Assembly (NCBI RefSeq): GCF_002085925.2 | Contig: NZ_CP053562.1 | Span: 1,406,001 to 1,470,000 of the forward strand | Source: Thioclava electrotropha | Lineage (GTDB): Bacteria; Pseudomonadota; Alphaproteobacteria; Rhodobacterales; Rhodobacteraceae | Direction of reading: 5' to 3' | DNA length: 64,000 nt | Part shown: positions 1-64,000 of the stretch, piece by piece | How positions within the stretch are numbered: the stretch's first letter is position 1 | Layout: each line of letters opens with the position of its first letter | The notes under the pieces: model-generated | What the model saw: the letters and a program-made list of their open reading frames with translations, nothing else | Told to the model about the DNA's origin: nothing | Databases searched by the model: none | Program-made: the position numbers and the translations under genes

Positions 1-53
1 TCGCCCGCGCGCCCGCCACGCTCACCGAGCGGCCCCGCGCCGCCGCCGAGTGA
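1..53 (+). CDS. C-terminal end of an upstream gene, probably ExbB/TolQ-like
   Basis: Only the last 16 codons and a TGA stop are inside the window, so the protein cannot be recognised from its own residues. The reading frame is open from position 3 and the stop lies 10 bases before the first ExbD-like gene. In TonB-energising operons the order exbB-exbD-tonB is common, so an ExbB/TolQ proton-channel subunit is the natural inference. This is context only. Confidence 0.35.
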   Translation, partial: ARAPATLTERPRAAAE

Positions 54-63
54 GGCGCGCGCG

Positions 64-447
64 ATGTTCGCCTTCGGTCAACCGCGCCCCCGCCGTCGCC
101 CGGCGCTGACGCCGATGATCGACGTGGTTTTCCTGCTTCTGGTGTTCTTCATGCTCGCCTCGCGCTTCGGGGTGGAGCGCACGCTCGACCTGACTTTGGG
201 CGGCGGCACGTCTGGCGCGGAATGGTCCGGGCCGCCGCGTCTGGTCGATGTGGGCGAAGGCGGTACGGTCAGCCTGAACGGGCAGTCGGTCGCGCTCTCT
301 GATCTGGCAGGCGCGCTGCAGCCGCTGATGGATCAACCCTCCGATCCGGTCGTGCTGCGTCCGAAAGAGGGCGATCTGAGCGCGTTGACCCAAGTGATCG
401 AGGCGTTGCGGGGCGCGGGGTTGAGCAATCTGGTGCTGGTGCCATGA
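64..447 (+). CDS. ExbD/TolR family biopolymer transport protein (first copy)
   Basis: 127 aa, the usual size for ExbD/TolR. A short basic N-terminus (RPRRRPALTPMIDVVFLLL) leads into one membrane helix at about residues 18-33, with the conserved Asp of the LTPMIDVVF motif that carries the proton path; the rest is a small periplasmic domain. ExbD works with ExbB to pass proton motive force to TonB in the inner membrane. The stop overlaps the start of the next ExbD-like gene by four bases (ATGA), so the two are translationally coupled. The paired ExbD genes and the following TonB gene make an outer-membrane energising operon very likely. The imported substrate cannot be told from this window. 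Confidence 0.9.
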   Translation: MFAFGQPRPRRRPALTPMIDVVFLLLVFFMLASRFGVERTLDLTLGGGTSGAEWSGPPRLVDVGEGGTVSLNGQSVALSDLAGALQPLMDQPSDPVVLRPKEGDLSALTQVIEALRGAGLSNLVLVP

Positions 448-857
448 GGCTCTTCACCGATCCGCCGCGGCGCAGTCTTCCCGAGCCGCTTTTGCCGATG
501 ATCAACGTTGTCTTCCTGCTGCTGATCTTCTTCCTGCTGGCTGCGACGCTGGCCCAGCCGACACCCTTCGAAGTCACGCCACCCGAGGCTTCGGGTGAGG
601 GCAAGGCCGATCCCGGCGCGCTGGTCCTGTTTGCGAATTCCGAAGGCGAGATCGCCTATGGAGAGGCGCGCGGCGATGTGGCGATTGCGGCGCTGGGGGC
701 GGCTGCGCAGGATGCGCGCGCGGACTGCGGCGATTGCGCCGACAGCCTGACGCTGCGCGCGGACGGGCAGCTTCCCGGCGACGCGCTGGCGAAGCTGATG
801 CCGCAGCTGGCGGGTCTCGGTTTCACCGATCTCAAACTCGTGGTGCGGGGCAAATGA
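444..857 (+). CDS. ExbD/TolR family biopolymer transport protein (second copy)
   Basis: 137 aa. It has the same plan as the preceding gene: a short cytoplasmic N-terminus, a PLLPMINVVFLLLIFFLLA helix at about residues 15-35, then a periplasmic domain. In this copy the usual membrane Asp of the LTPMIDVVF motif is replaced by Asn (LPMINVVF), so it may be a structural rather than a proton-conducting subunit. It starts inside the stop of the first copy and ends with an ATGA overlap with the TonB gene, so the three genes form one tightly packed operon. ExbD forms dimers inside the ExbB pore, so two divergent copies could form a heterodimer; that is inference. Confidence 0.88.
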   Translation: MRLFTDPPRRSLPEPLLPMINVVFLLLIFFLLAATLAQPTPFEVTPPEASGEGKADPGALVLFANSEGEIAYGEARGDVAIAALGAAAQDARADCGDCADSLTLRADGQLPGDALAKLMPQLAGLGFTDLKLVVRGK

Positions 858-1696
858 CGCTGCGCGGGTTGGCCTTCGCGGGCGCGCTCGGCGCGGCGTT
901 GGCGGTCCATGCGGGCGTGCTGATGGTCTGGGAGCCTGCGCCTGCGGGCGGGGCGCAATCGGCAGGCGACGGGGGCGACGCGCTCGTCTCGCTTGCGCCG
1001 TCTTCGCCGTCCATGGCCGCGCGCGTGGCGGAGTGGGAGCGCCCGCCCGAGGTCGAGACGGAGGTCGCGGCGACACAGCCTGAGGCTCCAACCGCGCCCG
1101 AAGCGCCTCAACCCCCGACCGAGCCAACCGACCCCGCGCCGCGAACCGCGAATGCCCCCACGCTGACCGCGCCACCTGCGCCCGATGCGGCGCTGCCCGA
1201 ACAGGCCGAGCCCGCACCACCCGACATGCCGCGACCCGAAGCCAAGCCCACGCCGCCGGTACCGAAACCAGCGAAGCCGAAACCCAAAGCACCCGCGAAG
1301 AAACAGGCCTCGCAGCCCGCCCCGGCCCGGCCGAAGCAGAAGGCGAAGGGGCAGGGCGACACAGGGGCGGCGGGCGACCGGCGCGCGGCCCCGGCGGCGA
1401 CGCTCTCGGCGGGACAGATCCGGTCCCTGATGGGATCGTGGGGCGGAGAAATCCGCGCCCGGATCGAACGCGCCAAGCAAACGCCCTCCGGGGCAGGCGC
1501 GGGCCGCGTGGTGGTGGCGCTGAATATCGCGCGCGACGGGCGGCTCCTCGGCGCGTCGGTTGCACAAAGCTCGGGCGATGCGGCGCTCGACCGGGCGGCG
1601 CTCGACGCCGTGCGCCGGGCAGGCCGTTTCCCCGCAGCGCCGCAAGGCTTGGGCAAACCCAGCTACAGCTTCTCCTTGCCGATGGCCTTCCGCTGA
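854..1696 (+). CDS. tonB: TonB family energy-transducing protein
   Basis: 280 aa. The start at 854 overlaps the previous stop (ATGA). An N-terminal hydrophobic anchor (about residues 5-24) is followed by a long proline/alanine/lysine-rich linker (about 60-180) with repeated KPxPxPKPAKPKPK-type stretches that spans the periplasm, and a C-terminal domain (about 190-280) with the TonB-family VVVALNIARDGRLLGASV and ALDRAALDAVRRAGRFP strands and helix. It takes energy from the ExbB-ExbD complex encoded just upstream and passes it to outer-membrane TonB-dependent receptors. No receptor gene lies in the window. Confidence 0.88.
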   Translation: MTLRGLAFAGALGAALAVHAGVLMVWEPAPAGGAQSAGDGGDALVSLAPSSPSMAARVAEWERPPEVETEVAATQPEAPTAPEAPQPPTEPTDPAPRTANAPTLTAPPAPDAALPEQAEPAPPDMPRPEAKPTPPVPKPAKPKPKAPAKKQASQPAPARPKQKAKGQGDTGAAGDRRAAPAATLSAGQIRSLMGSWGGEIRARIERAKQTPSGAGAGRVVVALNIARDGRLLGASVAQSSGDAALDRAALDAVRRAGRFPAAPQGLGKPSYSFSLPMAFR

Positions 1697-1753
1697 GCGC
1701 GGCTTGCACCCGCCGGCAAGGCGAGGCAGGGTGCGCGCAACCAAGGAGCGAGC

Positions 1754-2926
1754 ATGCCGATCAAGAACCGTTTTGCCGAAATGCACGCGGAAGCCACCGC
1801 ATGGCGGCACGATTTTCACCGCAATCCCGAACTGCTCTACGATCTGCCGCGGACCTCCGCGCGCGTGGCCGAGCTGCTGCGCGAATTCGGCTGCGATGAG
1901 GTGGTCGAGGGGATCGGGCGCACGGGCGTCGTCGGCGTGATCGAGGGGCAGGGCTCGCGCCAGGGTGGGCTGCGCTGTGTCGGGCTGCGCGCGGATATGG
2001 ATGCGCTGCCGATCCGCGAGAAAACCGGCGCTGAACATGCCTCCGAGGTCGAGGGCAAGATGCATGCCTGCGGCCATGACGGGCACACGTCGACCCTGCT
2101 CGCAGCGGCGAAATACCTCTGCGAGACGCGCGCTTTCGCGGGCCGTGCCGTGGTGATCTTCCAGCCCGCCGAAGAGGGCGGGGCCGGGGCCAAGGCGATG
2201 ATCGAGGACGGTCTGATGGAGCGCTTCGGCATCGAGGAGGTCTACGCGCTGCACAACATGCCGGGGATGGAACCGGGCAGCTTCGGCATCCGGCCTGACG
2301 CGATGATGGCGGCGGCGGATTTCTTCGACATTGTGGTGACCGGCAAGGGCGGCCATGCCGCGAAACCTCAGGAAGTGATCGACCCGGTGCCGATCTCCGC
2401 CCACCTGATCCTCGCGCTACAAAGCATCGTGTCCCGCGCGACCGATCCGCTGGAGGAGATCGTGCTGTCGGTCACGACGCTGGAGACCGACTCGAAAGCG
2501 CTCAACGTGATTGGCAATTCGGTGAGCCTTGGTGGGACGGTGCGCACGATGAGCGCCGCGACCCGCGATTTGGCCGAGCGCCGACTGCGCGAGATTGCGC
2601 AGGGCGTGGCTGCGACCCATGAGGCGACGGCAGAGGTCGACTACCGGCGCGGCTATCCCGTCACCCGCAACGATGCGGCGGCGGCCGAGGTCGCAGCGCA
2701 GGTGGCCGAGGCCGTGGCAGGCACTTGCGATCGCAACGTCGATCCGATGATGGGGGCGGAGGATTTCGCCTATATGTTGGAGGTGCGCCCCGGGGCCTAT
2801 GGCTTCATCGGCAACGGCCCCAGCGCGCCGCTCCATCACGCGGAATACGATTTCAACGACGCGATCCTGCCTGCGGGTGCAAGCTGGTTCGTCGGCATGA
2901 TCGAGGCGCGTCTGCCTGCCGAGTGA
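1754..2926 (+). CDS. M20 family amidohydrolase (hippurate hydrolase-like)
   Basis: 390 aa, the usual length for the M20D amidohydrolase/aminoacylase family. Metal-binding motifs are visible: MHACGHDGHTSTLL (Cys/His ligands, about residues 99-112), PAEEGGAGAKAMI with the catalytic Glu pair, LHNMPG, and a C-terminal MMGAEDFAYML. A dimerisation insert starts at about residue 185 (FDIVVTGKGGHAAKPQ). The family hydrolyses N-acyl amino acids or related amides in the cytoplasm. A GGAGC ribosome site lies about 7 bases before the ATG. It follows TonB by 57 bases on the same strand. Substrate cannot be assigned from the sequence. Confidence 0.93.
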   Translation: MPIKNRFAEMHAEATAWRHDFHRNPELLYDLPRTSARVAELLREFGCDEVVEGIGRTGVVGVIEGQGSRQGGLRCVGLRADMDALPIREKTGAEHASEVEGKMHACGHDGHTSTLLAAAKYLCETRAFAGRAVVIFQPAEEGGAGAKAMIEDGLMERFGIEEVYALHNMPGMEPGSFGIRPDAMMAAADFFDIVVTGKGGHAAKPQEVIDPVPISAHLILALQSIVSRATDPLEEIVLSVTTLETDSKALNVIGNSVSLGGTVRTMSAATRDLAERRLREIAQGVAATHEATAEVDYRRGYPVTRNDAAAAEVAAQVAEAVAGTCDRNVDPMMGAEDFAYMLEVRPGAYGFIGNGPSAPLHHAEYDFNDAILPAGASWFVGMIEARLPAE

Positions 2927-2958
2927 GCCTCAGCGCATCACCATAGCCCGCGCTGGTC

Positions 2959-3366
2959 TCAGCGCATGACCATGACCGCGCATTTCGCATGGCGCACGAC
3001 GCGCGAGGCGGTCGAGCCGATCAGGTAATCGCCAAATCCCGGACGGTGCGACGCGATCACGATGCAATCGGCCCCGATATTTTCCGCGTAGTCGAGAATT
3101 TCATGGCCGGGCTGACCTTCGACGATCGCCCAGGCGCCCGCGTCGAACTCCGCCGCGCGCGTGGCGAGGTCATGCTCCAGCGTCTCGCGCAATTCCTCCG
3201 CATAGCCCTCGGGCATGTAGTTGATCGCATAGGCGGGGACGTCTTCCATCACATGCAGCAAGGTGATGCGCGCCCCGTCGCCTGCCAGCGCCCGCGCGAC
3301 ATTGAGCGCGGCATCGGGGTTGTGATCTTCGTCGAAGGCGACGGGCACGAGAATGTTGGAATACAT
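2959..3366 (-). CDS. Universal stress protein (UspA family)
   Basis: 135 aa, single UspA domain. It opens with MYSNILVPVAFDEDH, with the nucleotide-binding Asp, and ends with the ATP-binding signature GADCIVIASHRPGFGDYLIGSTASRVVRHAKCAVMVMR, shown here in part: the G-2x-G-9x-G(S/T) spacing is present as GFGDYLIGSTASRVV. The ATG at 3366 is chosen because a good AAGGGAG ribosome site sits about 7 bases upstream; a longer reading frame further upstream lacks family similarity. Usp proteins help survival under starvation or oxidative stress. The gene stands alone between the amidohydrolase (convergent) and moaA. Confidence 0.93.
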   Translation of the reverse strand: MYSNILVPVAFDEDHNPDAALNVARALAGDGARITLLHVMEDVPAYAINYMPEGYAEELRETLEHDLATRAAEFDAGAWAIVEGQPGHEILDYAENIGADCIVIASHRPGFGDYLIGSTASRVVRHAKCAVMVMR

Positions 3367-3518
3367 TGGTTTGGCTCCCTTTCTTTGTCGGGAGCCTGCC
3401 AGACGGTCTGGCCCTGCGCATTGATTTGAGTCACCCCGGAGGTGGGCAGCGCCACCAAATTCCCGTGAGTTGCCCGAGACCTGCGCCACGCGCGTAGCCG
3501 ACGCAGGTTTGGTGAGGC

Positions 3519-4527
3519 TCAGCCGCCGGTATGGCTCATGTGGCGCGACATCTGGCCCGAGACGGTCTGGCGCGAATAGTCGAAATCATGGCCTTTAGGC
3601 TTGCGCGAGATCGCCTCGCGGATCGCGGCTTCCAGGGCTGCATCGTCCTCGCTGGCCCGCAGGGGCGCGCGCAGATCGGCGTTGTCCTCCTGGCCGAGGC
3701 ACATGAACAGCTCGCCCGTGCAGGTCACCCGCACACGGTTGCAGTTCTCGCAGAAATTATGCGTGAGCGGCGTGATGAAGCCGACCTTCTGACCGCTTTC
3801 CTCAAGGCGCACGTAGCGCGCCGGGCCCCCGGTCGATTCCGCCAGATCGGTCAGGGTAAACCGCTCGGCCATTGCCTTGCGCACATCCGAGAGCGGCCAG
3901 TATTGATCGAGCCGCAGATCGTCGCCCATCTCGCCCATCGGCATCACTTCGATGAAGGTCAGGTCGAAGCCTTCCGCCGCGCACCAGTCGATGAGGGTGA
4001 ACAGCTCGTCTTCGTTGAAGCCCTTCAGCGCGACGGTGTTGATCTTGACCTTGAGGCCCGCGCGTTTCGCGGCCTCGAGACCTTTGAGCACCTGTTCGAG
4101 CCGCCCCCAGCGCGTGATCTTCGCGAATTTGTCGGCATCGAGCGTGTCGAGCGAGACGTTGATCCGCTTCATGCCCAGTGCCGCGAGATCATCGGCGAAT
4201 TTCGCAAGCTGCGAGCCATTGGTGGTCAGCGTCAACTCGCGCAGATCGCCGGTCTCCAGATGCCGCGAGATCGAGCGGAAGAAGGTCATGATATCGCGCC
4301 GCACCAGCGGCTCGCCCCCGGTGATCCGCAGCTTCTTCACGCCAAGGCGGGATGAAGGTCGAGCAGAGCCGGTCCAATTCTTCGAGCGTCAGCAGTTCCT
4401 TTTTCGGCAGGAACTGCATGTGCTCGGCCATGCAATAGGTGCAGCGAAAATCGCAGCGATCGGTGACCGACACCCGCAAGTAGTCGATAGGGCGGGCGAA
4501 GGGGTCGATGAGGGGCGTGTTATCCAT
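3519..4527 (-). pseudogene. moaA: GTP 3',8-cyclase MoaA, broken by a one-base insertion
   Basis: Conceptually 335 aa once one base is removed. MoaA is the radical SAM enzyme that starts molybdenum cofactor synthesis from GTP. The N-terminal part has the radical SAM cysteines ([13 protein letters not shown]), and the C-terminal part has the second Fe-S cluster cysteines ([20 protein letters not shown]) and the family's terminal Gly-Gly. The two parts lie in different frames. They join if one G of the GGG at 4349-4351 is removed, which restores the conserved [20 protein letters not shown] region. Start at 4527 ([20 protein letters not shown]). The rest is undamaged, so this looks like a recent mutation or a sequencing error rather than an old pseudogene. 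Confidence 0.92.
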
Positions 4528-4662
4528 GGTTCGGAAAGTAAGGCGCGGCGGGCGGGGCGGCAAGGGTCGTCGCGTGGATCACGTGCGGGCAGGGCGCAGA
4601 GCGGGGGGTGGCAGTCGCCTCGGACTGCGCATAGGCTCGACGAAATTTTAAGGAGATTTCGA

Positions 4663-5151
4663 ATGCGCAAACCCCTCTCCCGCCCGATCTTGGCGCTCAC
4701 GCTGATGATGCCGATGGCGGGCTGCGCCACGCTGGGACTCAACGGCCCAAACGCCGCGGGCCCGGCGACCACGGCAGCCCCCGACGCCGCCGCTCCGGTC
4801 GCAGCGCCGATCCCGAAGCCGAGTGCGAAAACCGCCGATTCCCTTGATACCACCACCGCGGAGCAGCGCGCGGAGGCGGCGAAGAAACCCGTGGGCGGCG
4901 AGACCAAGCTTGGCACCACCATCGCGAGCCTTGGCGATCCGGCCGATCCGGGCTTCTGGGTAAAGACCGGGCTGGTCAAAAGCGAAGCCCCCGGTCGGAT
5001 CGAAGACCCGAAAACCGGCAAATCCGCGAAGGTCACGCTGATCCCGTCGGGCAAGGCGGCTGGCTCGGGCTCGGAAGTGTCGCTGCCGGCGCTGCGCCTG
5101 CTCGAGGTGCCGCTGACCGATCTGCCTGAACTCACCGTCTACAAACTGTAA
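4663..5151 (+). CDS. Conserved lipoprotein of Rhodobacteraceae
   Basis: 162 aa. The ATG at 4663 has a strong AAGGAG site 8 bases upstream. A lipoprotein signal is clear: basic start (MRKPLSRP), hydrophobic stretch (ILALTLMMP) and lipobox MAGC with Cys at residue 22. After an Ala/Pro-rich linker comes a small domain with GTTIASLGDPADPGFWVKTG and a C-terminal LRLLEVPLTDLPELTVYKL. Rhodobacteraceae carry similar small proteins that databases sometimes label D-galactarate dehydratase; nothing here resembles that enzyme, so I do not use the name. It is followed after 8 bases by the methyltransferase gene, probably one transcript. Confidence 0.8.
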   Translation: MRKPLSRPILALTLMMPMAGCATLGLNGPNAAGPATTAAPDAAAPVAAPIPKPSAKTADSLDTTTAEQRAEAAKKPVGGETKLGTTIASLGDPADPGFWVKTGLVKSEAPGRIEDPKTGKSAKVTLIPSGKAAGSGSEVSLPALRLLEVPLTDLPELTVYKL

Positions 5152-5159
5152 GCAGCGCG

Positions 5160-5606
5160 ATGAACCCTCTGCGCGAGATCGACATTCCGCCGCTCTGGCT
5201 GGTGCTCTTCGCGGCGCTGGTCTGGGCGCTGGGGCAGATCGTGCCGATGCCGTTTCGCTATGATCGCGCGCTCGGGATGATCGCGATCGCGCTTGGGCTC
5301 GCACTCATGCTGGCCGCGGTGTGGCAGATGCTGCTTCACCGCACCACCTTCATCCCGCGCCGTGACCCGTCGGACCTCGTGACCTCCGGCGTCTTCGCGC
5401 TGTCGCGCAACCCGATCTATCTCGGCGATGCGCTGGTGCTGGCGGGGCTGGCGCTGATCTGGCACGCGCCTTTGGGGCTGCTGCTGGTGCCGGTCTTTAT
5501 GTGGTTCATCACGCGGCGCTACATTCTCGGCGAGGAAGCTAGGATCGCCGCGCATTTCGGCGAGGCTTTCGCCGCCTACCGCGCCCGGACCCGCCGCTGG
5601 CTCTGA
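5160..5606 (+). CDS. Isoprenylcysteine carboxyl methyltransferase (ICMT)-family membrane protein
   Basis: 148 aa with four predicted membrane stretches (about residues 10-28, 38-55, 90-105 and 108-120). The C-terminal family signature is clear: VTSGVFALSRNPIYLGD (Asn-Pro of the SAM-binding region), followed by EEARIAAHFGEAFAAYRARTRRWL. The family methylates small molecules, lipids or prenylated cysteines in the membrane; bacterial members are mostly of unknown substrate. It starts 8 bases after the lipoprotein stop, so the two are likely co-transcribed. Related proteins are often called methyltransferase family protein or PEMT/NnrU-like. Confidence 0.87.
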   Translation: MNPLREIDIPPLWLVLFAALVWALGQIVPMPFRYDRALGMIAIALGLALMLAAVWQMLLHRTTFIPRRDPSDLVTSGVFALSRNPIYLGDALVLAGLALIWHAPLGLLLVPVFMWFITRRYILGEEARIAAHFGEAFAAYRARTRRWL

Positions 5607-5893
5607 TCGAGCCGCGGCAAAGTGCTGCGCCCGTCAAAAAAGCTGATGACGGTGCAATCGGGTCGCAGCGTAAGAAAGTGCCGGTAAGGCTCGGATATAA
5701 AAAGAAAAAAAGCCCCAAAGTTCGGTATTCAATGGTATACACGAACCGGTGAGGCGCGCCGTGACCGATTAACAAGGTTTTACGGCCCATCGGTGCTTGT
5801 GAAACATTATTGCGCGATGCTAAGGAGTACGACGCAAGATTCCGGGTGCGCAGGCCATCGGCTAAACGCACCGCTATCCAAGGGGGAGTTAGA

Positions 5894-7468
5894 GTGAAAA
5901 TCGGAGCTCCAAAGGAGATTTTCGAGGGCGAGGCGCGGGTCGCCATGACGCCCGACTCGGCTTTGCAGCTGCAAAAGCTGGGCCATGAGTGCTTCATCGA
6001 GACCGGAGCAGGCGTCCGGGCCGGCTTCACAGACGAGGCCTATGAGGCCGCGAACGTGACCGTCATCAAGACCGCCGCCGCGCTGTTCAAAGAGGTGGAT
6101 TTCGTCATCAAGGTTCGGCCGCCGAACGATACAGAGGTCAAGCGCCTCAAGCCCGGCCAGACCCTGATCTCGTTCTTCTACCCGGCCCAGAACGAAGAGC
6201 TTCTGAAAGCCGCGGAGAAGACCGGTGCGAACGTGATCGCGATGGACATGGTCCCGCGGATTTCGCGCGCGCAGAAGATGGATGCGCTGTCGTCCATGGC
6301 CAATATCGCGGGCTACCGTGCGGTGCTCGAGGCAGGCAACAACTTTGGCCGTTTCTTCACCGGTCAGGTGACGGCGGCAGGTAAGGTTCCGCCGGCGAAA
6401 GTGCTCGTGGTGGGCGCAGGCGTCGCGGGTCTCGCCGCGATCGGCGCCTCGACCTCGCTGGGTGCGATCACCTACGCGTTCGACGTGCGTCCCGAAGTGG
6501 CCGAACAGATCGAGTCGATGGGCGCCGAGTTCGTCTATCTCGACTTTGAGGAGGCCGCGAAAGACGGCGCGGAGACGGGTGGCTATGCTGCGCCGTCCTC
6601 GCCGGAGTTCCGTGAAGCCCAGCTTGCCAAATTCCGCGAACTGGCGCCCGATATCGACATCGTCATCACCACCGCTCTGATCCCGGGCCGTGACGCCCCG
6701 GTGCTGTGGACCAAGGACATGGTCGAGGCAATGAAGCCGGGCTCCGTGATCGTGGACCTCGCCGCCGAGCGCGGCGGCAACTGCGAACTGACCGTGCCGG
6801 ACCAGAAGATCGTGAGCGACAATGGCGTGACCATCGTCGGCTACACCGATTTCCCGAGCCGCATGGCGACGCAGAGCTCCGCGCTCTACTCGACCAACAT
6901 CCGTCACATGATGACGGACCTGACGCCCGAGAAGGACGGTGTCGTCGTCCATGACATGGAAGACGACGTGATCCGCGGCGCGACCGTGGCCTATCAGGGC
7001 GAGATCACCTTCCCGCCGCCGAAACCCAAGGTGGCCGCGATCGCGGCGCAGAAGCCGAAGGAAAAGGCCAAGGAGCTGACGCCGGAAGAGAAGCGCGCCG
7101 CCGAGGTGGCCGAGTTCAAGAAGCAGACCCGCAATCAGGTGACGCTGCTCGCCGTGGGCGCGATCGTGCTTCTGGGCGTGGGCCTCGTCGCACCGGCCAG
7201 CTTCATGCAGCACTTCATCGTCTTCGTGCTCAGCTGTTTCGTGGGCTTCCAGGTGATCTGGAACGTTTCGCACTCGCTGCACACGCCGCTGATGGCTGTG
7301 ACCAACGCGATCTCGTCGATCATCATCCTCGGCGCGCTGTTGCAGATCGGATCGGGCTCGTGGCTCGTGATCCTGCTCGCTGCGATGTCGGTGTTCATGG
7401 CCGGGATCAACATCTTCGGTGGCTTCATGGTCACCCGGCGCATGCTCGCCATGTTCCAGAAGTCGTAA
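5894..7468 (+). CDS. pntA: Proton-translocating NAD(P) transhydrogenase, alpha subunit
   Basis: 524 aa, typical of the fused E. coli-type PntA. A GTG start at 5894 is chosen because the conserved N-terminus [20 protein letters not shown] begins there and AGGGGGAG lies just upstream; the frame stays open further up without similarity. The NAD(H)-binding domain has [16 protein letters not shown]. After a Lys/Glu-rich linker (about 375-410) come four membrane helices at the C-terminus. With PntB it couples proton entry to hydride transfer from NADH to NADP+, supplying NADPH. pntB follows after 15 bases in the same operon. Confidence 0.96.
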
Positions 7469-7483
7469 GAGGGGGAGAGCGTA

Positions 7484-8917
7484 ATGGAAAACGGATTCTC
7501 GACCGCCGCCTATGTCGTCGCGGCAGTTCTCTTCATCCTCTCGCTGGGCGGCCTTTCGGGGCAGGAAAGCGCGAAACGGGCCGTGTGGTATGGCATCGTC
7601 GGCATGGGCCTCGCGGTTCTGGCGACGCTGATCGGCCCCGGTTCGGGCCTCTGGCTTCTCTCGGTCATCCTGATCGCGGCCGGTGGCATCATCGGCTGGT
7701 TCGTCGCGAACCGGGTGCAGATGACGGAAATGCCGCAGCTTGTGGCGGCGATGCACTCGCTGGTCGGTCTCGCCGCCGTCTTCGTGGGCTACAACGCCTA
7801 TATCGAGATGGCGCGCGTCGGCGCGATGGGCATGGAAGAACAGCACGCGCTGAAGGGCTTTGCCGCTCTGATCGCGCATAAGACGCCGGTCGAGCTGTCG
7901 ATCCTGCGCGTCGAGCTGTTCCTTGGCGTCTTCATCGGGGCCGTGACCTTCACCGGCTCGGTCGTGGCCTTCGGCAAGCTCGCCGGCAAGGTGACCTCGA
8001 AGGCGACCAAGCTGCCGGGCGGGCACATCCTCAACGCAACAGCCGCGATCCTCTCGGTGATCCTGCTGATCGCCTTCCTGAACGGGGCAGGCGCTTGGGC
8101 GCTGATCGCGATGACGCTTCTGGCCTTCTTCATCGGTTACCACCTGATCATGGGTATCGGCGGCGCCGATATGCCGGTCGTGGTGTCGATGCTGAACTCC
8201 TATTCGGGCTGGGCCGCGGCGGCGATCGGCTTCTCGCTGGGCAACGATCTTCTGATCGTCGTCGGCGCGCTGGTCGGCTCCTCGGGTGCGATCCTGTCCT
8301 ACATCATGTGTAAGGCGATGAACCGCTCGTTCATCAGCGTCATCCTCGGCGGCTTCGGCGGCACCTCCGGTCCCGCGATGGAAGTCGAGGGCGAGCAGAT
8401 CGCGATCGACGCCGACGGCGTGGCCTCCGCGCTGCGCGACGCCGATAGCGTGATCATCGTGCCGGGCTACGGCATGGCGGTGGCGCAGGCTCAGCAAGCG
8501 GTGTCGGAACTGACCCGCAAGCTGCGCAGCCAAGGCAAGGAAGTCCGTTTCGCGATCCACCCGGTCGCGGGCCGTCTGCCGGGCCACATGAACGTGCTGC
8601 TGGCCGAGGCGAAAGTGCCTTACGATATCGTTCTGGAAATGGACGAGATCAACGAGGACTTCCCCGATACCGACGTGGTGATCGTCATCGGCTCGAACGA
8701 CATCGTGAACCCCGCCGCACAGGAAGATCCGAACTCGCCGATCGCTGGCATGCCGGTTCTGGAAGTGTGGAGGGCCAAGCAGGTCTTCGTCTCGAAGCGC
8801 GGTCAGGGCACCGGTTATTCGGGCATCGAGAACCCGCTCTTCTACAAAGAGAACACCCGGATGTTCTATGGCGACGCCAAGGACTCGGTGAACCAGCTGC
8901 TGCCGCTGATCGACTGA
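7484..8917 (+). CDS. pntB: Proton-translocating NAD(P) transhydrogenase, beta subunit
   Basis: 477 aa, the normal PntB length. The first roughly 270 residues hold about nine membrane helices forming the proton channel; the C-terminal domain binds NADP(H), with [16 protein letters not shown], the [22 protein letters not shown] region and [14 protein letters not shown]. The start follows a GGGGGAG ribosome site. It closes the pntAB operon and is followed by a strong intrinsic terminator. Partner: PntA, encoded immediately upstream. Confidence 0.96.
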
Positions 8918-8938
8918 TCGGCAGGGCGAGGAAATTGG

Positions 8939-8968
8939 AAACGGCCGGTCGATGGACCGGCCGTTTTC
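8939..8968 (+). terminator. Intrinsic terminator of pntAB
   Basis: A perfect 12-bp stem, AAACGGCCGGTC (8939-8950) and GACCGGCCGTTT (8955-8966), with a 4-base GATG loop, followed by T residues, 21 bases after the pntB stop. Confidence 0.85.
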
Positions 8969-8998
8969 GTTTGGGATGACTGGCTCGGGGCGACCAGC

Positions 8999-9035
8999 CC
9001 CGGGCCGCGCCCGACCCTCCCCCCGGGAGGGCGCA
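8999..9035. repeat. GC-rich dispersed intergenic repeat, copy 1
   Basis: A 37-bp palindrome-rich stretch (CCCGGGCCGCGCCCGACC...) that matches 10313-10349 at about four of five positions. Both copies lie between a gene end and a gene in the opposite direction, as REP-type elements do. Confidence 0.5.
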
Positions 9036-9164
9036 TTGGCGATGTCGGCGCGGGTATGGAGGTAGTGCGGGCTTACGAGATAAACTGCCCAGCCACATTC
9101 GTTGCAACGCGCCCACCCGAGGCTCGGGCGCGTCCCTCTGTCGCTAGGTGGAAAATCTAGGGCC

Positions 9165-9593
9165 TTACGCCCCCACGGCTTCACCGGCCAGCTTGCGAAT
9201 CCGCTCCACCATCGCGCGCAACCCGTTCGAACGCTGCGCCGAGAGGTGGTCGTTCAGGCCCAGACGGCCCAGCTCGGCGGGGGCGTCGACCTTCAGTACA
9301 TCCTCGGCCGTCAGCCCGGAATAGAGCGCATGCAGGATCGCGATCAGGCCCTGCACGATCATCGCGTCGCTCTCGCCCTGAAAATCGAATGTCGCCTGCG
9401 GGCCCTCGCCCTCGATCCGGGGCAGGAGCCAGACCTGGCTCGCACAGCCCTCCACCTTGGTCGCGGGCACTTTCACCGCATCGTCCAGGGGCGGCAATTC
9501 GCGGCCCAACTCGATCACGTGACGGTAGCGGTCCTCCCAATCGTCGAGAAATTCGAAGGTCTCGGCAATCTCTTCAAAGGCTTCGCGCGCCAT
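9165..9593 (-). CDS. sufE: SufE family sulfur-acceptor protein
   Basis: 142 aa, the SufE size. The active-site region KVPATKVEGCASQVWLLP has the conserved Cys that takes persulfide sulfur from the SufS cysteine desulfurase, and the FEFLDDWEDRYRHVIELGRELPPL N-terminal helix is typical. It feeds sulfur into Fe-S cluster assembly in the cytoplasm. It stands alone here; no other suf genes are in the window. The start ATG at 9593 is followed directly by the conserved helix. Confidence 0.93.
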   Translation of the reverse strand: MAREAFEEIAETFEFLDDWEDRYRHVIELGRELPPLDDAVKVPATKVEGCASQVWLLPRIEGEGPQATFDFQGESDAMIVQGLIAILHALYSGLTAEDVLKVDAPAELGRLGLNDHLSAQRSNGLRAMVERIRKLAGEAVGA

Positions 9594-9731
9594 GGTTACT
9601 CGCTCCTACGGACAGGGAATTGCCTATTGGGTAACGGGTTCGCGCCCGAGGGTCCAGACGCGGCTTTTCAAAAGCGCTACAATGGGCTACCACAAATCCG
9701 GGTCCAGACCCGGGACAGTATCGGAGCCATC

Positions 9732-10229
9732 ATGAACAAAGCCCTGATCGCGGCACTTGCCCTGACGCTCACCACCGCAGGCTGCGGCACAATCCGTGAC
9801 AGCAAGCTCAACCCGTTCAACTGGTTCGGGCGCGACACGGCTGCACCGGTGGAAACACTCGCGCCGCGCGGCGGCTACCCCGTGAAGGTCGGCAAGCCGA
9901 ACCAGCAGCAGGTGTCGCAGGTTTCCTCGCTCTCGGTCGAGAAGATCCCCTCGGGTGCGATCATCACCGCGATGGGCCTGCCGCCGACGCAGGGCTATTG
10001 GGATACCGATCTGGTCCCGCTGAATGGCGGTGCGCCGGATGAGAACGGCACGGTGACCTATGTCTTCATGGTCTCGCCGCCGCCCGCTGAAAGCCCCGAT
10101 GCGCGCCGTGTGATGACCCCGCAGTCGCGCGAGGTCTCGGCGGCTGCGTTCCTGAGCACTTACAAGCTGCAGGGCGTGCGCAAAATCGTGGTGCAGGGCG
10201 TCTCCAACGCGCGGTCCGTCGCGCGTTGA
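9732..10229 (+). CDS. Conserved lipoprotein
   Basis: 165 aa. N-terminal lipoprotein signal: MNKALIAALALTLTTAGCG with lipobox Cys at residue 18. The body has SVEKIPSGAIITAMGLPPTQ and a C-terminal VRKIVVQGVSNARSV; I do not recognise a named domain. Similar small lipoproteins are widespread in Rhodobacteraceae with unknown function. It sits alone between divergent sufE and convergent rnd and has its own terminator, so it is a single-gene transcription unit. Confidence 0.82.
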   Translation: MNKALIAALALTLTTAGCGTIRDSKLNPFNWFGRDTAAPVETLAPRGGYPVKVGKPNQQQVSQVSSLSVEKIPSGAIITAMGLPPTQGYWDTDLVPLNGGAPDENGTVTYVFMVSPPPAESPDARRVMTPQSREVSAAAFLSTYKLQGVRKIVVQGVSNARSVAR

Positions 10230-10253
10230 GCTTGGCTTGATCTGAATAGGTGA

Positions 10254-10278
10254 GGCTCGGGGCGACCCGGGCCTTTTT
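10254..10278 (+). terminator. Intrinsic terminator after the lipoprotein gene
   Basis: Stem GGCTCGGG (10254-10261) and CCCGGGCC (10266-10273) with a GCGA tetraloop, followed by TTTTT, 25 bases after the lipoprotein stop. Confidence 0.75.
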
Positions 10279-10312
10279 CTTGTCATCTTGCCCGGATCAG
10301 CCGCGACAGCGG

Positions 10313-10349
10313 CCCGGGCAGCGCCCGACCGCCCCCTCGGGCGGGCGCT
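10313..10349. repeat. GC-rich dispersed intergenic repeat, copy 2
   Basis: Matches the element at 8999-9035 in length and order (CCCGGGCAGCGCCCGACC...). It lies between the lipoprotein terminator and the 3' end of rnd. Confidence 0.5.
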
Positions 10350-10460
10350 TGTGGGGTGTCAGCGCGCGCACTGAACGCGTCCGAAACTTTCAGGGATAAA
10401 GCGAAGACCACCAAAGAAGGGTGCGCCCACCCGGCGGTCAGGCGCAGCCCTCCGGTGACC

Positions 10461-11624
10461 TCACACGTCGATCAGCTTCACCGCGCCGCTATCGGCGGTC
10501 AGCGCCACTTCGCCCTTGGCCAGACGCAGCGCGTCACTGCCGAAGACTTCCGCACGCCAGCCCTGCAGGGCGGCGACGTCGCGCTTGCCAGCGGCGATGC
10601 GATCCAGATCGGAGGACGTCGCGATCAGCTTCGCGGCGACGCCTGCCTGCTGCGATTTCGCCTTCAGAAGCACCCGCAGCAGATCGCCGAGCGCGGTGTC
10701 GACCTGCAATTGCTGGGCCTGATTGTCGGGGCGGGGCAGCTTCTCGTTGGGCATCTCCAGCCCTTCACGCACCGCCGTCAGAATGCCCTCGGCGATCTCG
10801 CCCTTGCGGGCTTCGCGCAGCAGCAGTCGCGACTTGCCCAGCTCTTCGATAGAAGAGGGCTTGGTCGAGGCCAGCTCCAGCAGCGCGTCATCCTTGAAGA
10901 TACGGCTCCGCGGGATGTTGCGGTTCTGGGCGTACCCCTCACGGAACTGCGCCAGCTCGCGCACGATGGCGAGGAAGCGGCCCGAATTGGTCCGCGTCTT
11001 CACGCGCTTCCACGCCTCTTCGGGGCGGTTGATATAGGTCTCGGGGTTCAGCAGAACCGCCTCTTCCTCTTCGACCCAGGCGTCGCGGCCGGTTTTCTTC
11101 AGCTGTTCGTCTAGGAATTCGTAGATCACGCGCAGATGGGTCACATCGGCGATGGCGTATTTCTTCTGCGCCTCGGTCAGCGGACGGCGCGACCAGTCGG
11201 TGAAGCGCGAGGACTTGTCGAGCGACTGCTTGGCGATCTTGCGCACCAGCGTCTCGTAGCCCACCTGCTCGCCGAAGCCGCAGACCATCGCGGCGATCTG
11301 CGTATCGAACAGCGGATCGGGGAAGACCTGCGCGTCGGTGTAGAAAATCTCCAGATCCTGCCGCGCGGCGTGGAAGACCTTCACGGTCTCCTTGTGGCGG
11401 TAAAGATCGTAGAGCGGCTCGAGCGAGAGATCGTCGGACAGCGGGTCGACCAGAACGGCCTCGCCTTCGGTCTCGCCATGATTGGGGAGCGCCATCTGCA
11501 CGAGGCACAGCTTGGACCAGTAGGTCCGCTCGCGCAGGAATTCGGTGTCGACGGTGACGTAGGGCTCTTGCTTGGCCTTTTCGCAGAAGGCCGCGAGGGC
11601 CTCGGTCGTGGTGATGGTCTGCAT
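10461..11624 (-). CDS. rnd: Ribonuclease D
   Basis: 387 aa, standard RNase D length. The DEDD 3'-5' exonuclease motif I is at residues 26-28 (VTVDTEFLRERTYW), motif II around VFHAARQDLEIFY, and motif III around KKYAIADVTHL; a C-terminal HRDC region follows from about residue 210. The enzyme trims 3' ends of tRNA and other stable RNA precursors. It is a single gene, read leftward. The start at 11624 gives the family N-terminus MQTITTTEALAAFCEKAK. Confidence 0.95.
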   Translation of the reverse strand: MQTITTTEALAAFCEKAKQEPYVTVDTEFLRERTYWSKLCLVQMALPNHGETEGEAVLVDPLSDDLSLEPLYDLYRHKETVKVFHAARQDLEIFYTDAQVFPDPLFDTQIAAMVCGFGEQVGYETLVRKIAKQSLDKSSRFTDWSRRPLTEAQKKYAIADVTHLRVIYEFLDEQLKKTGRDAWVEEEEAVLLNPETYINRPEEAWKRVKTRTNSGRFLAIVRELAQFREGYAQNRNIPRSRIFKDDALLELASTKPSSIEELGKSRLLLREARKGEIAEGILTAVREGLEMPNEKLPRPDNQAQQLQVDTALGDLLRVLLKAKSQQAGVAAKLIATSSDLDRIAAGKRDVAALQGWRAEVFGSDALRLAKGEVALTADSGAVKLIDV

Positions 11625-11745
11625 ATCGCGCTTTCAATTCGGTGCGGGCTCATCCCGCGCAGGTGCAAATTCCCTAGACCTTCATGGGGCAAAAGGGAAG
11701 GGTGGCGCGTGTTGCGGCCCGGTTTGCGTGGCAGAAGCGCCAGTT

Positions 11746-12498
11746 TCAGTGCTGCAGGAGGAACGCGGCCCAGGTCAGCCCATAGAGGATGGGCTGGTGG
11801 ATCAGGTAGATCGGGAGGGTGTGACGGCCTGCGAACAGCGCGACTTTCATCACCCCGCGCGTCTGATCGGGCTGGTAGCGCGCGGCCCGTTTCCAATAGC
11901 CCAGCCGGTCGAGCAGTTTCGCCGCGCCCATGCCGATCAGGAACGGTCCGATCCACGGGAAGACCGGCTCGAAATCCATCGAGGGGCGCCACTTCGTCGA
12001 CAGCCCCAGCCACCACAGCCACGGCTGATTGAACAGCTCGAACGCATAGTTCAGATGCACCCAGACCGCGATCACGCCAAGTGCCGCCAGCAAGATCCAC
12101 GGCAGGAACAGAAGTGCGGCACCGATCAGCGAACTGACGGCGATGGAATGCAGGATGCCGAAATAGATGAAGTATTCCGGCATCATCACATAGGTCGCCG
12201 CACTCACCAGCGCCGCCGCGACCACCACCTTGCCGATCCGCTTCCAGAACGGGGCGGCACGGAAGCCATGGCGATGGGCGAGCACGAGGCTGGCGCCGGC
12301 CATGAAGATGAAGGTGCTGGCGACCACGCGGGCGAAATCGAGGAAGGCGGGGTGAAACACCGTGCCACGCGGCACAAAGCCGAAATTCTCGAGATCGTAG
12401 GTCAGGTGGAAGATCGCCATGCCGATCAGCGCCACGGCCCGGATCAGGTCGGGGGCGATCATGCGCCCGCGCGGGGCCGTATCCGGGGTCGTGTCCAT
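11746..12498 (-). CDS. DUF1624 / heparan-alpha-glucosaminide N-acetyltransferase-like membrane protein
   Basis: 250 aa with about seven membrane helices. It begins with the family motif PDLIRAVALIGMAIFHLTYDLENFG, of which the first part around residues 16-40 is diagnostic for DUF1624/HGSNAT-type acyltransferases, and ends with LPIYLIHQPILYGL, also typical. The conserved FHLTYDL His is present. Function in bacteria is not established; an acyl transfer across the inner membrane is likely by family. It follows purN on the same strand after 80 bases and could be in one transcript with purM-purN. Confidence 0.86.
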   Translation of the reverse strand: MDTTPDTAPRGRMIAPDLIRAVALIGMAIFHLTYDLENFGFVPRGTVFHPAFLDFARVVASTFIFMAGASLVLAHRHGFRAAPFWKRIGKVVVAAALVSAATYVMMPEYFIYFGILHSIAVSSLIGAALLFLPWILLAALGVIAVWVHLNYAFELFNQPWLWWLGLSTKWRPSMDFEPVFPWIGPFLIGMGAAKLLDRLGYWKRAARYQPDQTRGVMKVALFAGRHTLPIYLIHQPILYGLTWAAFLLQH

Positions 12499-12578
12499 GC
12501 GTCAGTCATGCGCGAAGCGACGGCCGCTCGCAAGCGGGGGCAGCGCATTTCGGCATGAGCGTGCTTACAAATGGGCGC

Positions 12579-13166
12579 TTACAGAAAGACCGGCGTGCGG
12601 TCGCCCTCGGCGAACCGGCGCAGCACCGCCGGATAGAGGCGATGTTCCTGCACCAGCACGCGAGCGGCCAGATCGTCGGGCGTGTCGCCCGGCTCGATCG
12701 GAACGCGCGCCTGACCGAGGATCGGCCCGTCATCGAGCACCGGCGTCACCTCATGCACGGTGCAGCCCGCCACCGCATCGCCCGCCTCGATCGCGCGCTT
12801 ATGGGTGTGCAGCCCGGGATATTTCGGCAAAAGCGAGGGGTGGATGTTGAGCATCCGGCCCTCGAACTGCGCCACGAAGTCCGGCGTCAGCACCCGCATG
12901 AAGCCCGCGAGGCAGAGCACATCGGGTTTCGCGGCGAGGATCGGTTTCAGCAGTTCGGCCTCGAAGGCGGCACGATCCTTGCCATAGGGGCGGTGGTCGA
13001 TGGCGGCGGTCGGCACGCCCATCCGCGCGGCCTTCTCCAGCCCCGACGCCCGCGCGTCGTTCGATGCGACCAGCACCGGGCGGGCAGGGTGGTCCTCTGC
13101 CATGCTCTCGACCAGTCGGACCATGTTCGAGCCGCCGCCCGAGATCAGGATCGCGACACGGATCAC
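12579..13166 (-). CDS. purN: Phosphoribosylglycinamide formyltransferase
   Basis: 195 aa, PurN length. The start is GTG at 13166, overlapping the purM stop (GTGA). The N-terminus [15 protein letters not shown] has the phosphate-binding loop, and the folate/catalytic region [18 protein letters not shown]...[16 protein letters not shown] carries the catalytic Asn-His, with the catalytic Asp in [17 protein letters not shown]. It adds a formyl group to GAR in step 3 of purine synthesis. Coupled to purM, which makes AIR two steps later. Confidence 0.96.
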
Positions 13167-14209
13167 AGCAGCGCGCCCTCGTAGGCGATGCCCTCATTGG
13201 ACGTGACGGTGCCGATGCGGGTAACGCTCTCGCCTTCGCCTGCGAGCAGGGTGGCGACCTCGTCGGCCTTGTCCGCCGCGACGACGACGATCATGCCGAT
13301 GCCGCAATTGAAGGTTTTCAGCAGTTCGCGCTCTTCCATCGAAGCGGTCTCGGCCAGCCAGCGGAACACGCCGGGCAGTTCCCACGCGTCGAGGTCGATC
13401 GTCGCGCCCAAGCCCTCGGGCAGAACGCGGGGCAGGTTCTCGGTCAGGCCGCCGCCGGTGATATGGGCCAGCGCGTGAACGCCGCCTGCGCGCACCGCGG
13501 CCAGGCATTGTTTGACGTAAAGCCGGGTGGGCGCCAGCAGCGCCTCGCCAAGCGAGCCCTCACCGAAGGGGCAGTCCGCGTCCCAGCCGAGGCCGGACAT
13601 CTCGACCACCTTGCGCACGAAGGAATAGCCGTTGGAATGCACGCCGTTCGAGCCGAGGCCCAGAAGCACGTCACCCTCGGCCACGCCTGCGGGCAGGTCG
13701 GTGCCCCGCTCCATCGCGCCGACCGCGAAGCCCGCGAGGTCGAAATCGCCCTTGGAATACATGCCCGGCATTTCCGCCGTCTCGCCGCCGATCAGCGCGC
13801 AGCCCGATTGCGCGCAGCCTTCCGCGATGCCCTCGATGATGCGCGCGGCCTGATCGAGCTCGAGCTTGCCGGTCGCGAAATAATCGAGGAAAAACAGCGG
13901 CTCCGCACCTTGGCAGACCAGATCGTTAACGCACATCGCCACGAGGTCGATGCCGATCGTGTCGACATTGCCAGTATCGATTGCTATGCGCAGCTTGGTG
14001 CCCACACCATCGGTCGCGCCGACGAGGATCGGATCGTTGTAGCCCGCCGCCTTCAGATCGAACAGCGCGCCGAAGCCGCCCAGACCCGACATCGTGCCCG
14101 AGCGCTGCGTGCGCTTGGCTGCGGGTTTGATCCGGTCCACCAATGCATTGCCCGCGTCGATATCGACGCCCGCATCGGCATAGGTGAGGCCCTGTTTTTT
14201 CTCGGTCAT
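13163..14209 (-). CDS. purM: Phosphoribosylformylglycinamidine cyclo-ligase (AIR synthetase)
   Basis: 348 aa. The start at 14209 gives [28 protein letters not shown], of which the YADAGVDI motif is the PurM signature; the frame continues upstream without similarity. ATP-binding [10 protein letters not shown] and the [14 protein letters not shown] motif are present. It converts FGAM to AIR in purine synthesis. It is the first gene of purM-purN and overlaps purN by four bases. It diverges from the tRNA gene upstream. Confidence 0.97.
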
Positions 14210-14344
14210 CGCGGCGCACTCCGGCAAGTAAACTCTTGGCCGAAGCCCTAGCGTAACCGCACGCGCCCCGCAACGTCGAAGGGGATGGGGGTGCGCGCTT
14301 TCTTGACGCGCGCGTGCGGCCTGACTAGAGGAATACGCAATGGT

Positions 14345-14421
14345 GGGCCTGTAGCTCAATTGGTTAGAGCAGGGCGCTCATAACGCCTTGGTTGCGGGTT
14401 CAAGTCCTGCCGGGCCTACCA
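14345..14421 (+). tRNA. tRNA with CAU anticodon (Met or Ile2)
   Basis: A 77-nt cloverleaf with encoded CCA. Acceptor arms GGGCCTG and CGGGCCT pair, with G-U pairs at positions 1-72 and 6-67; D arm GCTC/GAGC; anticodon stem GGGCG/CGCCT around loop CTCATAA, anticodon CAT; T arm GCGGG/CCTGC around TTCAAGT. CAT is shared by elongator Met, initiator Met and the lysidine-modified Ile2. The 1-72 pair is present, so initiator is unlikely. A choice between Met and Ile2 needs a covariance or TilS-determinant comparison. Confidence 0.94.
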
Positions 14422-14690
14422 GTTTTCCGCCGAAATTTCCGCGGCTTCGTGGCCGTGTTGCCACGACTCTCCCTATGCGTGTCGCCTCGCCCGGAAAGCC
14501 CCCATTTCGCCCAAATTGCGCCGTGAGACGATCACGAACCCGCGCCAAATGAGGGCCTTGTTAGAGTATCAGTAACTATAAAAATCGAGCAGCCACGTCA
14601 TAGGCCCCGATATTTTTGCACAGTCTTCGAAAGTCGGAGACCGGTCCCTCGCGGGCCGGTCCGACGGTAACAAGGTAAAGCAGCGGCGAC

Positions 14691-17012
14691 ATGGCCACGA
14701 CGTTCAACTGGATATATCTCGGCGTCGCCGAGGACGCGAACGGCAACATCTACTACTTGGATTCCCAAGAGGGAAATTCGAGCATGGAGAATTACAACCT
14801 TCTCCAGAACGCCTCCGCTGGGTCCTCCACCGATCCGCTGTTCAGCCACATCACCGAAGCAACGCTGATCGACAATGGCGGCTCGAGTGGTGTTCTCGAC
14901 ACCAATAACAACACGTCCAACGACACGATCCGCACCGATATCGGTGACGGTCAGGGCGTTCGCGATTTCACCTATGACGGTCTGGTGGTCTACAACACGA
15001 CCATCACCTACACCGACGGCACCACGGCGAATGTGCAATCGGTCCTCGTGCAGACCACGACGGGCGAAGTGTTCCTCGCGCCGGAACTGTCGAATAATGC
15101 AACCACAGCGGCCTATGAGGCCAAACCGATCCAGTCGATGATCATCGGCTCAGCGGTGAGCTATCAAAACACCAATCTTGCGCAGGATCGCTACGTCACC
15201 GGCTTCGACGATGGCTATGTCGACGGCACCGAAGGGGCGGACCGCATCGACGTGAACTATGTCGAGCCGATCGCGAATGGCTCCGACCGCGTGGACAATA
15301 ACGATGCGGGGCTCGCGGGCAGCAGCGGCAATGACGACTACATCCGCGCCTATGGTGGCAACGACACCGTGCTGGCCGGGCTCGGCAATGACACGGTCGA
15401 TGGCGGTACGGGCGACGATTCGATCGATGGCGGGTCGGGCAACGACTCGCTGATCGGCGGCACCGGCAATGACACGCTCCTCGGTGGCAGCGGAAACGAC
15501 ACGCTCACCGGGAACGATGGCAACGATTCCCTCGATGGCGGCGCGGATAATGACTGGCTCGATGGTGGCATCGGTAACGACACTCTGATCGGCGGTCTCG
15601 GGAATGACCGGCTGATCGGCGGTGCGGGCAACGACGCGCTCGATGGCGGGGCGGGGACCGATACGCTCGAAGGCGGCACGGGCAATGACACGCTGCATGG
15701 CGGCGCGGGCGGCGATATCCTCTCGGGCGGAACCGGGATGGATTATGTCGACTATTCCGATTCCGCGAGCGCGGTGAACATCAACCTTGGCGCGGGCACG
15801 GCCACGGGCGGCGATGCGACGGGCGATACGCTCAGCGGCGTCGACGGGATCTACGGCTCGGCGGGCAACGACACGCTGATCGGTTTCGACGGCGCCTCCT
15901 CGGACCCGACGGATGGCTACACCAACGTCTTCTACGGCAACGGTGGCGACGACTATATTGACGGCGCGGGTGCGGATGACATCCTCTACGGTGGCACCGG
16001 CAATGACACCGTGCTGGGCGGATCGGGCAATGACTCGCTTTACGGCGACGCAGGCAATGACAGCCTCGTTGGCGGCACCGGCGATGACACGCTGTTCGGT
16101 GGCGACGGGAACGACGTTCTGCAAGGCGGCGCCGGCAGTGATCAGCTCTATGGCGGTGCGGGAAATGATACGCTCTCGGGCGGCGGCGGTGACCTTCTTA
16201 TCGGTGGCGCGGATGCCGATAGGTTCATCGACCTCGTCCCCGGCGACACGATCGACGGCTCGGAGACGGGCGACGATTTCGACATCATCGACCTCAGCGA
16301 CTGGGGCTGGGACAATGTCGCCGTGCATCGTGACGCGGCGAACCCGGAAAACGGCACGATCGATTTCTATGACGGCAATGGCGCGGTCGTCGGCACGGTC
16401 AACTTCTCGAATATCGAAAAGGTCATCCCCTGCTTCACGCCGGGCACCTTGATCGCGACGCATAGCGGCGCCCGCGCGGTCGAAAGCCTGCAGGTCGGCG
16501 ATCGCATTCTGACTCGCGACAGCGGCTTTCAGGTCATCCGCTGGATTGGCACCCGTGCGCTCAGCGCGGCGGAACTGCTGGCGAAGCCGGAATTCCGCTC
16601 CATCAAGATCGCACCGGGCGCGCTGGGCGCGAACCAGCCCGAGCGCGAGATGCGCGTCTCGCCGCAGCACCGCATCCTGCTGACCGGGCCGCGCGCGCAG
16701 CTGATCGCGGGCGAGCCGGAGGTGCTGGCCGCCGCGCGCCATCTTGTCGGGTTGCCGGGGATCGAGATCGACGAAGAGGCCGAGGCGGTCACCTATATCC
16801 ACGTGATGTTCGATAATCACGAGATCGTTTTCTCCGACGGGCTCTGGACCGAAAGCTTCCAGCCGGGGCAGGCGACGATGAACGATATGGATCAGGCGCA
16901 ACGGGCCGAATTGCTTGCGCTCTTCCCGGAACTGGACGGCGAAGTCGAAAGCTATCTCGCCGCGCGGCCGAGCCTAAAACGCCACGAAGCCCGCATCATC
17001 GCGGCGGCCTGA
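14691..17012 (+). CDS. RTX-repeat protein with C-terminal Hint (intein/hedgehog-type) domain
   Basis: 773 aa. After a 215-residue N-terminal region rich in Asn/Thr/Asp with no signal peptide, residues about 215-530 hold some two dozen calcium-binding nonapeptides of the GGxGNDxLx type, as in type I secreted proteins. A Hint domain follows from Cys581 (PCFTPGTLIATHSGARAVESL) to about residue 720, including the RVSPQHRILL His-box. Rhodobacteraceae carry many RTX-Hint proteins; secretion by a type I ABC exporter and calcium-induced folding are expected. The canonical Hint N-terminal Cys supports self-cleavage, but a splicing C-terminal Asn-Cys is not evident. Single gene; no exporter nearby. Confidence 0.9.
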   Translation: MATTFNWIYLGVAEDANGNIYYLDSQEGNSSMENYNLLQNASAGSSTDPLFSHITEATLIDNGGSSGVLDTNNNTSNDTIRTDIGDGQGVRDFTYDGLVVYNTTITYTDGTTANVQSVLVQTTTGEVFLAPELSNNATTAAYEAKPIQSMIIGSAVSYQNTNLAQDRYVTGFDDGYVDGTEGADRIDVNYVEPIANGSDRVDNNDAGLAGSSGNDDYIRAYGGNDTVLAGLGNDTVDGGTGDDSIDGGSGNDSLIGGTGNDTLLGGSGNDTLTGNDGNDSLDGGADNDWLDGGIGNDTLIGGLGNDRLIGGAGNDALDGGAGTDTLEGGTGNDTLHGGAGGDILSGGTGMDYVDYSDSASAVNINLGAGTATGGDATGDTLSGVDGIYGSAGNDTLIGFDGASSDPTDGYTNVFYGNGGDDYIDGAGADDILYGGTGNDTVLGGSGNDSLYGDAGNDSLVGGTGDDTLFGGDGNDVLQGGAGSDQLYGGAGNDTLSGGGGDLLIGGADADRFIDLVPGDTIDGSETGDDFDIIDLSDWGWDNVAVHRDAANPENGTIDFYDGNGAVVGTVNFSNIEKVIPCFTPGTLIATHSGARAVESLQVGDRILTRDSGFQVIRWIGTRALSAAELLAKPEFRSIKIAPGALGANQPEREMRVSPQHRILLTGPRAQLIAGEPEVLAAARHLVGLPGIEIDEEAEAVTYIHVMFDNHEIVFSDGLWTESFQPGQATMNDMDQAQRAELLALFPELDGEVESYLAARPSLKRHEARIIAAA

Positions 17013-17116
17013 TCGGGCAAGAGCCACTTCCGTGCGACCTGGTTGCCCTTGCGTTCCCCCGCTCCGGATCGCTAGAGGGTTATTGACCCGTGGATCAATA
17101 AAAGGAGCGCGCTGCA

Positions 17117-18661
17117 ATGCCTGACCTCGAAACCTCCCCCAAGGAAGACAGCAAGCCGCGCCCGAACATCCTGATCCTGATGGTCGACCAGCTCAACGGG
17201 ACGCTCTTTCCCGACGGTCCGGCGGAGTGGCTTCACACGCCCAACCTTCGCAAGCTGGCCGAGCGTTCGGTGCGGTTCGAGAACGCCTATACCGGCTCGC
17301 CCCTCTGCGCTCCGGGCCGAGCGGCCTTCATGTCGGGCCAGCTTCCCTCGACGACGGGCGTCTATGACAACGCGGCCGAGTTCCGCTCTGACATTCCCAC
17401 CTATGCCCACCACCTGCGCCGCGCGGGCTACCAGACTTGCCTCTCGGGCAAGATGCATTTCGTGGGCCCCGATCAGCTTCACGGGTTCGAAGAGCGGCTG
17501 ACCACCGATATCTACCCCGCCGATTTCGGCTGGACCCCGGATTACCGCAAGCCCGGCGAGCGGATCGACTGGTGGTATCACAACATGGGCTCGGTGACCG
17601 GGGCAGGGGTGGCCGAGATTTCCAACCAGATGGAATATGACGACAACGTCGCCCATGAGGCGAAGATGAAGCTCTACGATCTGGCGCGGGGCAATGATGC
17701 GCGCCCGTGGATGCTTACCGTCAGCTTTACCCATCCCCACGACCCCTACGTCGCGCGCAAGAAATACTGGGATCTCTACGAGGACTGCGACCATCTCGAA
17801 CCCGAGGTCGGCACGATCCCCTACGAGGAGCAGGACAACCACTCGAAGCGGATTTTCGACGCGAACGATTGGCGCGAGTTCAACATCACGACCGAGGATA
17901 TCCGCCGCTCGCGCCGCGCCTATTTCGCGAACCTGTCCTATCTCGACGACAAGATCGGCGAGCTGCTGCAGGTGCTCGAAGACACCCGGCAAGAGGCGAC
18001 GATCCTCTTCGTCTCCGATCACGGCGACATGCTGGGCGCGCGGGGGCTGTGGTTCAAGATGAGCTTCTACGAGGGCTCGGCGCGCGTGCCGCTGATGATC
18101 TCGGCACCGGGGCTGGAGCCGGGGCTGGTCTCCGATCCGGTCTCGACGATCGACGTCACGCCGACGCTCTGCGATCTGGCGGGCATCTCGATGGACGAAA
18201 TCGCGCCCTGGATCGACGGGCAGACCCTGCTGCCGCAGGCCAAGCGCGAGCCCCGCAAAGAGGCGGTCGCGATGGAATATGCCGCCGAGGCCTCTTACGC
18301 GCCGCTCGTGAGCCTGCGCAAAGGGCGCTACAAGCTGAACCTGTGCAATCTCGATCCCGATCAGCTCTTCGACGTCGAGGCCGATCCGCATGAGTTGACC
18401 AACCTCGCAGACGATCCCACCCATGCCGAGGCCTATGCCGCGCTGAAGGCGGAGGCGGCTCAGCGCTGGGATCTGGATCGTTTCGACGAGGACGTCCGGG
18501 CCAGTCAGGCGCGGCGCTGGGTCGTCTACGAGGCGCTCAGCCAGGGCGGCCAGTATCCGTGGGATTATCAGCCGCTCAAGAAGGCCTCCGAGGCCTATAT
18601 GCGCAATCACATGGACCTTAACGTGCTGGAAGAAAACAAACGCTTCCCGCGCGGGGAGTAA
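17117..18661 (+). CDS. betC: Choline-sulfatase
   Basis: 514 aa, the BetC length. The type I sulfatase signature SPLCAPGRAAFMSG has Cys64, Pro66 and Arg68; Cys64 would be converted to formylglycine by a maturase. Metal ligands: ILMVDQLN near the N-terminus and FVSDHGDMLGARGLW in the middle. The C-terminal VVYEALSQGGQYPWDYQPL tail is specific to choline-sulfatases. It releases choline and sulfate from choline-O-sulfate, feeding glycine betaine synthesis. No betA, betB or transporter lies next to it. An AAAGGAGCGC ribosome site precedes the ATG. Confidence 0.92.
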   Translation: MPDLETSPKEDSKPRPNILILMVDQLNGTLFPDGPAEWLHTPNLRKLAERSVRFENAYTGSPLCAPGRAAFMSGQLPSTTGVYDNAAEFRSDIPTYAHHLRRAGYQTCLSGKMHFVGPDQLHGFEERLTTDIYPADFGWTPDYRKPGERIDWWYHNMGSVTGAGVAEISNQMEYDDNVAHEAKMKLYDLARGNDARPWMLTVSFTHPHDPYVARKKYWDLYEDCDHLEPEVGTIPYEEQDNHSKRIFDANDWREFNITTEDIRRSRRAYFANLSYLDDKIGELLQVLEDTRQEATILFVSDHGDMLGARGLWFKMSFYEGSARVPLMISAPGLEPGLVSDPVSTIDVTPTLCDLAGISMDEIAPWIDGQTLLPQAKREPRKEAVAMEYAAEASYAPLVSLRKGRYKLNLCNLDPDQLFDVEADPHELTNLADDPTHAEAYAALKAEAAQRWDLDRFDEDVRASQARRWVVYEALSQGGQYPWDYQPLKKASEAYMRNHMDLNVLEENKRFPRGE

Positions 18662-18668
18662 GAGCGCG

Positions 18669-18696
18669 TGGTCCGGGGCGTGTCAGCCCCGGACCA
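18669..18696 (+). terminator. Hairpin after betC, probable terminator
   Basis: A perfect 11-bp inverted repeat TGGTCCGGGGC / GCCCCGGACCA with a 6-base loop, 8 bases after the betC stop. It lacks a T tract, so termination is likely but not certain. Confidence 0.5.
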
Positions 18697-18792
18697 ATCC
18701 CCGGCGCCTTTCACTACCCCGTGAGCGCCTTTCCGGAACGCCGCGCCGCCCTAAGCTGTTGTCCAACCCAACAGGCAGACAGGAGATCGACC

Positions 18793-19620
18793 ATGAGCGT
18801 TCCGACCCTCACCCTCAATGACGGCATCAAGATTCCGCAGCTGGGCCTCGGCGTCTGGAAAATGGACGATGCCGATGCGCCCGCCATCATCGAAAACGCC
18901 CTCGACGCGGGCTATCGCCATATCGACACCGCCGCCGCTTACGGCAACGAGGCGGGCGTGGGCCGCGGCATCGCGCAAAGCGGCGTGGCGCGCGAAGACA
19001 TCTTCGTGACCTCGAAGCTCTGGAACGACCGGCAGGGCTATGACGAGACCAAGCGCGCCTTCGACGAGACGATGGGCAAACTGGGCTTCGACTATCTCGA
19101 CCTCTACCTGATCCACTGGCCGATGCCCGCCAAGGACAAATATGTCGAGACATGGAAGGCGCTGATCGAGCTGCGCGACGCGGGCCGCATCCGCGCGATC
19201 GGTGTGTCGAACTTCCTGCCCGACCACCTCGAGCGGTTGATCGAAGAAACTGGTGAGGCGCCCGCGATTAACCAGATCGAGCTGCATCCGCGCTTCCAGC
19301 AGGCCGCGCAGCGCGAGGTGCATGAAAAACTCGGTATCACCACCGAATGCTGGTCGCCGCTGGGGCAGGGCGAGGCGCTCTCGAACCCGATCCTGACCGA
19401 AATCGCGGCCCGCTATGGCAAGTCGGCGGCGCAGGTCACGCTGCGCTGGCAGATCCAGCTGGGCTGCGTGACGATCCCGAAATCCTCCAATCACGAGCGG
19501 ATGCGCGAGAATATCGACGTGTTCGATTTCGAGTTGACCGAGGATGAGATGGCGCAGATCAAGGATATCGACGCCGCGGGAGGCCGCATCGGGCCGGATC
19601 CCGCCACCGCCGATTTCTGA
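18793..19620 (+). CDS. Aldo/keto reductase (AKR5-type, 2,5-diketo-gluconate reductase-like)
   Basis: 275 aa. The ATG at 18793 has AGGAG 7 bases upstream. Family signatures are in order: DAGYRHIDTAAAYGNEAGVG with the catalytic Asp and Tyr (residues about 40-59), FVTSKLW with the catalytic Lys, LIHWPMP with the His, the IGVSNF segment, and the NADPH-binding TIPKSSNHERMRENIDVFDF end. It reduces carbonyl compounds with NADPH in the cytoplasm; the substrate is unknown. ybaK starts 9 bases after the stop, so the two probably form an operon. Confidence 0.93.
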   Translation: MSVPTLTLNDGIKIPQLGLGVWKMDDADAPAIIENALDAGYRHIDTAAAYGNEAGVGRGIAQSGVAREDIFVTSKLWNDRQGYDETKRAFDETMGKLGFDYLDLYLIHWPMPAKDKYVETWKALIELRDAGRIRAIGVSNFLPDHLERLIEETGEAPAINQIELHPRFQQAAQREVHEKLGITTECWSPLGQGEALSNPILTEIAARYGKSAAQVTLRWQIQLGCVTIPKSSNHERMRENIDVFDFELTEDEMAQIKDIDAAGGRIGPDPATADF

Positions 19621-19628
19621 GGAGCCCG

Positions 19629-20108
19629 ATGGGTCATGCCACCCCGGCGACACAGGCGCTGACCCGCGCCAAGCTCGCCTTCGAACTGCACGAATATGCC
19701 TATGAGGCCGGTCAGGAGAAGATCGGCCTCCATGCCGCCGGTGCGCTCGGAGTGGAGCCTTCGCGGGTTCTCAAGACCCTGATGGTCGAGGTGGATGGCA
19801 AGCCTGCCTGCGCGGTGATCCCGTCTGACGCGACACTGTCGATGAAGAAGGTGGCCGCGGCCTTCGGGGGCAAATCCGCGAAGATGATGGAGCCCGCCAA
19901 GGCCGAGAAGCTGACCGGGTTTCGCACCGGCGGCATCAGCCCCTTCGGCCAGAAACGCGCAAGCCCGGTGGCGTTTGAGCAGAGCGCGCTTCGCTATGAC
20001 CGGATCATCCTGAACGGCGGCAAGCGCGGGCTGATGATCGAACTTCTACCTGATGAGGCGCTGTCAGCCGCGCGGGCCGAGGCAAAGCCCCTCATCGCCG
20101 ATCAGTGA
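19629..20108 (+). CDS. ybaK: Cys-tRNA(Pro)/Cys-tRNA(Cys) deacylase, YbaK family
   Basis: 159 aa. YbaK hallmarks: HEYAYEAGQEKIGLHAAGALGVEPSRVLKTL at residues about 20-50 (in part), the core SMKKVAAAFGGKSAKMM, and GFRTGGISPFGQKRASPV with the conserved GGxSPfG. These enzymes hydrolyse Cys wrongly attached to tRNA-Pro. It follows the aldo/keto reductase by 9 bases and its 3' end overlaps the convergent DUF3422 gene by 7 bases. Confidence 0.92.
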   Translation: MGHATPATQALTRAKLAFELHEYAYEAGQEKIGLHAAGALGVEPSRVLKTLMVEVDGKPACAVIPSDATLSMKKVAAAFGGKSAKMMEPAKAEKLTGFRTGGISPFGQKRASPVAFEQSALRYDRIILNGGKRGLMIELLPDEALSAARAEAKPLIADQ

Positions 20109-21406
20109 CCGCCCATCCCCTTGCGGATGCGCCGGATCATCAGCCAGACCGCGAGGATCACGATCGGCGTCAGCCCCGCCATCATCAGCTCTTTGCTCAG
20201 CCCGATCTTTTTCGAGAGCGGATAGGCGAGATAGCCCGCGACCGAGATCGCGTAATAGCTGATCGCGACCACCGACAGCCCCTCGACCGTGTGCTGCAGG
20301 CGCAGTTGCAGGTCCGACCGGCGATCCATGCTTTCCAGCACTTTCTGGTTCTGCGCCGAGCGTTCCACATCGACCCGCGTGCGTAGCAGTTCGCCCGCGC
20401 GCGCCGCCCGCGTCACCATCTGGCGCAGCCGCGTTTCGGCCGATTTGACCGTGCGCACCGCCGGATCGTAGCGCCGCGCCATGAATTCGCTGAGCTTCTG
20501 TCGCCCCTCGAAGCGGCTTTCGCGCAGGGCCTCCACCCGCTCGCGCACGATCGCCTCATAGGCACCGGTCGCAGAGAAGCGGAAGGAATGTTGCACCGCG
20601 AGGCTCTCCAGCTCGGCGGAGATTTCCAGCAGGTCGTGCAGCGTCTCTTCGGCGGAATTGGCGTCATTGCCCATCCCGTCCACGATCTCGGTCAGGCGCG
20701 GGTCGAGCGCATTGAGCCGCTTCGACAGGTCGCGCGCCCGCGCCAGCCCCAGCATCGACATCGCGCGATAGGTTTCCAGCTCGCAAAGCCGCTGCACCGT
20801 GCGCCCGATCCGCCCGGGCCCGGTGCCGGGTCGCGCGAAGACGGCAAAGCGCATCTGCCCGTTCGGGTCGATCCGGAAATCTCCCGCGACCACCGCCGCC
20901 CCGTCGAGCACCCAGGTGCAGACGAGGCTTTCGGTGACGAACCATTGCTCCAGCAGCGGCGAGATGTCGTCGGGGTTCTCGGGCAGCTCCTCGATGCGGA
21001 TCTGCACCGCGGCGATCCGTCCGCCGGGTGCCGCATCGATCCAGCTGTCGGGGAATATCTCGGTCTCCGCCGGGTCGAAAGCGCGCGACGACACGCCCTT
21101 GCCGAACGCGAGATAGGTGGTGAATTCGGTATGGCTCTCCCATTTCACCTCATGGCGACCGATCTTGCCGCCGTAATGGGTGATCCCCGCCTGTGGCTGC
21201 GCCGCCCCGTTGCGCGTCAGAAGATCGACGAGGTGATCGTGATCCTTGCTGCGGTCGCGATTGGCGGCGTCGCGCGGCTCCTTGAAGGCGACATAGACCG
21301 CATGTCCCGGCACGCCGAGTTTCGGATAGGGGCGGGCGTGCAATTCGTTCACGAGCGCATAGCGCTGGGGATGGTCGGGCAGGTGGGGCTTTGGGTCGGC
21401 GGTCAT
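20102..21406 (-). CDS. DUF3422 family membrane-anchored protein
   Basis: 434 aa. Starts MTADPKPHLPDHPQRYALVNELHARPYP, with the NELHARP motif typical of DUF3422. The middle has predicted helices and coiled coil (about 200-360). Two membrane helices are near the C-terminus (VAISYYAISVAGYLAYPL and LMMAGLTPIVILAVWLMI), ending in a basic tail RRIRKGMGGH. DUF3422 proteins are common in proteobacteria without known function. It is the last chromosomal gene before the integrated island, whose left end is about 130 bases upstream of its start. Confidence 0.9.
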   Translation of the reverse strand: MTADPKPHLPDHPQRYALVNELHARPYPKLGVPGHAVYVAFKEPRDAANRDRSKDHDHLVDLLTRNGAAQPQAGITHYGGKIGRHEVKWESHTEFTTYLAFGKGVSSRAFDPAETEIFPDSWIDAAPGGRIAAVQIRIEELPENPDDISPLLEQWFVTESLVCTWVLDGAAVVAGDFRIDPNGQMRFAVFARPGTGPGRIGRTVQRLCELETYRAMSMLGLARARDLSKRLNALDPRLTEIVDGMGNDANSAEETLHDLLEISAELESLAVQHSFRFSATGAYEAIVRERVEALRESRFEGRQKLSEFMARRYDPAVRTVKSAETRLRQMVTRAARAGELLRTRVDVERSAQNQKVLESMDRRSDLQLRLQHTVEGLSVVAISYYAISVAGYLAYPLSKKIGLSKELMMAGLTPIVILAVWLMIRRIRKGMGGH

Positions 21407-21532
21407 CTCTCAAGTCTCGCTCACGCGGGTGTTACCCTCTAGCTGCGGCGAAATTCCCGGCTGATCAAGCGTTTGACGGCATGCATCGGAATACCGGGCA
21501 AATCTGCCACAGCGCCACGCGGATCAAGAGAG

Positions 21533-21542
21533 GGCAGGGGGC
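21533..21542. other. Left attachment-site core (attL)
   Basis: GGCAGGGGGC, identical to 37461-37470. The island's left inverted end starts at its last base. Confidence 0.75.
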
Positions 21543-21719
21543 CTAACCCGACCGATAGTTGTCAGCGGAGTGCCTCTGCAGTGCTTAACTGGCTGATGGT
21601 ACCGGACTGCGCCGGTACGTTCCGATCGCTGCCCAGCCAATGAGGAGCCCGTGACAAAGAGAAAGGGCGCGGATTGCACCGCGCCCTTTTCCTGTTCGTT
21701 TTGCGTGATCTAAGGTCGA
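21543..21719. other. Left end of the island, non-coding
   Basis: Holds the left inverted repeat (to about 21563) and the terminator below. A GGTACC-centred palindrome-like stretch (GGTACCGGACTGCGCCGGTACG, 21598-21619) is also visible in part. No gene is supported. Confidence 0.6.
21662..21689 (-). terminator. Terminator of the leftward island operon
   Basis: Perfect 11-bp stem AAAGGGCGCGG / CCGCGCCCTTT with a 6-base loop, 30 bases past the end of the last leftward gene. T-rich sequence follows on both strands, so it may also stop transcripts from the other side. Confidence 0.75.
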
Positions 21720-22106
21720 TCAGTCTTCGTCGGCGTTGCCCGAATTCCCGGGCGCAACGCTTGCAACGCCTTCGTTTTCACGTGTGGCGCCAGTCTTTTC
21801 GATCCGCTGCGCGATCTCGTCGCGCACGACGTCCGGGCAGTCGGGGTGGTTTGCGATCCGCTTGGCATTCGCCTGCGTGGCGGTTTCGCTGAACAGGCGG
21901 AAGAACTCTTCCGCTTTGGGCGTACCCGCCAGCTGGGCCAAGACGCTCTCGAGGCTTGCGAAGAGCGCTTTATTCGCGCGGTCATGTTCGCGGTGCTGAT
22001 CAAGAGCGATCTGGGCAGTGAGGTTTTCCGCGCGGGCTTTCATTTGCCGTTGGCGGTCGGTCATACGGTTCCAGTCGATGACAGGATGCCGGTGTTTCTG
22101 TGCCAT
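21720..22106 (-). CDS. Hypothetical protein next to the relaxase gene
   Basis: 128 aa, charged and helical (MAQKHRHPVIDWNRMTDRQR at the start; RANKALFASLESVLAQLAGT in the middle), with an acidic disordered tail. No named domain is recognised. A ribosome-site-like AAAGGA lies 5-10 bases upstream of the ATG. It is the last gene of the leftward island transcript, directly behind the relaxase gene, where accessory mobilization proteins are often found; that role is inference only. Confidence 0.75.
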   Translation of the reverse strand: MAQKHRHPVIDWNRMTDRQRQMKARAENLTAQIALDQHREHDRANKALFASLESVLAQLAGTPKAEEFFRLFSETATQANAKRIANHPDCPDVVRDEIAQRIEKTGATRENEGVASVAPGNSGNADED

Positions 22107-22182
22107 GTAGTCGAGTCCTTTCGTGGCGGTCTTTGCAGCGCCTGCCCCGCGCCTATCGCGGGGCTTCTTGGCCGCTGTTTAG

Positions 22183-22215
22183 GAGGTGGGTTCATCGCGC
22201 TGAGCGCGGAAATCG
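22183..22215. repeat. 33-bp direct repeat, copy A (after the relaxase gene)
   Basis: Identical to 23545-23577 at 27 of 33 positions: the first 13 bases (GAGGTGGGTTCAT) and the last 12 (GCGCGGAAATCG) are the same. The two copies flank the relaxase gene and lie upstream of the two leftward genes. Confidence 0.7.
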
Positions 22216-22229
22216 AATTCGCGAACTTT

Positions 22230-23519
22230 TCACGTTTTCTCATCCGAGCCCCGACCGACGTCGTCGGACCGGGCGCGCGACAAGCGTCGCCGAAGCGCAT
22301 TCAGCGGCAACGAAAGCGATCTGCGCGCCTGAGCGAGACGTTGGCGCGCTTTGTCTGGAAGCGTGGTCGCGATCTCGAGAAGCGCTGCGTCCGCCGCCTC
22401 AATCTGGGTGAACTCATCATCGAGTTCGGCGCGTGCTTCTTTGCGTGCTCGTTGTCGGAGAACCTCGAGCGCGCGTCCGAAAAGGAGCCGCACAGGCGAT
22501 GTCGTATCGACTTGAGCGTCCTGTCGCACGGTCTCGTCCGTGTCGGAGCCAATATCCACGCGGCCTTCAGCCACCGCAGCCGCGACATCAAGCACGGACT
22601 GAGCCTCTTGCTGCCGCTGCGTGACGGTACGCTCTTGATCTGCGAGCGCCGATTTTTCGGCAGCGAGGGTTCCCTCGGCCTGCTTCACCACCTTGTCGCG
22701 AGTGGCCAGCTCAATCTCCTGGCTCTCGCGCCATTTCCGTGGGCTGACGTGATCGCGATGTTCTGGCAACGCGATCTCGGTTCCAGGATCGGCCGCCCCA
22801 TTCGCGCGCGCTTCGCGGACTTTCCTGTTGTGTTTAAGGGCCTCCCGCAGGGCTTGCTTGCGACGCTCGCCGCGCTGGAGCCCAATCTCCGCGAACCATT
22901 CGCCGACGCTATCTTGCGCCTTCTCGTAGCTCCGGATCAGCGGATGGACTGCTGGCTGCAGCATACGCCGGCCATCGGTTGTCACTGCGCGGGGAATGAT
23001 CACAGCGTGGATATGATATGCTGTTTCGTCGAGATCGGCGCGTGCATGAACGCAGTCGTCGCCGAAATTGGTCAAGAGCCACTCCTTGGCTCGCATCTCG
23101 AATTGCATCTCTCGCGTCGGGCCGCTCTCGCCGAGAAACTCGGTAAGATCTTTGTCGAACCACTCTTTGTTTACCGTCAGAATGATTTCGCGCAGCGGAC
23201 CGTGCCGGGTTGCGCGCCAGGGATCGCGCGGCCCACGGAAAAGCGCATTCTTAAGTTCCGTCTTCCGACGCCGGCGGCGCAGCTGCTCCAGTTCGAGGAG
23301 ATGGTTCGCGTGGCGCATGTCTTGAATCTCGTCCCACGCATCCTGCGCCCAGGTTTCCGAGCCGAGTAGCCGCCTGTTCGGGCTCTTGGGACTTTGTTCG
23401 CAATGGCCGTTATCACCCCCGCTGCGCATCCGGTGCTTCTCGTAACCGGCAAGATTGCGGGGGTGCATACCTTGCATGCGCATGACGATTGGGTAGTGGG
23501 TTTTCGTTGCTGATGACAT
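22230..23519 (-). CDS. MobV (Pre/Mob)-like plasmid mobilization relaxase
   Basis: 429 aa. The key motif is HARADLDETAYHIHAVIIPR (residues 158-177), with the paired His of motif III that holds the metal in MobV relaxases; the DLDETxxHxH pattern is characteristic. The N-terminal 110 residues are basic, including RRRRR at 81-85. Residues about 270-330 form a predicted coiled coil (ATRDKVVKQAEGTLAAEKSA and after) and the C-terminus is Arg-rich. Relaxases nick DNA at oriT to begin transfer. The MobV fold usually has a catalytic Tyr or His near the N-terminus, and I cannot place it with certainty. Start ATG at 23519 has GGAG 7 bases upstream. Confidence 0.83.
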   Translation of the reverse strand: MSSATKTHYPIVMRMQGMHPRNLAGYEKHRMRSGGDNGHCEQSPKSPNRRLLGSETWAQDAWDEIQDMRHANHLLELEQLRRRRRKTELKNALFRGPRDPWRATRHGPLREIILTVNKEWFDKDLTEFLGESGPTREMQFEMRAKEWLLTNFGDDCVHARADLDETAYHIHAVIIPRAVTTDGRRMLQPAVHPLIRSYEKAQDSVGEWFAEIGLQRGERRKQALREALKHNRKVREARANGAADPGTEIALPEHRDHVSPRKWRESQEIELATRDKVVKQAEGTLAAEKSALADQERTVTQRQQEAQSVLDVAAAVAEGRVDIGSDTDETVRQDAQVDTTSPVRLLFGRALEVLRQRARKEARAELDDEFTQIEAADAALLEIATTLPDKARQRLAQARRSLSLPLNALRRRLSRARSDDVGRGSDEKT

Positions 23520-23521
23520 GG

Positions 23522-23546
23522 TCGATCTCCGTGTTTGTGAGATCGA
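23522..23546 (-). promoter_or_regulatory. Hairpin over the ribosome binding site of the relaxase gene
   Basis: An 8-bp perfect inverted repeat, TCGATCTC and GAGATCGA, with a 9-base spacer. On the leftward transcript its 3' arm contains the GGAG ribosome site 7 bases before the relaxase ATG, so the fold would hide the site. It could instead be part of an oriT. Confidence 0.5.
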
Positions 23547-23577
23547 GGTGGGTTCATGTCATTTGGCGCGGAAATCG
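23545..23577. repeat. 33-bp direct repeat, copy B (before the relaxase gene)
   Basis: Partner of 22183-22215 (27 of 33 identical), placed 26 bases upstream of the relaxase start. Confidence 0.7.
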
Positions 23578-23828
23578 CTGTGAATTTCCCCCGGTATCTA
23601 CCCGGGAGGTGCCTGCGAGGCGGGTGTCGGGGATGGCGAAGCGATCGGGGGAGACTCGGTCACAAAGGGCGGAGCGCAGTCGTTCTCTGCGGTGTGAAAA
23701 GCAGTCTGTTGAAAGGCCCAAAGCAGGCTAAATCAATTGAGACTGTCGCATGCCTTCAACTTTGTTCCTCCCCGACTGCACCCTTCATTTGTCGTCAGTG
23801 CAACTTATTGCGTGCTATCCGTGGCACC
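23578..23828. other. Non-coding stretch between relaxase and NTPase genes
   Basis: No convincing gene. It contains a short GC hairpin (CCCGGTATCTACCCGGG, 23590-23606) and is a plausible place for oriT, which in MobV elements usually lies just upstream of the relaxase gene. No known nick-site motif was recognised. Confidence 0.5.
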
Positions 23829-26800
23829 TCAGGTTTCCGACCGCGGGCCACGGCGAGTGAGGTCGACTACGATGACCGTGACCTCTTCAATGTCCGGCCA
23901 GTCACCAGCGACCAAATTCCAATAGTTCTGCAAGGCGGTCTCGAGACCATTCAGGTCAACTCGGCAACCGCCGATCTCCCACTTGCGATCTGCCGCTCGC
24001 CCTTGCCAAGTCAGAAGCATGATACCTCGGCCACCGGCCTCCGCGCGGAGATAGTCTCCGGCGAGTTGGTTTCGAAGCCGCTCGCACAGTTCAGGTCCCG
24101 TCCAGCCCTTGTCCAGTAGCTTCAGTTCAATCGGAACGGGCGTGACGCCCGGCGCTTGCATCCAAATGTCGGGCCGTTGGGAGTTTGGCATCTCATTTTC
24201 TTGGGCACACGTGTATTTCCCATTCGCCAAGTCATTAAGGCGACCGGTGATGAGGTTTCGCACCTCCGTTTCCGCCTCCGCGCGCTGCCATGTCCGGTAC
24301 GGGCTGTCGTCGCCATCCTCCAACCAAGCGCGGATATCGATTAGCCGGTTAACGGTCAGGGAGAAGAGCCGGGCGTTAGTATCCGGCACCAACGTTTGGT
24401 CTACATTGAACTGACGTACTTGATCATCAGTCCAGTCGTCGACGTCCCCGTCTTTCTCGGCCCGTTGATATGCCAATTGTTGCATCCAGTCGCGCGAGGC
24501 CTCATTAGGATGATCCTCAGCCAGTTGCCGCAACGCTAGGTAGGTTGTCTTCCCCGGGATATCGCAGAGGACGTTGAAAAGGCTGTTGCGAGCATCTTGG
24601 GCGTCATCGCGTAGCCCAGGAGAGTAGACGCCGCGGCCGGCCCGCTCGATATCCTCTGCCACCCTAATGTGCTGGTGCATGAGGGTATAAAGTCGCTTGA
24701 GGTGTTCCGGCTTGCGATAGCTGTCGAATCCGGTGCTGAGGTGCTGGCCGCGACGATCGCCAAGGAGTTCGATGATGAAATGCTGAGCCGCCGTCGATGC
24801 CTCGTCGGCGGGCATTGCGCCGAGCCAGGCTTCCAACCGCGGGATCGCCGGTGCTGCTTCAGTATCAACCCAGAGCGCGTACCATTTAGCTTTCTCGGAT
24901 GCCGGCAAATGAAATTCAACTTTGCTGCGTGCGAGGTCCGAAAGACGACCGCCATCGGCCGTGCTCTTGGCGATGTAGATTGCTTGGCGAAGTACAACCG
25001 TGTCGCGCACCGTATTCGCCTCAAGCCAGTCAATGACCCAATCCGCGATATGCGCGTGCAGCCACGGCGCGTGGTATACAATTTCATGAAGCATGTAGGA
25101 TCGTGGCGCCTCGTCGCGTCTAAGGTCCCAACCAAGTTCTTGGAGCATCATTCCGGTGACGGTTTCAGGGCGATCACGAAACGCTTTCTCCGACCAAGTC
25201 GGAAATCCGTTCAGTTCCCATGGCACATAACGAACGGCGAGCAGCAATTCCTCATCGCTCAGATGCCTAGGAAAATCGGTGATTGTCTCGGCTTCGATTT
25301 CTAGACCGGCAAGCCCGAATATCAATGTGTTCGGAACGCTGCTCGTATCAAGCCCTTCGGAAGCCACCTTTGGTGAATAGTGACGCCAATGTCTCATTGC
25401 GGCGTCGCGGTATTCTGAGGCAACTTCTTCACCGAACGTGCCGATGAGACTGCGCCAGTCGTCACCACGCCAGCGGGAACTGTCGCCGTTCTGGGTCGCT
25501 TCCATCAGATGGTACTGATTGTTCGTCATTTCTCCCGGCTCGACGCTTTCTGGACGACGAACAAGGGACGGGTCGGCCTTTAGATCCTCGATCCACCGGC
25601 GACGCCTCTCTTTCGCCACCGCGTCCTTTCTCTGACGTTTGCGTCGAGCCTTTTCGAGCCGCTCATCCATGGCCTGCTGCCTTCTAGAGGGTTTCCAGCT
25701 GATCATACCTTCAAGGTGTTCTGCTAGCACGGGCGCAGTTTTGACCCTGTCTCGAAGCTTGGCCAAACCTTCGTCAGGCTGCTTGGTTTCTCTGACCAGA
25801 CGATAGGCCAAAGTGACCGCAACAAGCTTATCGTCTTGGTTTCCGCGCTCGGAGATCCATGTCAATACGCGTTCGAAATCGTCGCCTTCGTAGCGACAAC
25901 AATCATCAAACAGTGCCTTGAACGGATCAGTCACACGAGCACCATCGGTCGCTTCCCGGTCCCCCCGCTCTTCGGCGATCGCTGACCAGAAGATGGTGTC
26001 GTTCAATTCAGGCCATTCCGGCACGGCCTTCTGAAGCCTCGTCGCGTGTTCGCTGAGATCGATATCGTGCCAGAAGCGGGCAGCAGAGAGCTTGTGCAGT
26101 ATGGCGACCGAATTGCCTTCAAGAGCATGCATCGACCGCACGCCAACAAGCCGCTCGACAGCGTGCACTGCTGCGCTGAGAAGCCAACAGTGGTTCTGGG
26201 ATATCCGTTCACGGCCGCCTTGGAGATGAGGTGCCCGACCCAGCATGCTATTCAGGCCTTCAACCAGTCTCGCAAGCTCCCGCTGGCCTTCGGCATTCTC
26301 GATCTCGAAGCCGTCAATGAACCGATGCAGTGCATCGGACAATCCGGTGACCTGGAAACGTTCGTACGGCGTCAACCGTTCTATCGTAGCAAGTAGCCGT
26401 TCAACGGACGCACGATTAGACGTTGCGTTACTAAAAATCTCCGCCGCCAGACGGCGGTCTATCAATCCAGAGTTGGCGACGATTCGATCCCAAACAGTAT
26501 CAAAGTCCCCACTGGTTCCAGCCGTTGCGACAGCTCTAAGCGCAGCAATCCTGGCGTACGGGCCACGCATGAGGTCGGTGGCAATCTCCGCCAAAGGGCC
26601 TATGCAATCTGTCATCTCGCCCTGCCAGACCAATCTGCCCAAGTAGAACAAGGCGGAGTCGTTCTCTCGATGCCGTTGGATGAGCTCCAGGACGTCATTG
26701 GAGAGGTCGGGCAGGGCTATTCGCGCGATGGCGTCATTGTTGTTCGCAGACCGAGAACCGGCATCCGTGGCGATCCTTGCGACGATTTCGTGGAGCAGGC

Positions 26801-28151
26801 GCTTCCTTTCGTCCACGGGAAGACGCGACACGTCTCCCCCTTCCACGACGATTTCCGGGCTGAGCGAAACTGCCTTCTGACGGATGTTGTCATCGAGCAA
26901 GATCAACCACGGCAGCAGCGGTCTCAGGCTCGGCGCGATGAACTTGTGGCCGTACTTCTCGCGAAAGATCAAAGTCTCGACCGCGCGACGAGAGCTGCCC
27001 GTTTTCAGATGTTCTGCCAGCCATTCGGCCGCGAGAAATTCGCGCACCTCACGGTGTCGGAAACGCACCTTTCCGTAGATGGCATCATCGAAGATCCCAC
27101 GCTCGAGCAGGGCGTGAACATCGTTTGGATGCCAGTCGCCGAGAACAACGACCGCGTCCACTCCATCCTTCCGCGGGTGCTCGTCCGGGACGTTGATTCC
27201 AGATTTCCCAGATAGGACTACGGCCGCTGCCAGACTTCTCGCGCCTGCTCGAGCCATTTCTCGATTGAGCGGCTGTTGCCTGTCTCGGGTGGGATTGCTT
27301 TCCGAAAGCCTTTTACTGATCCCAAAGTTCAGAAAATCGAAACGACTCCCGAGTTTGCCGTCCTCCTTCCACTTTTCGATTATACCTTCGAGATCGAAAG
27401 GCCGCGCGGCAACCGCGGTTAGATTACGTCGCTGTATGTCGTCGACCAATCGGTCAGCATTATCAACGCCACGCGCCTCAGCAAAGACGCGCATTTCTGG
27501 TCCCGTGAGGTCGTTCAAAACGAAGACACTCAAGCCATCATCGGCAGTCGACGTCTCTTCCACCTTATGGCGACCCTCGTTGGCAGGCTCGTCAGCTTCG
27601 CCAGTTTGCGCGACCCCGCTCCTCGGCGTCGCATAGGGCAGATGCTTCTTCACCATCAGGTAATCGGTGTGGCTACGCCAGGCGTACGGACGGCTCGAGA
27701 TCACGACGTGCGCGCGGTGTTGAGCAGACTTTATGCGGCGGGCGAAGCGGCGTATCGCTTTCTCGAAAGCCCTTGGGTCATCGAGGCGCGCCTCATCGAT
27801 GGAGTCGAGGTAGAACCACGCCTCATCCGACGACGTCAGCCAGGCGTCAAATTCATCGGCGTCTCCGACCTCGAACGCCAGTTCGAAGTCTTCGATGATG
27901 TCTTCGATGCGAATGAAAAATGCGGCACCGCCCACTTGACGCTTCGCTTTCGCTCGTATCCACATCTCGTGCGTTTTGCCGATACCCGCCCCGGCAAGGA
28001 TGACCGCACGACGGGTGCTTTCCACGGTGTCCCAGTCGATCGGCTTACGTCCACCGACGAAAGCCATGATTTCGTGGTTCTTCGCATCTTTTTCTGTCGC
28101 GTGAAGCGGCGAGAACGTGCGGTCGAGCGGGACGTGATCACCACGGGTCAA
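23829..28151 (-). CDS. Large STAND/NACHT-type NTPase with C-terminal PD-(D/E)XK nuclease motif
   Basis: 1440 aa. Near the N-terminus lies a P-loop NTPase: Walker A GAGIGKT (residues 54-60), a NACHT-style Walker B FYLDSIDEA (113-121) and a sensor motif VVISSRPYAW (149-158). The middle (about 330-1290) is helical and repeat-like (HEAT/TPR-type by appearance), as in ligand-sensing STAND proteins. The C-terminus has RPDIWM with Asp1328, then PIELKLL with Glu1342 and Lys1344, and a following helix RNQLAGDYL, a good PD-(D/E)XK nuclease pattern. NACHT/Avs-like proteins with nuclease ends act in anti-phage defence; that role here is inference. The start is TTG at 28151, supported by GGAG 7 bases upstream. 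Confidence 0.85.
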   Translation of the reverse strand: MTRGDHVPLDRTFSPLHATEKDAKNHEIMAFVGGRKPIDWDTVESTRRAVILAGAGIGKTHEMWIRAKAKRQVGGAAFFIRIEDIIEDFELAFEVGDADEFDAWLTSSDEAWFYLDSIDEARLDDPRAFEKAIRRFARRIKSAQHRAHVVISSRPYAWRSHTDYLMVKKHLPYATPRSGVAQTGEADEPANEGRHKVEETSTADDGLSVFVLNDLTGPEMRVFAEARGVDNADRLVDDIQRRNLTAVAARPFDLEGIIEKWKEDGKLGSRFDFLNFGISKRLSESNPTRDRQQPLNREMARAGARSLAAAVVLSGKSGINVPDEHPRKDGVDAVVVLGDWHPNDVHALLERGIFDDAIYGKVRFRHREVREFLAAEWLAEHLKTGSSRRAVETLIFREKYGHKFIAPSLRPLLPWLILLDDNIRQKAVSLSPEIVVEGGDVSRLPVDERKRLLHEIVARIATDAGSRSANNNDAIARIALPDLSNDVLELIQRHRENDSALFYLGRLVWQGEMTDCIGPLAEIATDLMRGPYARIAALRAVATAGTSGDFDTVWDRIVANSGLIDRRLAAEIFSNATSNRASVERLLATIERLTPYERFQVTGLSDALHRFIDGFEIENAEGQRELARLVEGLNSMLGRAPHLQGGRERISQNHCWLLSAAVHAVERLVGVRSMHALEGNSVAILHKLSAARFWHDIDLSEHATRLQKAVPEWPELNDTIFWSAIAEERGDREATDGARVTDPFKALFDDCCRYEGDDFERVLTWISERGNQDDKLVAVTLAYRLVRETKQPDEGLAKLRDRVKTAPVLAEHLEGMISWKPSRRQQAMDERLEKARRKRQRKDAVAKERRRRWIEDLKADPSLVRRPESVEPGEMTNNQYHLMEATQNGDSSRWRGDDWRSLIGTFGEEVASEYRDAAMRHWRHYSPKVASEGLDTSSVPNTLIFGLAGLEIEAETITDFPRHLSDEELLLAVRYVPWELNGFPTWSEKAFRDRPETVTGMMLQELGWDLRRDEAPRSYMLHEIVYHAPWLHAHIADWVIDWLEANTVRDTVVLRQAIYIAKSTADGGRLSDLARSKVEFHLPASEKAKWYALWVDTEAAPAIPRLEAWLGAMPADEASTAAQHFIIELLGDRRGQHLSTGFDSYRKPEHLKRLYTLMHQHIRVAEDIERAGRGVYSPGLRDDAQDARNSLFNVLCDIPGKTTYLALRQLAEDHPNEASRDWMQQLAYQRAEKDGDVDDWTDDQVRQFNVDQTLVPDTNARLFSLTVNRLIDIRAWLEDGDDSPYRTWQRAEAETEVRNLITGRLNDLANGKYTCAQENEMPNSQRPDIWMQAPGVTPVPIELKLLDKGWTGPELCERLRNQLAGDYLRAEAGGRGIMLLTWQGRAADRKWEIGGCRVDLNGLETALQNYWNLVAGDWPDIEEVTVIVVDLTRRGPRSET

Positions 28152-28374
28152 AGGCTAACTCCAAGCACGTAATTATCGGGTCGGATAGGAGATATTCACC
28201 GTCGCCAGCTTCTCGTTCAAGCCCTAAGCGCAGTGAGCGTGGGAGAGTTTTGGGCCGAGAGAGACACGCATTTTCGCTTACTGCGAACGGGGATGCCACG
28301 CTGAGTATGAACGACCGCTTCGAGCGACTGCGGTGCAAGAGCCCGAAATGGAACTGATCGTCAGTGTCGTGTCG
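28152..28374. other. Leader of the NTPase gene
   Basis: 223 bases without a convincing gene between two leftward genes; large enough for a separate promoter for the NTPase. No clear operator was seen. Confidence 0.4.
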
Positions 28375-28752
28375 TCACTCGCACAGGGCAATTGTGATGC
28401 TTATGACACCCAAGAGAACAGACATCAGTGCGAGCCAAGCAGGGACGTGAACGGCTGGATCGGGCGTTTTTAGAAGCCAGCCAATTTTTCCAGGCCATCT
28501 AACCTTGGTGATGGAAAAATTGAGACTTCCACCTTTGTCTACACCGAGAGCTTCTCTGATGTCATATGGCATGAAGATGGCAGACCCGTCGTCATGCCCA
28601 AGGACGAGAACTTTAACAGATTTGGCGTTCTCGGCGTTTGACAGATTAGCAATGCCATAGCGCGGGATACCGGCCCGGTACGCTTTGTTGAGACGAACCA
28701 GCAAGCGGCCAGAATCGTTGGCGGGGAGAGCCTTTACTGGCAGCTTTGTCAT
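28375..28752 (-). CDS. AbrB-like small protein with a C-terminal membrane helix
   Basis: 124 aa from the ATG at 28752, chosen because AAGG lies 8 bases upstream. Residues about 10-80 read like a SpoVT/AbrB-type beta barrel: RLLVRLNKAYRAGIPRYGI, then VKVLVLGHDDGSAIFMPYDI and REALGVDKGGSLNFSI, with the LGV-x-KGG turn. The last 22 residues (AWLALMSVLLGVISITIALC) form one membrane helix, so the domain would face the cytoplasm. AbrB folds are usually DNA-binding, but a membrane-anchored version is unusual. It is transcribed toward the large NTPase. Domain assignment is by eye and not certain. Confidence 0.7.
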   Translation of the reverse strand: MTKLPVKALPANDSGRLLVRLNKAYRAGIPRYGIANLSNAENAKSVKVLVLGHDDGSAIFMPYDIREALGVDKGGSLNFSITKVRWPGKIGWLLKTPDPAVHVPAWLALMSVLLGVISITIALCE

Positions 28753-28862
28753 CGCCTGAACCTTAAATTGCTCGGTCGCTACCGAATAGCATATAATGTC
28801 CGCTTCAAGTAAGCTGCATTGCAACGGTGGCTTGCAGCATGAATGGCAGCTTTAGGCCGTTC

Positions 28863-29078
28863 CTAGAAATCAGTCGTGAACACTTTTATGCGCCCCGCCG
28901 CGTCGAAGAGCTTTTTGTCGTATTTCTCAGAAGCTTTCTGCTGCACCGCAGGCAACCCGTAATCGTCAATCGCCTCTTGTGAGCTGACCACAACGACGCG
29001 TGTGTTGCCATCAAATGCCTCTATAAGTGTTTCGAAATCCGCGGAGTTTCCCTGCTTTCCGGAAAATGTAAGTGACAC
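28863..29078 (-). CDS. DUF1488-like small protein
   Basis: 71 aa. The start is GTG at 29078, because a GGAGG site sits 8 bases upstream; a TTG further up would place the GGAGG inside the gene. The protein, beginning MSLTFSGKQGNSADF and ending GRIKVFTTDF, with VVVVSSQEAIDDYGL and ASEKYDKK between, resembles DUF1488 proteins, which have a (V)SxEAlxD segment, a KY segment and a terminal DF. Function unknown. It is the first gene of the leftward island transcript. Assignment to DUF1488 is a suggestion only. Confidence 0.55.
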   Translation of the reverse strand: MSLTFSGKQGNSADFETLIEAFDGNTRVVVVSSQEAIDDYGLPAVQQKASEKYDKKLFDAAGRIKVFTTDF

Positions 29079-29482
29079 TAGACCCGCCTCCAAAATATTT
29101 CCCAGTCAGCCTCGCGGGAAACCACACCTGGGATTTCTCTGAATTGTGAGCTGATAATTCCAATTTCAGTATGCATGGGATGTTTGCGAACTTGCAACGC
29201 ACAAATTCTGCGCGCCGCTCGAATGGAAGCAATGCGGAAGCTGCACTGCAATGTCAGGTCAGCTGCTGTGCGGCAGCTCAGAGCCGATTGAGGGGGTCTG
29301 ATGCAGACGACATTCACCATCAGTCTTTCCTCCCCAACGACTGAACCGCCCCCCCCCGGAATGCAGCTGCCCCAAGCACACCCTCGTTCCACAGGCCTTT
29401 GCCTAACCGGCGCGCAGGGCCCTCTACTCACTAGACGGCCCGCGCAATCGTCCTCCGGCCAATAGCGCGTCCCGAGCGTTCG
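29079..29482. other. Non-coding stretch upstream of two divergent island operons
   Basis: Between the leftward DUF1488-like gene and the hairpin array. It should hold the leftward promoter. It is AT-richer near 29090-29200. A run of ten C at 29350-29359 is visible. No gene is supported. Confidence 0.5.
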
Positions 29483-29737
29483 CTGGGGCGCAGCCCCAGA
29501 CCCGGCGCCGCTGCGCGCCGCATGGGGGAAGCTCCACATCCCCCAAACCCCCAGGGCAGGGATCGTTCGCCACTTTCCCTGCACCCAAAGGCGCCCATCC
29601 GGCGGACCGGGGGAGACCTTCGCCATTCTCCCCGGACCCTCTCGGCGTCCTTCCGACGGATCGAAGAGGCGCTCGCCACCCTCTCTGAACTCTCCCGGCG
29701 CCTCCGGCGGGTCGAGAGGGATGTCACCCCTCTCGAC
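29483..29737. repeat. Hairpin array with tandem imperfect repeats of about 53 bp
   Basis: Successive inverted repeats: CTGGGGC/GCCCCAG (29483-29499), TGGGGGA/TCCCCCA (29523-29545), CAGGGA/TCCCTG (about 29552-29575), CCGGGG-AGA/TTCTCCCCGG (29607-29635), an imperfect copy near 29660-29690, and GTCGAGAGGG/CCCTCTCGAC (29711-29737). The last three units start with the same kind of motif, GCGCCCATCCGGCGGACCG, GCGTCCTTCCGACGGATCG and GCGCCTCCGGCGGGTCG, at 29591, 29645 and 29698, spaced 54 and 53 bases. This is neither coding nor a CRISPR array. Confidence 0.65.
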
Positions 29738-29933
29738 GCTCTCCCCTGCATCCGCGCGATCTGCCCGCAGGCGAGCGATCAATGGGTCGTGGGAGGGGAG
29801 AAGGCCTCGGCGCATGTCTTGCTTGCGTGCAGCGTCTTTGACGCACGCAATCAAGCCAAGCCCCGAGGCCGCGTATCGGGGTTTGTGGTGAGGTTCCGCG
29901 CGTCGTTTTTCTTTTCAACGACACGAGGCACTC

Positions 29934-30422
29934 ATGCTCCACGACCGATACCTTCGGCTGCTTCCCGGCGGCCAACTCAAGCCCGGCGATATCTTCCTGA
30001 TGCGCTTCCCCTATGGCTCCGACCGCAAACGTGATGGCGAGTTCGACATCCCGCCCGGCACGCGTCCTTGCTTGCTCCTCTCGCGCGGGCTGATCGGCGA
30101 TGCACCGATGAACATCGTCGCGCCCGGTGTCAGCCCGGAGGGCCGGTTGCTGCGGGAAGATGACATCGTCATCGCCGATGACGACCAGGCGGCCGCCTGT
30201 GGGCTTTATCGTCCCACCATGTTCCGCGCATCGCATCGGCTCTTCATCGCGACCGGGTCCGACCTGTTCGAGCGCAATGCTCGTATCGGGCGCCTGGGTC
30301 CGGCGCAGCGCGAACAATTCGAGGCGGTCGAGACGCTGCTCACAGCCGCACCGCGTGAAGTCCGATCACGGCTGAGGGCGCGCGTCGCAATCTACCGCCC
30401 GAAACCTCTCATCCAACCTTAA
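29934..30422 (+). CDS. PemK/MazF-like protein
   Basis: 162 aa. The segment LKPGDIFLMRFPYGSDRKRD followed by GTRPCLLLSRG and NIVAPGVSP (residues about 15-65) matches the opening strands of the PemK/MazF toxin fold, which reads GDI-x-h-h-x-F...RP-h-h-h-h-S. MazF proteins are mRNA-cleaving toxins. The remaining 95 residues (HRLFIATGSDLFERNARIGR and a helical end) are longer than usual, and no antitoxin-like gene precedes it, so it may not be a toxin. It is the first gene of the rightward island transcript, downstream of the hairpin array. Confidence 0.65.
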   Translation: MLHDRYLRLLPGGQLKPGDIFLMRFPYGSDRKRDGEFDIPPGTRPCLLLSRGLIGDAPMNIVAPGVSPEGRLLREDDIVIADDDQAAACGLYRPTMFRASHRLFIATGSDLFERNARIGRLGPAQREQFEAVETLLTAAPREVRSRLRARVAIYRPKPLIQP

Positions 30423-30437
30423 GGCGCGCCGCCGATC

Positions 30438-30491
30438 GGGGCTGTAGCGTCCGTCCGCCTTCTCACCGAGGCGGACGGATCTTGCAGCCCC
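30438..30491 (+). terminator. Two-tier hairpin between island genes
   Basis: Inner stem TCCGTCCGCC (30450-30459) with GGCGGACGGA (30470-30479) and outer stem GGGGCTG (30438-30444) with CAGCCCC (30485-30491), right after the PemK-like gene. A terminator or mRNA processing site; there is no long T tract. Confidence 0.5.
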
Positions 30492-30532
30492 GCTTCGTCT
30501 CCTGACCCCCAATTTTCTTCGAAAGATCACAT

Positions 30533-30973
30533 ATGACTCATGATAAACACCCGTCTGAACTCACCCCCGAAGAGCTTCGCAAAGAGCGTAGTGTGCTCGC
30601 AAACGTCGTTCACGGAGCGACTGCGACGCCGCCCCCGAAAGATCTCGAGAATGCGCCGCTTCTCGACGATTGGTTGCTCTTCACCGGTTTCGAAGACATC
30701 TCGCTGATCGGACGATTGACGGAAGCAAACGGCCGCACCCGAACGCTGATCACGCGAGCTCTCATCGCGCTCGATGACGCGCTCGAATGGGCCTACCTCG
30801 AAGACGGATACATGCGGCTCGGACCGCGTTTCTCCGTCGAAGAGGCCCCGCCGCATCTTGCGATGCGCGCCGTCGCGACAGATCTGAGAGAGATCCACAC
30901 GCAGCTCGAGGGGCAAGCATATTGGGCGCAGAAGGCGCTCGATGCGCTCGGCGAGATGCGCTGCGATGCGTGA
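30533..30973 (+). CDS. Hypothetical island protein
   Basis: 146 aa, mainly helical and acidic. It opens MTHDKHPSELTPEELRKERS and has DDWLLFTGFEDISLIGRLTE and TRALIALDDALEWAYLEDGY in the middle. No domain is recognised. Codon use is like the neighbouring GC-rich genes. It lies between two hairpins, after the PemK-like gene and before another small gene, all on the plus strand. Position in the island suggests an accessory plasmid-type gene; no function can be proposed. Confidence 0.72.
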   Translation: MTHDKHPSELTPEELRKERSVLANVVHGATATPPPKDLENAPLLDDWLLFTGFEDISLIGRLTEANGRTRTLITRALIALDDALEWAYLEDGYMRLGPRFSVEEAPPHLAMRAVATDLREIHTQLEGQAYWAQKALDALGEMRCDA

Positions 30974-31022
30974 TCGCGAATTTGCGAGAAATGATCCTGA
31001 CGGGATCGGCTGAACCGCAACC

Positions 31023-31050
31023 GCTGCGGCCCCTCGATGAGGGCCGCAGC
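31023..31050 (+). terminator. Perfect hairpin between two small island genes
   Basis: Stem GCTGCGGCCC (31023-31032) with GGGCCGCAGC (31041-31050), 8-base loop, 50 bases after one gene and 31 before the next. No T tract. Confidence 0.5.
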
Positions 31051-31080
31051 GCCCGCAGTTCAGTTTGAAAAGGATGTCCG

Positions 31081-31416
31081 ATGTTTCAGAAACCGAGCCT
31101 GATCGACACTGTGAACACCATGGCGCGCGAGGCAATCGACGCTCTCGATGCGCTGCCAGCTGACGCTCTCCGGGGAGCAGAGCGCGACCGGGATTATTGC
31201 GAGCGACTCGTGATCAAGGGCGACGTCTTAGTTGAGGATTTTCGGGAGGTGGGTGCGAAGATTCTGCGCCACCTTGCGCGGATTGAACCCGAAGAACGAT
31301 TTGCACGCGAACTCGACAGCGCGATGCGTCGACTGCGCGACGCAATCAATGGCTCGTATCGCGTTTCTCTGGGTCTCGGCGCCGAGCGCGCGACCAGCTT
31401 CCAGCGAGCCGCATGA
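31081..31416 (+). CDS. Hypothetical island protein
   Basis: 111 aa, helical (MFQKPSLIDTVNTMAREAID at the start; FAREL and RRLRDAINGSYRVSLGLGAE near the end). No domain recognised. An AAAAGGATGTCCG ribosome site precedes the ATG. It is the last small gene before the large YobI-like NTPase gene and is transcribed the same way, but a gap of about 375 bases separates them. Confidence 0.7.
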   Translation: MFQKPSLIDTVNTMAREAIDALDALPADALRGAERDRDYCERLVIKGDVLVEDFREVGAKILRHLARIEPEERFARELDSAMRRLRDAINGSYRVSLGLGAERATSFQRAA

Positions 31417-31791
31417 TGAAGATATGACGCCGAACGGCGTAGAAGAGATGGCGGTGGTAACCCGCCTGGGCGCGCCAACAAATCCTTTCCGCATATGCTC
31501 CACACTCAACCGAAACCGGCGCGTCCACACTCCCTCCAATCCAAGCGTCGCTGCGTTCAAGGCTGTTGGTTTGCGCGATGCTTGGCGCGTAACTACTCTT
31601 AGAACAAGACGCGATCGGTCCTTTGCGAACCTTGGACTGCGCCATTGAAAACGTCGGCTTTGGTCCTTGCTAGAGCTGACAACCCAAATTGCCGCCGGTG
31701 AAGAGAATGCAGACGCTCGCCATAAACTGCGTAAGAGCTCACCCGTTTGCGCTATATTTTCTTCGTGCACGGAATGTGTTACTCCATATCG
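31417..31791. other. Non-coding stretch before the YobI-like gene
   Basis: About 375 bases with no convincing gene. Base composition falls from GC-rich to AT-rich from about 31600 on, marking the edge of the AT-rich NTPase segment. It probably holds that gene's promoter. Confidence 0.5.
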
Positions 31792-34700
31792 ATGAGAACA
31801 TTCTTTATCGCTTTTGTTCATTGGTTTGCAGAGAGACTAAGCGTTTCAGCTGCTTTTTTGGAACGGGTAGGCCGGTCCGCAGAAACGCAGTCAAAATTCG
31901 TGAATCTTGCGCCAACAGATGAGGCCGATGAAGCAGGTGTCTACGCCGAAGCCATTGGATTCGCCATTAATGACACTAAGGTCAAGAACATCGCACTTAC
32001 CGGGCCCTATGGCTCCGGGAAGAGCAGTATTATCCAATCCTACTTGAGCAAGCACCGACCTAAGGCTTTGCACATATCTCTGGCCACGTTCACTACAGAT
32101 GAAGGTGCGGTTAGCAAAGATGTCACCCGTCAAGAAATAGAGAGAAGCATTCTTCAGCAGATGCTATACGGCGCTGACGCGAATAGGCTACCTTTATCAC
32201 GTTTCAAGAGGATTCAGTCCCCTGGTTTTTGGTCAATTTTCACCTCCCTATACATGGTGCTTGGCGTAGCATCAATTTTTTACGTATTTCATTATCGAGA
32301 CGACGTCCTTAGTGGCGCATTCTTCGATCCATTCGCTTTTGGTAACTGGGTTAACTTAAGTATTTTCACGATCGCTTCTGTCTTTCTGTGGACAGCTTTT
32401 CATCACTTCTACGTGGCTAGCTTTGGCGTATCACTCAAAAGCCTATCCCTGAAAGATATCGAGATACGTCCTGCTGCTGAAGATCAAGAATCTATTTTAA
32501 ACCGTCACTTGGATGAGATCATCTATTTCTTCCAATCAACTTCCTATAATCTGGTGATTATAGAAGACTTGGATCGTTTCAACGACTCAGAGATATTCAC
32601 TACGCTGCGTGAGATAAACAGTTTGGTGAACGAAAATGCAGGTGTGAAACGCACCATAAGGTTTCTCTATGCCTTGCGCGATGACATGTTCGCAAACACG
32701 GATCGAACAAAGTTCTTTGAGTTTATCATACCAGTTATTCCGATCATCAATTCTTCAAATTCCATTGACATGGTCTTGAAACAAGGCAAAAGGCTAGCGC
32801 TCGACAACCGTCTTAATCGTCAGTTCATCAGAGAGGTGTCAAGATATCTTAACGATCTTCGGTTAATACAAAACATATTCAATGAGTATGCGATATATGT
32901 TGCAAACCTCGAAGCAGACGAGGATAGTTTGCTTGACGCAAACAAACTATTAGCGGTCATAATATATAAAAATGTACACCCGAAAGACTTTGAGCAATTA
33001 CACCGCGGGGAAGGTAAATTCGCTCAGATATTACGTCACCAAGAAGACCTGGTTCGGTCTGGAGAAGCGACTTACAAAGCAGAGATCGCCCAACTCGAAA
33101 AAGAGATCAACGCTGCAGATCGTCAGACCCCGTTAGATCTAAAAGAATTGCGTCAAATATACGCTATGGCCTTTATCGAGAAGCTTCCAGCTAGCATCAT
33201 CAGCATTCGGGTGGAAGGGCAAACGCCAGTCCTACTTTCGCAGCTTCCTGAGCATAGTGCCTTAGAGCAATTGATCGACGCAACACGCATCAGCGGTCGC
33301 AATCAACACAACCAAAATATTCAATTCGATATTTCTAGCGTTCCAGACAGCGTTGCTCCCGGAAAGTCCTATCAGCAGCGCAAAAGAGAGATCGAGAGAA
33401 AAGCAGCTGATTACAAGAACAATAGCTTACACAGGATCAACGAGCTTAGGTCGAAGATCGCATCTCTTCGTACAACTAAGCTAAATGAACTTTTGCGGTT
33501 GAACGCTAGTGATATTGGTCACCTCTTCGACGGCTTTAAGGAAAACGGAGATCTTGCTCGGTTTTTGATCTTGGAGGGGCATTTAGACGATACTTACTAT
33601 CAATATACGTCTCTGTTCCACTCCGGTCGCCTTTCACCAAACGACAACAAATTCCTGATCCAGATACGCGCGTTTGTCACTCCTGAGCCGGATTTTCCTG
33701 TCGACAACCCAAGAGAAGTCATCGCGGCAATGCGTGACGAAGATTTTGGACAAACGTATATCCTTAACGTGAATCTCGTTGACTGCCTGTTGAGTGACCC
33801 GAGTCGCTACCCAGAACAAGTTCAGAGGTTTATTGGATTAGTCTCTTCGGATTTCGATGGCTGTGAAGGCTTCTTCGATGCCTACTATACCAGCGGTAGC
33901 CATGTCACAGCGCTGCTAGCCAGGCTCGCGGCAACTTGGAAGGGTTTCGTCTCAGCTGTTATCGCCAGTCCCAATAATCTCAGTCATGTTGCGGAGCTTG
34001 TTGTGAGGCTACCTGTCAGTTCACTTGAGAGACTCGCTAGCGATTTTGAAAGTCTACCTCACTTTGTAGCTGAAAACCTGCAGGCGATTCTCTCACGAAG
34101 TCCTGAGCTGGAAGCTGACCACCTTCAGGCCCTCAACTTTGAAGTCAAAGATCTTGCAGCAATTGAAGAACATTCGGATGCTTTACAAACAATGTGGAAA
34201 GCAGGTCTGTTCGAGCTTACCATTGAAAACTTCGATTATGCATACAGCTCGCTCTTAGGAGAAACGGATCTGCGGCCGTTGCACGAGAAAAACTTCACAA
34301 CGATTCGTTCTTTGAAAAACCCGATCCTACTGAATAGGGTCGAGCGAGACTTCGATAGCTACATGCGCCAAATCGTGTTAGAGCTCCCAGAAAACTCAAT
34401 GGAGGACGAACCAGCTATTCTTGATGTGGTTCGCCGGGAGACGATCTCCCAAGATGTTCTGAGTGAATTTCTTGAGCGGCAATTCACTCAACTTCCCTCC
34501 TTAGACGGCGTGCCAGAAAGCCTGTACGCCATATTTTTCCATCTAAATTCAATCGAGCCATCTTGGGTGAATTGTCTTTCGTTCCTCGAGAGCAAGGGGT
34601 TTGAAGCGGAGCGGCTGATCGAATATCTCGACCGTGACGACGTGCAATCAGCTATCTTGAAACACCCTATACCGGATGACTCGGAAGCAAAAAAGCTGCG

Positions 34701-35403
34701 TCTCTTTCTCGTTCGCGCGGGCTCTCTGTCTGATGCTGCATACACCGAGTACGTTCGGGCGTTGCCGCGACAGTTTGAGTTTGTTCCGGAGGAAATCGAT
34801 CAATCCAAAATTCGGATATTGATAGAAGAAAAAAAGCTCGTATTCACTACTGCAGTTTTTGACGCGCTTGCTGAGAAAGGCGATCTGCAGGTGCAGTTCG
34901 TCGCTAACAACATAAAGGCATATCTCGCGGATTCAGCCGAATTTTCACTTGATGATGATTTCCGGGAGCAGCTTCTGAAAACTGGCATTGATCAAGCTTC
35001 CAAGGGTGAAATTGTCAAGATGATGGACCTGACTGCGCTCGCAAGCCGACCTGACCGATCAGCTCTCATTGGACCTATCATCGCTGGTGCAGACGTCAGT
35101 TTGTTCGACCTTAATGCAGATATTGTTCAGGCCTTGATAGACGGTTCAAAATCCACAACAACGCAAATCTCTTTACTGAACAAATGCTATACTCTGTTAA
35201 CGAACGAAGAGTTGCGCGTTGTGTTGGCCAAGCTACCGAAACCATATTCCGAAATTAAGACTGGTTACGGTATTCCGCGATTGAAAAACACCCGCGAGAA
35301 TCTCGAATTGGTCAGGTGGCTTGACGCGCGAGGCATCATTTCCTCTTGGAGCGAAGGCGGTCTCTTCTCAAACGACATAAGAGTGAACCTTTACCGCAGC
35401 TAG
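31792..35403 (+). CDS. YobI-like / KAP-type P-loop NTPase, membrane-anchored
   Basis: 1204 aa from the ATG at 31792; a longer frame starts at TTG 31747 and an ATG at 31774, and no ribosome site decides. KFVNLAPTDEADEAGVYAEA followed by NIALTGPYGSGKSS (Walker A at about 71-78) is the YobI-type opening. Two membrane helices are inserted (about 146-167 and 186-209), and Walker B VIIEDLDR is at 255-262, as in KAP NTPases. A coiled-coil stretch lies near 430-560, and the rest is helical. Related NTPases occur in defence islands and next to toxins; the role is not established. The DNA is visibly AT-rich compared with the flanks, a sign of recent acquisition. Confidence 0.85.
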   Translation: MRTFFIAFVHWFAERLSVSAAFLERVGRSAETQSKFVNLAPTDEADEAGVYAEAIGFAINDTKVKNIALTGPYGSGKSSIIQSYLSKHRPKALHISLATFTTDEGAVSKDVTRQEIERSILQQMLYGADANRLPLSRFKRIQSPGFWSIFTSLYMVLGVASIFYVFHYRDDVLSGAFFDPFAFGNWVNLSIFTIASVFLWTAFHHFYVASFGVSLKSLSLKDIEIRPAAEDQESILNRHLDEIIYFFQSTSYNLVIIEDLDRFNDSEIFTTLREINSLVNENAGVKRTIRFLYALRDDMFANTDRTKFFEFIIPVIPIINSSNSIDMVLKQGKRLALDNRLNRQFIREVSRYLNDLRLIQNIFNEYAIYVANLEADEDSLLDANKLLAVIIYKNVHPKDFEQLHRGEGKFAQILRHQEDLVRSGEATYKAEIAQLEKEINAADRQTPLDLKELRQIYAMAFIEKLPASIISIRVEGQTPVLLSQLPEHSALEQLIDATRISGRNQHNQNIQFDISSVPDSVAPGKSYQQRKREIERKAADYKNNSLHRINELRSKIASLRTTKLNELLRLNASDIGHLFDGFKENGDLARFLILEGHLDDTYYQYTSLFHSGRLSPNDNKFLIQIRAFVTPEPDFPVDNPREVIAAMRDEDFGQTYILNVNLVDCLLSDPSRYPEQVQRFIGLVSSDFDGCEGFFDAYYTSGSHVTALLARLAATWKGFVSAVIASPNNLSHVAELVVRLPVSSLERLASDFESLPHFVAENLQAILSRSPELEADHLQALNFEVKDLAAIEEHSDALQTMWKAGLFELTIENFDYAYSSLLGETDLRPLHEKNFTTIRSLKNPILLNRVERDFDSYMRQIVLELPENSMEDEPAILDVVRRETISQDVLSEFLERQFTQLPSLDGVPESLYAIFFHLNSIEPSWVNCLSFLESKGFEAERLIEYLDRDDVQSAILKHPIPDDSEAKKLRLFLVRAGSLSDAAYTEYVRALPRQFEFVPEEIDQSKIRILIEEKKLVFTTAVFDALAEKGDLQVQFVANNIKAYLADSAEFSLDDDFREQLLKTGIDQASKGEIVKMMDLTALASRPDRSALIGPIIAGADVSLFDLNADIVQALIDGSKSTTTQISLLNKCYTLLTNEELRVVLAKLPKPYSEIKTGYGIPRLKNTRENLELVRWLDARGIISSWSEGGLFSNDIRVNLYRS

Positions 35404-35699
35404 TTCGCGTCCAGTGAGCTTGGCAAACTGCGAGAGTAAGCTAGGCCGATGAATATTGGCTCAATAGGCTCTCAAGGTACAAAGCGGTCAATCTAGCTCA
35501 ACGCAAAGAAGAGCTGCTTCCCGCACTGTATTGAGCAGGTCTCAATCCTGAGATGAACGCTCCGGCGAGCTCACATTGAACTTGAGTTTCTTGTTGTCCG
35601 TCTTGAGGCGAAAATTTCAGTTTTTTAGTGGTCGCGTTTCCGCGCTCTGACCGATGAACCCAGCTTCCTTAGTAGGACACCGATACTAAGGAGCTTACC
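35404..35699. other. Non-coding stretch upstream of the recombinase operon
   Basis: 296 bases. Nothing coding is supported. It should carry the promoter of the small ORF and recombinase; an inverted TTAGTAGGACACCGATACTAAGG-like motif (TTAGTA and TACTAA at 35669-35689) lies just upstream and could be an operator. Confidence 0.4.
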
Positions 35700-35870
35700 A
35701 TGCCATCCGCCCCCATTACCGCCGCCAACGATACGCTCGATGAAGCGACGACAGTGCCACTAGCCTGCAACGCGATTGCGCGGCTGCTGGCGCGCGCTGT
35801 TGTTCGGGATCTCGCGAATACGATCCCCGCCAACAGCCCCGCCGCGCCTCAGAAGGAGACAGCACAATGA
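35700..35870 (+). CDS. 56-aa ORF coupled to the serine recombinase gene
   Basis: A short frame starting ATG at 35700 with a strong AAGGAG site 7 bases upstream, reading MPSAPITAANDTLDEATTVP to the stop TGA at 35868-35870. It ends with an ATGA overlap with the recombinase start, so the two are translationally coupled. The protein is helical (ACNAIARLLARAVVRDLANT in the middle). No family is recognised. Small proteins upstream of serine integrases can act as directionality factors, but nothing in the sequence shows that. Confidence 0.65.
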   Translation: MPSAPITAANDTLDEATTVPLACNAIARLLARAVVRDLANTIPANSPAAPQKETAQ

Positions 35871-37537
35871 CGAAACGTGTCGCAATCTATGCCCGCTACA
35901 GCTCGGGTCTCCAGAAGCAGACTTCGATCGACGATCAGGTCGCGATGGCGGAGCGGTTTGCCAAGGAGCGCGGATGGGTGGTGACCCATCGTTTCACGGA
36001 TTACGAGAAATCCGGACGCAACACGCGCCGCGAAGGTCTCCAGGCGCTGTGCGCTGCGGTCAACGCGCGGCAGGTCGATGCGATCGTCATCGAAGCCGTC
36101 GACCGCCTCACCCGCAAGATCGCGGACGCGCTCAATCATTACGAGCTGTTCCAGTTCCAGCAGGCCGAGCTTTACTCTGTCGCCGAAGGTCAGCAGGACT
36201 TTTTCAAAGTTCTGATCAACGCGCTCGGCGCGCAGCTTTATGCGCAGATGATCGGTGAACACACGCGCCGTGGCATGGTGCAGGGGCTCACCCGGAAACG
36301 GCTTCACACGAGCGCTTACGGCTACCGCAAGCGTGACGGCGACGACGGGCTCAACCGCGAGATCGACCCCGAGGAGGCCGAAGTTGTGCGCCGCATCTTT
36401 CGCGAGTTCGCGGACGGGCATTCGACCCAGGCGATCATCAAGCGGCTGAACAAAGACGGCATTCCTGCGCCGCGCGGCGGCACATGGGATATCAGCACCG
36501 TCCGAGGCAACCCGGCACGGTTCGAAGGCATGCTGCGCAATCGTCTGTACATCGGCATCGCAAGCGTCGCGAAAACCTCACGCCGCTACCATCCGGAAAC
36601 CGGGAGCAAGGAGGTCTTCGAAACCCCGAGTGCGGCCACGGAGATCGAGATCCCGGCGCTGCGGATCATCGATCAAGACCTGTGGGAGCGAGTGGAGGGG
36701 CAGCTTGCGATCCAAGCCGCGAAGACCCGAAGCAAAGGCAACCCCGTAGGGGCCCGGCGCAGCAAGCATCTTCTGAGCGGTCTGCTGGTCTGCGGCTGCT
36801 GCGGCGCGACTTATGTGAAAGTTGGCCGAACCCATTTCGGATGCCGTGAGGCGCGCAAAGGCGCGTGCGATAACAAGACAACTATTCACCGCGACCGGAT
36901 TGAGGCGCGTGTCTTCGCGAAGCTCCGTGGTACCTTTCTGACATCGGAGCTGGCCGCAAGCTTCGACGCCGCGCTCAAGGCGGAGTACAAAACGCTGGCA
37001 AACGATCAGGGCACAGACACCGTATCGCGGCTCGAGCGACGTCTTAAGAAAGCGCGCACGAGCCGCCAGCGCATCTTCGATGCGATCGAGCAAGGCGCAC
37101 CCTACAGCGCTTACAAATCGCGCGCGGAGGACCTTGAACGCGAGATCGCCGATCTCGAAGCCGAGTTGTCTCAGCATCAGGAGACCCGCGCGGTCCTGCC
37201 GCAACTTCCGACCGACAGTGCTACGCTCTTTGCCCGCGCGGTGCAGGAACTCGAGACACTGCTCGCCGACCCCGAACTTGTTCACCAGGCCAACGAACAT
37301 TTGCGAGAACTCATAAGGCGGGTCGAGTTGAGACCCGCCCCTGATGCACCCGATGCGCTTGCCGCCGAGATCGTTTCTGATCTCGGCGCTTTGCTTTCCG
37401 CCGGGGGTGTTACGCCGAGTATCGTCGATATTTTCAGTGCCAAGCGGCAACTATCGGTTAGGCAGGGGGCGCTGCCCCCTCGGCCTGACGGCCTCACCCC
37501 CGGGATATTTGCGCCAAGGCGAAGGGAGAAGGGTTAA
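35867..37537 (+). CDS. Large serine recombinase (site-specific integrase)
   Basis: 556 aa. Resolvase domain: RVAIYARYSSGLQKQTSIDDQ in part, with the catalytic Ser12 in YARYS, and the VIEAVDRLTRKIAD active-site Arg region. A recombinase domain follows (KRLHTSAYGYRKRDGDDGLN at about 145-165), then a zinc ribbon LVCGCCGATYVKV...GCREARKGACDN near 305-345, and a coiled coil (about 385-450). It can carry out integration and excision of the island. The right end of the island lies at its residue 535, so the last 21 residues are encoded by chromosome. Joining the two island ends would end the protein at Ala535 with TAA. Confidence 0.93.
   Translation: MTKRVAIYARYSSGLQKQTSIDDQVAMAERFAKERGWVVTHRFTDYEKSGRNTRREGLQALCAAVNARQVDAIVIEAVDRLTRKIADALNHYELFQFQQAELYSVAEGQQDFFKVLINALGAQLYAQMIGEHTRRGMVQGLTRKRLHTSAYGYRKRDGDDGLNREIDPEEAEVVRRIFREFADGHSTQAIIKRLNKDGIPAPRGGTWDISTVRGNPARFEGMLRNRLYIGIASVAKTSRRYHPETGSKEVFETPSAATEIEIPALRIIDQDLWERVEGQLAIQAAKTRSKGNPVGARRSKHLLSGLLVCGCCGATYVKVGRTHFGCREARKGACDNKTTIHRDRIEARVFAKLRGTFLTSELAASFDAALKAEYKTLANDQGTDTVSRLERRLKKARTSRQRIFDAIEQGAPYSAYKSRAEDLEREIADLEAELSQHQETRAVLPQLPTDSATLFARAVQELETLLADPELVHQANEHLRELIRRVELRPAPDAPDALAAEIVSDLGALLSAGGVTPSIVDIFSAKRQLSVRQGALPPRPDGLTPGIFAPRRREKG
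37461..37470. other. Right attachment-site core (attR)
   Basis: GGCAGGGGGC, identical to 21533-21542. It lies inside the recombinase reading frame and borders the chromosomal repeat. Confidence 0.75.
37463..37531 (-). repeat. Dispersed CCCGGGATATTT-type intergenic repeat, copy 1
   Basis: The order is a GGGGGC/GCCCCC hairpin, then a second hairpin, CACCCCCGGGATATTT, then GCCAAGGCGAAGG. The same order, reversed, is at 49641-49706. This shows that sequence right of the island end is chromosomal. Confidence 0.75.
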
Positions 37538-39984
37538 AACGGCACGTCGTCGGCATCGGCGGCGGGCACGACGAAGCTCGACAGCAGACGCTTCTCGCCC
37601 GCCTTGTCGAATTCCACGACGAGCTTGTCGCCTTCCGAGCCCATCACCTCGCCATAGCCGAACTTCTTGTGGAAGACCCGGTCGCCGATCTCGTAATCGC
37701 TCTCGCCCTTGGCGTCGATCACCATATGGCGGGCCTCGCGCGGTTGGCTGGTCCCGCGCGATTGCGCGTTCTGCAGCCGCCGCCAGCCGGGCGAATTGTA
37801 GACATCGGCGCGCGAGACGCGGTCTTCCATCGCCGAAGACCCGCCGAAGCCGCCCCCGTTCATGCCACCACCGTAGAGGCCCGGAGGCGTCAGCACGTCG
37901 ATATGGGCGGGCGGCAATTCGTCGATGAAGCGCGAGGGCATCTGGCTTTGCCATTGGCCGTAGACGCGGCGGTTGCCTGCGAAGGAAATCGTGCACAGCT
38001 CCTCGGCGCGGGTGATGCCGACATAGGCCAGGCGGCGCTCCTCCTCGAGGCCTTTCAACCCGCTTTCATCCATCGAGCGCTGCGAGGGGAACAACCCGTC
38101 CTCCCAGCCCGGCAGGAAGACCACGGGGAATTCCAAGCCCTTGGCCGCGTGCAGCGTCATGATCGAGACCTTCTCCTCGGTCTCGGCCTTGTCGTTGTCC
38201 ATGATCAGCGCGACGTGTTCGAGGAAGCCCTGCAGATTGTCGAACTGCTCCAGCGCCTTGACGAGTTCCTTGAGGTTCTCGAGCCGCCCGGGCGCTTCCG
38301 GCGTCTTGTCGTTCTGCCACATCTCGACATAGCCGGATTCCTCGAGGATCCGTTCGGCCAGACGCACATGGCTGAGGTCATTTGCAGGCGAGACGCCATC
38401 CTCGGCGGGCTCGATCAGCAGGTCGTCATCTTCGGCCCGGGTCACGGCGGTCGCGGGCGAGGCCTGCACGACCTCCTCATGCCAGCGCGCGACATTCTCG
38501 ACGAACAGCCGCAGCTGCCCACCCGCCTTGCCCGACAGCGCGCCTTCGGCCACCAGGAGCCGCGCGCCGTCCAGAAGGCTCAGCCCGTTCTCGCGCGCGG
38601 CGACCTGAATGCGCTGCTGCGCCTTGTCGCCAAGGCCGCGCTTGGGCGTGTTGATGATCCGCTCGAAAGCCAGATCGTCATCAGGGGAGGTCACGAGGCG
38701 GAAATAGGCCATCGCGTCGCGGATCTCGAGCCGCTCGTAGAAGCGCGGGCCACCGATGACGCGATAGGGCAGACCGATGGTCAGGAAACGGTCCTCGAAA
38801 GCGCGCATCTGATGCGAGGCGCGCACGAGAATGGCCTGCGAATTCAGGCTGATCGGCGGATTGCCACGAGTCCCGCGCTGGATCGCCTCGACCTCCTCGC
38901 CGATCCAGCGGGCCTCTTCCTCGCCGTCCCAATGGCCGATCAGGCGCACCTTTTCGCCACCCTCGGCCTCGGTCCAGAGCTCCTTGCCCAGACGGCCCTC
39001 ATTGGCCGTGATCAGCCCTGAGGCGGCAGAGAGGATATGCGCGGTCGAGCGGTAATTCTGCTCCAGCCGGATCACCGCGGCGCCGGGAAAATCCTTCTCG
39101 AATTTCAGGATGTTGCCGACCTCGGCGCCTCGCCAGCCATAGATCGACTGGTCGTCATCGCCCACGCAGCAGATGTTCTTGTGCCCCTGCGCCAGAAGCC
39201 GCAACCACAGGTACTGCGCGACGTTGGTATCCTGATACTCGTCGACGAGGATGTATTTGAACCAGCGCTGATATTGCGCAAGCACATCCCCGTGGGTCTG
39301 GAAGATCGTGACCATGTGCAGCAGCAGATCGCCGAAATCGACCGCGTTGAGCGTCTTCAGCCGCGCCTGATAGGCGGCGTAAAGCTCGGAGCCGCGATTG
39401 TCGAAAGCCGCCGTCTCGCGGCCCGACACCTTCTCGGGCGTCAGCGCCTTGTTCTTCCAGCCGTCGATCAGCCCCGCTAGTTGCCGTGCGGGCCAGCGCT
39501 TCTCGTCCATATTCGCCGCCACGATCAGCTGCTTGAGCAGCCGGATCTGGTCGTCGGTGTCGAGAATGGTGAAATTCGACTTGAGCCCCACCAGTTCGGC
39601 GTGGCGACGCAACAGCTTCACGCAGACCGAGTGGAAGGTGCCAAGCCACGGCATCCCCTCGATCGCACCGCCCAGGTGGCGGCCCACACGCTCTTTCATC
39701 TCGCGCGCGGCCTTGTTGGTGAAGGTCACCGCCAGCACCTCGTTCGGGCGCGCGCGGCCGGTGTGGATCAGATGCGCGATCCGCGCGGTCAGCGCCGAGG
39801 TCTTGCCCGTGCCCGCGCCTGCCAGCATCAAGACCGGCCCGTCGAGCGTCTCGACGGCCTGGCGCTGCTGGGGGTTCAGTTTCTCGAGATACGGCGCGCT
39901 CCGCGCTTGCATGGCGCCCGCCATGGCACGTTGCGACAGGCTCGCAGCCCCTTCATACGGATCGTCGTCATCAGCCCAATTCAT
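37534..39984 (-). CDS. uvrD: ATP-dependent DNA helicase UvrD/PcrA family
   Basis: 816 aa from the ATG at 39984 (MNWADDDDPYEG); a TTG three codons earlier is possible. Superfamily 1 helicase motifs in order: Q motif and Walker A MLAGAGTGKTSALT, motif Ia AVTFTNKAAREMKERV, motif II ILVDEYQDTN, motif III GDDDQSIYGWRGA, motif IV LEQNYRST, motif V TLHAAKGLEFPVVF and motif VI VGITRAEELC. It unwinds DNA in nucleotide excision and mismatch repair and clears recombination intermediates. Its stop overlaps the recombinase stop at the right flank of the island; it was a neighbour of the DUF3422 gene before insertion. Confidence 0.94.
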   Translation of the reverse strand: MNWADDDDPYEGAASLSQRAMAGAMQARSAPYLEKLNPQQRQAVETLDGPVLMLAGAGTGKTSALTARIAHLIHTGRARPNEVLAVTFTNKAAREMKERVGRHLGGAIEGMPWLGTFHSVCVKLLRRHAELVGLKSNFTILDTDDQIRLLKQLIVAANMDEKRWPARQLAGLIDGWKNKALTPEKVSGRETAAFDNRGSELYAAYQARLKTLNAVDFGDLLLHMVTIFQTHGDVLAQYQRWFKYILVDEYQDTNVAQYLWLRLLAQGHKNICCVGDDDQSIYGWRGAEVGNILKFEKDFPGAAVIRLEQNYRSTAHILSAASGLITANEGRLGKELWTEAEGGEKVRLIGHWDGEEEARWIGEEVEAIQRGTRGNPPISLNSQAILVRASHQMRAFEDRFLTIGLPYRVIGGPRFYERLEIRDAMAYFRLVTSPDDDLAFERIINTPKRGLGDKAQQRIQVAARENGLSLLDGARLLVAEGALSGKAGGQLRLFVENVARWHEEVVQASPATAVTRAEDDDLLIEPAEDGVSPANDLSHVRLAERILEESGYVEMWQNDKTPEAPGRLENLKELVKALEQFDNLQGFLEHVALIMDNDKAETEEKVSIMTLHAAKGLEFPVVFLPGWEDGLFPSQRSMDESGLKGLEEERRLAYVGITRAEELCTISFAGNRRVYGQWQSQMPSRFIDELPPAHIDVLTPPGLYGGGMNGGGFGGSSAMEDRVSRADVYNSPGWRRLQNAQSRGTSQPREARHMVIDAKGESDYEIGDRVFHKKFGYGEVMGSEGDKLVVEFDKAGEKRLLSSFVVPAADADDVPF

Positions 39985-40067
39985 GGGAGGCAATCTAGCG
40001 GTTCGGCCTTCAGAGGGAAAGGGGCATGTTCGGCATCTGTTCGCCTAACGTAAGCTTCAGCGCCCGT

Positions 40068-40123
40068 CTTCGCTCTTGCGAAAATATCCCGGGGGCCCGC
40101 AGGACGGGGGCAGAGCCCCCACC
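40068..40123 (+). repeat. Dispersed CCCGGGATATTT-type intergenic repeat, copy 2
   Basis: CTTCGCTCTTGCGAAAATATCCCGGGGG followed by a GGGGGC/GCCCCC hairpin, between the 5' end of uvrD and the 3' end of folE2. Described in part: ATATCCCGGGGG is the shared core. Confidence 0.65.
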
Positions 40124-40128
40124 CGTTC

Positions 40129-41223
40129 TCAGCCCTGATGGATCAGCGTGGCGAACAGCTTCGGATCGACGCTGGCCGATGCGAAGGTCTCGCCCTCGGT
40201 CAGCATCGCCACGGCGTCATGGCTGTGCAGGCTTTCCTGATGGCTGGCGACGATGCGGAAATCGCCGATACGGGCATCCGCCAGAAGGCGTTCGGCAAAG
40301 GCGCGCACGGCATCCTCGACGAAGATCGGGTTGGCGGCGTTCAGTTCGGCGAAGGCCTGTTCGTCCTCGCGCTTGACCATGACCTGCGTCTCGGTGGGCA
40401 CGGCGGCGCGGGCGAGATCGATCATATCCTCGAACCACAGCACCTCGCCGGGCTCGACCACCGCCGAGATCCGCGCGACGGAGCGCTGCGAATGGGGCGT
40501 CGCCAGCTGGCCGCGGCTGGCGCGGGCATGTTCGGACAGCTCCAGCGAGCATGGGCAAGTGGAGGAATAAACGTAGTCGAGGTGGATCACCTTGGTGCGC
40601 ACCCCGGCCGTCTCGATCAGTTCCAACGCGATATCGTAATACTGCCAGCCTTCCAACCCGGAGCGCAGCGAGGGCCGCTTCACCGGGAAGGAGACCCGCA
40701 TCATCAGACGGGCGTCGAAGCTCTCGAGATCATCCATGTAGTCGTCGAGCGCGGCTTCCATCACCTCGAAGGAGAAGGTCTTCTCCGCATGGACGTAGAA
40801 GCTGCGCATCACGCGGGACATATTGATGCCCTTCTTCTCCGCTTCGAGGCTGACCGTCCCGGTGACCGAGGCCTCCAGCGTCAGATCGCCATTGTCGCGG
40901 GTATGGAAGCGCACCGGCAGGCGGAAATTCGAGATGCCGACATGTTCGATCCGGGTATGGGCGCCCACGATCAGCGAGGACGGGCCGTTCTGCAGGTCGG
41001 GCATCGTCGCCTTGTAGGTCTCGTCCGCCTCGAAATCCGCGTCATAGTCGCGGCTCAGATCGGGATAGTTCGAGACCTCGTGCCCCGGCAGCAGCCGCGC
41101 GATCGCCGGATCGAGCTGTGCGACCTCGACCGGATCGGCCTTCGCCGCCCATGCGCGCAGCACGTCGAGCGCGGCGCGCGCGTCGTCATTGTCGGGGGTC
41201 TCGATCCTGCCTTGCACGTTCAT
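40129..41223 (-). CDS. folE2: GTP cyclohydrolase FolE2 (type IB)
   Basis: 364 aa. Start ATG at 41223 with GGAGG upstream. FolE2 features: HTRIEHVGISNFRLPV, the metal-binding Cys in YSSTCPCSLELSEHA, and THSQRSVARISA near residue 245, with the Glu ligand in EDAVRAFAERLL. It makes 7,8-dihydroneopterin triphosphate from GTP for folate and queuosine synthesis and can work with metals other than zinc. Single gene here; it follows metZ on the same strand after 97 bases. Confidence 0.93.
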   Translation of the reverse strand: MNVQGRIETPDNDDARAALDVLRAWAAKADPVEVAQLDPAIARLLPGHEVSNYPDLSRDYDADFEADETYKATMPDLQNGPSSLIVGAHTRIEHVGISNFRLPVRFHTRDNGDLTLEASVTGTVSLEAEKKGINMSRVMRSFYVHAEKTFSFEVMEAALDDYMDDLESFDARLMMRVSFPVKRPSLRSGLEGWQYYDIALELIETAGVRTKVIHLDYVYSSTCPCSLELSEHARASRGQLATPHSQRSVARISAVVEPGEVLWFEDMIDLARAAVPTETQVMVKREDEQAFAELNAANPIFVEDAVRAFAERLLADARIGDFRIVASHQESLHSHDAVAMLTEGETFASASVDPKLFATLIHQG

Positions 41224-41320
41224 ATCCTGTCCTCCGGTGCGCCCGGTCCCGCCAGATATGGGGTTTTTGAGGGCGATGTCCAAGACAATACGCCGGTTCG
41301 CGGCAATCGGTTCACCCCGT

Positions 41321-42496
41321 TCAGGCCGCGTCGAGCGCCCCCTTGATGTCGGCGATCAGATCGCCCCCGTCCTCGATGCCCATCGAAATGCGGATCAGAC
41401 CGGGGGTAATCGCGATCGCCTCCCGCTCCTCTTCCGACAGATTCTTGTGGGTCGTCGTCGCCGGATGGGTCGCAATGGATTTCGCATCGCCGAGGTTGTT
41501 CGAAATCGACACGATCTGCAGCGCGTTGAGGAAGCGGAACGCCGCCTCCTTGCCGCCTTTCAGGTCGAGCGCGAGCATCGTGCCGCCCGAGCCCATCTGC
41601 TCCATCGCCAATGCATGTTGGGGATGATCCATCAGGCCGGGATAGACGGTGCGGGCGAGTTTCTCATGACCTGCCACGGCGCTGGCCACGGCCGCCGCGT
41701 TGGCCGCCTGCGCGCGCACCCGCAGATCGAGCGTCTGCAACCCGCTCAGCAGAACCCAGGCATGGAACGGGCTCATCGCGCCGCCGGTGTGCTTCACGTA
41801 AGTTTCCAGCGGACCGCGGATATACTCTTTCGAACCCAGCACGACACCGCCGAGCACGCGCCCGCCGCCATCGATATGCTTGGTCGCGGAATAGACGATC
41901 ACATCTGCGCCAAGTTCCACCGCACGCGAGAAAATCGGCGAGGCGAAGACATTGTCGACCACCACCATCGCGCCGCCCTCATGGGCGATTTTCACGATGC
42001 CTTCGACATCCATCACCTCGAGGCCGGGGTTCGAGACGCTCTCGAAGAAGCAGACCTTCGTCTCGGGACGCATCGCGGCGCGCCACGCGTCGAGATCGGT
42101 GCCATCGACCAGCGTCACATCCACGCCGAAGCCCTGCAGCACTTTCAGCACATGCAGGCAGGACCCGAACATCTGGCGCGCGGCCACGATGTGATCGCCC
42201 GCCTTCACGAGGCAGGTCAGCGCGCCGTTGATCGCGGCCATGCCGGAGGCGCAGGCGAAAGCGTCTTCGGTGCCTTCGATCGAGGCCATCCGGTCTTCGA
42301 ACATGCGCGTGGTGGGGTTGCCGTAGCGCGCATAGATGAACTCATCGTCGGAGGCGTTCAGGAACCGTTGCTCGGCGGCTTCGGCCGAGGGGTAAGCGAA
42401 GCCCTGCGTCAGGAACATCGCCTCGGCCAGTTCGCCATATTGGCTGCGGCGGATGCCGTCATGGACGAGTTTGGTGCGGGTCTTGCGCTCGGTCAT
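41321..42496 (-). CDS. metZ: O-succinylhomoserine sulfhydrylase
   Basis: 391 aa, Cys/Met metabolism PLP family. Start ATG at 42496 (MTERKTRTKLVHDGIRRSQY) has GGAGG 7 bases upstream. The PLP Lys is in VIYSATKHIDGGGRVLGG (about residues 204-221); YARYGNPTT, the substrate-binding GAMSPFHAWVLLSGL and the GGTMLALDL region are characteristic of MetZ. It makes homocysteine from O-succinylhomoserine and sulfide in methionine synthesis. The annotation as MetZ rather than MetB/MetC rests on resemblance to alphaproteobacterial MetZ. Confidence 0.9.
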   Translation of the reverse strand: MTERKTRTKLVHDGIRRSQYGELAEAMFLTQGFAYPSAEAAEQRFLNASDDEFIYARYGNPTTRMFEDRMASIEGTEDAFACASGMAAINGALTCLVKAGDHIVAARQMFGSCLHVLKVLQGFGVDVTLVDGTDLDAWRAAMRPETKVCFFESVSNPGLEVMDVEGIVKIAHEGGAMVVVDNVFASPIFSRAVELGADVIVYSATKHIDGGGRVLGGVVLGSKEYIRGPLETYVKHTGGAMSPFHAWVLLSGLQTLDLRVRAQAANAAAVASAVAGHEKLARTVYPGLMDHPQHALAMEQMGSGGTMLALDLKGGKEAAFRFLNALQIVSISNNLGDAKSIATHPATTTHKNLSEEEREAIAITPGLIRISMGIEDGGDLIADIKGALDAA

Positions 42497-42704
42497 CGGT
42501 GCCTCCTGCGGCGGTCTGTCGCGGCTTGGGCTGCGATAGCGCGCAGGCGGCGCTGGGTCAACGCATAGCGGCGATGTCACGATCGCACAAAACGAATGCG
42601 TACCGTCGCTGCAGGCTCACGCGAGGGCATGGGAACTTTCCGACGAAAAGCCGCGTTCGGATTAGAACATCAACCCGCGCCTGCGCTCCTCCCCCGAGGC
42701 CCAA

Positions 42705-43622
42705 ATGCCGCTTCTCAAGGTCCATGCCAGCTCCGAGCTGCCCGCCGATGTCATCGCTCAGGCGCGCGCGCTGCCGGAAGGTGCCCCGGTCGTCTTGATG
42801 ATCCACGGCTACGGCTATGCGGCGGGCGTCGAGGGGCGCGATCCCTATCAGCATATCTTCGCGATGGAGCCGAGCTTCAATCTGCATACCGCGATCAGCT
42901 GGCCGCGCGCGCTCGGCTTCGACGGTAGCAATCCCGGCGAGGGGTTGGGGATTGCGTTCAGCTGGCAATCGACGGGACGCCTCACCCGGATCTACGACAT
43001 GGCCGAGATCGCCGCCCAGCGCCTTGCCCGCCTGATCGGCGCGCTGCATGCCGCGACCGGGCGTCCGGTGGGCATCATCGGCCATTCAATGGGCGCGCGG
43101 GTCGCGCTGCGCGCGCTGCGCCATGCCCATGCAGGGCAAGTGGCGCGGATGGTTCTGCTGGCCGCCGCCGAGTTTCAGAGCCGCGCCGAAGAGGCGATGG
43201 CGAGCCCTGCAGGGCGCAGCTGCGAGGTGCTCAACGTCACCAGCCGCGACAATGACCTGTTCGATTTCCTGTTCGAGTGGGGCGTTGCAGGCGGGCGCGA
43301 GCGGTCTTTGGGAAATGGCCTGTCGCAGCCGATGCGCAACTGGCTCGATCTGCAGATCGACGCGCCCGAGGTTATCGGGGTTCTCGAAGACCTCGGCTAT
43401 CCCGTCGCCCCGCCCGCGAAACGCGTCTGCCATTTCGCCTGCTACATGCGCGAGGGGCTGTTCGACCTCTATCGCCAAGTGCTGCGCCAGCCCGACCGGC
43501 TGCCGCTTCCCTTTCTCGCCGAAGCACTACCTAAGGCGCAAGACCCCCGCTGGTCGCGCCTGTTTGCGCGTCCGCGCACACCGGGTTTCGCATTGCCCTC
43601 GTTCCAGCGTGCGGCAAAGTAG
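42705..43622 (+). CDS. Alpha/beta hydrolase
   Basis: 305 aa. The fold is shown by PVVLMIHGYGYAAGVEG (oxyanion region), the nucleophile elbow GIIGHSMGARVALRAL with Ser at GHSMG (about residue 128), and the ARMVLLAAAEFQSRAEEA segment. A candidate catalytic Asp is in VTSRDNDLFDFLFEWG. Substrate is unknown. Similar proteins in Rhodobacteraceae are just called alpha/beta hydrolase. The gst gene starts 34 bases after its stop on the same strand. GAGG lies upstream of the start. Confidence 0.87.
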   Translation: MPLLKVHASSELPADVIAQARALPEGAPVVLMIHGYGYAAGVEGRDPYQHIFAMEPSFNLHTAISWPRALGFDGSNPGEGLGIAFSWQSTGRLTRIYDMAEIAAQRLARLIGALHAATGRPVGIIGHSMGARVALRALRHAHAGQVARMVLLAAAEFQSRAEEAMASPAGRSCEVLNVTSRDNDLFDFLFEWGVAGGRERSLGNGLSQPMRNWLDLQIDAPEVIGVLEDLGYPVAPPAKRVCHFACYMREGLFDLYRQVLRQPDRLPLPFLAEALPKAQDPRWSRLFARPRTPGFALPSFQRAAK

Positions 43623-43656
43623 AGCGGAACCTGCCGCCTAACCTGACGGAGACCCC

Positions 43657-44346
43657 ATGATCGACCTTTATTATTGGCCCACGCCGAACGGCTGGAAAAT
43701 TTCCATCGCGCTCGAAGAGATGGGCCTGCCCTACGAGACTCACCTGGTGAATATCGGCAAGGGCGAGCAATTCGAGCCGGAGTTCCTGAAAATTTCGCCC
43801 AACAACCGGATGCCCGCGATCATCGACCGCGACGGCCCGGATGGCGAACCCGTCTCGATCTTCGAGAGCGGCGCGATCCTGCAATATCTCGCCCGCAAGA
43901 CCGGCCAGTTCTACGGCGAGACCGAGCGCGACCGGATCGCCGTCGACGAATGGCTGTTCTGGCAGGTCGGCGGGCTGGGCCCGATGGCCGGTCAGGCGCA
44001 CCACTTCCTGAAATACGCGCCCAAGCTCGAGCCGTCGCAGGACCTGCCCTATGCGAAGGATCGCTACCGCGCCGAGACGGGGCGGCTCTATGGCGTGATG
44101 GACCGCCGTCTGGCCGAGACCCGCTACCTCGCGGGCGATTTCTACTCGATCGCGGATATGGCGTCCTGGGGCTGGGCCTCGCTTTGGGAAGGGCAGGAGC
44201 AGACGCTCGACGACAAGCCGAACCTGAAGCGCTGGCTGGACGAGGTCGGCGACCGCCCGGGCGTCAAAGCGGGCCGGGCCCTGTCTGCCGATGAGCGCAG
44301 CGATAATTCGAGCCGCGAAGCGCAGAAGCATCTTTTCAAGCGCTGA
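43657..44346 (+). CDS. Glutathione S-transferase (YfcG/Nu-class-like)
   Basis: 229 aa, thioredoxin-like N-terminal domain and helical C-terminal domain. The N-terminus MIDLYYWPTPNGWKISIALEE with Thr-Pro-Asn matches the glutathione site of Nu-class GSTs such as YfcG, which use disulfide-bond reductase activity; KISPNNRMPAIIDRDGPDGE and FESGAILQYLARKTG (Glu-Ser glutathione contacts) follow. It probably detoxifies electrophiles or reduces disulfides. Last gene before a strong terminator; possibly one operon with the hydrolase. Confidence 0.92.
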   Translation: MIDLYYWPTPNGWKISIALEEMGLPYETHLVNIGKGEQFEPEFLKISPNNRMPAIIDRDGPDGEPVSIFESGAILQYLARKTGQFYGETERDRIAVDEWLFWQVGGLGPMAGQAHHFLKYAPKLEPSQDLPYAKDRYRAETGRLYGVMDRRLAETRYLAGDFYSIADMASWGWASLWEGQEQTLDDKPNLKRWLDEVGDRPGVKAGRALSADERSDNSSREAQKHLFKR

Positions 44347-44366
44347 ACGCCGGACCCAAGACATGA

Positions 44367-44394
44367 AAAAGGGCGCCTCACCGGGCGCCCTTTT
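44367..44394 (+). terminator. Terminator after the GST gene
   Basis: Stem AAAAGGGCGCC (44367-44377) with GGCGCCCTTTT (44384-44394), 6-base loop, 20 bases after the stop. It also ends in A/T on the other strand, so it may be shared with the convergent osmC-like gene. Confidence 0.85.
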
Positions 44395-44415
44395 GCTTTA
44401 GTAGTCAGGACCTGC

Positions 44416-44838
44416 TCAGTTGATCGTCAGGTCCAGTGTGATCTCGCAGTTCAGAAGCTTCGAGATCGGGCAGCCTACCTTGGCGCCCTCGGCCGCCTTG
44501 CGGACGGCCTCTTCGTCGCCGGTGCCCTTCACGGTCGAGGTCAGCGCGGATTTCTTCACCACGAAGCCGTCGCCCTCCTTGTCGAGCGAAATTTCCGCCT
44601 TGGTGTCGATCACGACATCCGAGACGCCAGCCTGCTCGAGCTGCAGCGACAGCGCCATCGAGAAGCAGGACGCGTGAGCCGCGCCGATCAATTCCTCGGG
44701 ATTCGAACCGGGCTCATCCTCGAACCGGGTGTTGAAACCGTAGGGCTGCGACTTCAGCGCGCCGCTCTCGGTCGAAATCGTGCCTTTGCCGCCCTTGATG
44801 GTACCTTCCCAATGGGCCGATGCGTGCTTGCGGATCAT
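44416..44838 (-). CDS. OsmC family peroxiredoxin
   Basis: 140 aa. A very good GGAGGGATTC ribosome site stands before the ATG at 44838. Conserved catalytic cysteines: GAAHASCFSMALSLQL (first Cys, about residue 58) and AKVGCPISKLLNCEI (second, about 123). The fold is OsmC/Ohr; it reduces organic hydroperoxides with the cysteine pair. It resembles the OsmC subfamily more than Ohr because of the KVGCPIS motif. Single gene, convergent with the GST. Confidence 0.92.
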   Translation of the reverse strand: MIRKHASAHWEGTIKGGKGTISTESGALKSQPYGFNTRFEDEPGSNPEELIGAAHASCFSMALSLQLEQAGVSDVVIDTKAEISLDKEGDGFVVKKSALTSTVKGTGDEEAVRKAAEGAKVGCPISKLLNCEITLDLTIN

Positions 44839-44898
44839 GAATCCCTCCTATGCGTTGCATTCGCGGAGACAACGAGACGGAAAGCCAGTTGTTCCGCC

Positions 44899-46110
44899 TC
44901 AGCGCCCGCGCCCCACTAGCCTATCATATTCCTGAATGGCGAAGCGGTCCGTCATCCCGGCCACGTAATCGAGTACGACCCGCGCCAGCGCCTGCTTCGA
45001 TTCGGGCCGGGTGCAGTCGCCGCCAAGGATGCGTGCGCGGGAGACTTCCTCCTGCCATTCCTCGGGCAGAAGCTCCGGGCGTTCCATGAACAGCGGGAAC
45101 AGCGCGTTGATCATTTCGGTCACGCGCTTGCGCTCCACCACCACGGAGGGCGCGCGATACATGCGCTCGAACAGGAATTGCTTGAGCACCTTGAGGCTTT
45201 GATAAAGCGGCTTCGAGAAGCGGATGATCGGCCCGTCCATCTGGCGGATATCGTCGACCGATTGCGGGCCGAGCGAGGTCAGCCGGTTCTCGGCCACCGC
45301 GATCACGTCTTCGACCATCACGCCGAAGACCCGGCGCAGCGCCTCGTGCTGGCGGCGCGTGCGGTCGAGACCGGGATGCAGCTTGTCCACCTCGGCGAAA
45401 CAGGCCCCGATCACCGGCAATTCGCACAGATCGTCCTCGTCGAAGAGCCCCGCACGCAGGCCGTCATGCAGATCGTGGTGATTATAGGCCACGTCATCGG
45501 CTACCGCTGCCACCTGCGCCTCGGCGGAGGCATTGGTCTCCAGCTCCAGATCCCAGGCCGCATCGACCTCGGCCAGCGCATAGGGCAGCTCCTCGCGGCT
45601 CGGGAAGCTGTGCGAGCCGCCCTTATCGGAAATCGCAGGGCCGTTGTGCTTGGCGATGCCTTCCAGCGTCTCCCAGGTCAGGTTCAGCCCGTCGAAGCCC
45701 GCGTAATGCTTCTCCAGCTTTGTCACGATCCGCAGCGCCTGCGCATTGTGATCGAAGCCCCCATAGGGCTTCATCAGCTCGGCCAGCGCGTCCTCGCCCG
45801 TATGCCCGAAGGGCGGATGGCCCAGATCATGTGCCAGCGCCACCGCCTCGGCCAGATCGGTGTTCAACCCCAGCGTCCCCGCGATGGTGCGCGCGACCTG
45901 CGCCACCTCGATCGTGTGGGTCAGGCGCGTGCGGTAATAATCGCCTTCATGTTCGACGAAGACCTGCGTCTTGTGCTTGAGCCGTCGGAAGGCCGAAGAA
46001 TGGATAATCCGGTCCCGATCGCGCTGGAACGGCGAGCGGAAAGTGGACATGCTTTCGGGGTGAAGCCGCCCGCGGCTCTCGCCGGGCTGGCAGGCATAGG
46101 GCTTGAGCAC
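44899..46110 (-). CDS. dgt: Deoxyguanosinetriphosphate triphosphohydrolase-like HD protein
   Basis: 403 aa from the GTG at 46110, which has GAGG 8 bases upstream and a family-like N-terminus (MLKPYACQPGESRGR). HD-domain motifs: RTRLTHTIEVAQVARTIA with the first His, VALAHDLGHPPFGHTGED with the HD pair and a second His, and DDVAYNHHDLHDGLRAGL with the final Asp. It cleaves dNTPs to nucleoside and triphosphate, lowering dNTP pools. The alphaproteobacterial form (about 380-405 aa, type 2) is usually annotated as dGTPase-like rather than strict dGTPase. The start lies 93 bases from the divergent erpA gene. Confidence 0.92.
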   Translation of the reverse strand: MLKPYACQPGESRGRLHPESMSTFRSPFQRDRDRIIHSSAFRRLKHKTQVFVEHEGDYYRTRLTHTIEVAQVARTIAGTLGLNTDLAEAVALAHDLGHPPFGHTGEDALAELMKPYGGFDHNAQALRIVTKLEKHYAGFDGLNLTWETLEGIAKHNGPAISDKGGSHSFPSREELPYALAEVDAAWDLELETNASAEAQVAAVADDVAYNHHDLHDGLRAGLFDEDDLCELPVIGACFAEVDKLHPGLDRTRRQHEALRRVFGVMVEDVIAVAENRLTSLGPQSVDDIRQMDGPIIRFSKPLYQSLKVLKQFLFERMYRAPSVVVERKRVTEMINALFPLFMERPELLPEEWQEEVSRARILGGDCTRPESKQALARVVLDYVAGMTDRFAIQEYDRLVGRGR

Positions 46111-46203
46111 TGGTAAAACCTCGTCTTGTCGGCACGCTTCGGCCCTCCTATATCTCGGATGTGACGGAAATACAGGCCCCGTGGGGTCAGGAAGGCCAAT
46201 CCG

Positions 46204-46534
46204 ATGCAACTCCCTCCGAAAGTAACCGAACGCGCCTTTGCGCGTCTGGCGGAAATCAATGAAGGTCGCGAGGCGCCGCAGGCGCTGCGCGTGGCCGTCG
46301 AGGGCGGCGGCTGTTCCGGTTTTCAGTATGATATCAAGCTCGAAGAGACGCCCGCAGGCGACGACATCGTGCTTGAAAGGCGCGGGCCAGAAGGTCCTGA
46401 TCGACCCGGTCTCGCTGCCCTTCCTCGAGAACGCCACGATCGACTTCACCGAAGAACTGATCGGCGCGCGCTTCGTGATCGAGAACCCGAACGCGTCGAG
46501 CTCCTGCGGCTGCGGCGTCTCCTTCGCGATGTAA
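46204..46534 (+). pseudogene. erpA: Iron-sulfur cluster insertion protein ErpA/IscA-type, broken by a one-base insertion
   Basis: Conceptually 109 aa after one base is removed. The first part reads VTERAFARLAEI and AVEGGGCSGFQYDI (first conserved Cys); the second, in another frame, reads GQKVLIDPVSLPFLENATID and ends NASSSCGCGVSFAM with the CxC pair. They join if one A of the AAA at 46376-46378 is dropped, giving the expected LEGAGQKVLIDP. A-type carriers deliver Fe-S clusters to target proteins and ErpA is often essential, so an actual loss is suspicious. A sequencing error is at least as likely. Confidence 0.9.
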
Positions 46535-46571
46535 CGACGCAGGCGATGCGCCCTGCCAGATGGCGCATCCT

Positions 46572-46620
46572 CGCTTCCTCTTGGGATAAATATCCCCGCC
46601 GGAGGCTCCCTTCCTCCGGC
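46572..46620 (+). repeat. Dispersed CCCGGGATATTT-type intergenic repeat, copy 3, ending in a hairpin
   Basis: CTTCCTCTTGGGATAAATAT followed by CCCC and the perfect hairpin GCCGGAGG / CCTCCGGC (46598-46620), between convergent erpA and the YiiX-like gene; it probably serves as terminator for both. Confidence 0.6.
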
Positions 46621-46621
46621 A

Positions 46622-47338
46622 TCACTCCTCCAGTGGCAATTTGCGGAAATCGAACCCGTCTTCCAGCGTCGGCTTGATCACGTCGAAATAGGGCGAGAGA
46701 TCGAAATCGCGCGGCGTGAACAGGGACGAGTGCCGGATATGCAGGATTTCACCCTGACTGTCGGCGCTGCCCATCTCGATATCGGGCAGGATCGGGTAAT
46801 GGACCGAATGAAACGCCTCTGCGATCACGGTCGAGCAAATCGCCCGCGTCGGATCGCCCGATCCCAAAGCGAGCATCCGCCGCCGAAACCGATGCGGCAC
46901 GGGTGGGCGCGGCAGAAGATACCGCACGAGGTCGATCACGTTCTTCAGATCGTATTGCCGCCCGACCGCGCTCTGCATGTAGTCGATCACCTCTTCGATC
47001 CGGTCGTGCCCAAGCCCCACGGGGCGGCAGATACGCGTGTTGAGATGCGCATAGGCCGCAAGCCCCGCGATCCGCACGCCCGCCTCCAGATCGGCCTCGA
47101 TCAGCTCGCCGCCGGGCGGACCGCCCGAATAGAAGGCCGCATGCGACCATGTGGAATGGGTGAGATATTTGATCGCCGCCGATATCCGCCGATCGCCCTC
47201 GACCAGAAGCACATCGCCGGGACGCAGCGTGGCGCGTAGCGCGCGGGTCGGGATCACGCCGAAGGGCTGGTAGAAGCGGGTCTGCTTTTGCAGAAACCGC
47301 GCCATTCTCTTGCCGGACATCCGAGACAGCTGCGCCAT
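46622..47338 (-). CDS. YiiX-like permuted NlpC/P60 (papain-like) protein
   Basis: 238 aa from ATG 47338, which has AAGGAGGAGATC upstream. LRPGDVLLVEGDRRISAAIK and THSTWSHAAFYSGG carry the His of the permuted papain-like (YiiX/YebB) fold, and RAICSTVIAEAFHSVHYPIL has the Cys in the CST motif that follows it in the sequence, the circularly permuted order. The substrate of such enzymes is unknown, possibly lipids or amides. No signal peptide is seen. Confidence 0.85.
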   Translation of the reverse strand: MAQLSRMSGKRMARFLQKQTRFYQPFGVIPTRALRATLRPGDVLLVEGDRRISAAIKYLTHSTWSHAAFYSGGPPGGELIEADLEAGVRIAGLAAYAHLNTRICRPVGLGHDRIEEVIDYMQSAVGRQYDLKNVIDLVRYLLPRPPVPHRFRRRMLALGSGDPTRAICSTVIAEAFHSVHYPILPDIEMGSADSQGEILHIRHSSLFTPRDFDLSPYFDVIKPTLEDGFDFRKLPLEE

Positions 47339-47436
47339 GATCTCCTCCTTGCTCAGAGGTAGGTCTGGCGCGCGCTGCCGCACAGCTCAGGCGCAAAGAT
47401 GTGATTTTCGTTACCTGGCGCGCGATACGCCTGCGC

Positions 47437-47904
47437 TCATTTCGGCGGCAGCGGCCCGCCCATATCGAGCCCGGTATCCATCGCCGCCGCGCGCGCCTTC
47501 TCGATCCGCGCCCAAAGGGTGGGGTCTTCCTCGCCCTGCGGCCAGACCCCCGTCAGCGCAAAGCGGAAGCGCGCGGAATGGCGCGCCTCGCGCTCGATCC
47601 GATCGATGAACTCCGCACCATTTTCCGCCACCAGATCCTCCAGCGGCCCGGCGGCGAGCATCACCACCTGCCAGATCGTCGTAGCCCCCGTCAGCGCCTT
47701 GCGGATGAAGGTCCAGAGCACCTCGGGATATTCGCGCAGCTCGAAGACGCACAGAACCGACCACGGGAACTCCTCGCCCTCGGGCTCCTCGGCATTGTCG
47801 GCAAGCCACAGATCGACCAGCGCCTCGACCGTGCGCACGTCGTCCGGAGCACTGGCCTCGTTGCACAGAATCGAGACGAGTTCGGGGGGCAGCGGGGTCG
47901 TCAT
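47437..47904 (-). CDS. DUF6869-like protein
   Basis: 155 aa, acidic. The segments WLADNAEEPEGEEFPWSVLC, LAAGPLEDLVAENGAEFIDR and ARHSARFRFALTGVWPQGE match my recollection of DUF6869 proteins, which share the LAAGPLEDLL and GVW motifs. Function unknown. Its start overlaps the prfC stop by four bases (ATGA), so it is translated together with prfC. Family assignment from memory, moderate certainty. Confidence 0.7.
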   Translation of the reverse strand: MTTPLPPELVSILCNEASAPDDVRTVEALVDLWLADNAEEPEGEEFPWSVLCVFELREYPEVLWTFIRKALTGATTIWQVVMLAAGPLEDLVAENGAEFIDRIEREARHSARFRFALTGVWPQGEEDPTLWARIEKARAAAMDTGLDMGGPLPPK

Positions 47905-49496
47905 TGCATCATTTCCTTGGTCGCCGACAGCGTCACGCCCTCATAGTCGCGCTCGACCCGGTCGATGTCCCATTGCAGGCGCGTGAGGAACACCACGTCG
48001 CCGTCATGGTCGTAGGAGATGTGCTGTTTGTTGGCGTTGACCAGCTTCTCGACCGCCGCCTTGTCGCCCAACACCCAACGGGCGGAGGTGAATTGCGAGG
48101 CCTCGAAGCGCACGGGGATGCCGTATTCCTGCTCGATCCGGCTCGCCAGCACCTCGAATTGCAACGCGCCCACGACGCCCACGATGAAGCCCGAGCCGAT
48201 CGCGGGCTTGAACACTTTCGCAGCGCCCTCTTCGGCGAATTGCATCAGCGCCTTCTCCAGATGCTTGCCCTTCATCGGGTCGGTCGCGCGCACCGATTGC
48301 AGCAGTTCCGGCGCGAAGCTCGGGATGCCGGTGAAGCGCAGCGCCTCGCCCTCGGTCAGCGCGTCGCCGATACGGAGCTGGCCGTGGTTCGGAATACCGA
48401 TGATGTCGCCGCCCCAGGCCTCTTCGGCCAGTTCGCGGTCGGCGGCGAGGAACAGAACCGGGTTCGACACTGCCATCTGTTTTTTCGAGCGCACATGCAG
48501 CAGCTTTTGCCCGCGCGTGAAATGGCCCGAGACGAGCCGCACGAAGGCCACGCGGTCGCGGTGCTTGGGGTCCATATTCGCCTGCACCTTGAACACGAAG
48601 CCCGCGACTTTCTTCTCCTCGGGGGCCACATCGCGCTCGGCGGATTTGAAGACCTCCGGTTCGGGACCGAATTCGCCGATCCCGTCCATCAGCTCCTTCA
48701 CACCGAAGCTGTTGATCGCCGAGCCGAACCAGATCGGCGTCAGGTGCCCTTCGAGGAAGCTCTGGCGGTCGAAAGCGGGCAGCAGCTCGCGCGCCATCTC
48801 GACCTCTTCTTTCAGCTTCTCGAGCTGATCGGCGGGCACATGCTCGGCCAGTTTCGGATCGTCGAGACCGCTTATCTTGATCGATTCCGCTACCTTGTTG
48901 CGGTCGGCGCGGTCCATCAGCTCCAGCCGGTCGTGCAGCATGTCGTAGCAACCGAGGAAATCCCGGCCCATCCCGATCGGCCAGCTTGCCGGGGCCACGT
49001 CGATCGCGAGGTTTTCCTGGATCTCGTCGATGATCTCGAACGTATCCCGGCTCTCGCGGTCCATCTTGTTACAGAAGGTCAGGATCGGTAGATCGCGCAG
49101 ACGGCAAACCTCGAAAAGTTTCCGGGTCTGGCTTTCGACGCCCTTCGCCCCGTCGATCACCATGATCGCCGCATCGACCGCCGTCAGCGTCCGGTAGGTA
49201 TCTTCGGAGAAATCCGAGTGGCCGGGCGTGTCGACGAGGTTGTAGCGGAAGTCGCGATACTCGAAGGACATGGCCGAGGCCGAGACCGAAATCCCGCGAT
49301 CCTGTTCCATCTTCATGAAATCCGAACGCGTCCGCCGTGCCTCCCCCTTGGCACGCACCTGTCCCGCCATCTGAATGGCGCCGCCGAAAAGCAGGAACTT
49401 CTCGGTCAGAGTGGTCTTGCCCGCATCCGGGTGCGAGATGATCGCGAAGGTGCGGCGACGGGCGATTTCGGGCGGGAGCGCGGGACGGTTCATCAT
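47901..49496 (-). CDS. prfC: Peptide chain release factor 3
   Basis: 531 aa from the ATG at 49496 (MMNRPALPPEIARRRTFAII); the ATG three bases on is equally possible. GTPase motifs: G1 SHPDAGKTTLTEK, G3 DTPGHSDFSEDTYR, G4 CNKMDRES. Length and the ending SARWVLGDKAAVEKLVNANK agree with RF3. It recycles RF1 and RF2 from the ribosome after stop-codon recognition, using GTP. Leads an operon of prfC and the DUF6869-like gene. An intergenic pair of repeats separates it from mntH. Confidence 0.95.
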   Translation of the reverse strand: MMNRPALPPEIARRRTFAIISHPDAGKTTLTEKFLLFGGAIQMAGQVRAKGEARRTRSDFMKMEQDRGISVSASAMSFEYRDFRYNLVDTPGHSDFSEDTYRTLTAVDAAIMVIDGAKGVESQTRKLFEVCRLRDLPILTFCNKMDRESRDTFEIIDEIQENLAIDVAPASWPIGMGRDFLGCYDMLHDRLELMDRADRNKVAESIKISGLDDPKLAEHVPADQLEKLKEEVEMARELLPAFDRQSFLEGHLTPIWFGSAINSFGVKELMDGIGEFGPEPEVFKSAERDVAPEEKKVAGFVFKVQANMDPKHRDRVAFVRLVSGHFTRGQKLLHVRSKKQMAVSNPVLFLAADRELAEEAWGGDIIGIPNHGQLRIGDALTEGEALRFTGIPSFAPELLQSVRATDPMKGKHLEKALMQFAEEGAAKVFKPAIGSGFIVGVVGALQFEVLASRIEQEYGIPVRFEASQFTSARWVLGDKAAVEKLVNANKQHISYDHDGDVVFLTRLQWDIDRVERDYEGVTLSATKEMMQ

Positions 49497-49560
49497 GCGC
49501 GCTCGTTTAGCCTGCCCGCGCGCGCCTTGCAATCGCGGCGATGGGGGCTCCGGGGCGGGG

Positions 49561-49627
49561 CATGCAGATCGGGGCTCTGCCCCCGCGCTGACGCGCTCCC
49601 CCGGGATATTTCGACCAAGGCGAAGGT
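49561..49627 (-). repeat. Dispersed CCCGGGATATTT-type intergenic repeat, copy 4
   Basis: GGGGCTCTGCCCC hairpin, then CCCCCGGGATATTTCGACCA and AGGCGAAGG. It stands next to copy 5 in the opposite orientation, so the pair forms a large imperfect inverted repeat. Confidence 0.65.
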
Positions 49628-49640
49628 CTATCCCGCGCGC

Positions 49641-49706
49641 CCTTCCTCTTGGCGGAAATATCCCGGGGGTGAATTGGCGCAGCCAAGAGGGGGCAGCGCC
49701 CCTCGC
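49641..49706 (+). repeat. Dispersed CCCGGGATATTT-type intergenic repeat, copy 5
   Basis: CCTTCCTCTTGGCGGAAATA followed by TCCCGGGGG, a TTGGC/GCCAA hairpin and a GGGGGCAGCGCCCC hairpin. It has the same order as the right flank of the island (37463-37531), read on the other strand. Confidence 0.7.
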
Positions 49707-49716
49707 TCCGTCTGGC

Positions 49717-51018
49717 TTAGCTCACCAGACCCGGCACCGGCAGCCCCGCCGATTGCCAGAGCAGCACGAAATTCAGCCCCAGCACGATGAGCGCGCCCAG
49801 AACGGCAAACCAGAACAGCGGCCCGCGCAGGGCGAATTTGCCCATGATGTCGCTGCGCCGTGCGAAGATCAGCAGGGCGATCATCGGGACGGGCAGGGCG
49901 ATCGACAGCACGACCTGACTCATCACCAGCGCGTCGGTCGTGTTCACCCCCAGCCAGACGACGACGAAGGCGGGCGCCATCGTGATGACCCGGCGCAGCC
50001 AGACCGGGATGCGCCGGCGGATGAAGCCCTGCATGATCATCTGCCCTGCCATCGTGCCGACGACCGACGAGGAAACCCCCGAGGCAATCAGCGAGGTCAG
50101 GAAGGCTGCCGCCGCGAACCCACCCAAGAGCGGCGTCAGCGTGTGATAGGCGGTCTCGATCTCGGCGACTTCGGAATGGCCGGCATGGAAGGCCGAGGCC
50201 GCCATGATCACCATCGCCATATTGACCATGCCTGCAATCGCGAGCGCGATGATCACCTCGCGGTTGGAGAACTTCACCAGCCGCGCCTTCTGCACCGGAT
50301 CACGCGTCAGAGCGCGGTTCTGCGTCAGGCCGGAATGGAGGAAAATCGCATGCGGCATCACGGTCGCGCCGATGATGCCCACCGAGATCGTCAGCGCCGT
50401 CGCATCGGGCATTGAGGGCGCGAACATCCCCGCCACGGCCCCGGACCAGTCGACGGGCGCCACGAACATCTCGGCGAGGTAGCACGCCCCGATCAGCGCC
50501 ACGAGCGCACCGATCACGATCTCCATCGGGCGGAAACCGCCGCGTTCGAACATCAGGATCGCATAAGTGACGACGGCGGTGACGCCCATCCCCCAGATCA
50601 GCGGCCAGCCAAACAGGAGCGAAAGCCCCAACGCGCCGCCCAGAAACTCCGCCAGATCGGTCGCCATCGCCGCGATCTCCGAGACGATCCACATCGCAAT
50701 CGTCACAGGTTTCGAGAAATTCTCGCGCGAGAGTTCTGCGAGGTTCTTTCCGGTGACGATACCCACGCGCGCCGAGATCGCCTGAAACAGCATCGCGATG
50801 AGGTTCGCGCCCAGCACGACCCATAGCAGAGCATAGCCATAGCCCGCGCCCGCCTGAATATTCGTCGCGTAATTGCCCGGGTCCATATAGGCGACCGAGG
50901 CGATGACGGCTGGCCCGAAGAACAACAGATACCCGCCGCGCCGGTTGCCCGACAGCACGGCCTCCATCGCCGTGCGGGTGCGGCTCGTCATGTTTTCCTT
51001 GCGGGTCAGTTCAGTCAT
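49717..51018 (-). CDS. mntH: Nramp-family Mn2+/Fe2+ proton symporter
   Basis: 433 aa with about 11 membrane helices. The metal-binding motif DPGNYATNIQAGAGYG is at about residues 46-61 in helix 1, and the helix 6 motif MPHAIFLHSGL is at about 221-231. It imports Mn2+ (and possibly Fe2+) with protons. The gene is divergent from mntR, with a palindromic candidate operator between them, which supports manganese control. It ends close to repeat copies 4 and 5. Confidence 0.95.
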   Translation of the reverse strand: MTELTRKENMTSRTRTAMEAVLSGNRRGGYLLFFGPAVIASVAYMDPGNYATNIQAGAGYGYALLWVVLGANLIAMLFQAISARVGIVTGKNLAELSRENFSKPVTIAMWIVSEIAAMATDLAEFLGGALGLSLLFGWPLIWGMGVTAVVTYAILMFERGGFRPMEIVIGALVALIGACYLAEMFVAPVDWSGAVAGMFAPSMPDATALTISVGIIGATVMPHAIFLHSGLTQNRALTRDPVQKARLVKFSNREVIIALAIAGMVNMAMVIMAASAFHAGHSEVAEIETAYHTLTPLLGGFAAAAFLTSLIASGVSSSVVGTMAGQMIMQGFIRRRIPVWLRRVITMAPAFVVVWLGVNTTDALVMSQVVLSIALPVPMIALLIFARRSDIMGKFALRGPLFWFAVLGALIVLGLNFVLLWQSAGLPVPGLVS

Positions 51019-51049
51019 GGGGGGCCTCGTCGATGCTGCTCCTGCGAAA

Positions 51050-51065
51050 TGTAGCCTTGGCTACA
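51050..51065. promoter_or_regulatory. Candidate MntR operator
   Basis: TGTAGCC-TT-GGCTACA: two 7-bp arms separated by two bases, 32 bases before the mntH start. E. coli MntR boxes have the related TAGC...GGCTA form. Position between mntH and mntR fits self- and mntH-regulation. Confidence 0.6.
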
Positions 51066-51220
51066 AGATTCGCAAGTGGCTAATTTTCGTTGACAGCTCA
51101 ACACGCGCCACGCGAAGCTTTGCTTGGCATATCGGGCGCGACACGTTATCCGGTCCGCTCTGGAAATGGCGCCCGACAGGCCCCGACCGGTATTGAGACA
51201 AAGACCGTCAAGGCAGGCGA

Positions 51221-51646
51221 ATGACTGACACCGATCCCTCCCAGATCAAGGGGTTCAACCGGGCCCGAGAGCGTGCGGCGCGCGCGCTCCTGGAAGACTA
51301 TGTCGAGATGATCGCCGATCTGACGGCGGAATTCGGCGAGGCGCGGATCACCGAGATCGCCGCGCGACTCGGGGTGGCCCATCCGACCGCGACGAAAGCC
51401 GTGGCGCGGCTCAAACGCGAAGGGCTGGCCGTGTCGCGGCCCTATCGCGGGGTGTTCCTGACGGAGACGGGGGAGGCGCTGGCCGATCAGGTGCGCGAAC
51501 GTCACCGGACCGTTGTGGCCCTGTTGCGCGCTGTGGGCGTGCCGGAAGAGGTCGCGGAGATCGACGCCGAAGGGATCGAGCACCATGTCTCGTCGCGCAC
51601 GCTGGAGGCGTTCGAGGCCTTCCTTGCGTCAAAGGCTGGCAAATAG
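51221..51646 (+). CDS. mntR: DtxR/MntR-family manganese-responsive regulator
   Basis: 141 aa. Winged helix-turn-helix: ITEIAARLGVAHPTATKAVARLKREGL (about residues 43-69, quoted in part as ARLGVAHPTATKAV), followed by a dimerisation and metal-binding domain (RERHRTVVALLRAVGVPEE, EIDAEGIEHHVS) with the metal-ligand Glu-x-x-His-His and His residues of MntR. With Mn2+ it represses mntH. It lies head-to-head with mntH and overlaps the end of convergent rlmJ by 18 bases. Confidence 0.93.
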   Translation: MTDTDPSQIKGFNRARERAARALLEDYVEMIADLTAEFGEARITEIAARLGVAHPTATKAVARLKREGLAVSRPYRGVFLTETGEALADQVRERHRTVVALLRAVGVPEEVAEIDAEGIEHHVSSRTLEAFEAFLASKAGK

Positions 51647-52411
51647 CTCCGACAGCCGCTCGGCCTCGCCGGCAAGACCCCAGGGCGCGTTCACGATAAA
51701 CATCCCCGACCCGATCATGCCGTGGCCCTCGCGGGCGGGCGGGAATCGCACCTCATGGCTCAACGCGTCGGGGAAATCGCGGCGCAGAGTGCGCACCATT
51801 GCCTCCTGCGCGCCCGAGGCGAGCATCGGATACCAGAGCGCGATGATGCCAACGTTCCATTTCTTCGCGATATGGCCGATCAGCTTCGGCATCGCCGTGT
51901 AATCGGCCTTCTCCTCGAAGCTCGGATCGATCAGCATTATCCCACGACGCGGGGTGGGGGGCGTCAGTGCCAGCGCCATGTCGCGCCCGTCGGCCTTGTG
52001 CAGGACTGCGCCGCTTCGCCGCGTGGCCGTGCGCAGGGCGGAAAACTCCTGCGGGTGCAATTCACATAGTTGAATCGTGTCCATCGGGCGCAAGAGCGCC
52101 TGTGCCACCAGGGGCGAGCCCGGATAGGCCTGCGCCCCGTGCTGTGCCCGCACAGCGGCCAGCGCGCGCATGTAGGGATGATCGGGCGCGAACCAGCCCA
52201 AGCCTTCCACCCGCGTAATCCCGGCTGCTGCCTCGCCGGTCTTCGCGGCCTCCGCCCCGTCGAGCGCGTAAAGCCCGCGCCCGGCATGGGTTTCGAGATA
52301 GCTCAGCGGCTTGTCTTTGCGCGTCAGGTAATCGAGCGCAGACGCAAGCAGCGCGTGCTTGTGCACATCGGCCAGATTTCCGGCGTGATAGGCGTGTTGG
52401 TAAGACAGCAT
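51629..52411 (-). CDS. rlmJ: 23S rRNA (adenine(2030)-N6)-methyltransferase
   Basis: 260 aa. RlmJ signatures: MLSYQHAYHAGNLADVHKH at the N-terminus, SAM-binding YLETHAGRGLYAL (about residues 38-50), and the catalytic DPSFEEKADY motif (DPPY-type, about 181-190). It methylates A2030 of 23S rRNA. Its 3' end overlaps mntR, transcribed in the opposite direction. Dispersed repeat copy 6 is just upstream. Confidence 0.95.
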   Translation of the reverse strand: MLSYQHAYHAGNLADVHKHALLASALDYLTRKDKPLSYLETHAGRGLYALDGAEAAKTGEAAAGITRVEGLGWFAPDHPYMRALAAVRAQHGAQAYPGSPLVAQALLRPMDTIQLCELHPQEFSALRTATRRSGAVLHKADGRDMALALTPPTPRRGIMLIDPSFEEKADYTAMPKLIGHIAKKWNVGIIALWYPMLASGAQEAMVRTLRRDFPDALSHEVRFPPAREGHGMIGSGMFIVNAPWGLAGEAERLSELFASL

Positions 52412-52467
52412 TGGTTCGGTCTCCTTGCACCCTTCCTGCCGGTCGGCGCGCGCGAGGGCAATGCCGT

Positions 52468-52525
52468 TCTTCTTGGCAGAAATATCCCGGGGGCGCGCGA
52501 AGCGTGCGGGGCGGAGCCCCTCCGA
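52468..52525 (+). repeat. Dispersed CCCGGGATATTT-type intergenic repeat, copy 6
   Basis: TTCTTCTTGGCAGAAATATC followed by CCGGGGG and a GGGGC/GCCCC hairpin with AGCCCCTCCG. It lies between rlmJ and the RNA hairpin array. Confidence 0.65.
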
Positions 52526-52554
52526 CGGATCAGCTTGGGAAAGAATAAAAGAAA

Positions 52555-52590
52555 ACGGCGGCGCCCAGGGAGGAGGAGGGGCGCCGCCGT
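52555..52590 (-). ncRNA. Cuckoo-type hairpin 10 (last), with terminator tail
   Basis: 11-bp stem ACGGCGGCGCC / GGCGCCGCCGT around CAGGGAGGAGGAGG (plus strand). On the minus strand TTTTCTTTTATTC follows, so it also ends the transcript. Confidence 0.85.
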
Positions 52591-52606
52591 CTCTTTTCTG
52601 CCGTCA

Positions 52607-52631
52607 GGTCTCAGGGAGGAGGAGAGAGACC
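52607..52631 (-). ncRNA. Cuckoo-type hairpin 9
   Basis: 6-bp stem GGTCTC / GAGACC around AGGGAGGAGGAGA (plus strand). Confidence 0.8.
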
Positions 52632-52644
52632 CTTCGGCACTGTC

Positions 52645-52675
52645 GACACCGCTTCAGGGAGGAAGAAGCGGCGTC
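52645..52675 (-). ncRNA. Cuckoo-type hairpin 8, degenerate motif
   Basis: 7-bp stem CCGCTTC / GAAGCGG, extended by GAC/GTC with one mismatch, around AGGGAGGAA. The loop lacks the last repeat of the motif, giving CTTCCTCCCT on the minus strand instead of CCTCCTCCCT. Confidence 0.7.
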
Positions 52676-52683
52676 ACACCCTC

Positions 52684-52708
52684 GGGTCCAGGGAGGAGGA
52701 GAGGACCC
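52684..52708 (-). ncRNA. Cuckoo-type hairpin 7
   Basis: 6-bp stem GGGTCC / GGACCC around AGGGAGGAGGAGA (plus strand). Confidence 0.8.
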
Positions 52709-52720
52709 TCGGTATTTTGT

Positions 52721-52756
52721 GGCGGCACCCTCAGGGAGGAGGAGGAGAGTGCCGCC
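52721..52756 (-). ncRNA. Cuckoo-type hairpin 6
   Basis: 8-bp outer stem GGCGGCAC / GTGCCGCC with an inner CTC/GAG, around a loop with one extra GGA repeat (AGGGAGGAGGAGGAG on the plus strand). Confidence 0.8.
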
Positions 52757-52765
52757 GAAACGATC

Positions 52766-52788
52766 GGCCCAGGGAGGAGGAGAGGGCC
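52766..52788 (-). ncRNA. Cuckoo-type hairpin 5
   Basis: 5-bp stem GGCCC / GGGCC around AGGGAGGAGGAGA (plus strand), with weak outer pairing CGA/TCG. Confidence 0.75.
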
Positions 52789-52874
52789 TTTCGTATCACA
52801 TTGGACCTGTCGGCCCGGATATCAAGTGCTGCACTGCAGCATGCGACAGCCTGTCGCAGCTTTCCGCCGGTGAT

Positions 52875-52913
52875 AGGCGGCGACCTCAGGGAGGAGGAGA
52901 GAGGTCGCCGCCT
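52875..52913 (-). ncRNA. Cuckoo-type hairpin 4
   Basis: 13-bp perfect stem AGGCGGCGACCTC / GAGGTCGCCGCCT around AGGGAGGAGGAGA; the longest stem in the array. Confidence 0.85.
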
Positions 52914-52921
52914 GCTCGGCG

Positions 52922-52954
52922 CGGATCTCTCAGGGAGGAGGAGAGAGAGATCCG
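52922..52954 (-). ncRNA. Cuckoo-type hairpin 3
   Basis: 10-bp perfect stem CGGATCTCTC / GAGAGATCCG around AGGGAGGAGGAGA (plus strand). Confidence 0.85.
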
Positions 52955-53011
52955 GGCAGCTCGGATCCGGCGTTGCGGCGTCGCGCCGCTTGGGGCCGGT
53001 ATGTTTGGTGT

Positions 53012-53048
53012 GGCGGCGCTCTCAGGGAGGAGGAGAGAGAGCGCCGCC
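53012..53048 (-). ncRNA. Cuckoo-type hairpin 2
   Basis: 12-bp perfect stem GGCGGCGCTCTC / GAGAGCGCCGCC around AGGGAGGAGGAGA (plus strand). Confidence 0.85.
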
Positions 53049-53056
53049 GCAGTCCT

Positions 53057-53083
53057 GAGCCCCAGGGAGGAGGAGAGGGGCTC
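53057..53083 (-). ncRNA. Cuckoo-type hairpin 1 (first after DUF1127)
   Basis: 7-bp stem GAGCCCC / GGGGCTC around AGGGAGGAGGAGA (plus strand), 10 bases past the DUF1127 stop. Confidence 0.85.
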
Positions 53084-53093
53084 GGGAAGCGAA

Positions 53094-53297
53094 TTACTTG
53101 CCGTATGCGGCCTCGTAGGCCACGCGGGTGATCATCGAGCTGTGCAGCCCGAGGTCGTTCAGCTCGCGGCTGTTGAGCGAGCGCAGTTCGTTGAGCGTCT
53201 GGCGATACACCTTGCGGCGGGCCAGGGCTTCGGTCAGTTTCGATTTCAGCGCGGCGAAGCCGCCTTCGTTCAGTTGGATGTCTTGTACGAGTGCCAT
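53094..53297 (-). CDS. DUF1127 small Arg-rich protein (CcaF1-like)
   Basis: 67 aa. The C-terminal half matches DUF1127: YRQTLNELRSLNSRELNDLGL then a short tail SSMITRVAYEAAYGK. A GAGG site lies 8 bases before the ATG. In R. sphaeroides the equivalent protein CcaF1 is a small RNA-binding protein that helps mature and control CcsR RNAs encoded downstream in the same transcript. The location here, directly upstream of ten such hairpins, supports the same role. It is probably stress-induced; no sigma-factor promoter could be assigned with confidence. Confidence 0.93.
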   Translation of the reverse strand: MALVQDIQLNEGGFAALKSKLTEALARRKVYRQTLNELRSLNSRELNDLGLHSSMITRVAYEAAYGK

Positions 53298-53636
53298 CGT
53301 TTCAGCCTCATCTATCTACTTGCGAGGGCCGCTGCCGGTTCCAGCTTGTCGGCCCGAATTCGTTACTTCGTGTTCCGTCGTTGGGCTAAAGATGGCGCTA
53401 ATGCTGCGACTGCACAATGCCGGGAAGCCTCATTGCCGCCATGCAGAAAATGCATGAATGATTCTGACCCATTTTCGAGACGCAGACGCAAGATATGTGC
53501 GCTTGCCTTGGGGCGTTTGGGGGATTCCTGACCATTTGGGCAGTTCTCGACTTGAACTGCGCGGCAAAAACGCCACAGTTCCGGCCAAATCACGAGCAGT
53601 CGGGCCGATGACGGACCCGGGAATGGAGGAATCTGC
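53298..53636. other. Divergent promoter region between DUF1127 and the Mrp-like gene
   Basis: 339 bases with no supported gene. It should carry the promoters of both the DUF1127-RNA unit (leftward) and the Mrp-like gene (rightward). A GGAAC element occurs about 47 bases before the DUF1127 start on the minus strand; its meaning is unclear. Confidence 0.5.
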
Positions 53637-54725
53637 ATGGCTCTGAGCAAGGAAACGGTTCTTGCGACGTTGCAATCGGTAGAAGTGCCGGGCGGCGGGA
53701 CCGCGATCAGCCGCGATCTTGTGCGCGCGCTCGCGGTGCAAAACGGCGTGGTGCGCTTCGTGCTCGAAGGCGCGCCGCAGCCCGAACTGGAAGCGATGCG
53801 CCCCGCGCTGGAAGCGGCGATCAAGGCGCTCCCCGAGGTGACGAGCGTGACAGTGGTGGTGCCCGCGGGCGCGCCGCGCGGTCTTGGCGGCACCGCTCAG
53901 CAATCGCAACAGCGCGGCCCCGCGATCGGCGGCCATCCCAAGCCCCAGCAAGGTCCGCAAAAAGTGCCGGGCGTGAAGAAGATCATCGCCGTGGGGTCGG
54001 GTAAGGGCGGCGTCGGCAAATCCACTGTCGCGTCGAACCTCGCTGTGGCGCTGACGCGCGCGGGCAAGAAGGTCGGTCTCCTCGATGCGGATATCTACGG
54101 GCCCTCGTTGCCGCGCATGATGGGCGCGAGCAAGCGGCCCGCCTCGCCGGACGGCCAGACGATCCTGCCGCTGCAGGCGCATGGCGTCACGCTGATGTCG
54201 GTCGGTCTCATGCTAAAAGAGAGCGAGGCGGTGATCTGGCGCGGCCCGATGCTGATGGGTGCGATGCAGCAGATGCTGTTCCAGGTGAAATGGGACGAAT
54301 ACGGACCGCTCGACGTGCTGCTGATCGATCTGCCGCCGGGGACGGGGGATGTGCAGCTCACGCTGTGCCAGAAAACCGAGCTGGACGGGGCGATCATCGT
54401 CTCGACCCCGCAGGATGTTGCGCTGCTCGATGCGAAGAAGGCGATCGACATGTTCCAGCGGCTGAAAACGCCGATCCACGGGCTGGTCGAGAACATGTCT
54501 TCTTATGTGTGCCCCAATTGCGGCCACGAGGCGCATCTCTTCGGGCATGGCGGGGTCGCGGCGGAAGCGAAGGCGCTGGGTTTGCCCTTCCTCGGGGCGT
54601 TGCCCGTCGATCTGGATGTGCGGCTCGCCGGAGATGCGGGCACCCCGGTCGCGGCGGGCGAGGGGCCGGCGGCCGAGGGCTATGCCGCTCTTGCGCAGGG
54701 GCTGGTCGACCGCGATCTGATCTGA
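53637..54725 (+). CDS. mrp: Mrp/ApbC/NBP35-family Fe-S carrier ATPase
   Basis: 362 aa. An N-terminal DUF59-type domain (about 1-90) is followed by a variable Gln/Pro linker and the P-loop domain: deviant Walker [18 protein letters not shown] (about residues 121-137), [14 protein letters not shown], and [13 protein letters not shown]. The C-terminal CPNC pair ([14 protein letters not shown]) binds a bridging Fe-S cluster. It carries and transfers Fe-S clusters. A good GGAGG site precedes the ATG. Single gene with its own terminator. Confidence 0.95.
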
Positions 54726-54749
54726 GCTCGGGACCAAGGTCACATTCGG

Positions 54750-54777
54750 AAAGGCGCCCGGTCCGGGCGCCTTTTTT
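54750..54777 (+). terminator. Terminator of the mrp gene
   Basis: Stem AAAGGCGCCCG (54750-54760) and CGGGCGCCTTT (54764-54774) with a 3-base loop, followed by TTT. Confidence 0.85.
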
Positions 54778-54795
54778 CTGGTCACAGGGGCGTTA

Positions 54796-55012
54796 TGGGA
54801 AATCATGGCACCTTTCATGGAACTTCACGGGAGCGTAGAAGGCGTGTGAGCGGAGATTCGCCATGATACTGGGCGGAATCACGCGTGCTTCACGCGCCCT
54901 CGCGCAAAATCACCCTGTAGTGAGCGCTGAAATCAGTGGTGTCGCGGGTTCAAATTGCGGCTCAAAAACCACAGGTTCCGCATTGGGCGAAATTTTTTGG
55001 GATTTTACGGGA
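54796..55012 (+). promoter_or_regulatory. Candidate MraZ-binding boxes
   Basis: TGGGA at 54796 and TGGCA at 54806, TGGAA at 54818 and CGGGA at 54828, TGGGA at 54998 and CGGGA at 55008: three pairs, each 10 bases apart. E. coli MraZ binds TGGGN repeats spaced 10 bases upstream of mraZ. Here the repeats are imperfect, so this is only a suggestion. Confidence 0.3.
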
Positions 55013-55068
55013 AGCTCTGACGGCTCCGGTTTTTCTACCATATATAGTAAATTTCTGTCATGCTTGCG

Positions 55069-55398
55069 CTAGGTGTGGTCTAATTCCGGCACAACACCTT
55101 GTGATGGAGTCTCTTCGCGAACAACATATGCCCAGTATTCGGCAACTTTTTTCTTGCGTGCCATGAATTCCCATGGCATCCCTAATTCATCGGAAGCGAA
55201 GACAAATAGAGGCACTAAGACCTCACGGCGAAATGCAGGTTTCATACAGGCCATCGCTTCACGAAAACAAAGAGATCCGGCGCGCGAGCGAGCAGATATC
55301 CCCATCCCCCCAGGTGGCGCGTGCAGTCGGACATACCCAGTAATGGGAACGAGGGCGGCGGATTGGGCAGTGGCAGCAGCCCAATCCGCTGTTTTCAT
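55069..55398 (-). CDS. Possible small gene in the dcw leader (doubtful)
   Basis: 109 codons on the minus strand from ATG 55398 (MKTADWAAATAQSAALVPIT) to a stop at 55069. It has a protein-like tail (MPWEFMARKKKVAEYWAYVV) but no recognisable domain and no ribosome site, and its 5' end coincides with a perfect inverted repeat that looks like an RNA feature. I list it as doubtful only. Confidence 0.25.
   Translation of the reverse strand: MKTADWAAATAQSAALVPITGYVRLHAPPGGMGISARSRAGSLCFREAMACMKPAFRREVLVPLFVFASDELGMPWEFMARKKKVAEYWAYVVREETPSQGVVPELDHT
55358..55395 (+). terminator. Terminator-like hairpin upstream of mraZ
   Basis: Perfect 11-bp stem GCGGATTGGGC (55358-55368) and GCCCAATCCGC (55379-55389), followed by TGTTTTCATTT, ending about 44 bases before the mraZ start. 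It could attenuate or terminate transcripts entering the dcw cluster. Confidence 0.5.
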
Positions 55399-55438
55399 TT
55401 CGGGCCCCGCCCGGCGGGACAGGTGATAGGAGCGCGCT

Positions 55439-55933
55439 TTGGCGGGCATGTTCATAGGCGAATACACCTTCAAGGTGGACAGTAAGGGTCGCGTGTCGAT
55501 CCCCGCACTGTTTCGTCGTGAGCTGGAAGAGGGTGACCCCGAGCGCCCGAACAAAGATCGCCCCCGCATGGTCATCGTCTACGGCGCTGACACCCAGAAA
55601 ATGCTCCAGATCTACACCCAGGCCGCCTTCGAGGCGCTGGCCGCCGATATCGCGGCGCTGCCGCGCGGCTCGAAGCAGCGCACGATCCTGCAGCGGATGG
55701 TTTTGTCCAAATCGCACCCGACCGAAGTCGATCCCGATGGCCGCCTGGTTCTCCCGGCGGCTTTGCGCACGAAGATCGGTCTCGACAAGGAAGCCTATTT
55801 CTCCGGCGTGGGGGAGACCTTCGAGATCTGGAACCCCGAGACCTTCGCCGCTGCCGATGAAGCCAATATCGATCAGTGGATCGAGGAGCAGGGCGAAGAT
55901 TTCGACCCGCTCAGCCTATTGTCGCAGGGGTGA
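55439..55933 (+). CDS. mraZ: Transcriptional regulator MraZ
   Basis: 164 aa, duplicated AbrB-like fold. It starts at TTG 55439 (MAGMFIGEYTFKVDSKGRVS), chosen because AGGAG lies 7 bases upstream and the length matches related proteins; an ATG three codons in is possible. The DSKGRVSIPALFRREL half and the DPDGRLVLPAALRTKI half each carry a DNA-contacting loop. MraZ controls its own dcw cluster, which follows. rsmH begins 3 bases after its stop. Confidence 0.94.
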   Translation: MAGMFIGEYTFKVDSKGRVSIPALFRRELEEGDPERPNKDRPRMVIVYGADTQKMLQIYTQAAFEALAADIAALPRGSKQRTILQRMVLSKSHPTEVDPDGRLVLPAALRTKIGLDKEAYFSGVGETFEIWNPETFAAADEANIDQWIEEQGEDFDPLSLLSQG

Positions 55934-55936
55934 GCC

Positions 55937-56944
55937 ATGACGGATCGGGACGCCCTGCCAGACGCCCCCCACGTCCCGGTTTTGCTGCGGCCGCTCCTTC
56001 GGGCGGTCGCGCCTGTCTCTGGGACCTGGCTTGACGGAACCTTCGGCGCGGGCGGTTATGCGCGCGGATTGCTGGAGGCGGGCGCCGACAAGGTGATCGG
56101 CGTCGACCGCGACCCGGCCGTGTTCGAGATGGCCGAGGCGTGGCGCGGCGCGTATGGCGACCGGCTGGAGCTGGTCGAGGGCACGTTCTCCGAACTCGAT
56201 ACCTATTCCGACGAACTGCTGGACGGGGTGGTGCTGGATCTCGGCGTTTCTTCCATGCAGCTCGATCAGGCGGATCGCGGGTTTTCTTTCATGCGCGACG
56301 GGCCGCTCGACATGCGGATGTCCCAGGAAGGGCCTTCGGCGGCCGATCTGGTGAACGAGACGGATGAGGCCGAACTCGCTGATATCCTGTACCAATATGG
56401 CGAAGAGCGCGCCTCGCGCCGGATCGCCAAGGCTATTGTCGAGGCGCGCAAGACCCAACCTTTCGAGACCACGCAGCAGCTGGTCAAAGTGATCGAGCGC
56501 TGCCTGCCGCGCCCGAAACCGGGACAGAGCCATCCCGCCACGCGCAGCTTCCAGGGGCTGCGCATCGCGGTGAACGATGAATTTGGCCAGCTCATCGAGG
56601 GGCTGGAAGCTGCCGAGCGCGCGCTGAAACCCGGCGGGCTTCTGGCCGTGGTCAGCTTCCATTCGCTCGAGGACCGGGTGGTGAAGCGCTTCTTTGCCGC
56701 GCGCTCGTCGACGGGCGGGGGCGGTTCGCGCCACGCGCCGGTTCAGCAAACCCTTGATCCCGCTTTCGAGATTACCGTGAAGGGCGACGGGCCCGACGCG
56801 GAGGAGCTGGCTGAAAACCCGCGCGCACGTTCGGCCCGGCTTCGGGTGGGACGGCGCACGAATGCGCCCGCTGGCAAGGCCGATCGCACGCAATTGGGGC
56901 TTCCGAAGCTCGTCACCGGGGAAAAGAAGGGGAAACGCCGTTGA
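55937..56944 (+). CDS. rsmH: 16S rRNA (cytosine(1402)-N4)-methyltransferase
   Basis: 335 aa. Motifs: [16 protein letters not shown]-binding [26 protein letters not shown] in part ([10 protein letters not shown]), [20 protein letters not shown] in part ([18 protein letters not shown]) and ISFHSLEDR as [16 protein letters not shown]. It methylates C1402 of 16S rRNA. Second gene of the dcw cluster; its TGA overlaps the TTG start of ftsL. Confidence 0.96.
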
Positions 56945-57318
56945 GACTGCTTGCCTATCTTGCCGCCTCCGCCTGTGTCCTCGCGCTCGCCTTCTGGGCC
57001 TATCACGTCAACTACGACACGCAGGACCGGATCGACGAGCTGCGCGACCTCAACCGCGAAATCGCCTCCCTCAACGAGGGGCTGTCCGTGCTCAACGCCG
57101 AATGGGCCTATCTCAACCGCCCGCAGCGCCTTCGCGAACTGGTCAATCTCAACTTCACCTCGCTGCGTCTCCTGCCGATGACGCCCGAGCAATTCGGGAC
57201 CGTGGCGCAGATCGCCTATCCGACGCCGCAGGCCGATGATGCAGACGCGTCGAACGCCGATTTGTCCGGCCTGTCCGACCCGATCGAGGTCAAGGCCGAT
57301 CCTGAGGGAGGGAACTGA
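56941..57318 (+). CDS. ftsL: Cell-division protein FtsL
   Basis: 125 aa. A start TTG at 56941 overlaps the rsmH stop. One membrane helix near the N-terminus ([20 protein letters not shown], residues 3-22) is followed by a coiled-coil periplasmic segment ([20 protein letters not shown]) and the short conserved end [13 protein letters not shown]. FtsL joins FtsB and FtsQ to activate FtsI/FtsW at the septum. The ORF is short and poorly conserved, as usual. ftsI starts inside its stop (TGATG). Confidence 0.92.
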
Positions 57319-59132
57319 TGCGCACGCCCCTTCGTCCCCTTGCCCGTATTCTCGACGCCCGCGAAAAGGGTGAGAATCCCGACGCGATCGAACGCGAGAA
57401 CCGCCGTCTGCGCGGCGAGGCCACCCGTGACAAGGCCCGTCAAAGCGCCGAGGGCCGCCTGCTGGTCATGTCGGTGATCTTCCTCGCGGCCTTCCTGACG
57501 GTGGGCCTGCGCATGGGTTCCTTCGCCGCCGCGCGCCCCGAAGAGCCGCAGACCGATTCCACGACCGAGCAGATCCACGCCCAACGCGCCGATATCGTCG
57601 ACCGCAAGGGTAGGGTGCTCGCGACCAACCTGCTGACGCACTCTCTCTATGCGCAGCCGCCGATGATGATCGACCCGCTGGGCACCGTAGACAAACTGGT
57701 GAAGATTTTCCCCGATCTCGACCGCGACCGGCTGAAGAAGGATTTCACCGGTCATCGCAAATTCGTCTGGATCAAGCGCCGCATCAGCCCCGAGCAGATG
57801 CAGGCGGTCCATGATATCGGCGATCCCGGCCTTCTGTTTGGCCCGCGCGAGATGCGGCTTTATCCCAACGGCCACCTCGCCTCGCATATCCTTGGCGGCG
57901 CGCGCTATGGCACCGAGGGCGTGAACTCGGCCGAGATCCTCGGCGTGGCCGGGATCGAGAAGGAATATGACAAGTGGCTGCGCGATCCGGCCAATGGTGG
58001 GCAGCCGCTGAAGCTCTCGCTCGACCTGACCGTGCAGTCCGCGCTCGAAGACGTGCTCTCGGGCGGCATGAAGCTGATGAATGCCAAGGGCGCAACGGCG
58101 GTGCTGATGAAGGTTCAGACCGGCGAGATCGTCGCGATGGCGAGTCTGCCCGATTTCGACCCCAACGACCGCCCCGCGCCGCTTCTGAAGGGCGATCCGT
58201 CCGACAGCCCGCTGTTCAACCGCGCGGTTCAGGGGATGTACGAGCTGGGCTCCACCTTCAAGATTTTCGCTGTGTCTCAGGCGATGCAGGACGGTCTGGT
58301 CACGCCCGAGACGATGATCGACACCAAGGGGCCGCTGCGCTGGGGCAAGTTCCGCATCCACGATTTCCACAATTACGGCAAGCAGTTGTCGGTCACGGAT
58401 GTGATCGTGCACAGCTCGAATATCGGCACTGCGCGGATCGTCCAGAAGATCGGCCCCGAGAAACAGCGCGAATTCCTCGGCAAGCTGGGCCTTCTGGAGC
58501 CCTCGCCGGTGGAGCTGATCGAGGCGCCGACGGGCCGCCCGATTCTGCCGAAGAACTGGTCGGAGCTGTCCGCGATGACCATCGGCTACGGCCACGGTCT
58601 CTCCGACAGCCCGCTGCAGCTCGCAACGGCCTATGCGACGATCGCCAATGACGGGCGGCGCGTGCTGCCGACGCTGATCGCCAAAGGCGGTCCGCGCAAG
58701 CCGCATAAGCAGGAATTCGGGGCCCCCGAAGGCGCGCAGGTCGTGTCTCCGGCGGTGGCCCGCAAGGCGCTGGCGATGATGCGCGCCGTGGTGACGCGCG
58801 GTACGGCGAGCTACGGCAATGTCGCGGGCTATCAGGTCGCGGGCAAGACCGGCACCGCCGACAAGCCCGATCCGCAGGGCGGCTATTACGACAAGAAGGT
58901 GATCTCGACCTTCGCGGGCGTCTTCCCGGTGACCAATCCCGAATATGTGCTGGTTCTCACGCTGGACGAGCCGACGGACACCTCCGGCGACACGCCGCGT
59001 CGCACCGCGGGCTGGACCGCCGTGCCGGTCGCGGCCGAGACGATCCGTCGTGTCGCGCCGCTTCTGGGCCTGCGCCCCGAACCGACCACGCCCGACACGC
59101 TCGACGGCATCAGCCTCGTCAAGAAAGACTGA
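57318..59132 (+). CDS. ftsI: Peptidoglycan D,D-transpeptidase FtsI (PBP3)
   Basis: 604 aa. A membrane helix at about residues 48-66 (LLVMSVIFLAAFLTVGLRM), a PBP dimerisation domain from about 80 (IHAQRADIVDRKGRVLATNL), and the transpeptidase domain with active-site Ser in ELGSTFKIF, second motif VHSSNIG, and third motif AGKTGTAD. It crosslinks peptidoglycan at the septum, with FtsW. Its start overlaps the ftsL stop. Confidence 0.96.
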   Translation: MRTPLRPLARILDAREKGENPDAIERENRRLRGEATRDKARQSAEGRLLVMSVIFLAAFLTVGLRMGSFAAARPEEPQTDSTTEQIHAQRADIVDRKGRVLATNLLTHSLYAQPPMMIDPLGTVDKLVKIFPDLDRDRLKKDFTGHRKFVWIKRRISPEQMQAVHDIGDPGLLFGPREMRLYPNGHLASHILGGARYGTEGVNSAEILGVAGIEKEYDKWLRDPANGGQPLKLSLDLTVQSALEDVLSGGMKLMNAKGATAVLMKVQTGEIVAMASLPDFDPNDRPAPLLKGDPSDSPLFNRAVQGMYELGSTFKIFAVSQAMQDGLVTPETMIDTKGPLRWGKFRIHDFHNYGKQLSVTDVIVHSSNIGTARIVQKIGPEKQREFLGKLGLLEPSPVELIEAPTGRPILPKNWSELSAMTIGYGHGLSDSPLQLATAYATIANDGRRVLPTLIAKGGPRKPHKQEFGAPEGAQVVSPAVARKALAMMRAVVTRGTASYGNVAGYQVAGKTGTADKPDPQGGYYDKKVISTFAGVFPVTNPEYVLVLTLDEPTDTSGDTPRRTAGWTAVPVAAETIRRVAPLLGLRPEPTTPDTLDGISLVKKD

Positions 59133-59266
59133 CCTTTCCGGGCTGTCGGCGGGCCTCACGCCACGCGCATGAACTCGCGCAAAGAGACCGGGGGCAGGGC
59201 CTGTCGCCTTGACCTCGCAGACGCGTCGCCGGATAAGTGCGGCAAGCTGAATGAAGGACGGATACG

Positions 59267-60748
59267 ATGGCTGCGGGCACCAAAATGCTGAGCGAATTGG
59301 GGCTGACGCCGCTGCAGGGCGCAGACTGCGCGATCTCGGGGCTGTCGGTCGACAGTCGGCAGGTCAAGCCGGGCCATCTTTTCGCGGCGCTGCCGGGCAC
59401 GCAGATCCACGGGGCCGAGTTTATCCCTTACGCATTGCGCATGGGCGCGGCCGCCGTTCTGACCGATCGCGCGGGCGAGAAGGCCGCGCGCGAGGCGCTT
59501 GAAGGCACCGACACCGCCATCGTCATCACGCAAGACCCGCGTCAGGCGCTGGCCTTCGCGGCGGCGCTATGGTTCGAGCGTCAGCCAGAGACCCTGATCG
59601 CGGTGACCGGCACCAACGGCAAGACCTCGGTGGCCACCTTCACCCGCCAGATCTGGCAGCTTATGGGGTTCGAGGCCGCGAATATCGGCACGACCGGCGT
59701 GGAAGGCAGCTATTCCGCCCCGTCGCCGCATACCACGCCCGAGCCGATCACCTTGCATCGCCTGCTCTCGGATATGGCGGCCTTCGGCGTGACCCATGCC
59801 GCAATGGAGGCCTCGTCCCACGGGCTGGCGCAGCGCCGGCTGGATGGCGTGACGCTCTCGGCGGCCGCGTTTACGAATTTCACGCAAGATCACCTCGATT
59901 ATCATGCGAGTTTTGAAGAGTATTTCGCCGCCAAGGCCGGGCTCTTCACCCGGGTCCTGCCCGAAGACGGGGCGGCGGTGATCAATCTCGACGATCCCAA
60001 GGGTGAGGAACTGGCGCGCTATATCACCGCGCGCGGTCAGGAGCTGATCGGCATCGGCCATACCGAGCAATGCGAGATGCAGATCCTCGGCCAGCGGTTC
60101 GATGCGACCGGGCAGGATGTGCGCTTCTCGTGGGAAGGCTGGACGCAGATGACCCGCCTGCCGCTGATCGGCGGCTTCCAGGCGATGAACGTGCTCACGG
60201 CGGCGGCGCTCGCCATCGCCTGTGGTGCCGACCCCGAGGACGTCTTCGCGACGCTGCCGAAGCTCTCCACCGTGCGCGGGCGGATGCAACTCGCCGCCAC
60301 CCGCGACAATGGCGCGACGGTTTTCGTCGATTACGCCCACACCCCCGACGCGGTGCAGACCGCGCTCAAGGCACTGCGCCCGCATGTGATGGGACGCCTG
60401 ATCGCCATCGTCGGCGCGGGCGGCGATCGTGACGCGACCAAGCGCCCGCTGATGGGGCAGGCCGCCGCCGAGAACGCCGATATCGTCATCGTCACCGACG
60501 ACAACCCGCGCTCCGAAGACCCCGCAACGATCCGCGCCGCCGTGCTGGAAGGCGCGTCCAAGGCGATGGAAGTGGGCGACCGGGCCGAGGCGATCCTGCG
60601 CGGCGTCGATCTTCTTCAGCCGGGCGATGCACTGCTGGTGATGGGCAAGGGCCATGAGAGCGGCCAGATCATCGGCTCTGACACCTATCCCTTTGATGAT
60701 GCCGAGCAGGCTTCGGTCGCTGTCGCCGCGCTGGACGGGAAAATCTGA
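59267..60748 (+). CDS. murE: UDP-MurNAc-tripeptide synthetase (meso-DAP adding)
   Basis: 493 aa. ATP loop AVTGTNGKTSVATFTRQIW (about residues 112-130), the substrate region TTPEPITLHRLLSDM, GLAQRRLDGV, and DDNPRSEDPATIRAAVL, the DNPR motif that recognises meso-diaminopimelate. It adds the third amino acid to the peptidoglycan precursor. It follows ftsI after 134 bases; that gap could hold a promoter. murF starts in its stop (TGATG). Confidence 0.96.
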   Translation: MAAGTKMLSELGLTPLQGADCAISGLSVDSRQVKPGHLFAALPGTQIHGAEFIPYALRMGAAAVLTDRAGEKAAREALEGTDTAIVITQDPRQALAFAAALWFERQPETLIAVTGTNGKTSVATFTRQIWQLMGFEAANIGTTGVEGSYSAPSPHTTPEPITLHRLLSDMAAFGVTHAAMEASSHGLAQRRLDGVTLSAAAFTNFTQDHLDYHASFEEYFAAKAGLFTRVLPEDGAAVINLDDPKGEELARYITARGQELIGIGHTEQCEMQILGQRFDATGQDVRFSWEGWTQMTRLPLIGGFQAMNVLTAAALAIACGADPEDVFATLPKLSTVRGRMQLAATRDNGATVFVDYAHTPDAVQTALKALRPHVMGRLIAIVGAGGDRDATKRPLMGQAAAENADIVIVTDDNPRSEDPATIRAAVLEGASKAMEVGDRAEAILRGVDLLQPGDALLVMGKGHESGQIIGSDTYPFDDAEQASVAVAALDGKI

Positions 60749-62196
60749 TGGCGGTGCTCTGGACCTCGAGCGACGCGGCCGCCGCGACCGGTGGCGAAGC
60801 CACGCAAACCTTTGCCGCGACTGGGATCTCCATCGATACCCGGACGATTCATCCGGGCGATCTGTTCGTAGCGCTCAAGGATGTGCGCGACGGCCATGAC
60901 TTCGTGCGTCAGGCCCTCGACAAGGGCGCAGCCGCGGCGCTGGTCAGCCGCATCCCCGAGGGTTGCTCGAAGGACGATCCGCTGCTGATCGTGGATGACG
61001 TCCTCGCCGGCCTAGAGGCTTTGGGCCGGGCAGGGCGCGCACGTGCGCGGGCCCGCGTGCTCGCCGTGACCGGTTCCGTCGGCAAGACGTCGAGCAAAGA
61101 GATGCTGCGCGCCGTCCTCTCGGCTCAAGGCACGGTTCACGCCGCCGAGGCGAGCTTCAACAATCACTGGGGCGTCCCGATCACGCTGGCGCGCCTGCCG
61201 CAGGATGCCGATTTTGCCGTGATCGAGATCGGTATGAGCAACCCGGGCGAGATCGCGCCGCTGGCGAAGATGGCGCAGCCCCATGCCGCGATGATCACCA
61301 CCGTCGCGCCGGCTCATCTGGCCGCTTTCGACAGCATCGAGGGCATCGCGCATGAGAAAGCGTCGATCTTCGAGGGGCTCATCGACGGCGGTATCGCGAT
61401 CGTGCCCTCCGGCCTCGAGGTGTCCGACATTCTGCGCAAGGCCGCCCAGCAGGCCGGAACCATGGTCAGCTTCGGTCCCGAGCCGGGCTCGGATTACCGT
61501 CTGATCGACGCCCGCATCGCGGGCGACGCGACCGTGGTTCAGGCCGATCACCATGGCACGCCGATCCTGTTCAAGGTGATGACCCCGGGGCGGCATTTCG
61601 CGAATAACGCGCTCGGCGTGCTGGCCCTGGCCGAAGCCGCGGGCTGCGATCCGACCATCGCCGCGATGGATCTGGGCAACTGGCAGCCCCCCGCCGGGCG
61701 CGGCCAGCGCGAGCGGGTCTATATGGATGTGGTGGACGAGGCCGAGAGCTTCGATCTCTTCGACGACGCGTTCAACGCGAACCCGGCCTCGATGTCGGCA
61801 GCTCTCGAGGTTCTGGCAGGCGCCAAGCCGCGCGACGGGGTGGGGCGCACCGCGAAAGGGCGCCGCATCGCGATCCTCGGCGACATGCTGGAGCTGGGCG
61901 ACGACGAGGCGGCGCTGCACGCGGCCATTGCCGATCACCCCGCCATGGCGAAGATCGACCTCGTGCATCTCGCGGGACCGCGCATGGCGGCGCTGCGCGA
62001 AGCGCTTCCGCGCGCCAAACGCGGCGAATGGTATGAAAAGGCGGACAAGCTGGCAGAGCGCGCCCGCCACCTGATCGACCCCGGCGACGTCGTTCTGGTC
62101 AAAGGATCCAAAGGCTCCAAGGTGAGCGTCGTCGTGAGCGTATTGAAAAAACTCGGCCAGCCCGGCGCGGCCGAGGCCCATAAGGGAAAAGACTAA
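60748..62196 (+). CDS. murF: UDP-MurNAc-tripeptide:D-Ala-D-Ala ligase
   Basis: 482 aa. N-terminal substrate domain ([17 protein letters not shown]), ATP loop [17 protein letters not shown] (about residues 103-119), [14 protein letters not shown], and [17 protein letters not shown] (D-Ala-D-Ala site), C-terminal ligase domain to the end. It completes the pentapeptide. Start and stop both overlap neighbouring genes (TGATG with murE, TAATG with mraY), so the three are translated as a unit. Confidence 0.96.
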
Positions 62197-63278
62197 TGTT
62201 GTATTGGCTGACTGACCTCTCGGATGGCGGGGGCGTCTTCAACCTGTTCCGCTACATCACCTTCCGCGCGGGCGGGGCCTTCTTCACGGCGCTTCTGGTG
62301 GGGTTCATCTTCGGCCCCTGGCTGATCGGCATCCTACGCCGCACGCAAGGCAAGGGGCAGCCGATCCGCGACGACGGGCCGGAGGGGCATATCTCCAAGG
62401 CCGGGACGCCCACCATGGGCGGCATCCTGATCCTGACGGCATTGCTGGTGTCGACGCTTCTCTGGGCGCGGCTCGACAACGGCTATATCTGGGTCGTGCT
62501 GATGGTCACCTATGGCTATGCCGCGATCGGGTTCGCCGATGACTACGCCAAGGTGTCGAAGCAAAACACCAAAGGCGTCAGCAGCAAGGCGCGGCTTGCG
62601 CTCGGCTTCCTGCTCGCGCTGCTCGCGTCTCTGCTGACGTGGTATCTGCACCCCTCCGATCTGGAAGGGCGTCTGTCGATCCCGTTCTTCAAGGACCTCG
62701 TGCTGAACCTCGGCTATTTCTACATCCCCTTCGCGATGATCGTGATCGTCGGCGCGGCCAATGCGGTGAACCTCACCGACGGGCTCGACGGGCTCGCGAT
62801 CATGCCGGTGATGATCGCCGCGGGCACGCTGGGCGCCATCGCCTATGTCGTGGGCCGCACCGACTTCACTGAATATCTGGGCGTGCAATTCGTGCCCGGC
62901 TCCGGCGAGCTGGTGATCTTCACCGCGGCGCTGATGGGCGGCGGTCTGGGCTTCCTGTGGTATAACGCCCCGCCGGCTGCGGTGTTCATGGGCGACACGG
63001 GCAGCCTCGCGCTTGGCGGCGCGATCGGCGCGATCGCGGTCTGCACCCAGCACGAGATCGTCCTTGGCATCGTGGGCGGCCTCTTCGTGGTCGAGGCGCT
63101 CTCGGTGATCATCCAGGTCGCCTATTTCAAGCGCACCGGGAAACGGGTGTTCCTGATGGCTCCGATCCACCACCATTTCGAAAAGAAGGGCTGGTCGGAG
63201 CCCCAGATCGTCATTCGGTTCTGGATCATCTCGCTGATCCTCGCACTGATCGGTCTGGCGACGCTGAAAATTCGCTGA
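62196..63278 (+). CDS. mraY: Phospho-N-acetylmuramoyl-pentapeptide-transferase
   Basis: 360 aa, ten membrane helices. Signature motifs: [20 protein letters not shown], catalytic [10 protein letters not shown] (Asp-Asp pair), [27 protein letters not shown] and HHHFEKKGW. It joins the UDP-MurNAc-pentapeptide to undecaprenyl phosphate in the membrane, making lipid I. Last gene of the visible dcw run: the next gene expected (murD) is absent here. Confidence 0.97.
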
Positions 63279-63336
63279 GAATTCCTTCCCGTATACCTCT
63301 TATTTAGCGCGTATGCGGGTGCGCGCGAAGTCGCAA

Positions 63337-63367
63337 AAGGGCGTCGCGGTTCCACCGCGGCGCCCTT
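63337..63367 (+). terminator. Hairpin after mraY
   Basis: Stem AAGGGCGTCGCGGT (63337-63350) with ACCGCGGCGCCCTT (63354-63367), one G-T pair, 3-base loop, 58 bases after the mraY stop. The T tract is weak (GGTTTA). Confidence 0.6.
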
Positions 63368-63469
63368 GGTTTACGTCACCTTTATTTGAGCGAACCAAAG
63401 CGAAATCCACTGGTTGTCTCCCCGAACCGCGACGCGAGACGTCGTAAAAGTTTTAACGAGGAGAACCCG

Positions 63470-64000
63470 ATGACCCGCAAGTTCAACATTATTCTGTCGA
63501 CGACTGCTCTCGCTGCCACGCTGTCGCTGGGCACTGTTGCCAGCGCTGAAGACGGCGTGACCACCGGTGGCTCGTCCGAAAATGGCCAATATGGCTTGGT
63601 CGACTACAAGATGCAGATCGTTCCGAATGACCAGAGCTCCGACGGCACCGCACCCGCGGTCAACGTCACCTCGGGCGGTGATGTCAACAACACCGCTGGC
63701 GTCGCAGACGAAAAGGTCGGCGCTGCCATGACCGACCAGACCTCGAATGGCGAAGAGTCGATTCCCGCCGAGAACCAGTTGAACAAAGATGCTGGCATCG
63801 TCGGCAACAAGGTCCAGACCGGCGTTAACGATGCAGTCGTGTCCTCGGACGGCGCTGCAATCGGTACGATCGAGAAAGTCATGAACATGGGCGACAGCGA
63901 CGAAGTCTATGTCCGCACCGACGAGACGCTCGACACGACCGTTTCGATGTTCAAGATCACCGTTCCGGCCTCCGACGTCGGCTCGGGCAAGCTGATGCTG
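63470..64000 (+). CDS. Secreted protein with signal peptide, possibly PRC-barrel-like (3' end missing)
   Basis: 177 codons visible. GAGGAG lies 6 bases upstream of the ATG at 63470. A Sec signal peptide MTRKFNIILSTTALAATLSL ends in ASA at residue 26. The mature part is acidic and Asn/Ser/Asp-rich (VNVTSGGDVNNTAGV), then reads AAIGTIEKVMNMGDSDEVYV and FKITVPASDVGSGKLML, which recalls PRC-barrel domains (hxh-x-G-x-h-x-x-h). The reading runs off the window. Role unknown; it interrupts the usual mraY-murD order. Confidence 0.8.
   Translation, partial: MTRKFNIILSTTALAATLSLGTVASAEDGVTTGGSSENGQYGLVDYKMQIVPNDQSSDGTAPAVNVTSGGDVNNTAGVADEKVGAAMTDQTSNGEESIPAENQLNKDAGIVGNKVQTGVNDAVVSSDGAAIGTIEKVMNMGDSDEVYVRTDETLDTTVSMFKITVPASDVGSGKLML

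Follow-up and report, generated by a model that had tools for sequence, protein, structure and literature searches.

A putative integrative and mobilizable element of Thioclava with a dispersed hairpin target and variable cargo slots that often match antiphage genes

A 64,000-nt stretch of the Thioclava electrotropha genome (hereafter the window) contains a segment flanked by two copies of GGCAGGGGGC, which raises the questions of whether it is a mobile element, where exactly it begins and ends, and how it came to its place. The most probable reading (roughly 87%) makes the segment an integrative and mobilizable element (IME), which would be inserted by a serine recombinase into a hairpin target, could be mobilized, and has slots often occupied by antiphage genes.

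The two copies of GGCAGGGGGC that an earlier note had read at 21533-21542 and 37461-37470 are both exact, with no third match within the window, and at least two matches occurred in 1 of 100 dinucleotide shuffles of the window. Across the genome the motif was found 53 times, versus 6 for the reversed pattern. This abundance lends weight to the reading that the direct repeats are a coincidence, in which a frequent motif occurs twice and the DNA between accumulated there or arrived by homologous recombination between the abundant hairpins; the earlier note had itself held that a frequent repeat would count against its ends. We searched 61 genomes, including that of the strain itself, with the right flank of the window element, and 52 matched. 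Among the 30 loci listed, the DUF3422 flank was also present, besides the own genome, at L010 (genome G013) and L011 (G006). In these two genomes of the same genus DUF3422 and uvrD are adjacent, as the earlier note had sought in a relative, and both flanks meet at one GGCAGGGGGC in the hairpin that alone separates the two genes. The joined-flank sequence of 707 bp aligned end to end with 96.7% (L010) and 95.6% (L011) identity. Frequent as the repeat is, these empty sites put the junction exactly there, and they support its proposed role as an attachment site.

Empty sites were also found for other copies of the element. For the second copy in the own genome (G000b), the empty sites in G006, G013, and G007 include the hairpin, and in the more distant G003, G015, and G001 its flanks aligned around an empty site from which the hairpin was absent. 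For copy G003a, an empty site in G001 aligned over 404 of 707 bases, across the junction; an FMN riboswitch (100 bits, L127:3136-3292) lies near this site. G015a, G007a, and G007b yielded no orthologous empty site that has the flanks of both sides. The left flank and hairpin of G007a matched L010 and L011, but its right flank did not. At G007:C1:1311946-1342420, the DUF3422-side hairpin used in the window is also occupied, by a copy with other cargo whose right flank is not uvrD, and uvrD lies ~12 kb beyond it; the differing right flank could stem from a deletion between hairpins in the lineage of the window. Because of the empty sites at three insertions (window, G000b, and G003a), we rejected coincidental repeats as extremely improbable. 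Two further features argue against them: the inverted arms directly inside the core are identical at six separate places, and one end has a site-specific recombinase.

Since related strains keep the empty site, the ends of the element can be read exactly, as had been claimed earlier, although the core common to the family is 7 bp long and not 10. From core to core the element spans 21536..37470 on the forward strand, mapped against the empty sites and five other copies, and the unit is 15,928 bp when one core copy is counted. The core AGGGGGC lies at 21536..21542 on the left and 37464..37470 on the right (both forward strand), and it was common to both ends in 6/6 mapped copies of what we call family A. 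We cut the core from ten to seven bases because the ends of G003a, G015a, G000b, and G007b share AGGGGGC only. The GGC preceding the window core is host sequence at the left and element sequence at the right, and it stands outside the general core because the host bases before the core of those four copies differ from the right-end GGC or GAC; G007a, which sits in the same DUF3422 hairpin as the window element, shares ten bases between its ends. Just inside the core lie the left arm CTAACCCGACCGATAGTTG (21543..21561, forward strand) and the right arm CAACTATCGGTTAGGC (37448..37463, forward strand), and these near-matching inverted ends read as first described. Of the hairpin that the earlier note had seen on the right, the right end abuts the second half, GCTGCCCCC, and the left end has the first half only. 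A tRNA target was rejected, as the search of the window found a single tRNA, at 14345-14421. Rfam gave two matches at the island, both under their gathering scores, one of them to BjrC68 just inside the left end (21655-21732, 25.9 bits, gathering score 39).

The recombinase of the element was used as a query against the genus, and 13 of 16 genomes gave some match, though often a distant one or one to the repeat only. Full-length copies with 91–94% identity, together with the window's own, occupied seven places in 5/16 genomes, and shorter pieces were also present in G015 and G003; the loci with near-identical recombinases belong to Thioclava. Both ends were mapped for six of these seven family A copies, with units of 15,928 bp (window), 15,891 bp (G003a), 6,150 bp (G015a), 16,389 bp (G000b), 17,631 bp (G007a), and 12,138 bp (G007b), while the seventh, G013a, runs to a contig end. 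The mapped copies are built of three conserved blocks with two variable cargo slots between them, and G015a has lost its middle block together with most of the relaxase. The own genome and G007 each hold two family A copies, and G013 and G015 each hold one A copy and one or two copies of a subfamily B; dispersed hairpin targets would allow such related cassettes to coexist in one genome. The backbone blocks of G000b and the window element are only 89% alike, so no recent slot exchange between the two own copies is seen. G000b also contains two inverted 1.27 kb copies at 99.9% identity.

Matches to the left-end pattern numbered 18, in 8 of the 16 genus genomes, compared with 6 for the reversed pattern across all 16; 15 of the 18 were read (L154 looks doubtful) and 14 were scored for a stop codon. 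The pattern was present in 2 of 394 sampled genomes of the bacterial family, namely the own genome and G003. Left ends were not found for the Marivivens donghaensis copy described below within 10 kb upstream, nor for G013a, G015b, and G015c in stretches that reach contig ends. Plasmid carriage of the close recombinase was rejected, as 250/250 matching records were below 60% identity.

The host hairpin repeat that forms the target, AGGGGGCGCTGCCCCC...CCCCCGGGATATTT, lies at 37464..37510 on the forward strand. In the own genome AGGGGGCNCTGCCCCC occurs exactly 53 times, twice at the right end of an element, and 145 times within 2 mismatches versus 19 for the reversed pattern; a single hairpin may contribute a match from each strand to these counts. 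In each of the seven full-length family A recombinases (≥91% identity) the right end reads AGGGGGC, then [G/T]CTGCCCCC, then CCCCGGGATATTT. The subfamily B right ends, which belong to three full recombinases (46–48% identity) and one fragment, were at the hairpin in 4/4 cases with the right arm CAAATAACGGTCAAACT, and the M. donghaensis copy (68% identity) also ends at the hairpin, with GCCGCCCCC and CCCCGAGGTATTT. The hairpin was thus the target in 12/12 right ends read (7 close, 4 subfamily B, 1 Marivivens). Recombinases of ~52–56% identity (L044, L045, and L046; partial L047 and L057) had no hairpin at their frame ends in the stretch read, and several at or below ~40% identity run into tRNA-like sequence at the right end, such as L093, L096, L094, and L095 (32–40%), whose right-end frames enter it with the ending VAGVGFEPTTFRL or similar. 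A further hairpin near-match, TGGGGGCTCTGCCCCC, is in the right flank of the window element (40106-40121, reverse strand).

The copies of GGCAGGGGGC are strongly polar. On contig C1 of the own genome (G000), the forward strand has 23 of the 24 copies up to 2.09 Mb and the reverse strand has 26 of the 27 from 2.21 Mb onward. G007 and G010 show a similar strand switch, near 1.93-2.02 and 2.19-2.31 Mb, and G003 is likewise among the genomes with polar copies. The pattern resembles that of the FtsK-orienting KOPS motifs. The lone forward copy among the later reverse copies in G007 is the right end of element G007b.

The crossover point was approached by joining the right end to the left end as attP and scoring every centre of symmetry without gaps. 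The best centre, which separates the fourth G of AGGGGGC from the fifth, was the same in 7/7 attP sequences (six family A and one B), with 14–19 of 25 pairs matched, so the 5-base insertion previously assumed in the left inverted end is unneeded. The attB of the window peaks at the same GG pair (12 of 18), and the two others of the three attBs tested peak at the hairpin loop instead. The crossover pair is therefore likely to be the GG at 21540-21541 and 37468-37469, as judged from the symmetry of the joined ends. The two ends of the subfamily B element have just GGGGGC in common.

The recombinase gene (35867..37537, forward strand) encodes a large serine recombinase, with the Resolvase catalytic domain followed by the Recombinase and zinc-ribbon (Zn_ribbon_recom) domains, all above their Pfam cut-offs; Pfam did not find DUF4368 in it. 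Its frame crosses the junction. No stop occurred before attR in 6/6 family A copies, and in the window the frame continues into host DNA for 21 codons after the shared GA, giving 556 aa in the integrated state. In the predicted circle form, the left end would stop the frame directly after the core at 535 aa in 6/6 copies, in the window at the TAA of the left arm, with a C-terminus of ...RQGA or IRQGA followed by TAA or TAG. The integrated family A frames are 540, 540, 556, 557, 560, and 640 aa long, with host tails of 5 to 105 residues, and one mapped subfamily B element likewise reads ...GA and then a stop. An in-frame TAA or TAG was present one base past the core in 11 of the 14 left ends scored and absent in L144, L147, and L150. 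L144 and L150 are in G010, a genome without a close recombinase. At L150 (G010:C1:3546582-3546606) the left end GGGGGCGCTGCCCGACCGTTATTTG is ~7 kb upstream of a recombinase with 54% identity, and it may mark a third subfamily with a different cutting position in the hairpin. As some distant relatives also read into tRNA-like sequence, the overlap by itself may be widespread among these recombinases. We offer as a speculation, which we think doubtful, that integration rewrites the recombinase and so acts as a state sensor, with only the circle form competent or stable, and that the hairpin sites and exchangeable slots form a self-locking defence cassette system. If so, a state-sensing tail would help lock the element in place, and a state-dependent tail would make the control of serine integrases directly testable.

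The recombinase also bears on the reading that the island is immobile, with recombinase or ends dead in this strain. In its favour, related remnants exist: the recombinase is broken in G003 (L059/L068), and G010 has a left end without a close recombinase. In the window, however, the recombinase has an open frame and matches the catalytic-domain models, neither arm is damaged, and family members occupy different places in close relatives. We regard an immobile island as unlikely.

The earlier note had seen a serine recombinase, a relaxase, and two large NTPases between the ends. Toward the left end, the element encodes a 128 aa backbone protein of no family (21720..22106, reverse strand; 87–93% identity in 5/5 other family A copies) and a divergent relaxase of 429 aa (22230..23519, reverse strand), which is just over the Pfam Mob_Pre cut-off (26.2 bits versus 25.5). 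We call it MobV-like only, because it missed the NCBIfam MobV cut-off (46.8 bits versus 100). A nested inverted repeat at 23513..23562 (no strand assigned), which overlaps the relaxase start and was read in five family A copies, is a candidate oriT. The element has two marks of an IME, its own relaxase and precise integration with an empty site in relatives.

Slot 1 holds HyoA, a NACHT-domain antiphage protein of 1440 aa (23829..28151, reverse strand), which NCBIfam NF058534 matches over its full length (residues 9-1434; 1609.6 bits, cut-off 1200), and a frame of 149 aa with no family (28375..28824, reverse strand) that was not found in other copies. The name HyoA did not occur among the papers listed in literature searches. 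In slot 1 of G000b, an OloB match spans two frames of 173 and 389 aa (L074/L075), so that this gene looks broken. The middle block encodes proteins of 162 aa (29934..30422), 146 aa (30533..30973), and 111 aa (31081..31416; no family), all on the forward strand and each present in 7/8 other elements compared, the first with 77–98% identity and no stops. A PemK-like match of the 162 aa protein and a DUF6634 match of the 146 aa protein were both under the cut-off; the structure model of the former was poor (mean pLDDT 40), and that of the latter (pLDDT 75) had no PDB match at E up to 0.001. Slot 2 holds a YobI-ATPase/Tmn-like NTPase of 1218 aa (31747..35403, forward strand; Pfam YobI-ATPase, 405 bits), for which the best stretch of the PADLOC Tmn match (286 bits) covers the N-terminal half only (residues 48-660 of 1218 versus 23-684 of 1273). 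Defence models matched in 5/7 mapped elements, suggesting that the slots may often act in defence.

Phage integrases share this recombinase class and phage satellites often carry defence genes, so a phage satellite or a prophage remnant with a phage-type serine integrase could present a similar face. Against this stand the relaxase gene within the backbone, the lack of capsid, portal, or large terminase matches among the frames scanned, and the right-end pattern, whose 0 matches in viral contigs led us to reject viral carriage. A phage origin is very unlikely.

For an integrative and mobilizable element, we propose that the recombinase would join attP (right arm, AGGGGGC core, left arm) to an attB that is one dispersed intergenic hairpin copy, probably at the GG pair of the attP symmetry. 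The orientation would be fixed, with the recombinase end meeting the second hairpin half. Excision would reverse the joining, perhaps with a putative directionality factor among the small backbone genes, and the predicted circle junction has a single AGGGGGC between CAACTATCGGTTAGGC and CTAACCCG. The MobV-like relaxase may then nick the nearby candidate oriT, and a helper conjugative element would transfer the circle. Cargo probably turns over as backbones exchange the contents of their slots, by which the three backbone blocks would stay alike while the two slots swap cargo, often antiphage genes. For this alphaproteobacterial family of mobile elements that carry defence genes, the ends are now exact, the target follows a rule, and the architecture is one of exchangeable parts. 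If the recombinase targets an intergenic repeat with dozens of copies, this would explain how several related defence cassettes fit into one genome and leave its genes undamaged, and the landing site of such an enzyme is both repeated and readable.

IS110/IS1111, which are small elements with RNA-guided DEDD transposases, likewise insert into palindromes dispersed between genes; the Thioclava element differs from them in enzyme class and in size. Literature on serine recombinases, repetitive extragenic palindromic sequences, and integration had only IS110-type subjects by title, and among titles and abstract openings, mostly outside subscription journals, no serine-recombinase element targeting a dispersed hairpin repeat was found. 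Like the multi-targeting large serine recombinases, in the available text of their description (PMC10083194), one recombinase group here inserts at many genome places, and that text foresees recombinases evolved for multiply occurring sequences. Its best-described examples use relaxed, short, or AT-rich motifs and many have DUF4368, whereas the Thioclava recombinase targets a GC-rich hairpin repeat between genes and gave no Pfam match to DUF4368. According to the available parts of a 2017 review (PMC5704250), no described IME of Proteobacteria canonically has its own relaxase without other transfer genes, and the Thioclava element is alphaproteobacterial with its own relaxase. The closest organization described there is that of the clostridial mobilizable transposons Tn4451/Tn4453, which likewise have one serine recombinase, a MobV-type relaxase, no transfer apparatus of their own, and a very short sequence common to both ends. 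Tn4451, however, has low target specificity and a 2-bp identical core (PMC5704250, same parts), which sets its family apart from the Thioclava element, with 6–7 bp common to its ends and a specific dispersed hairpin at all 12 right ends read from close, subfamily B, and Marivivens copies.
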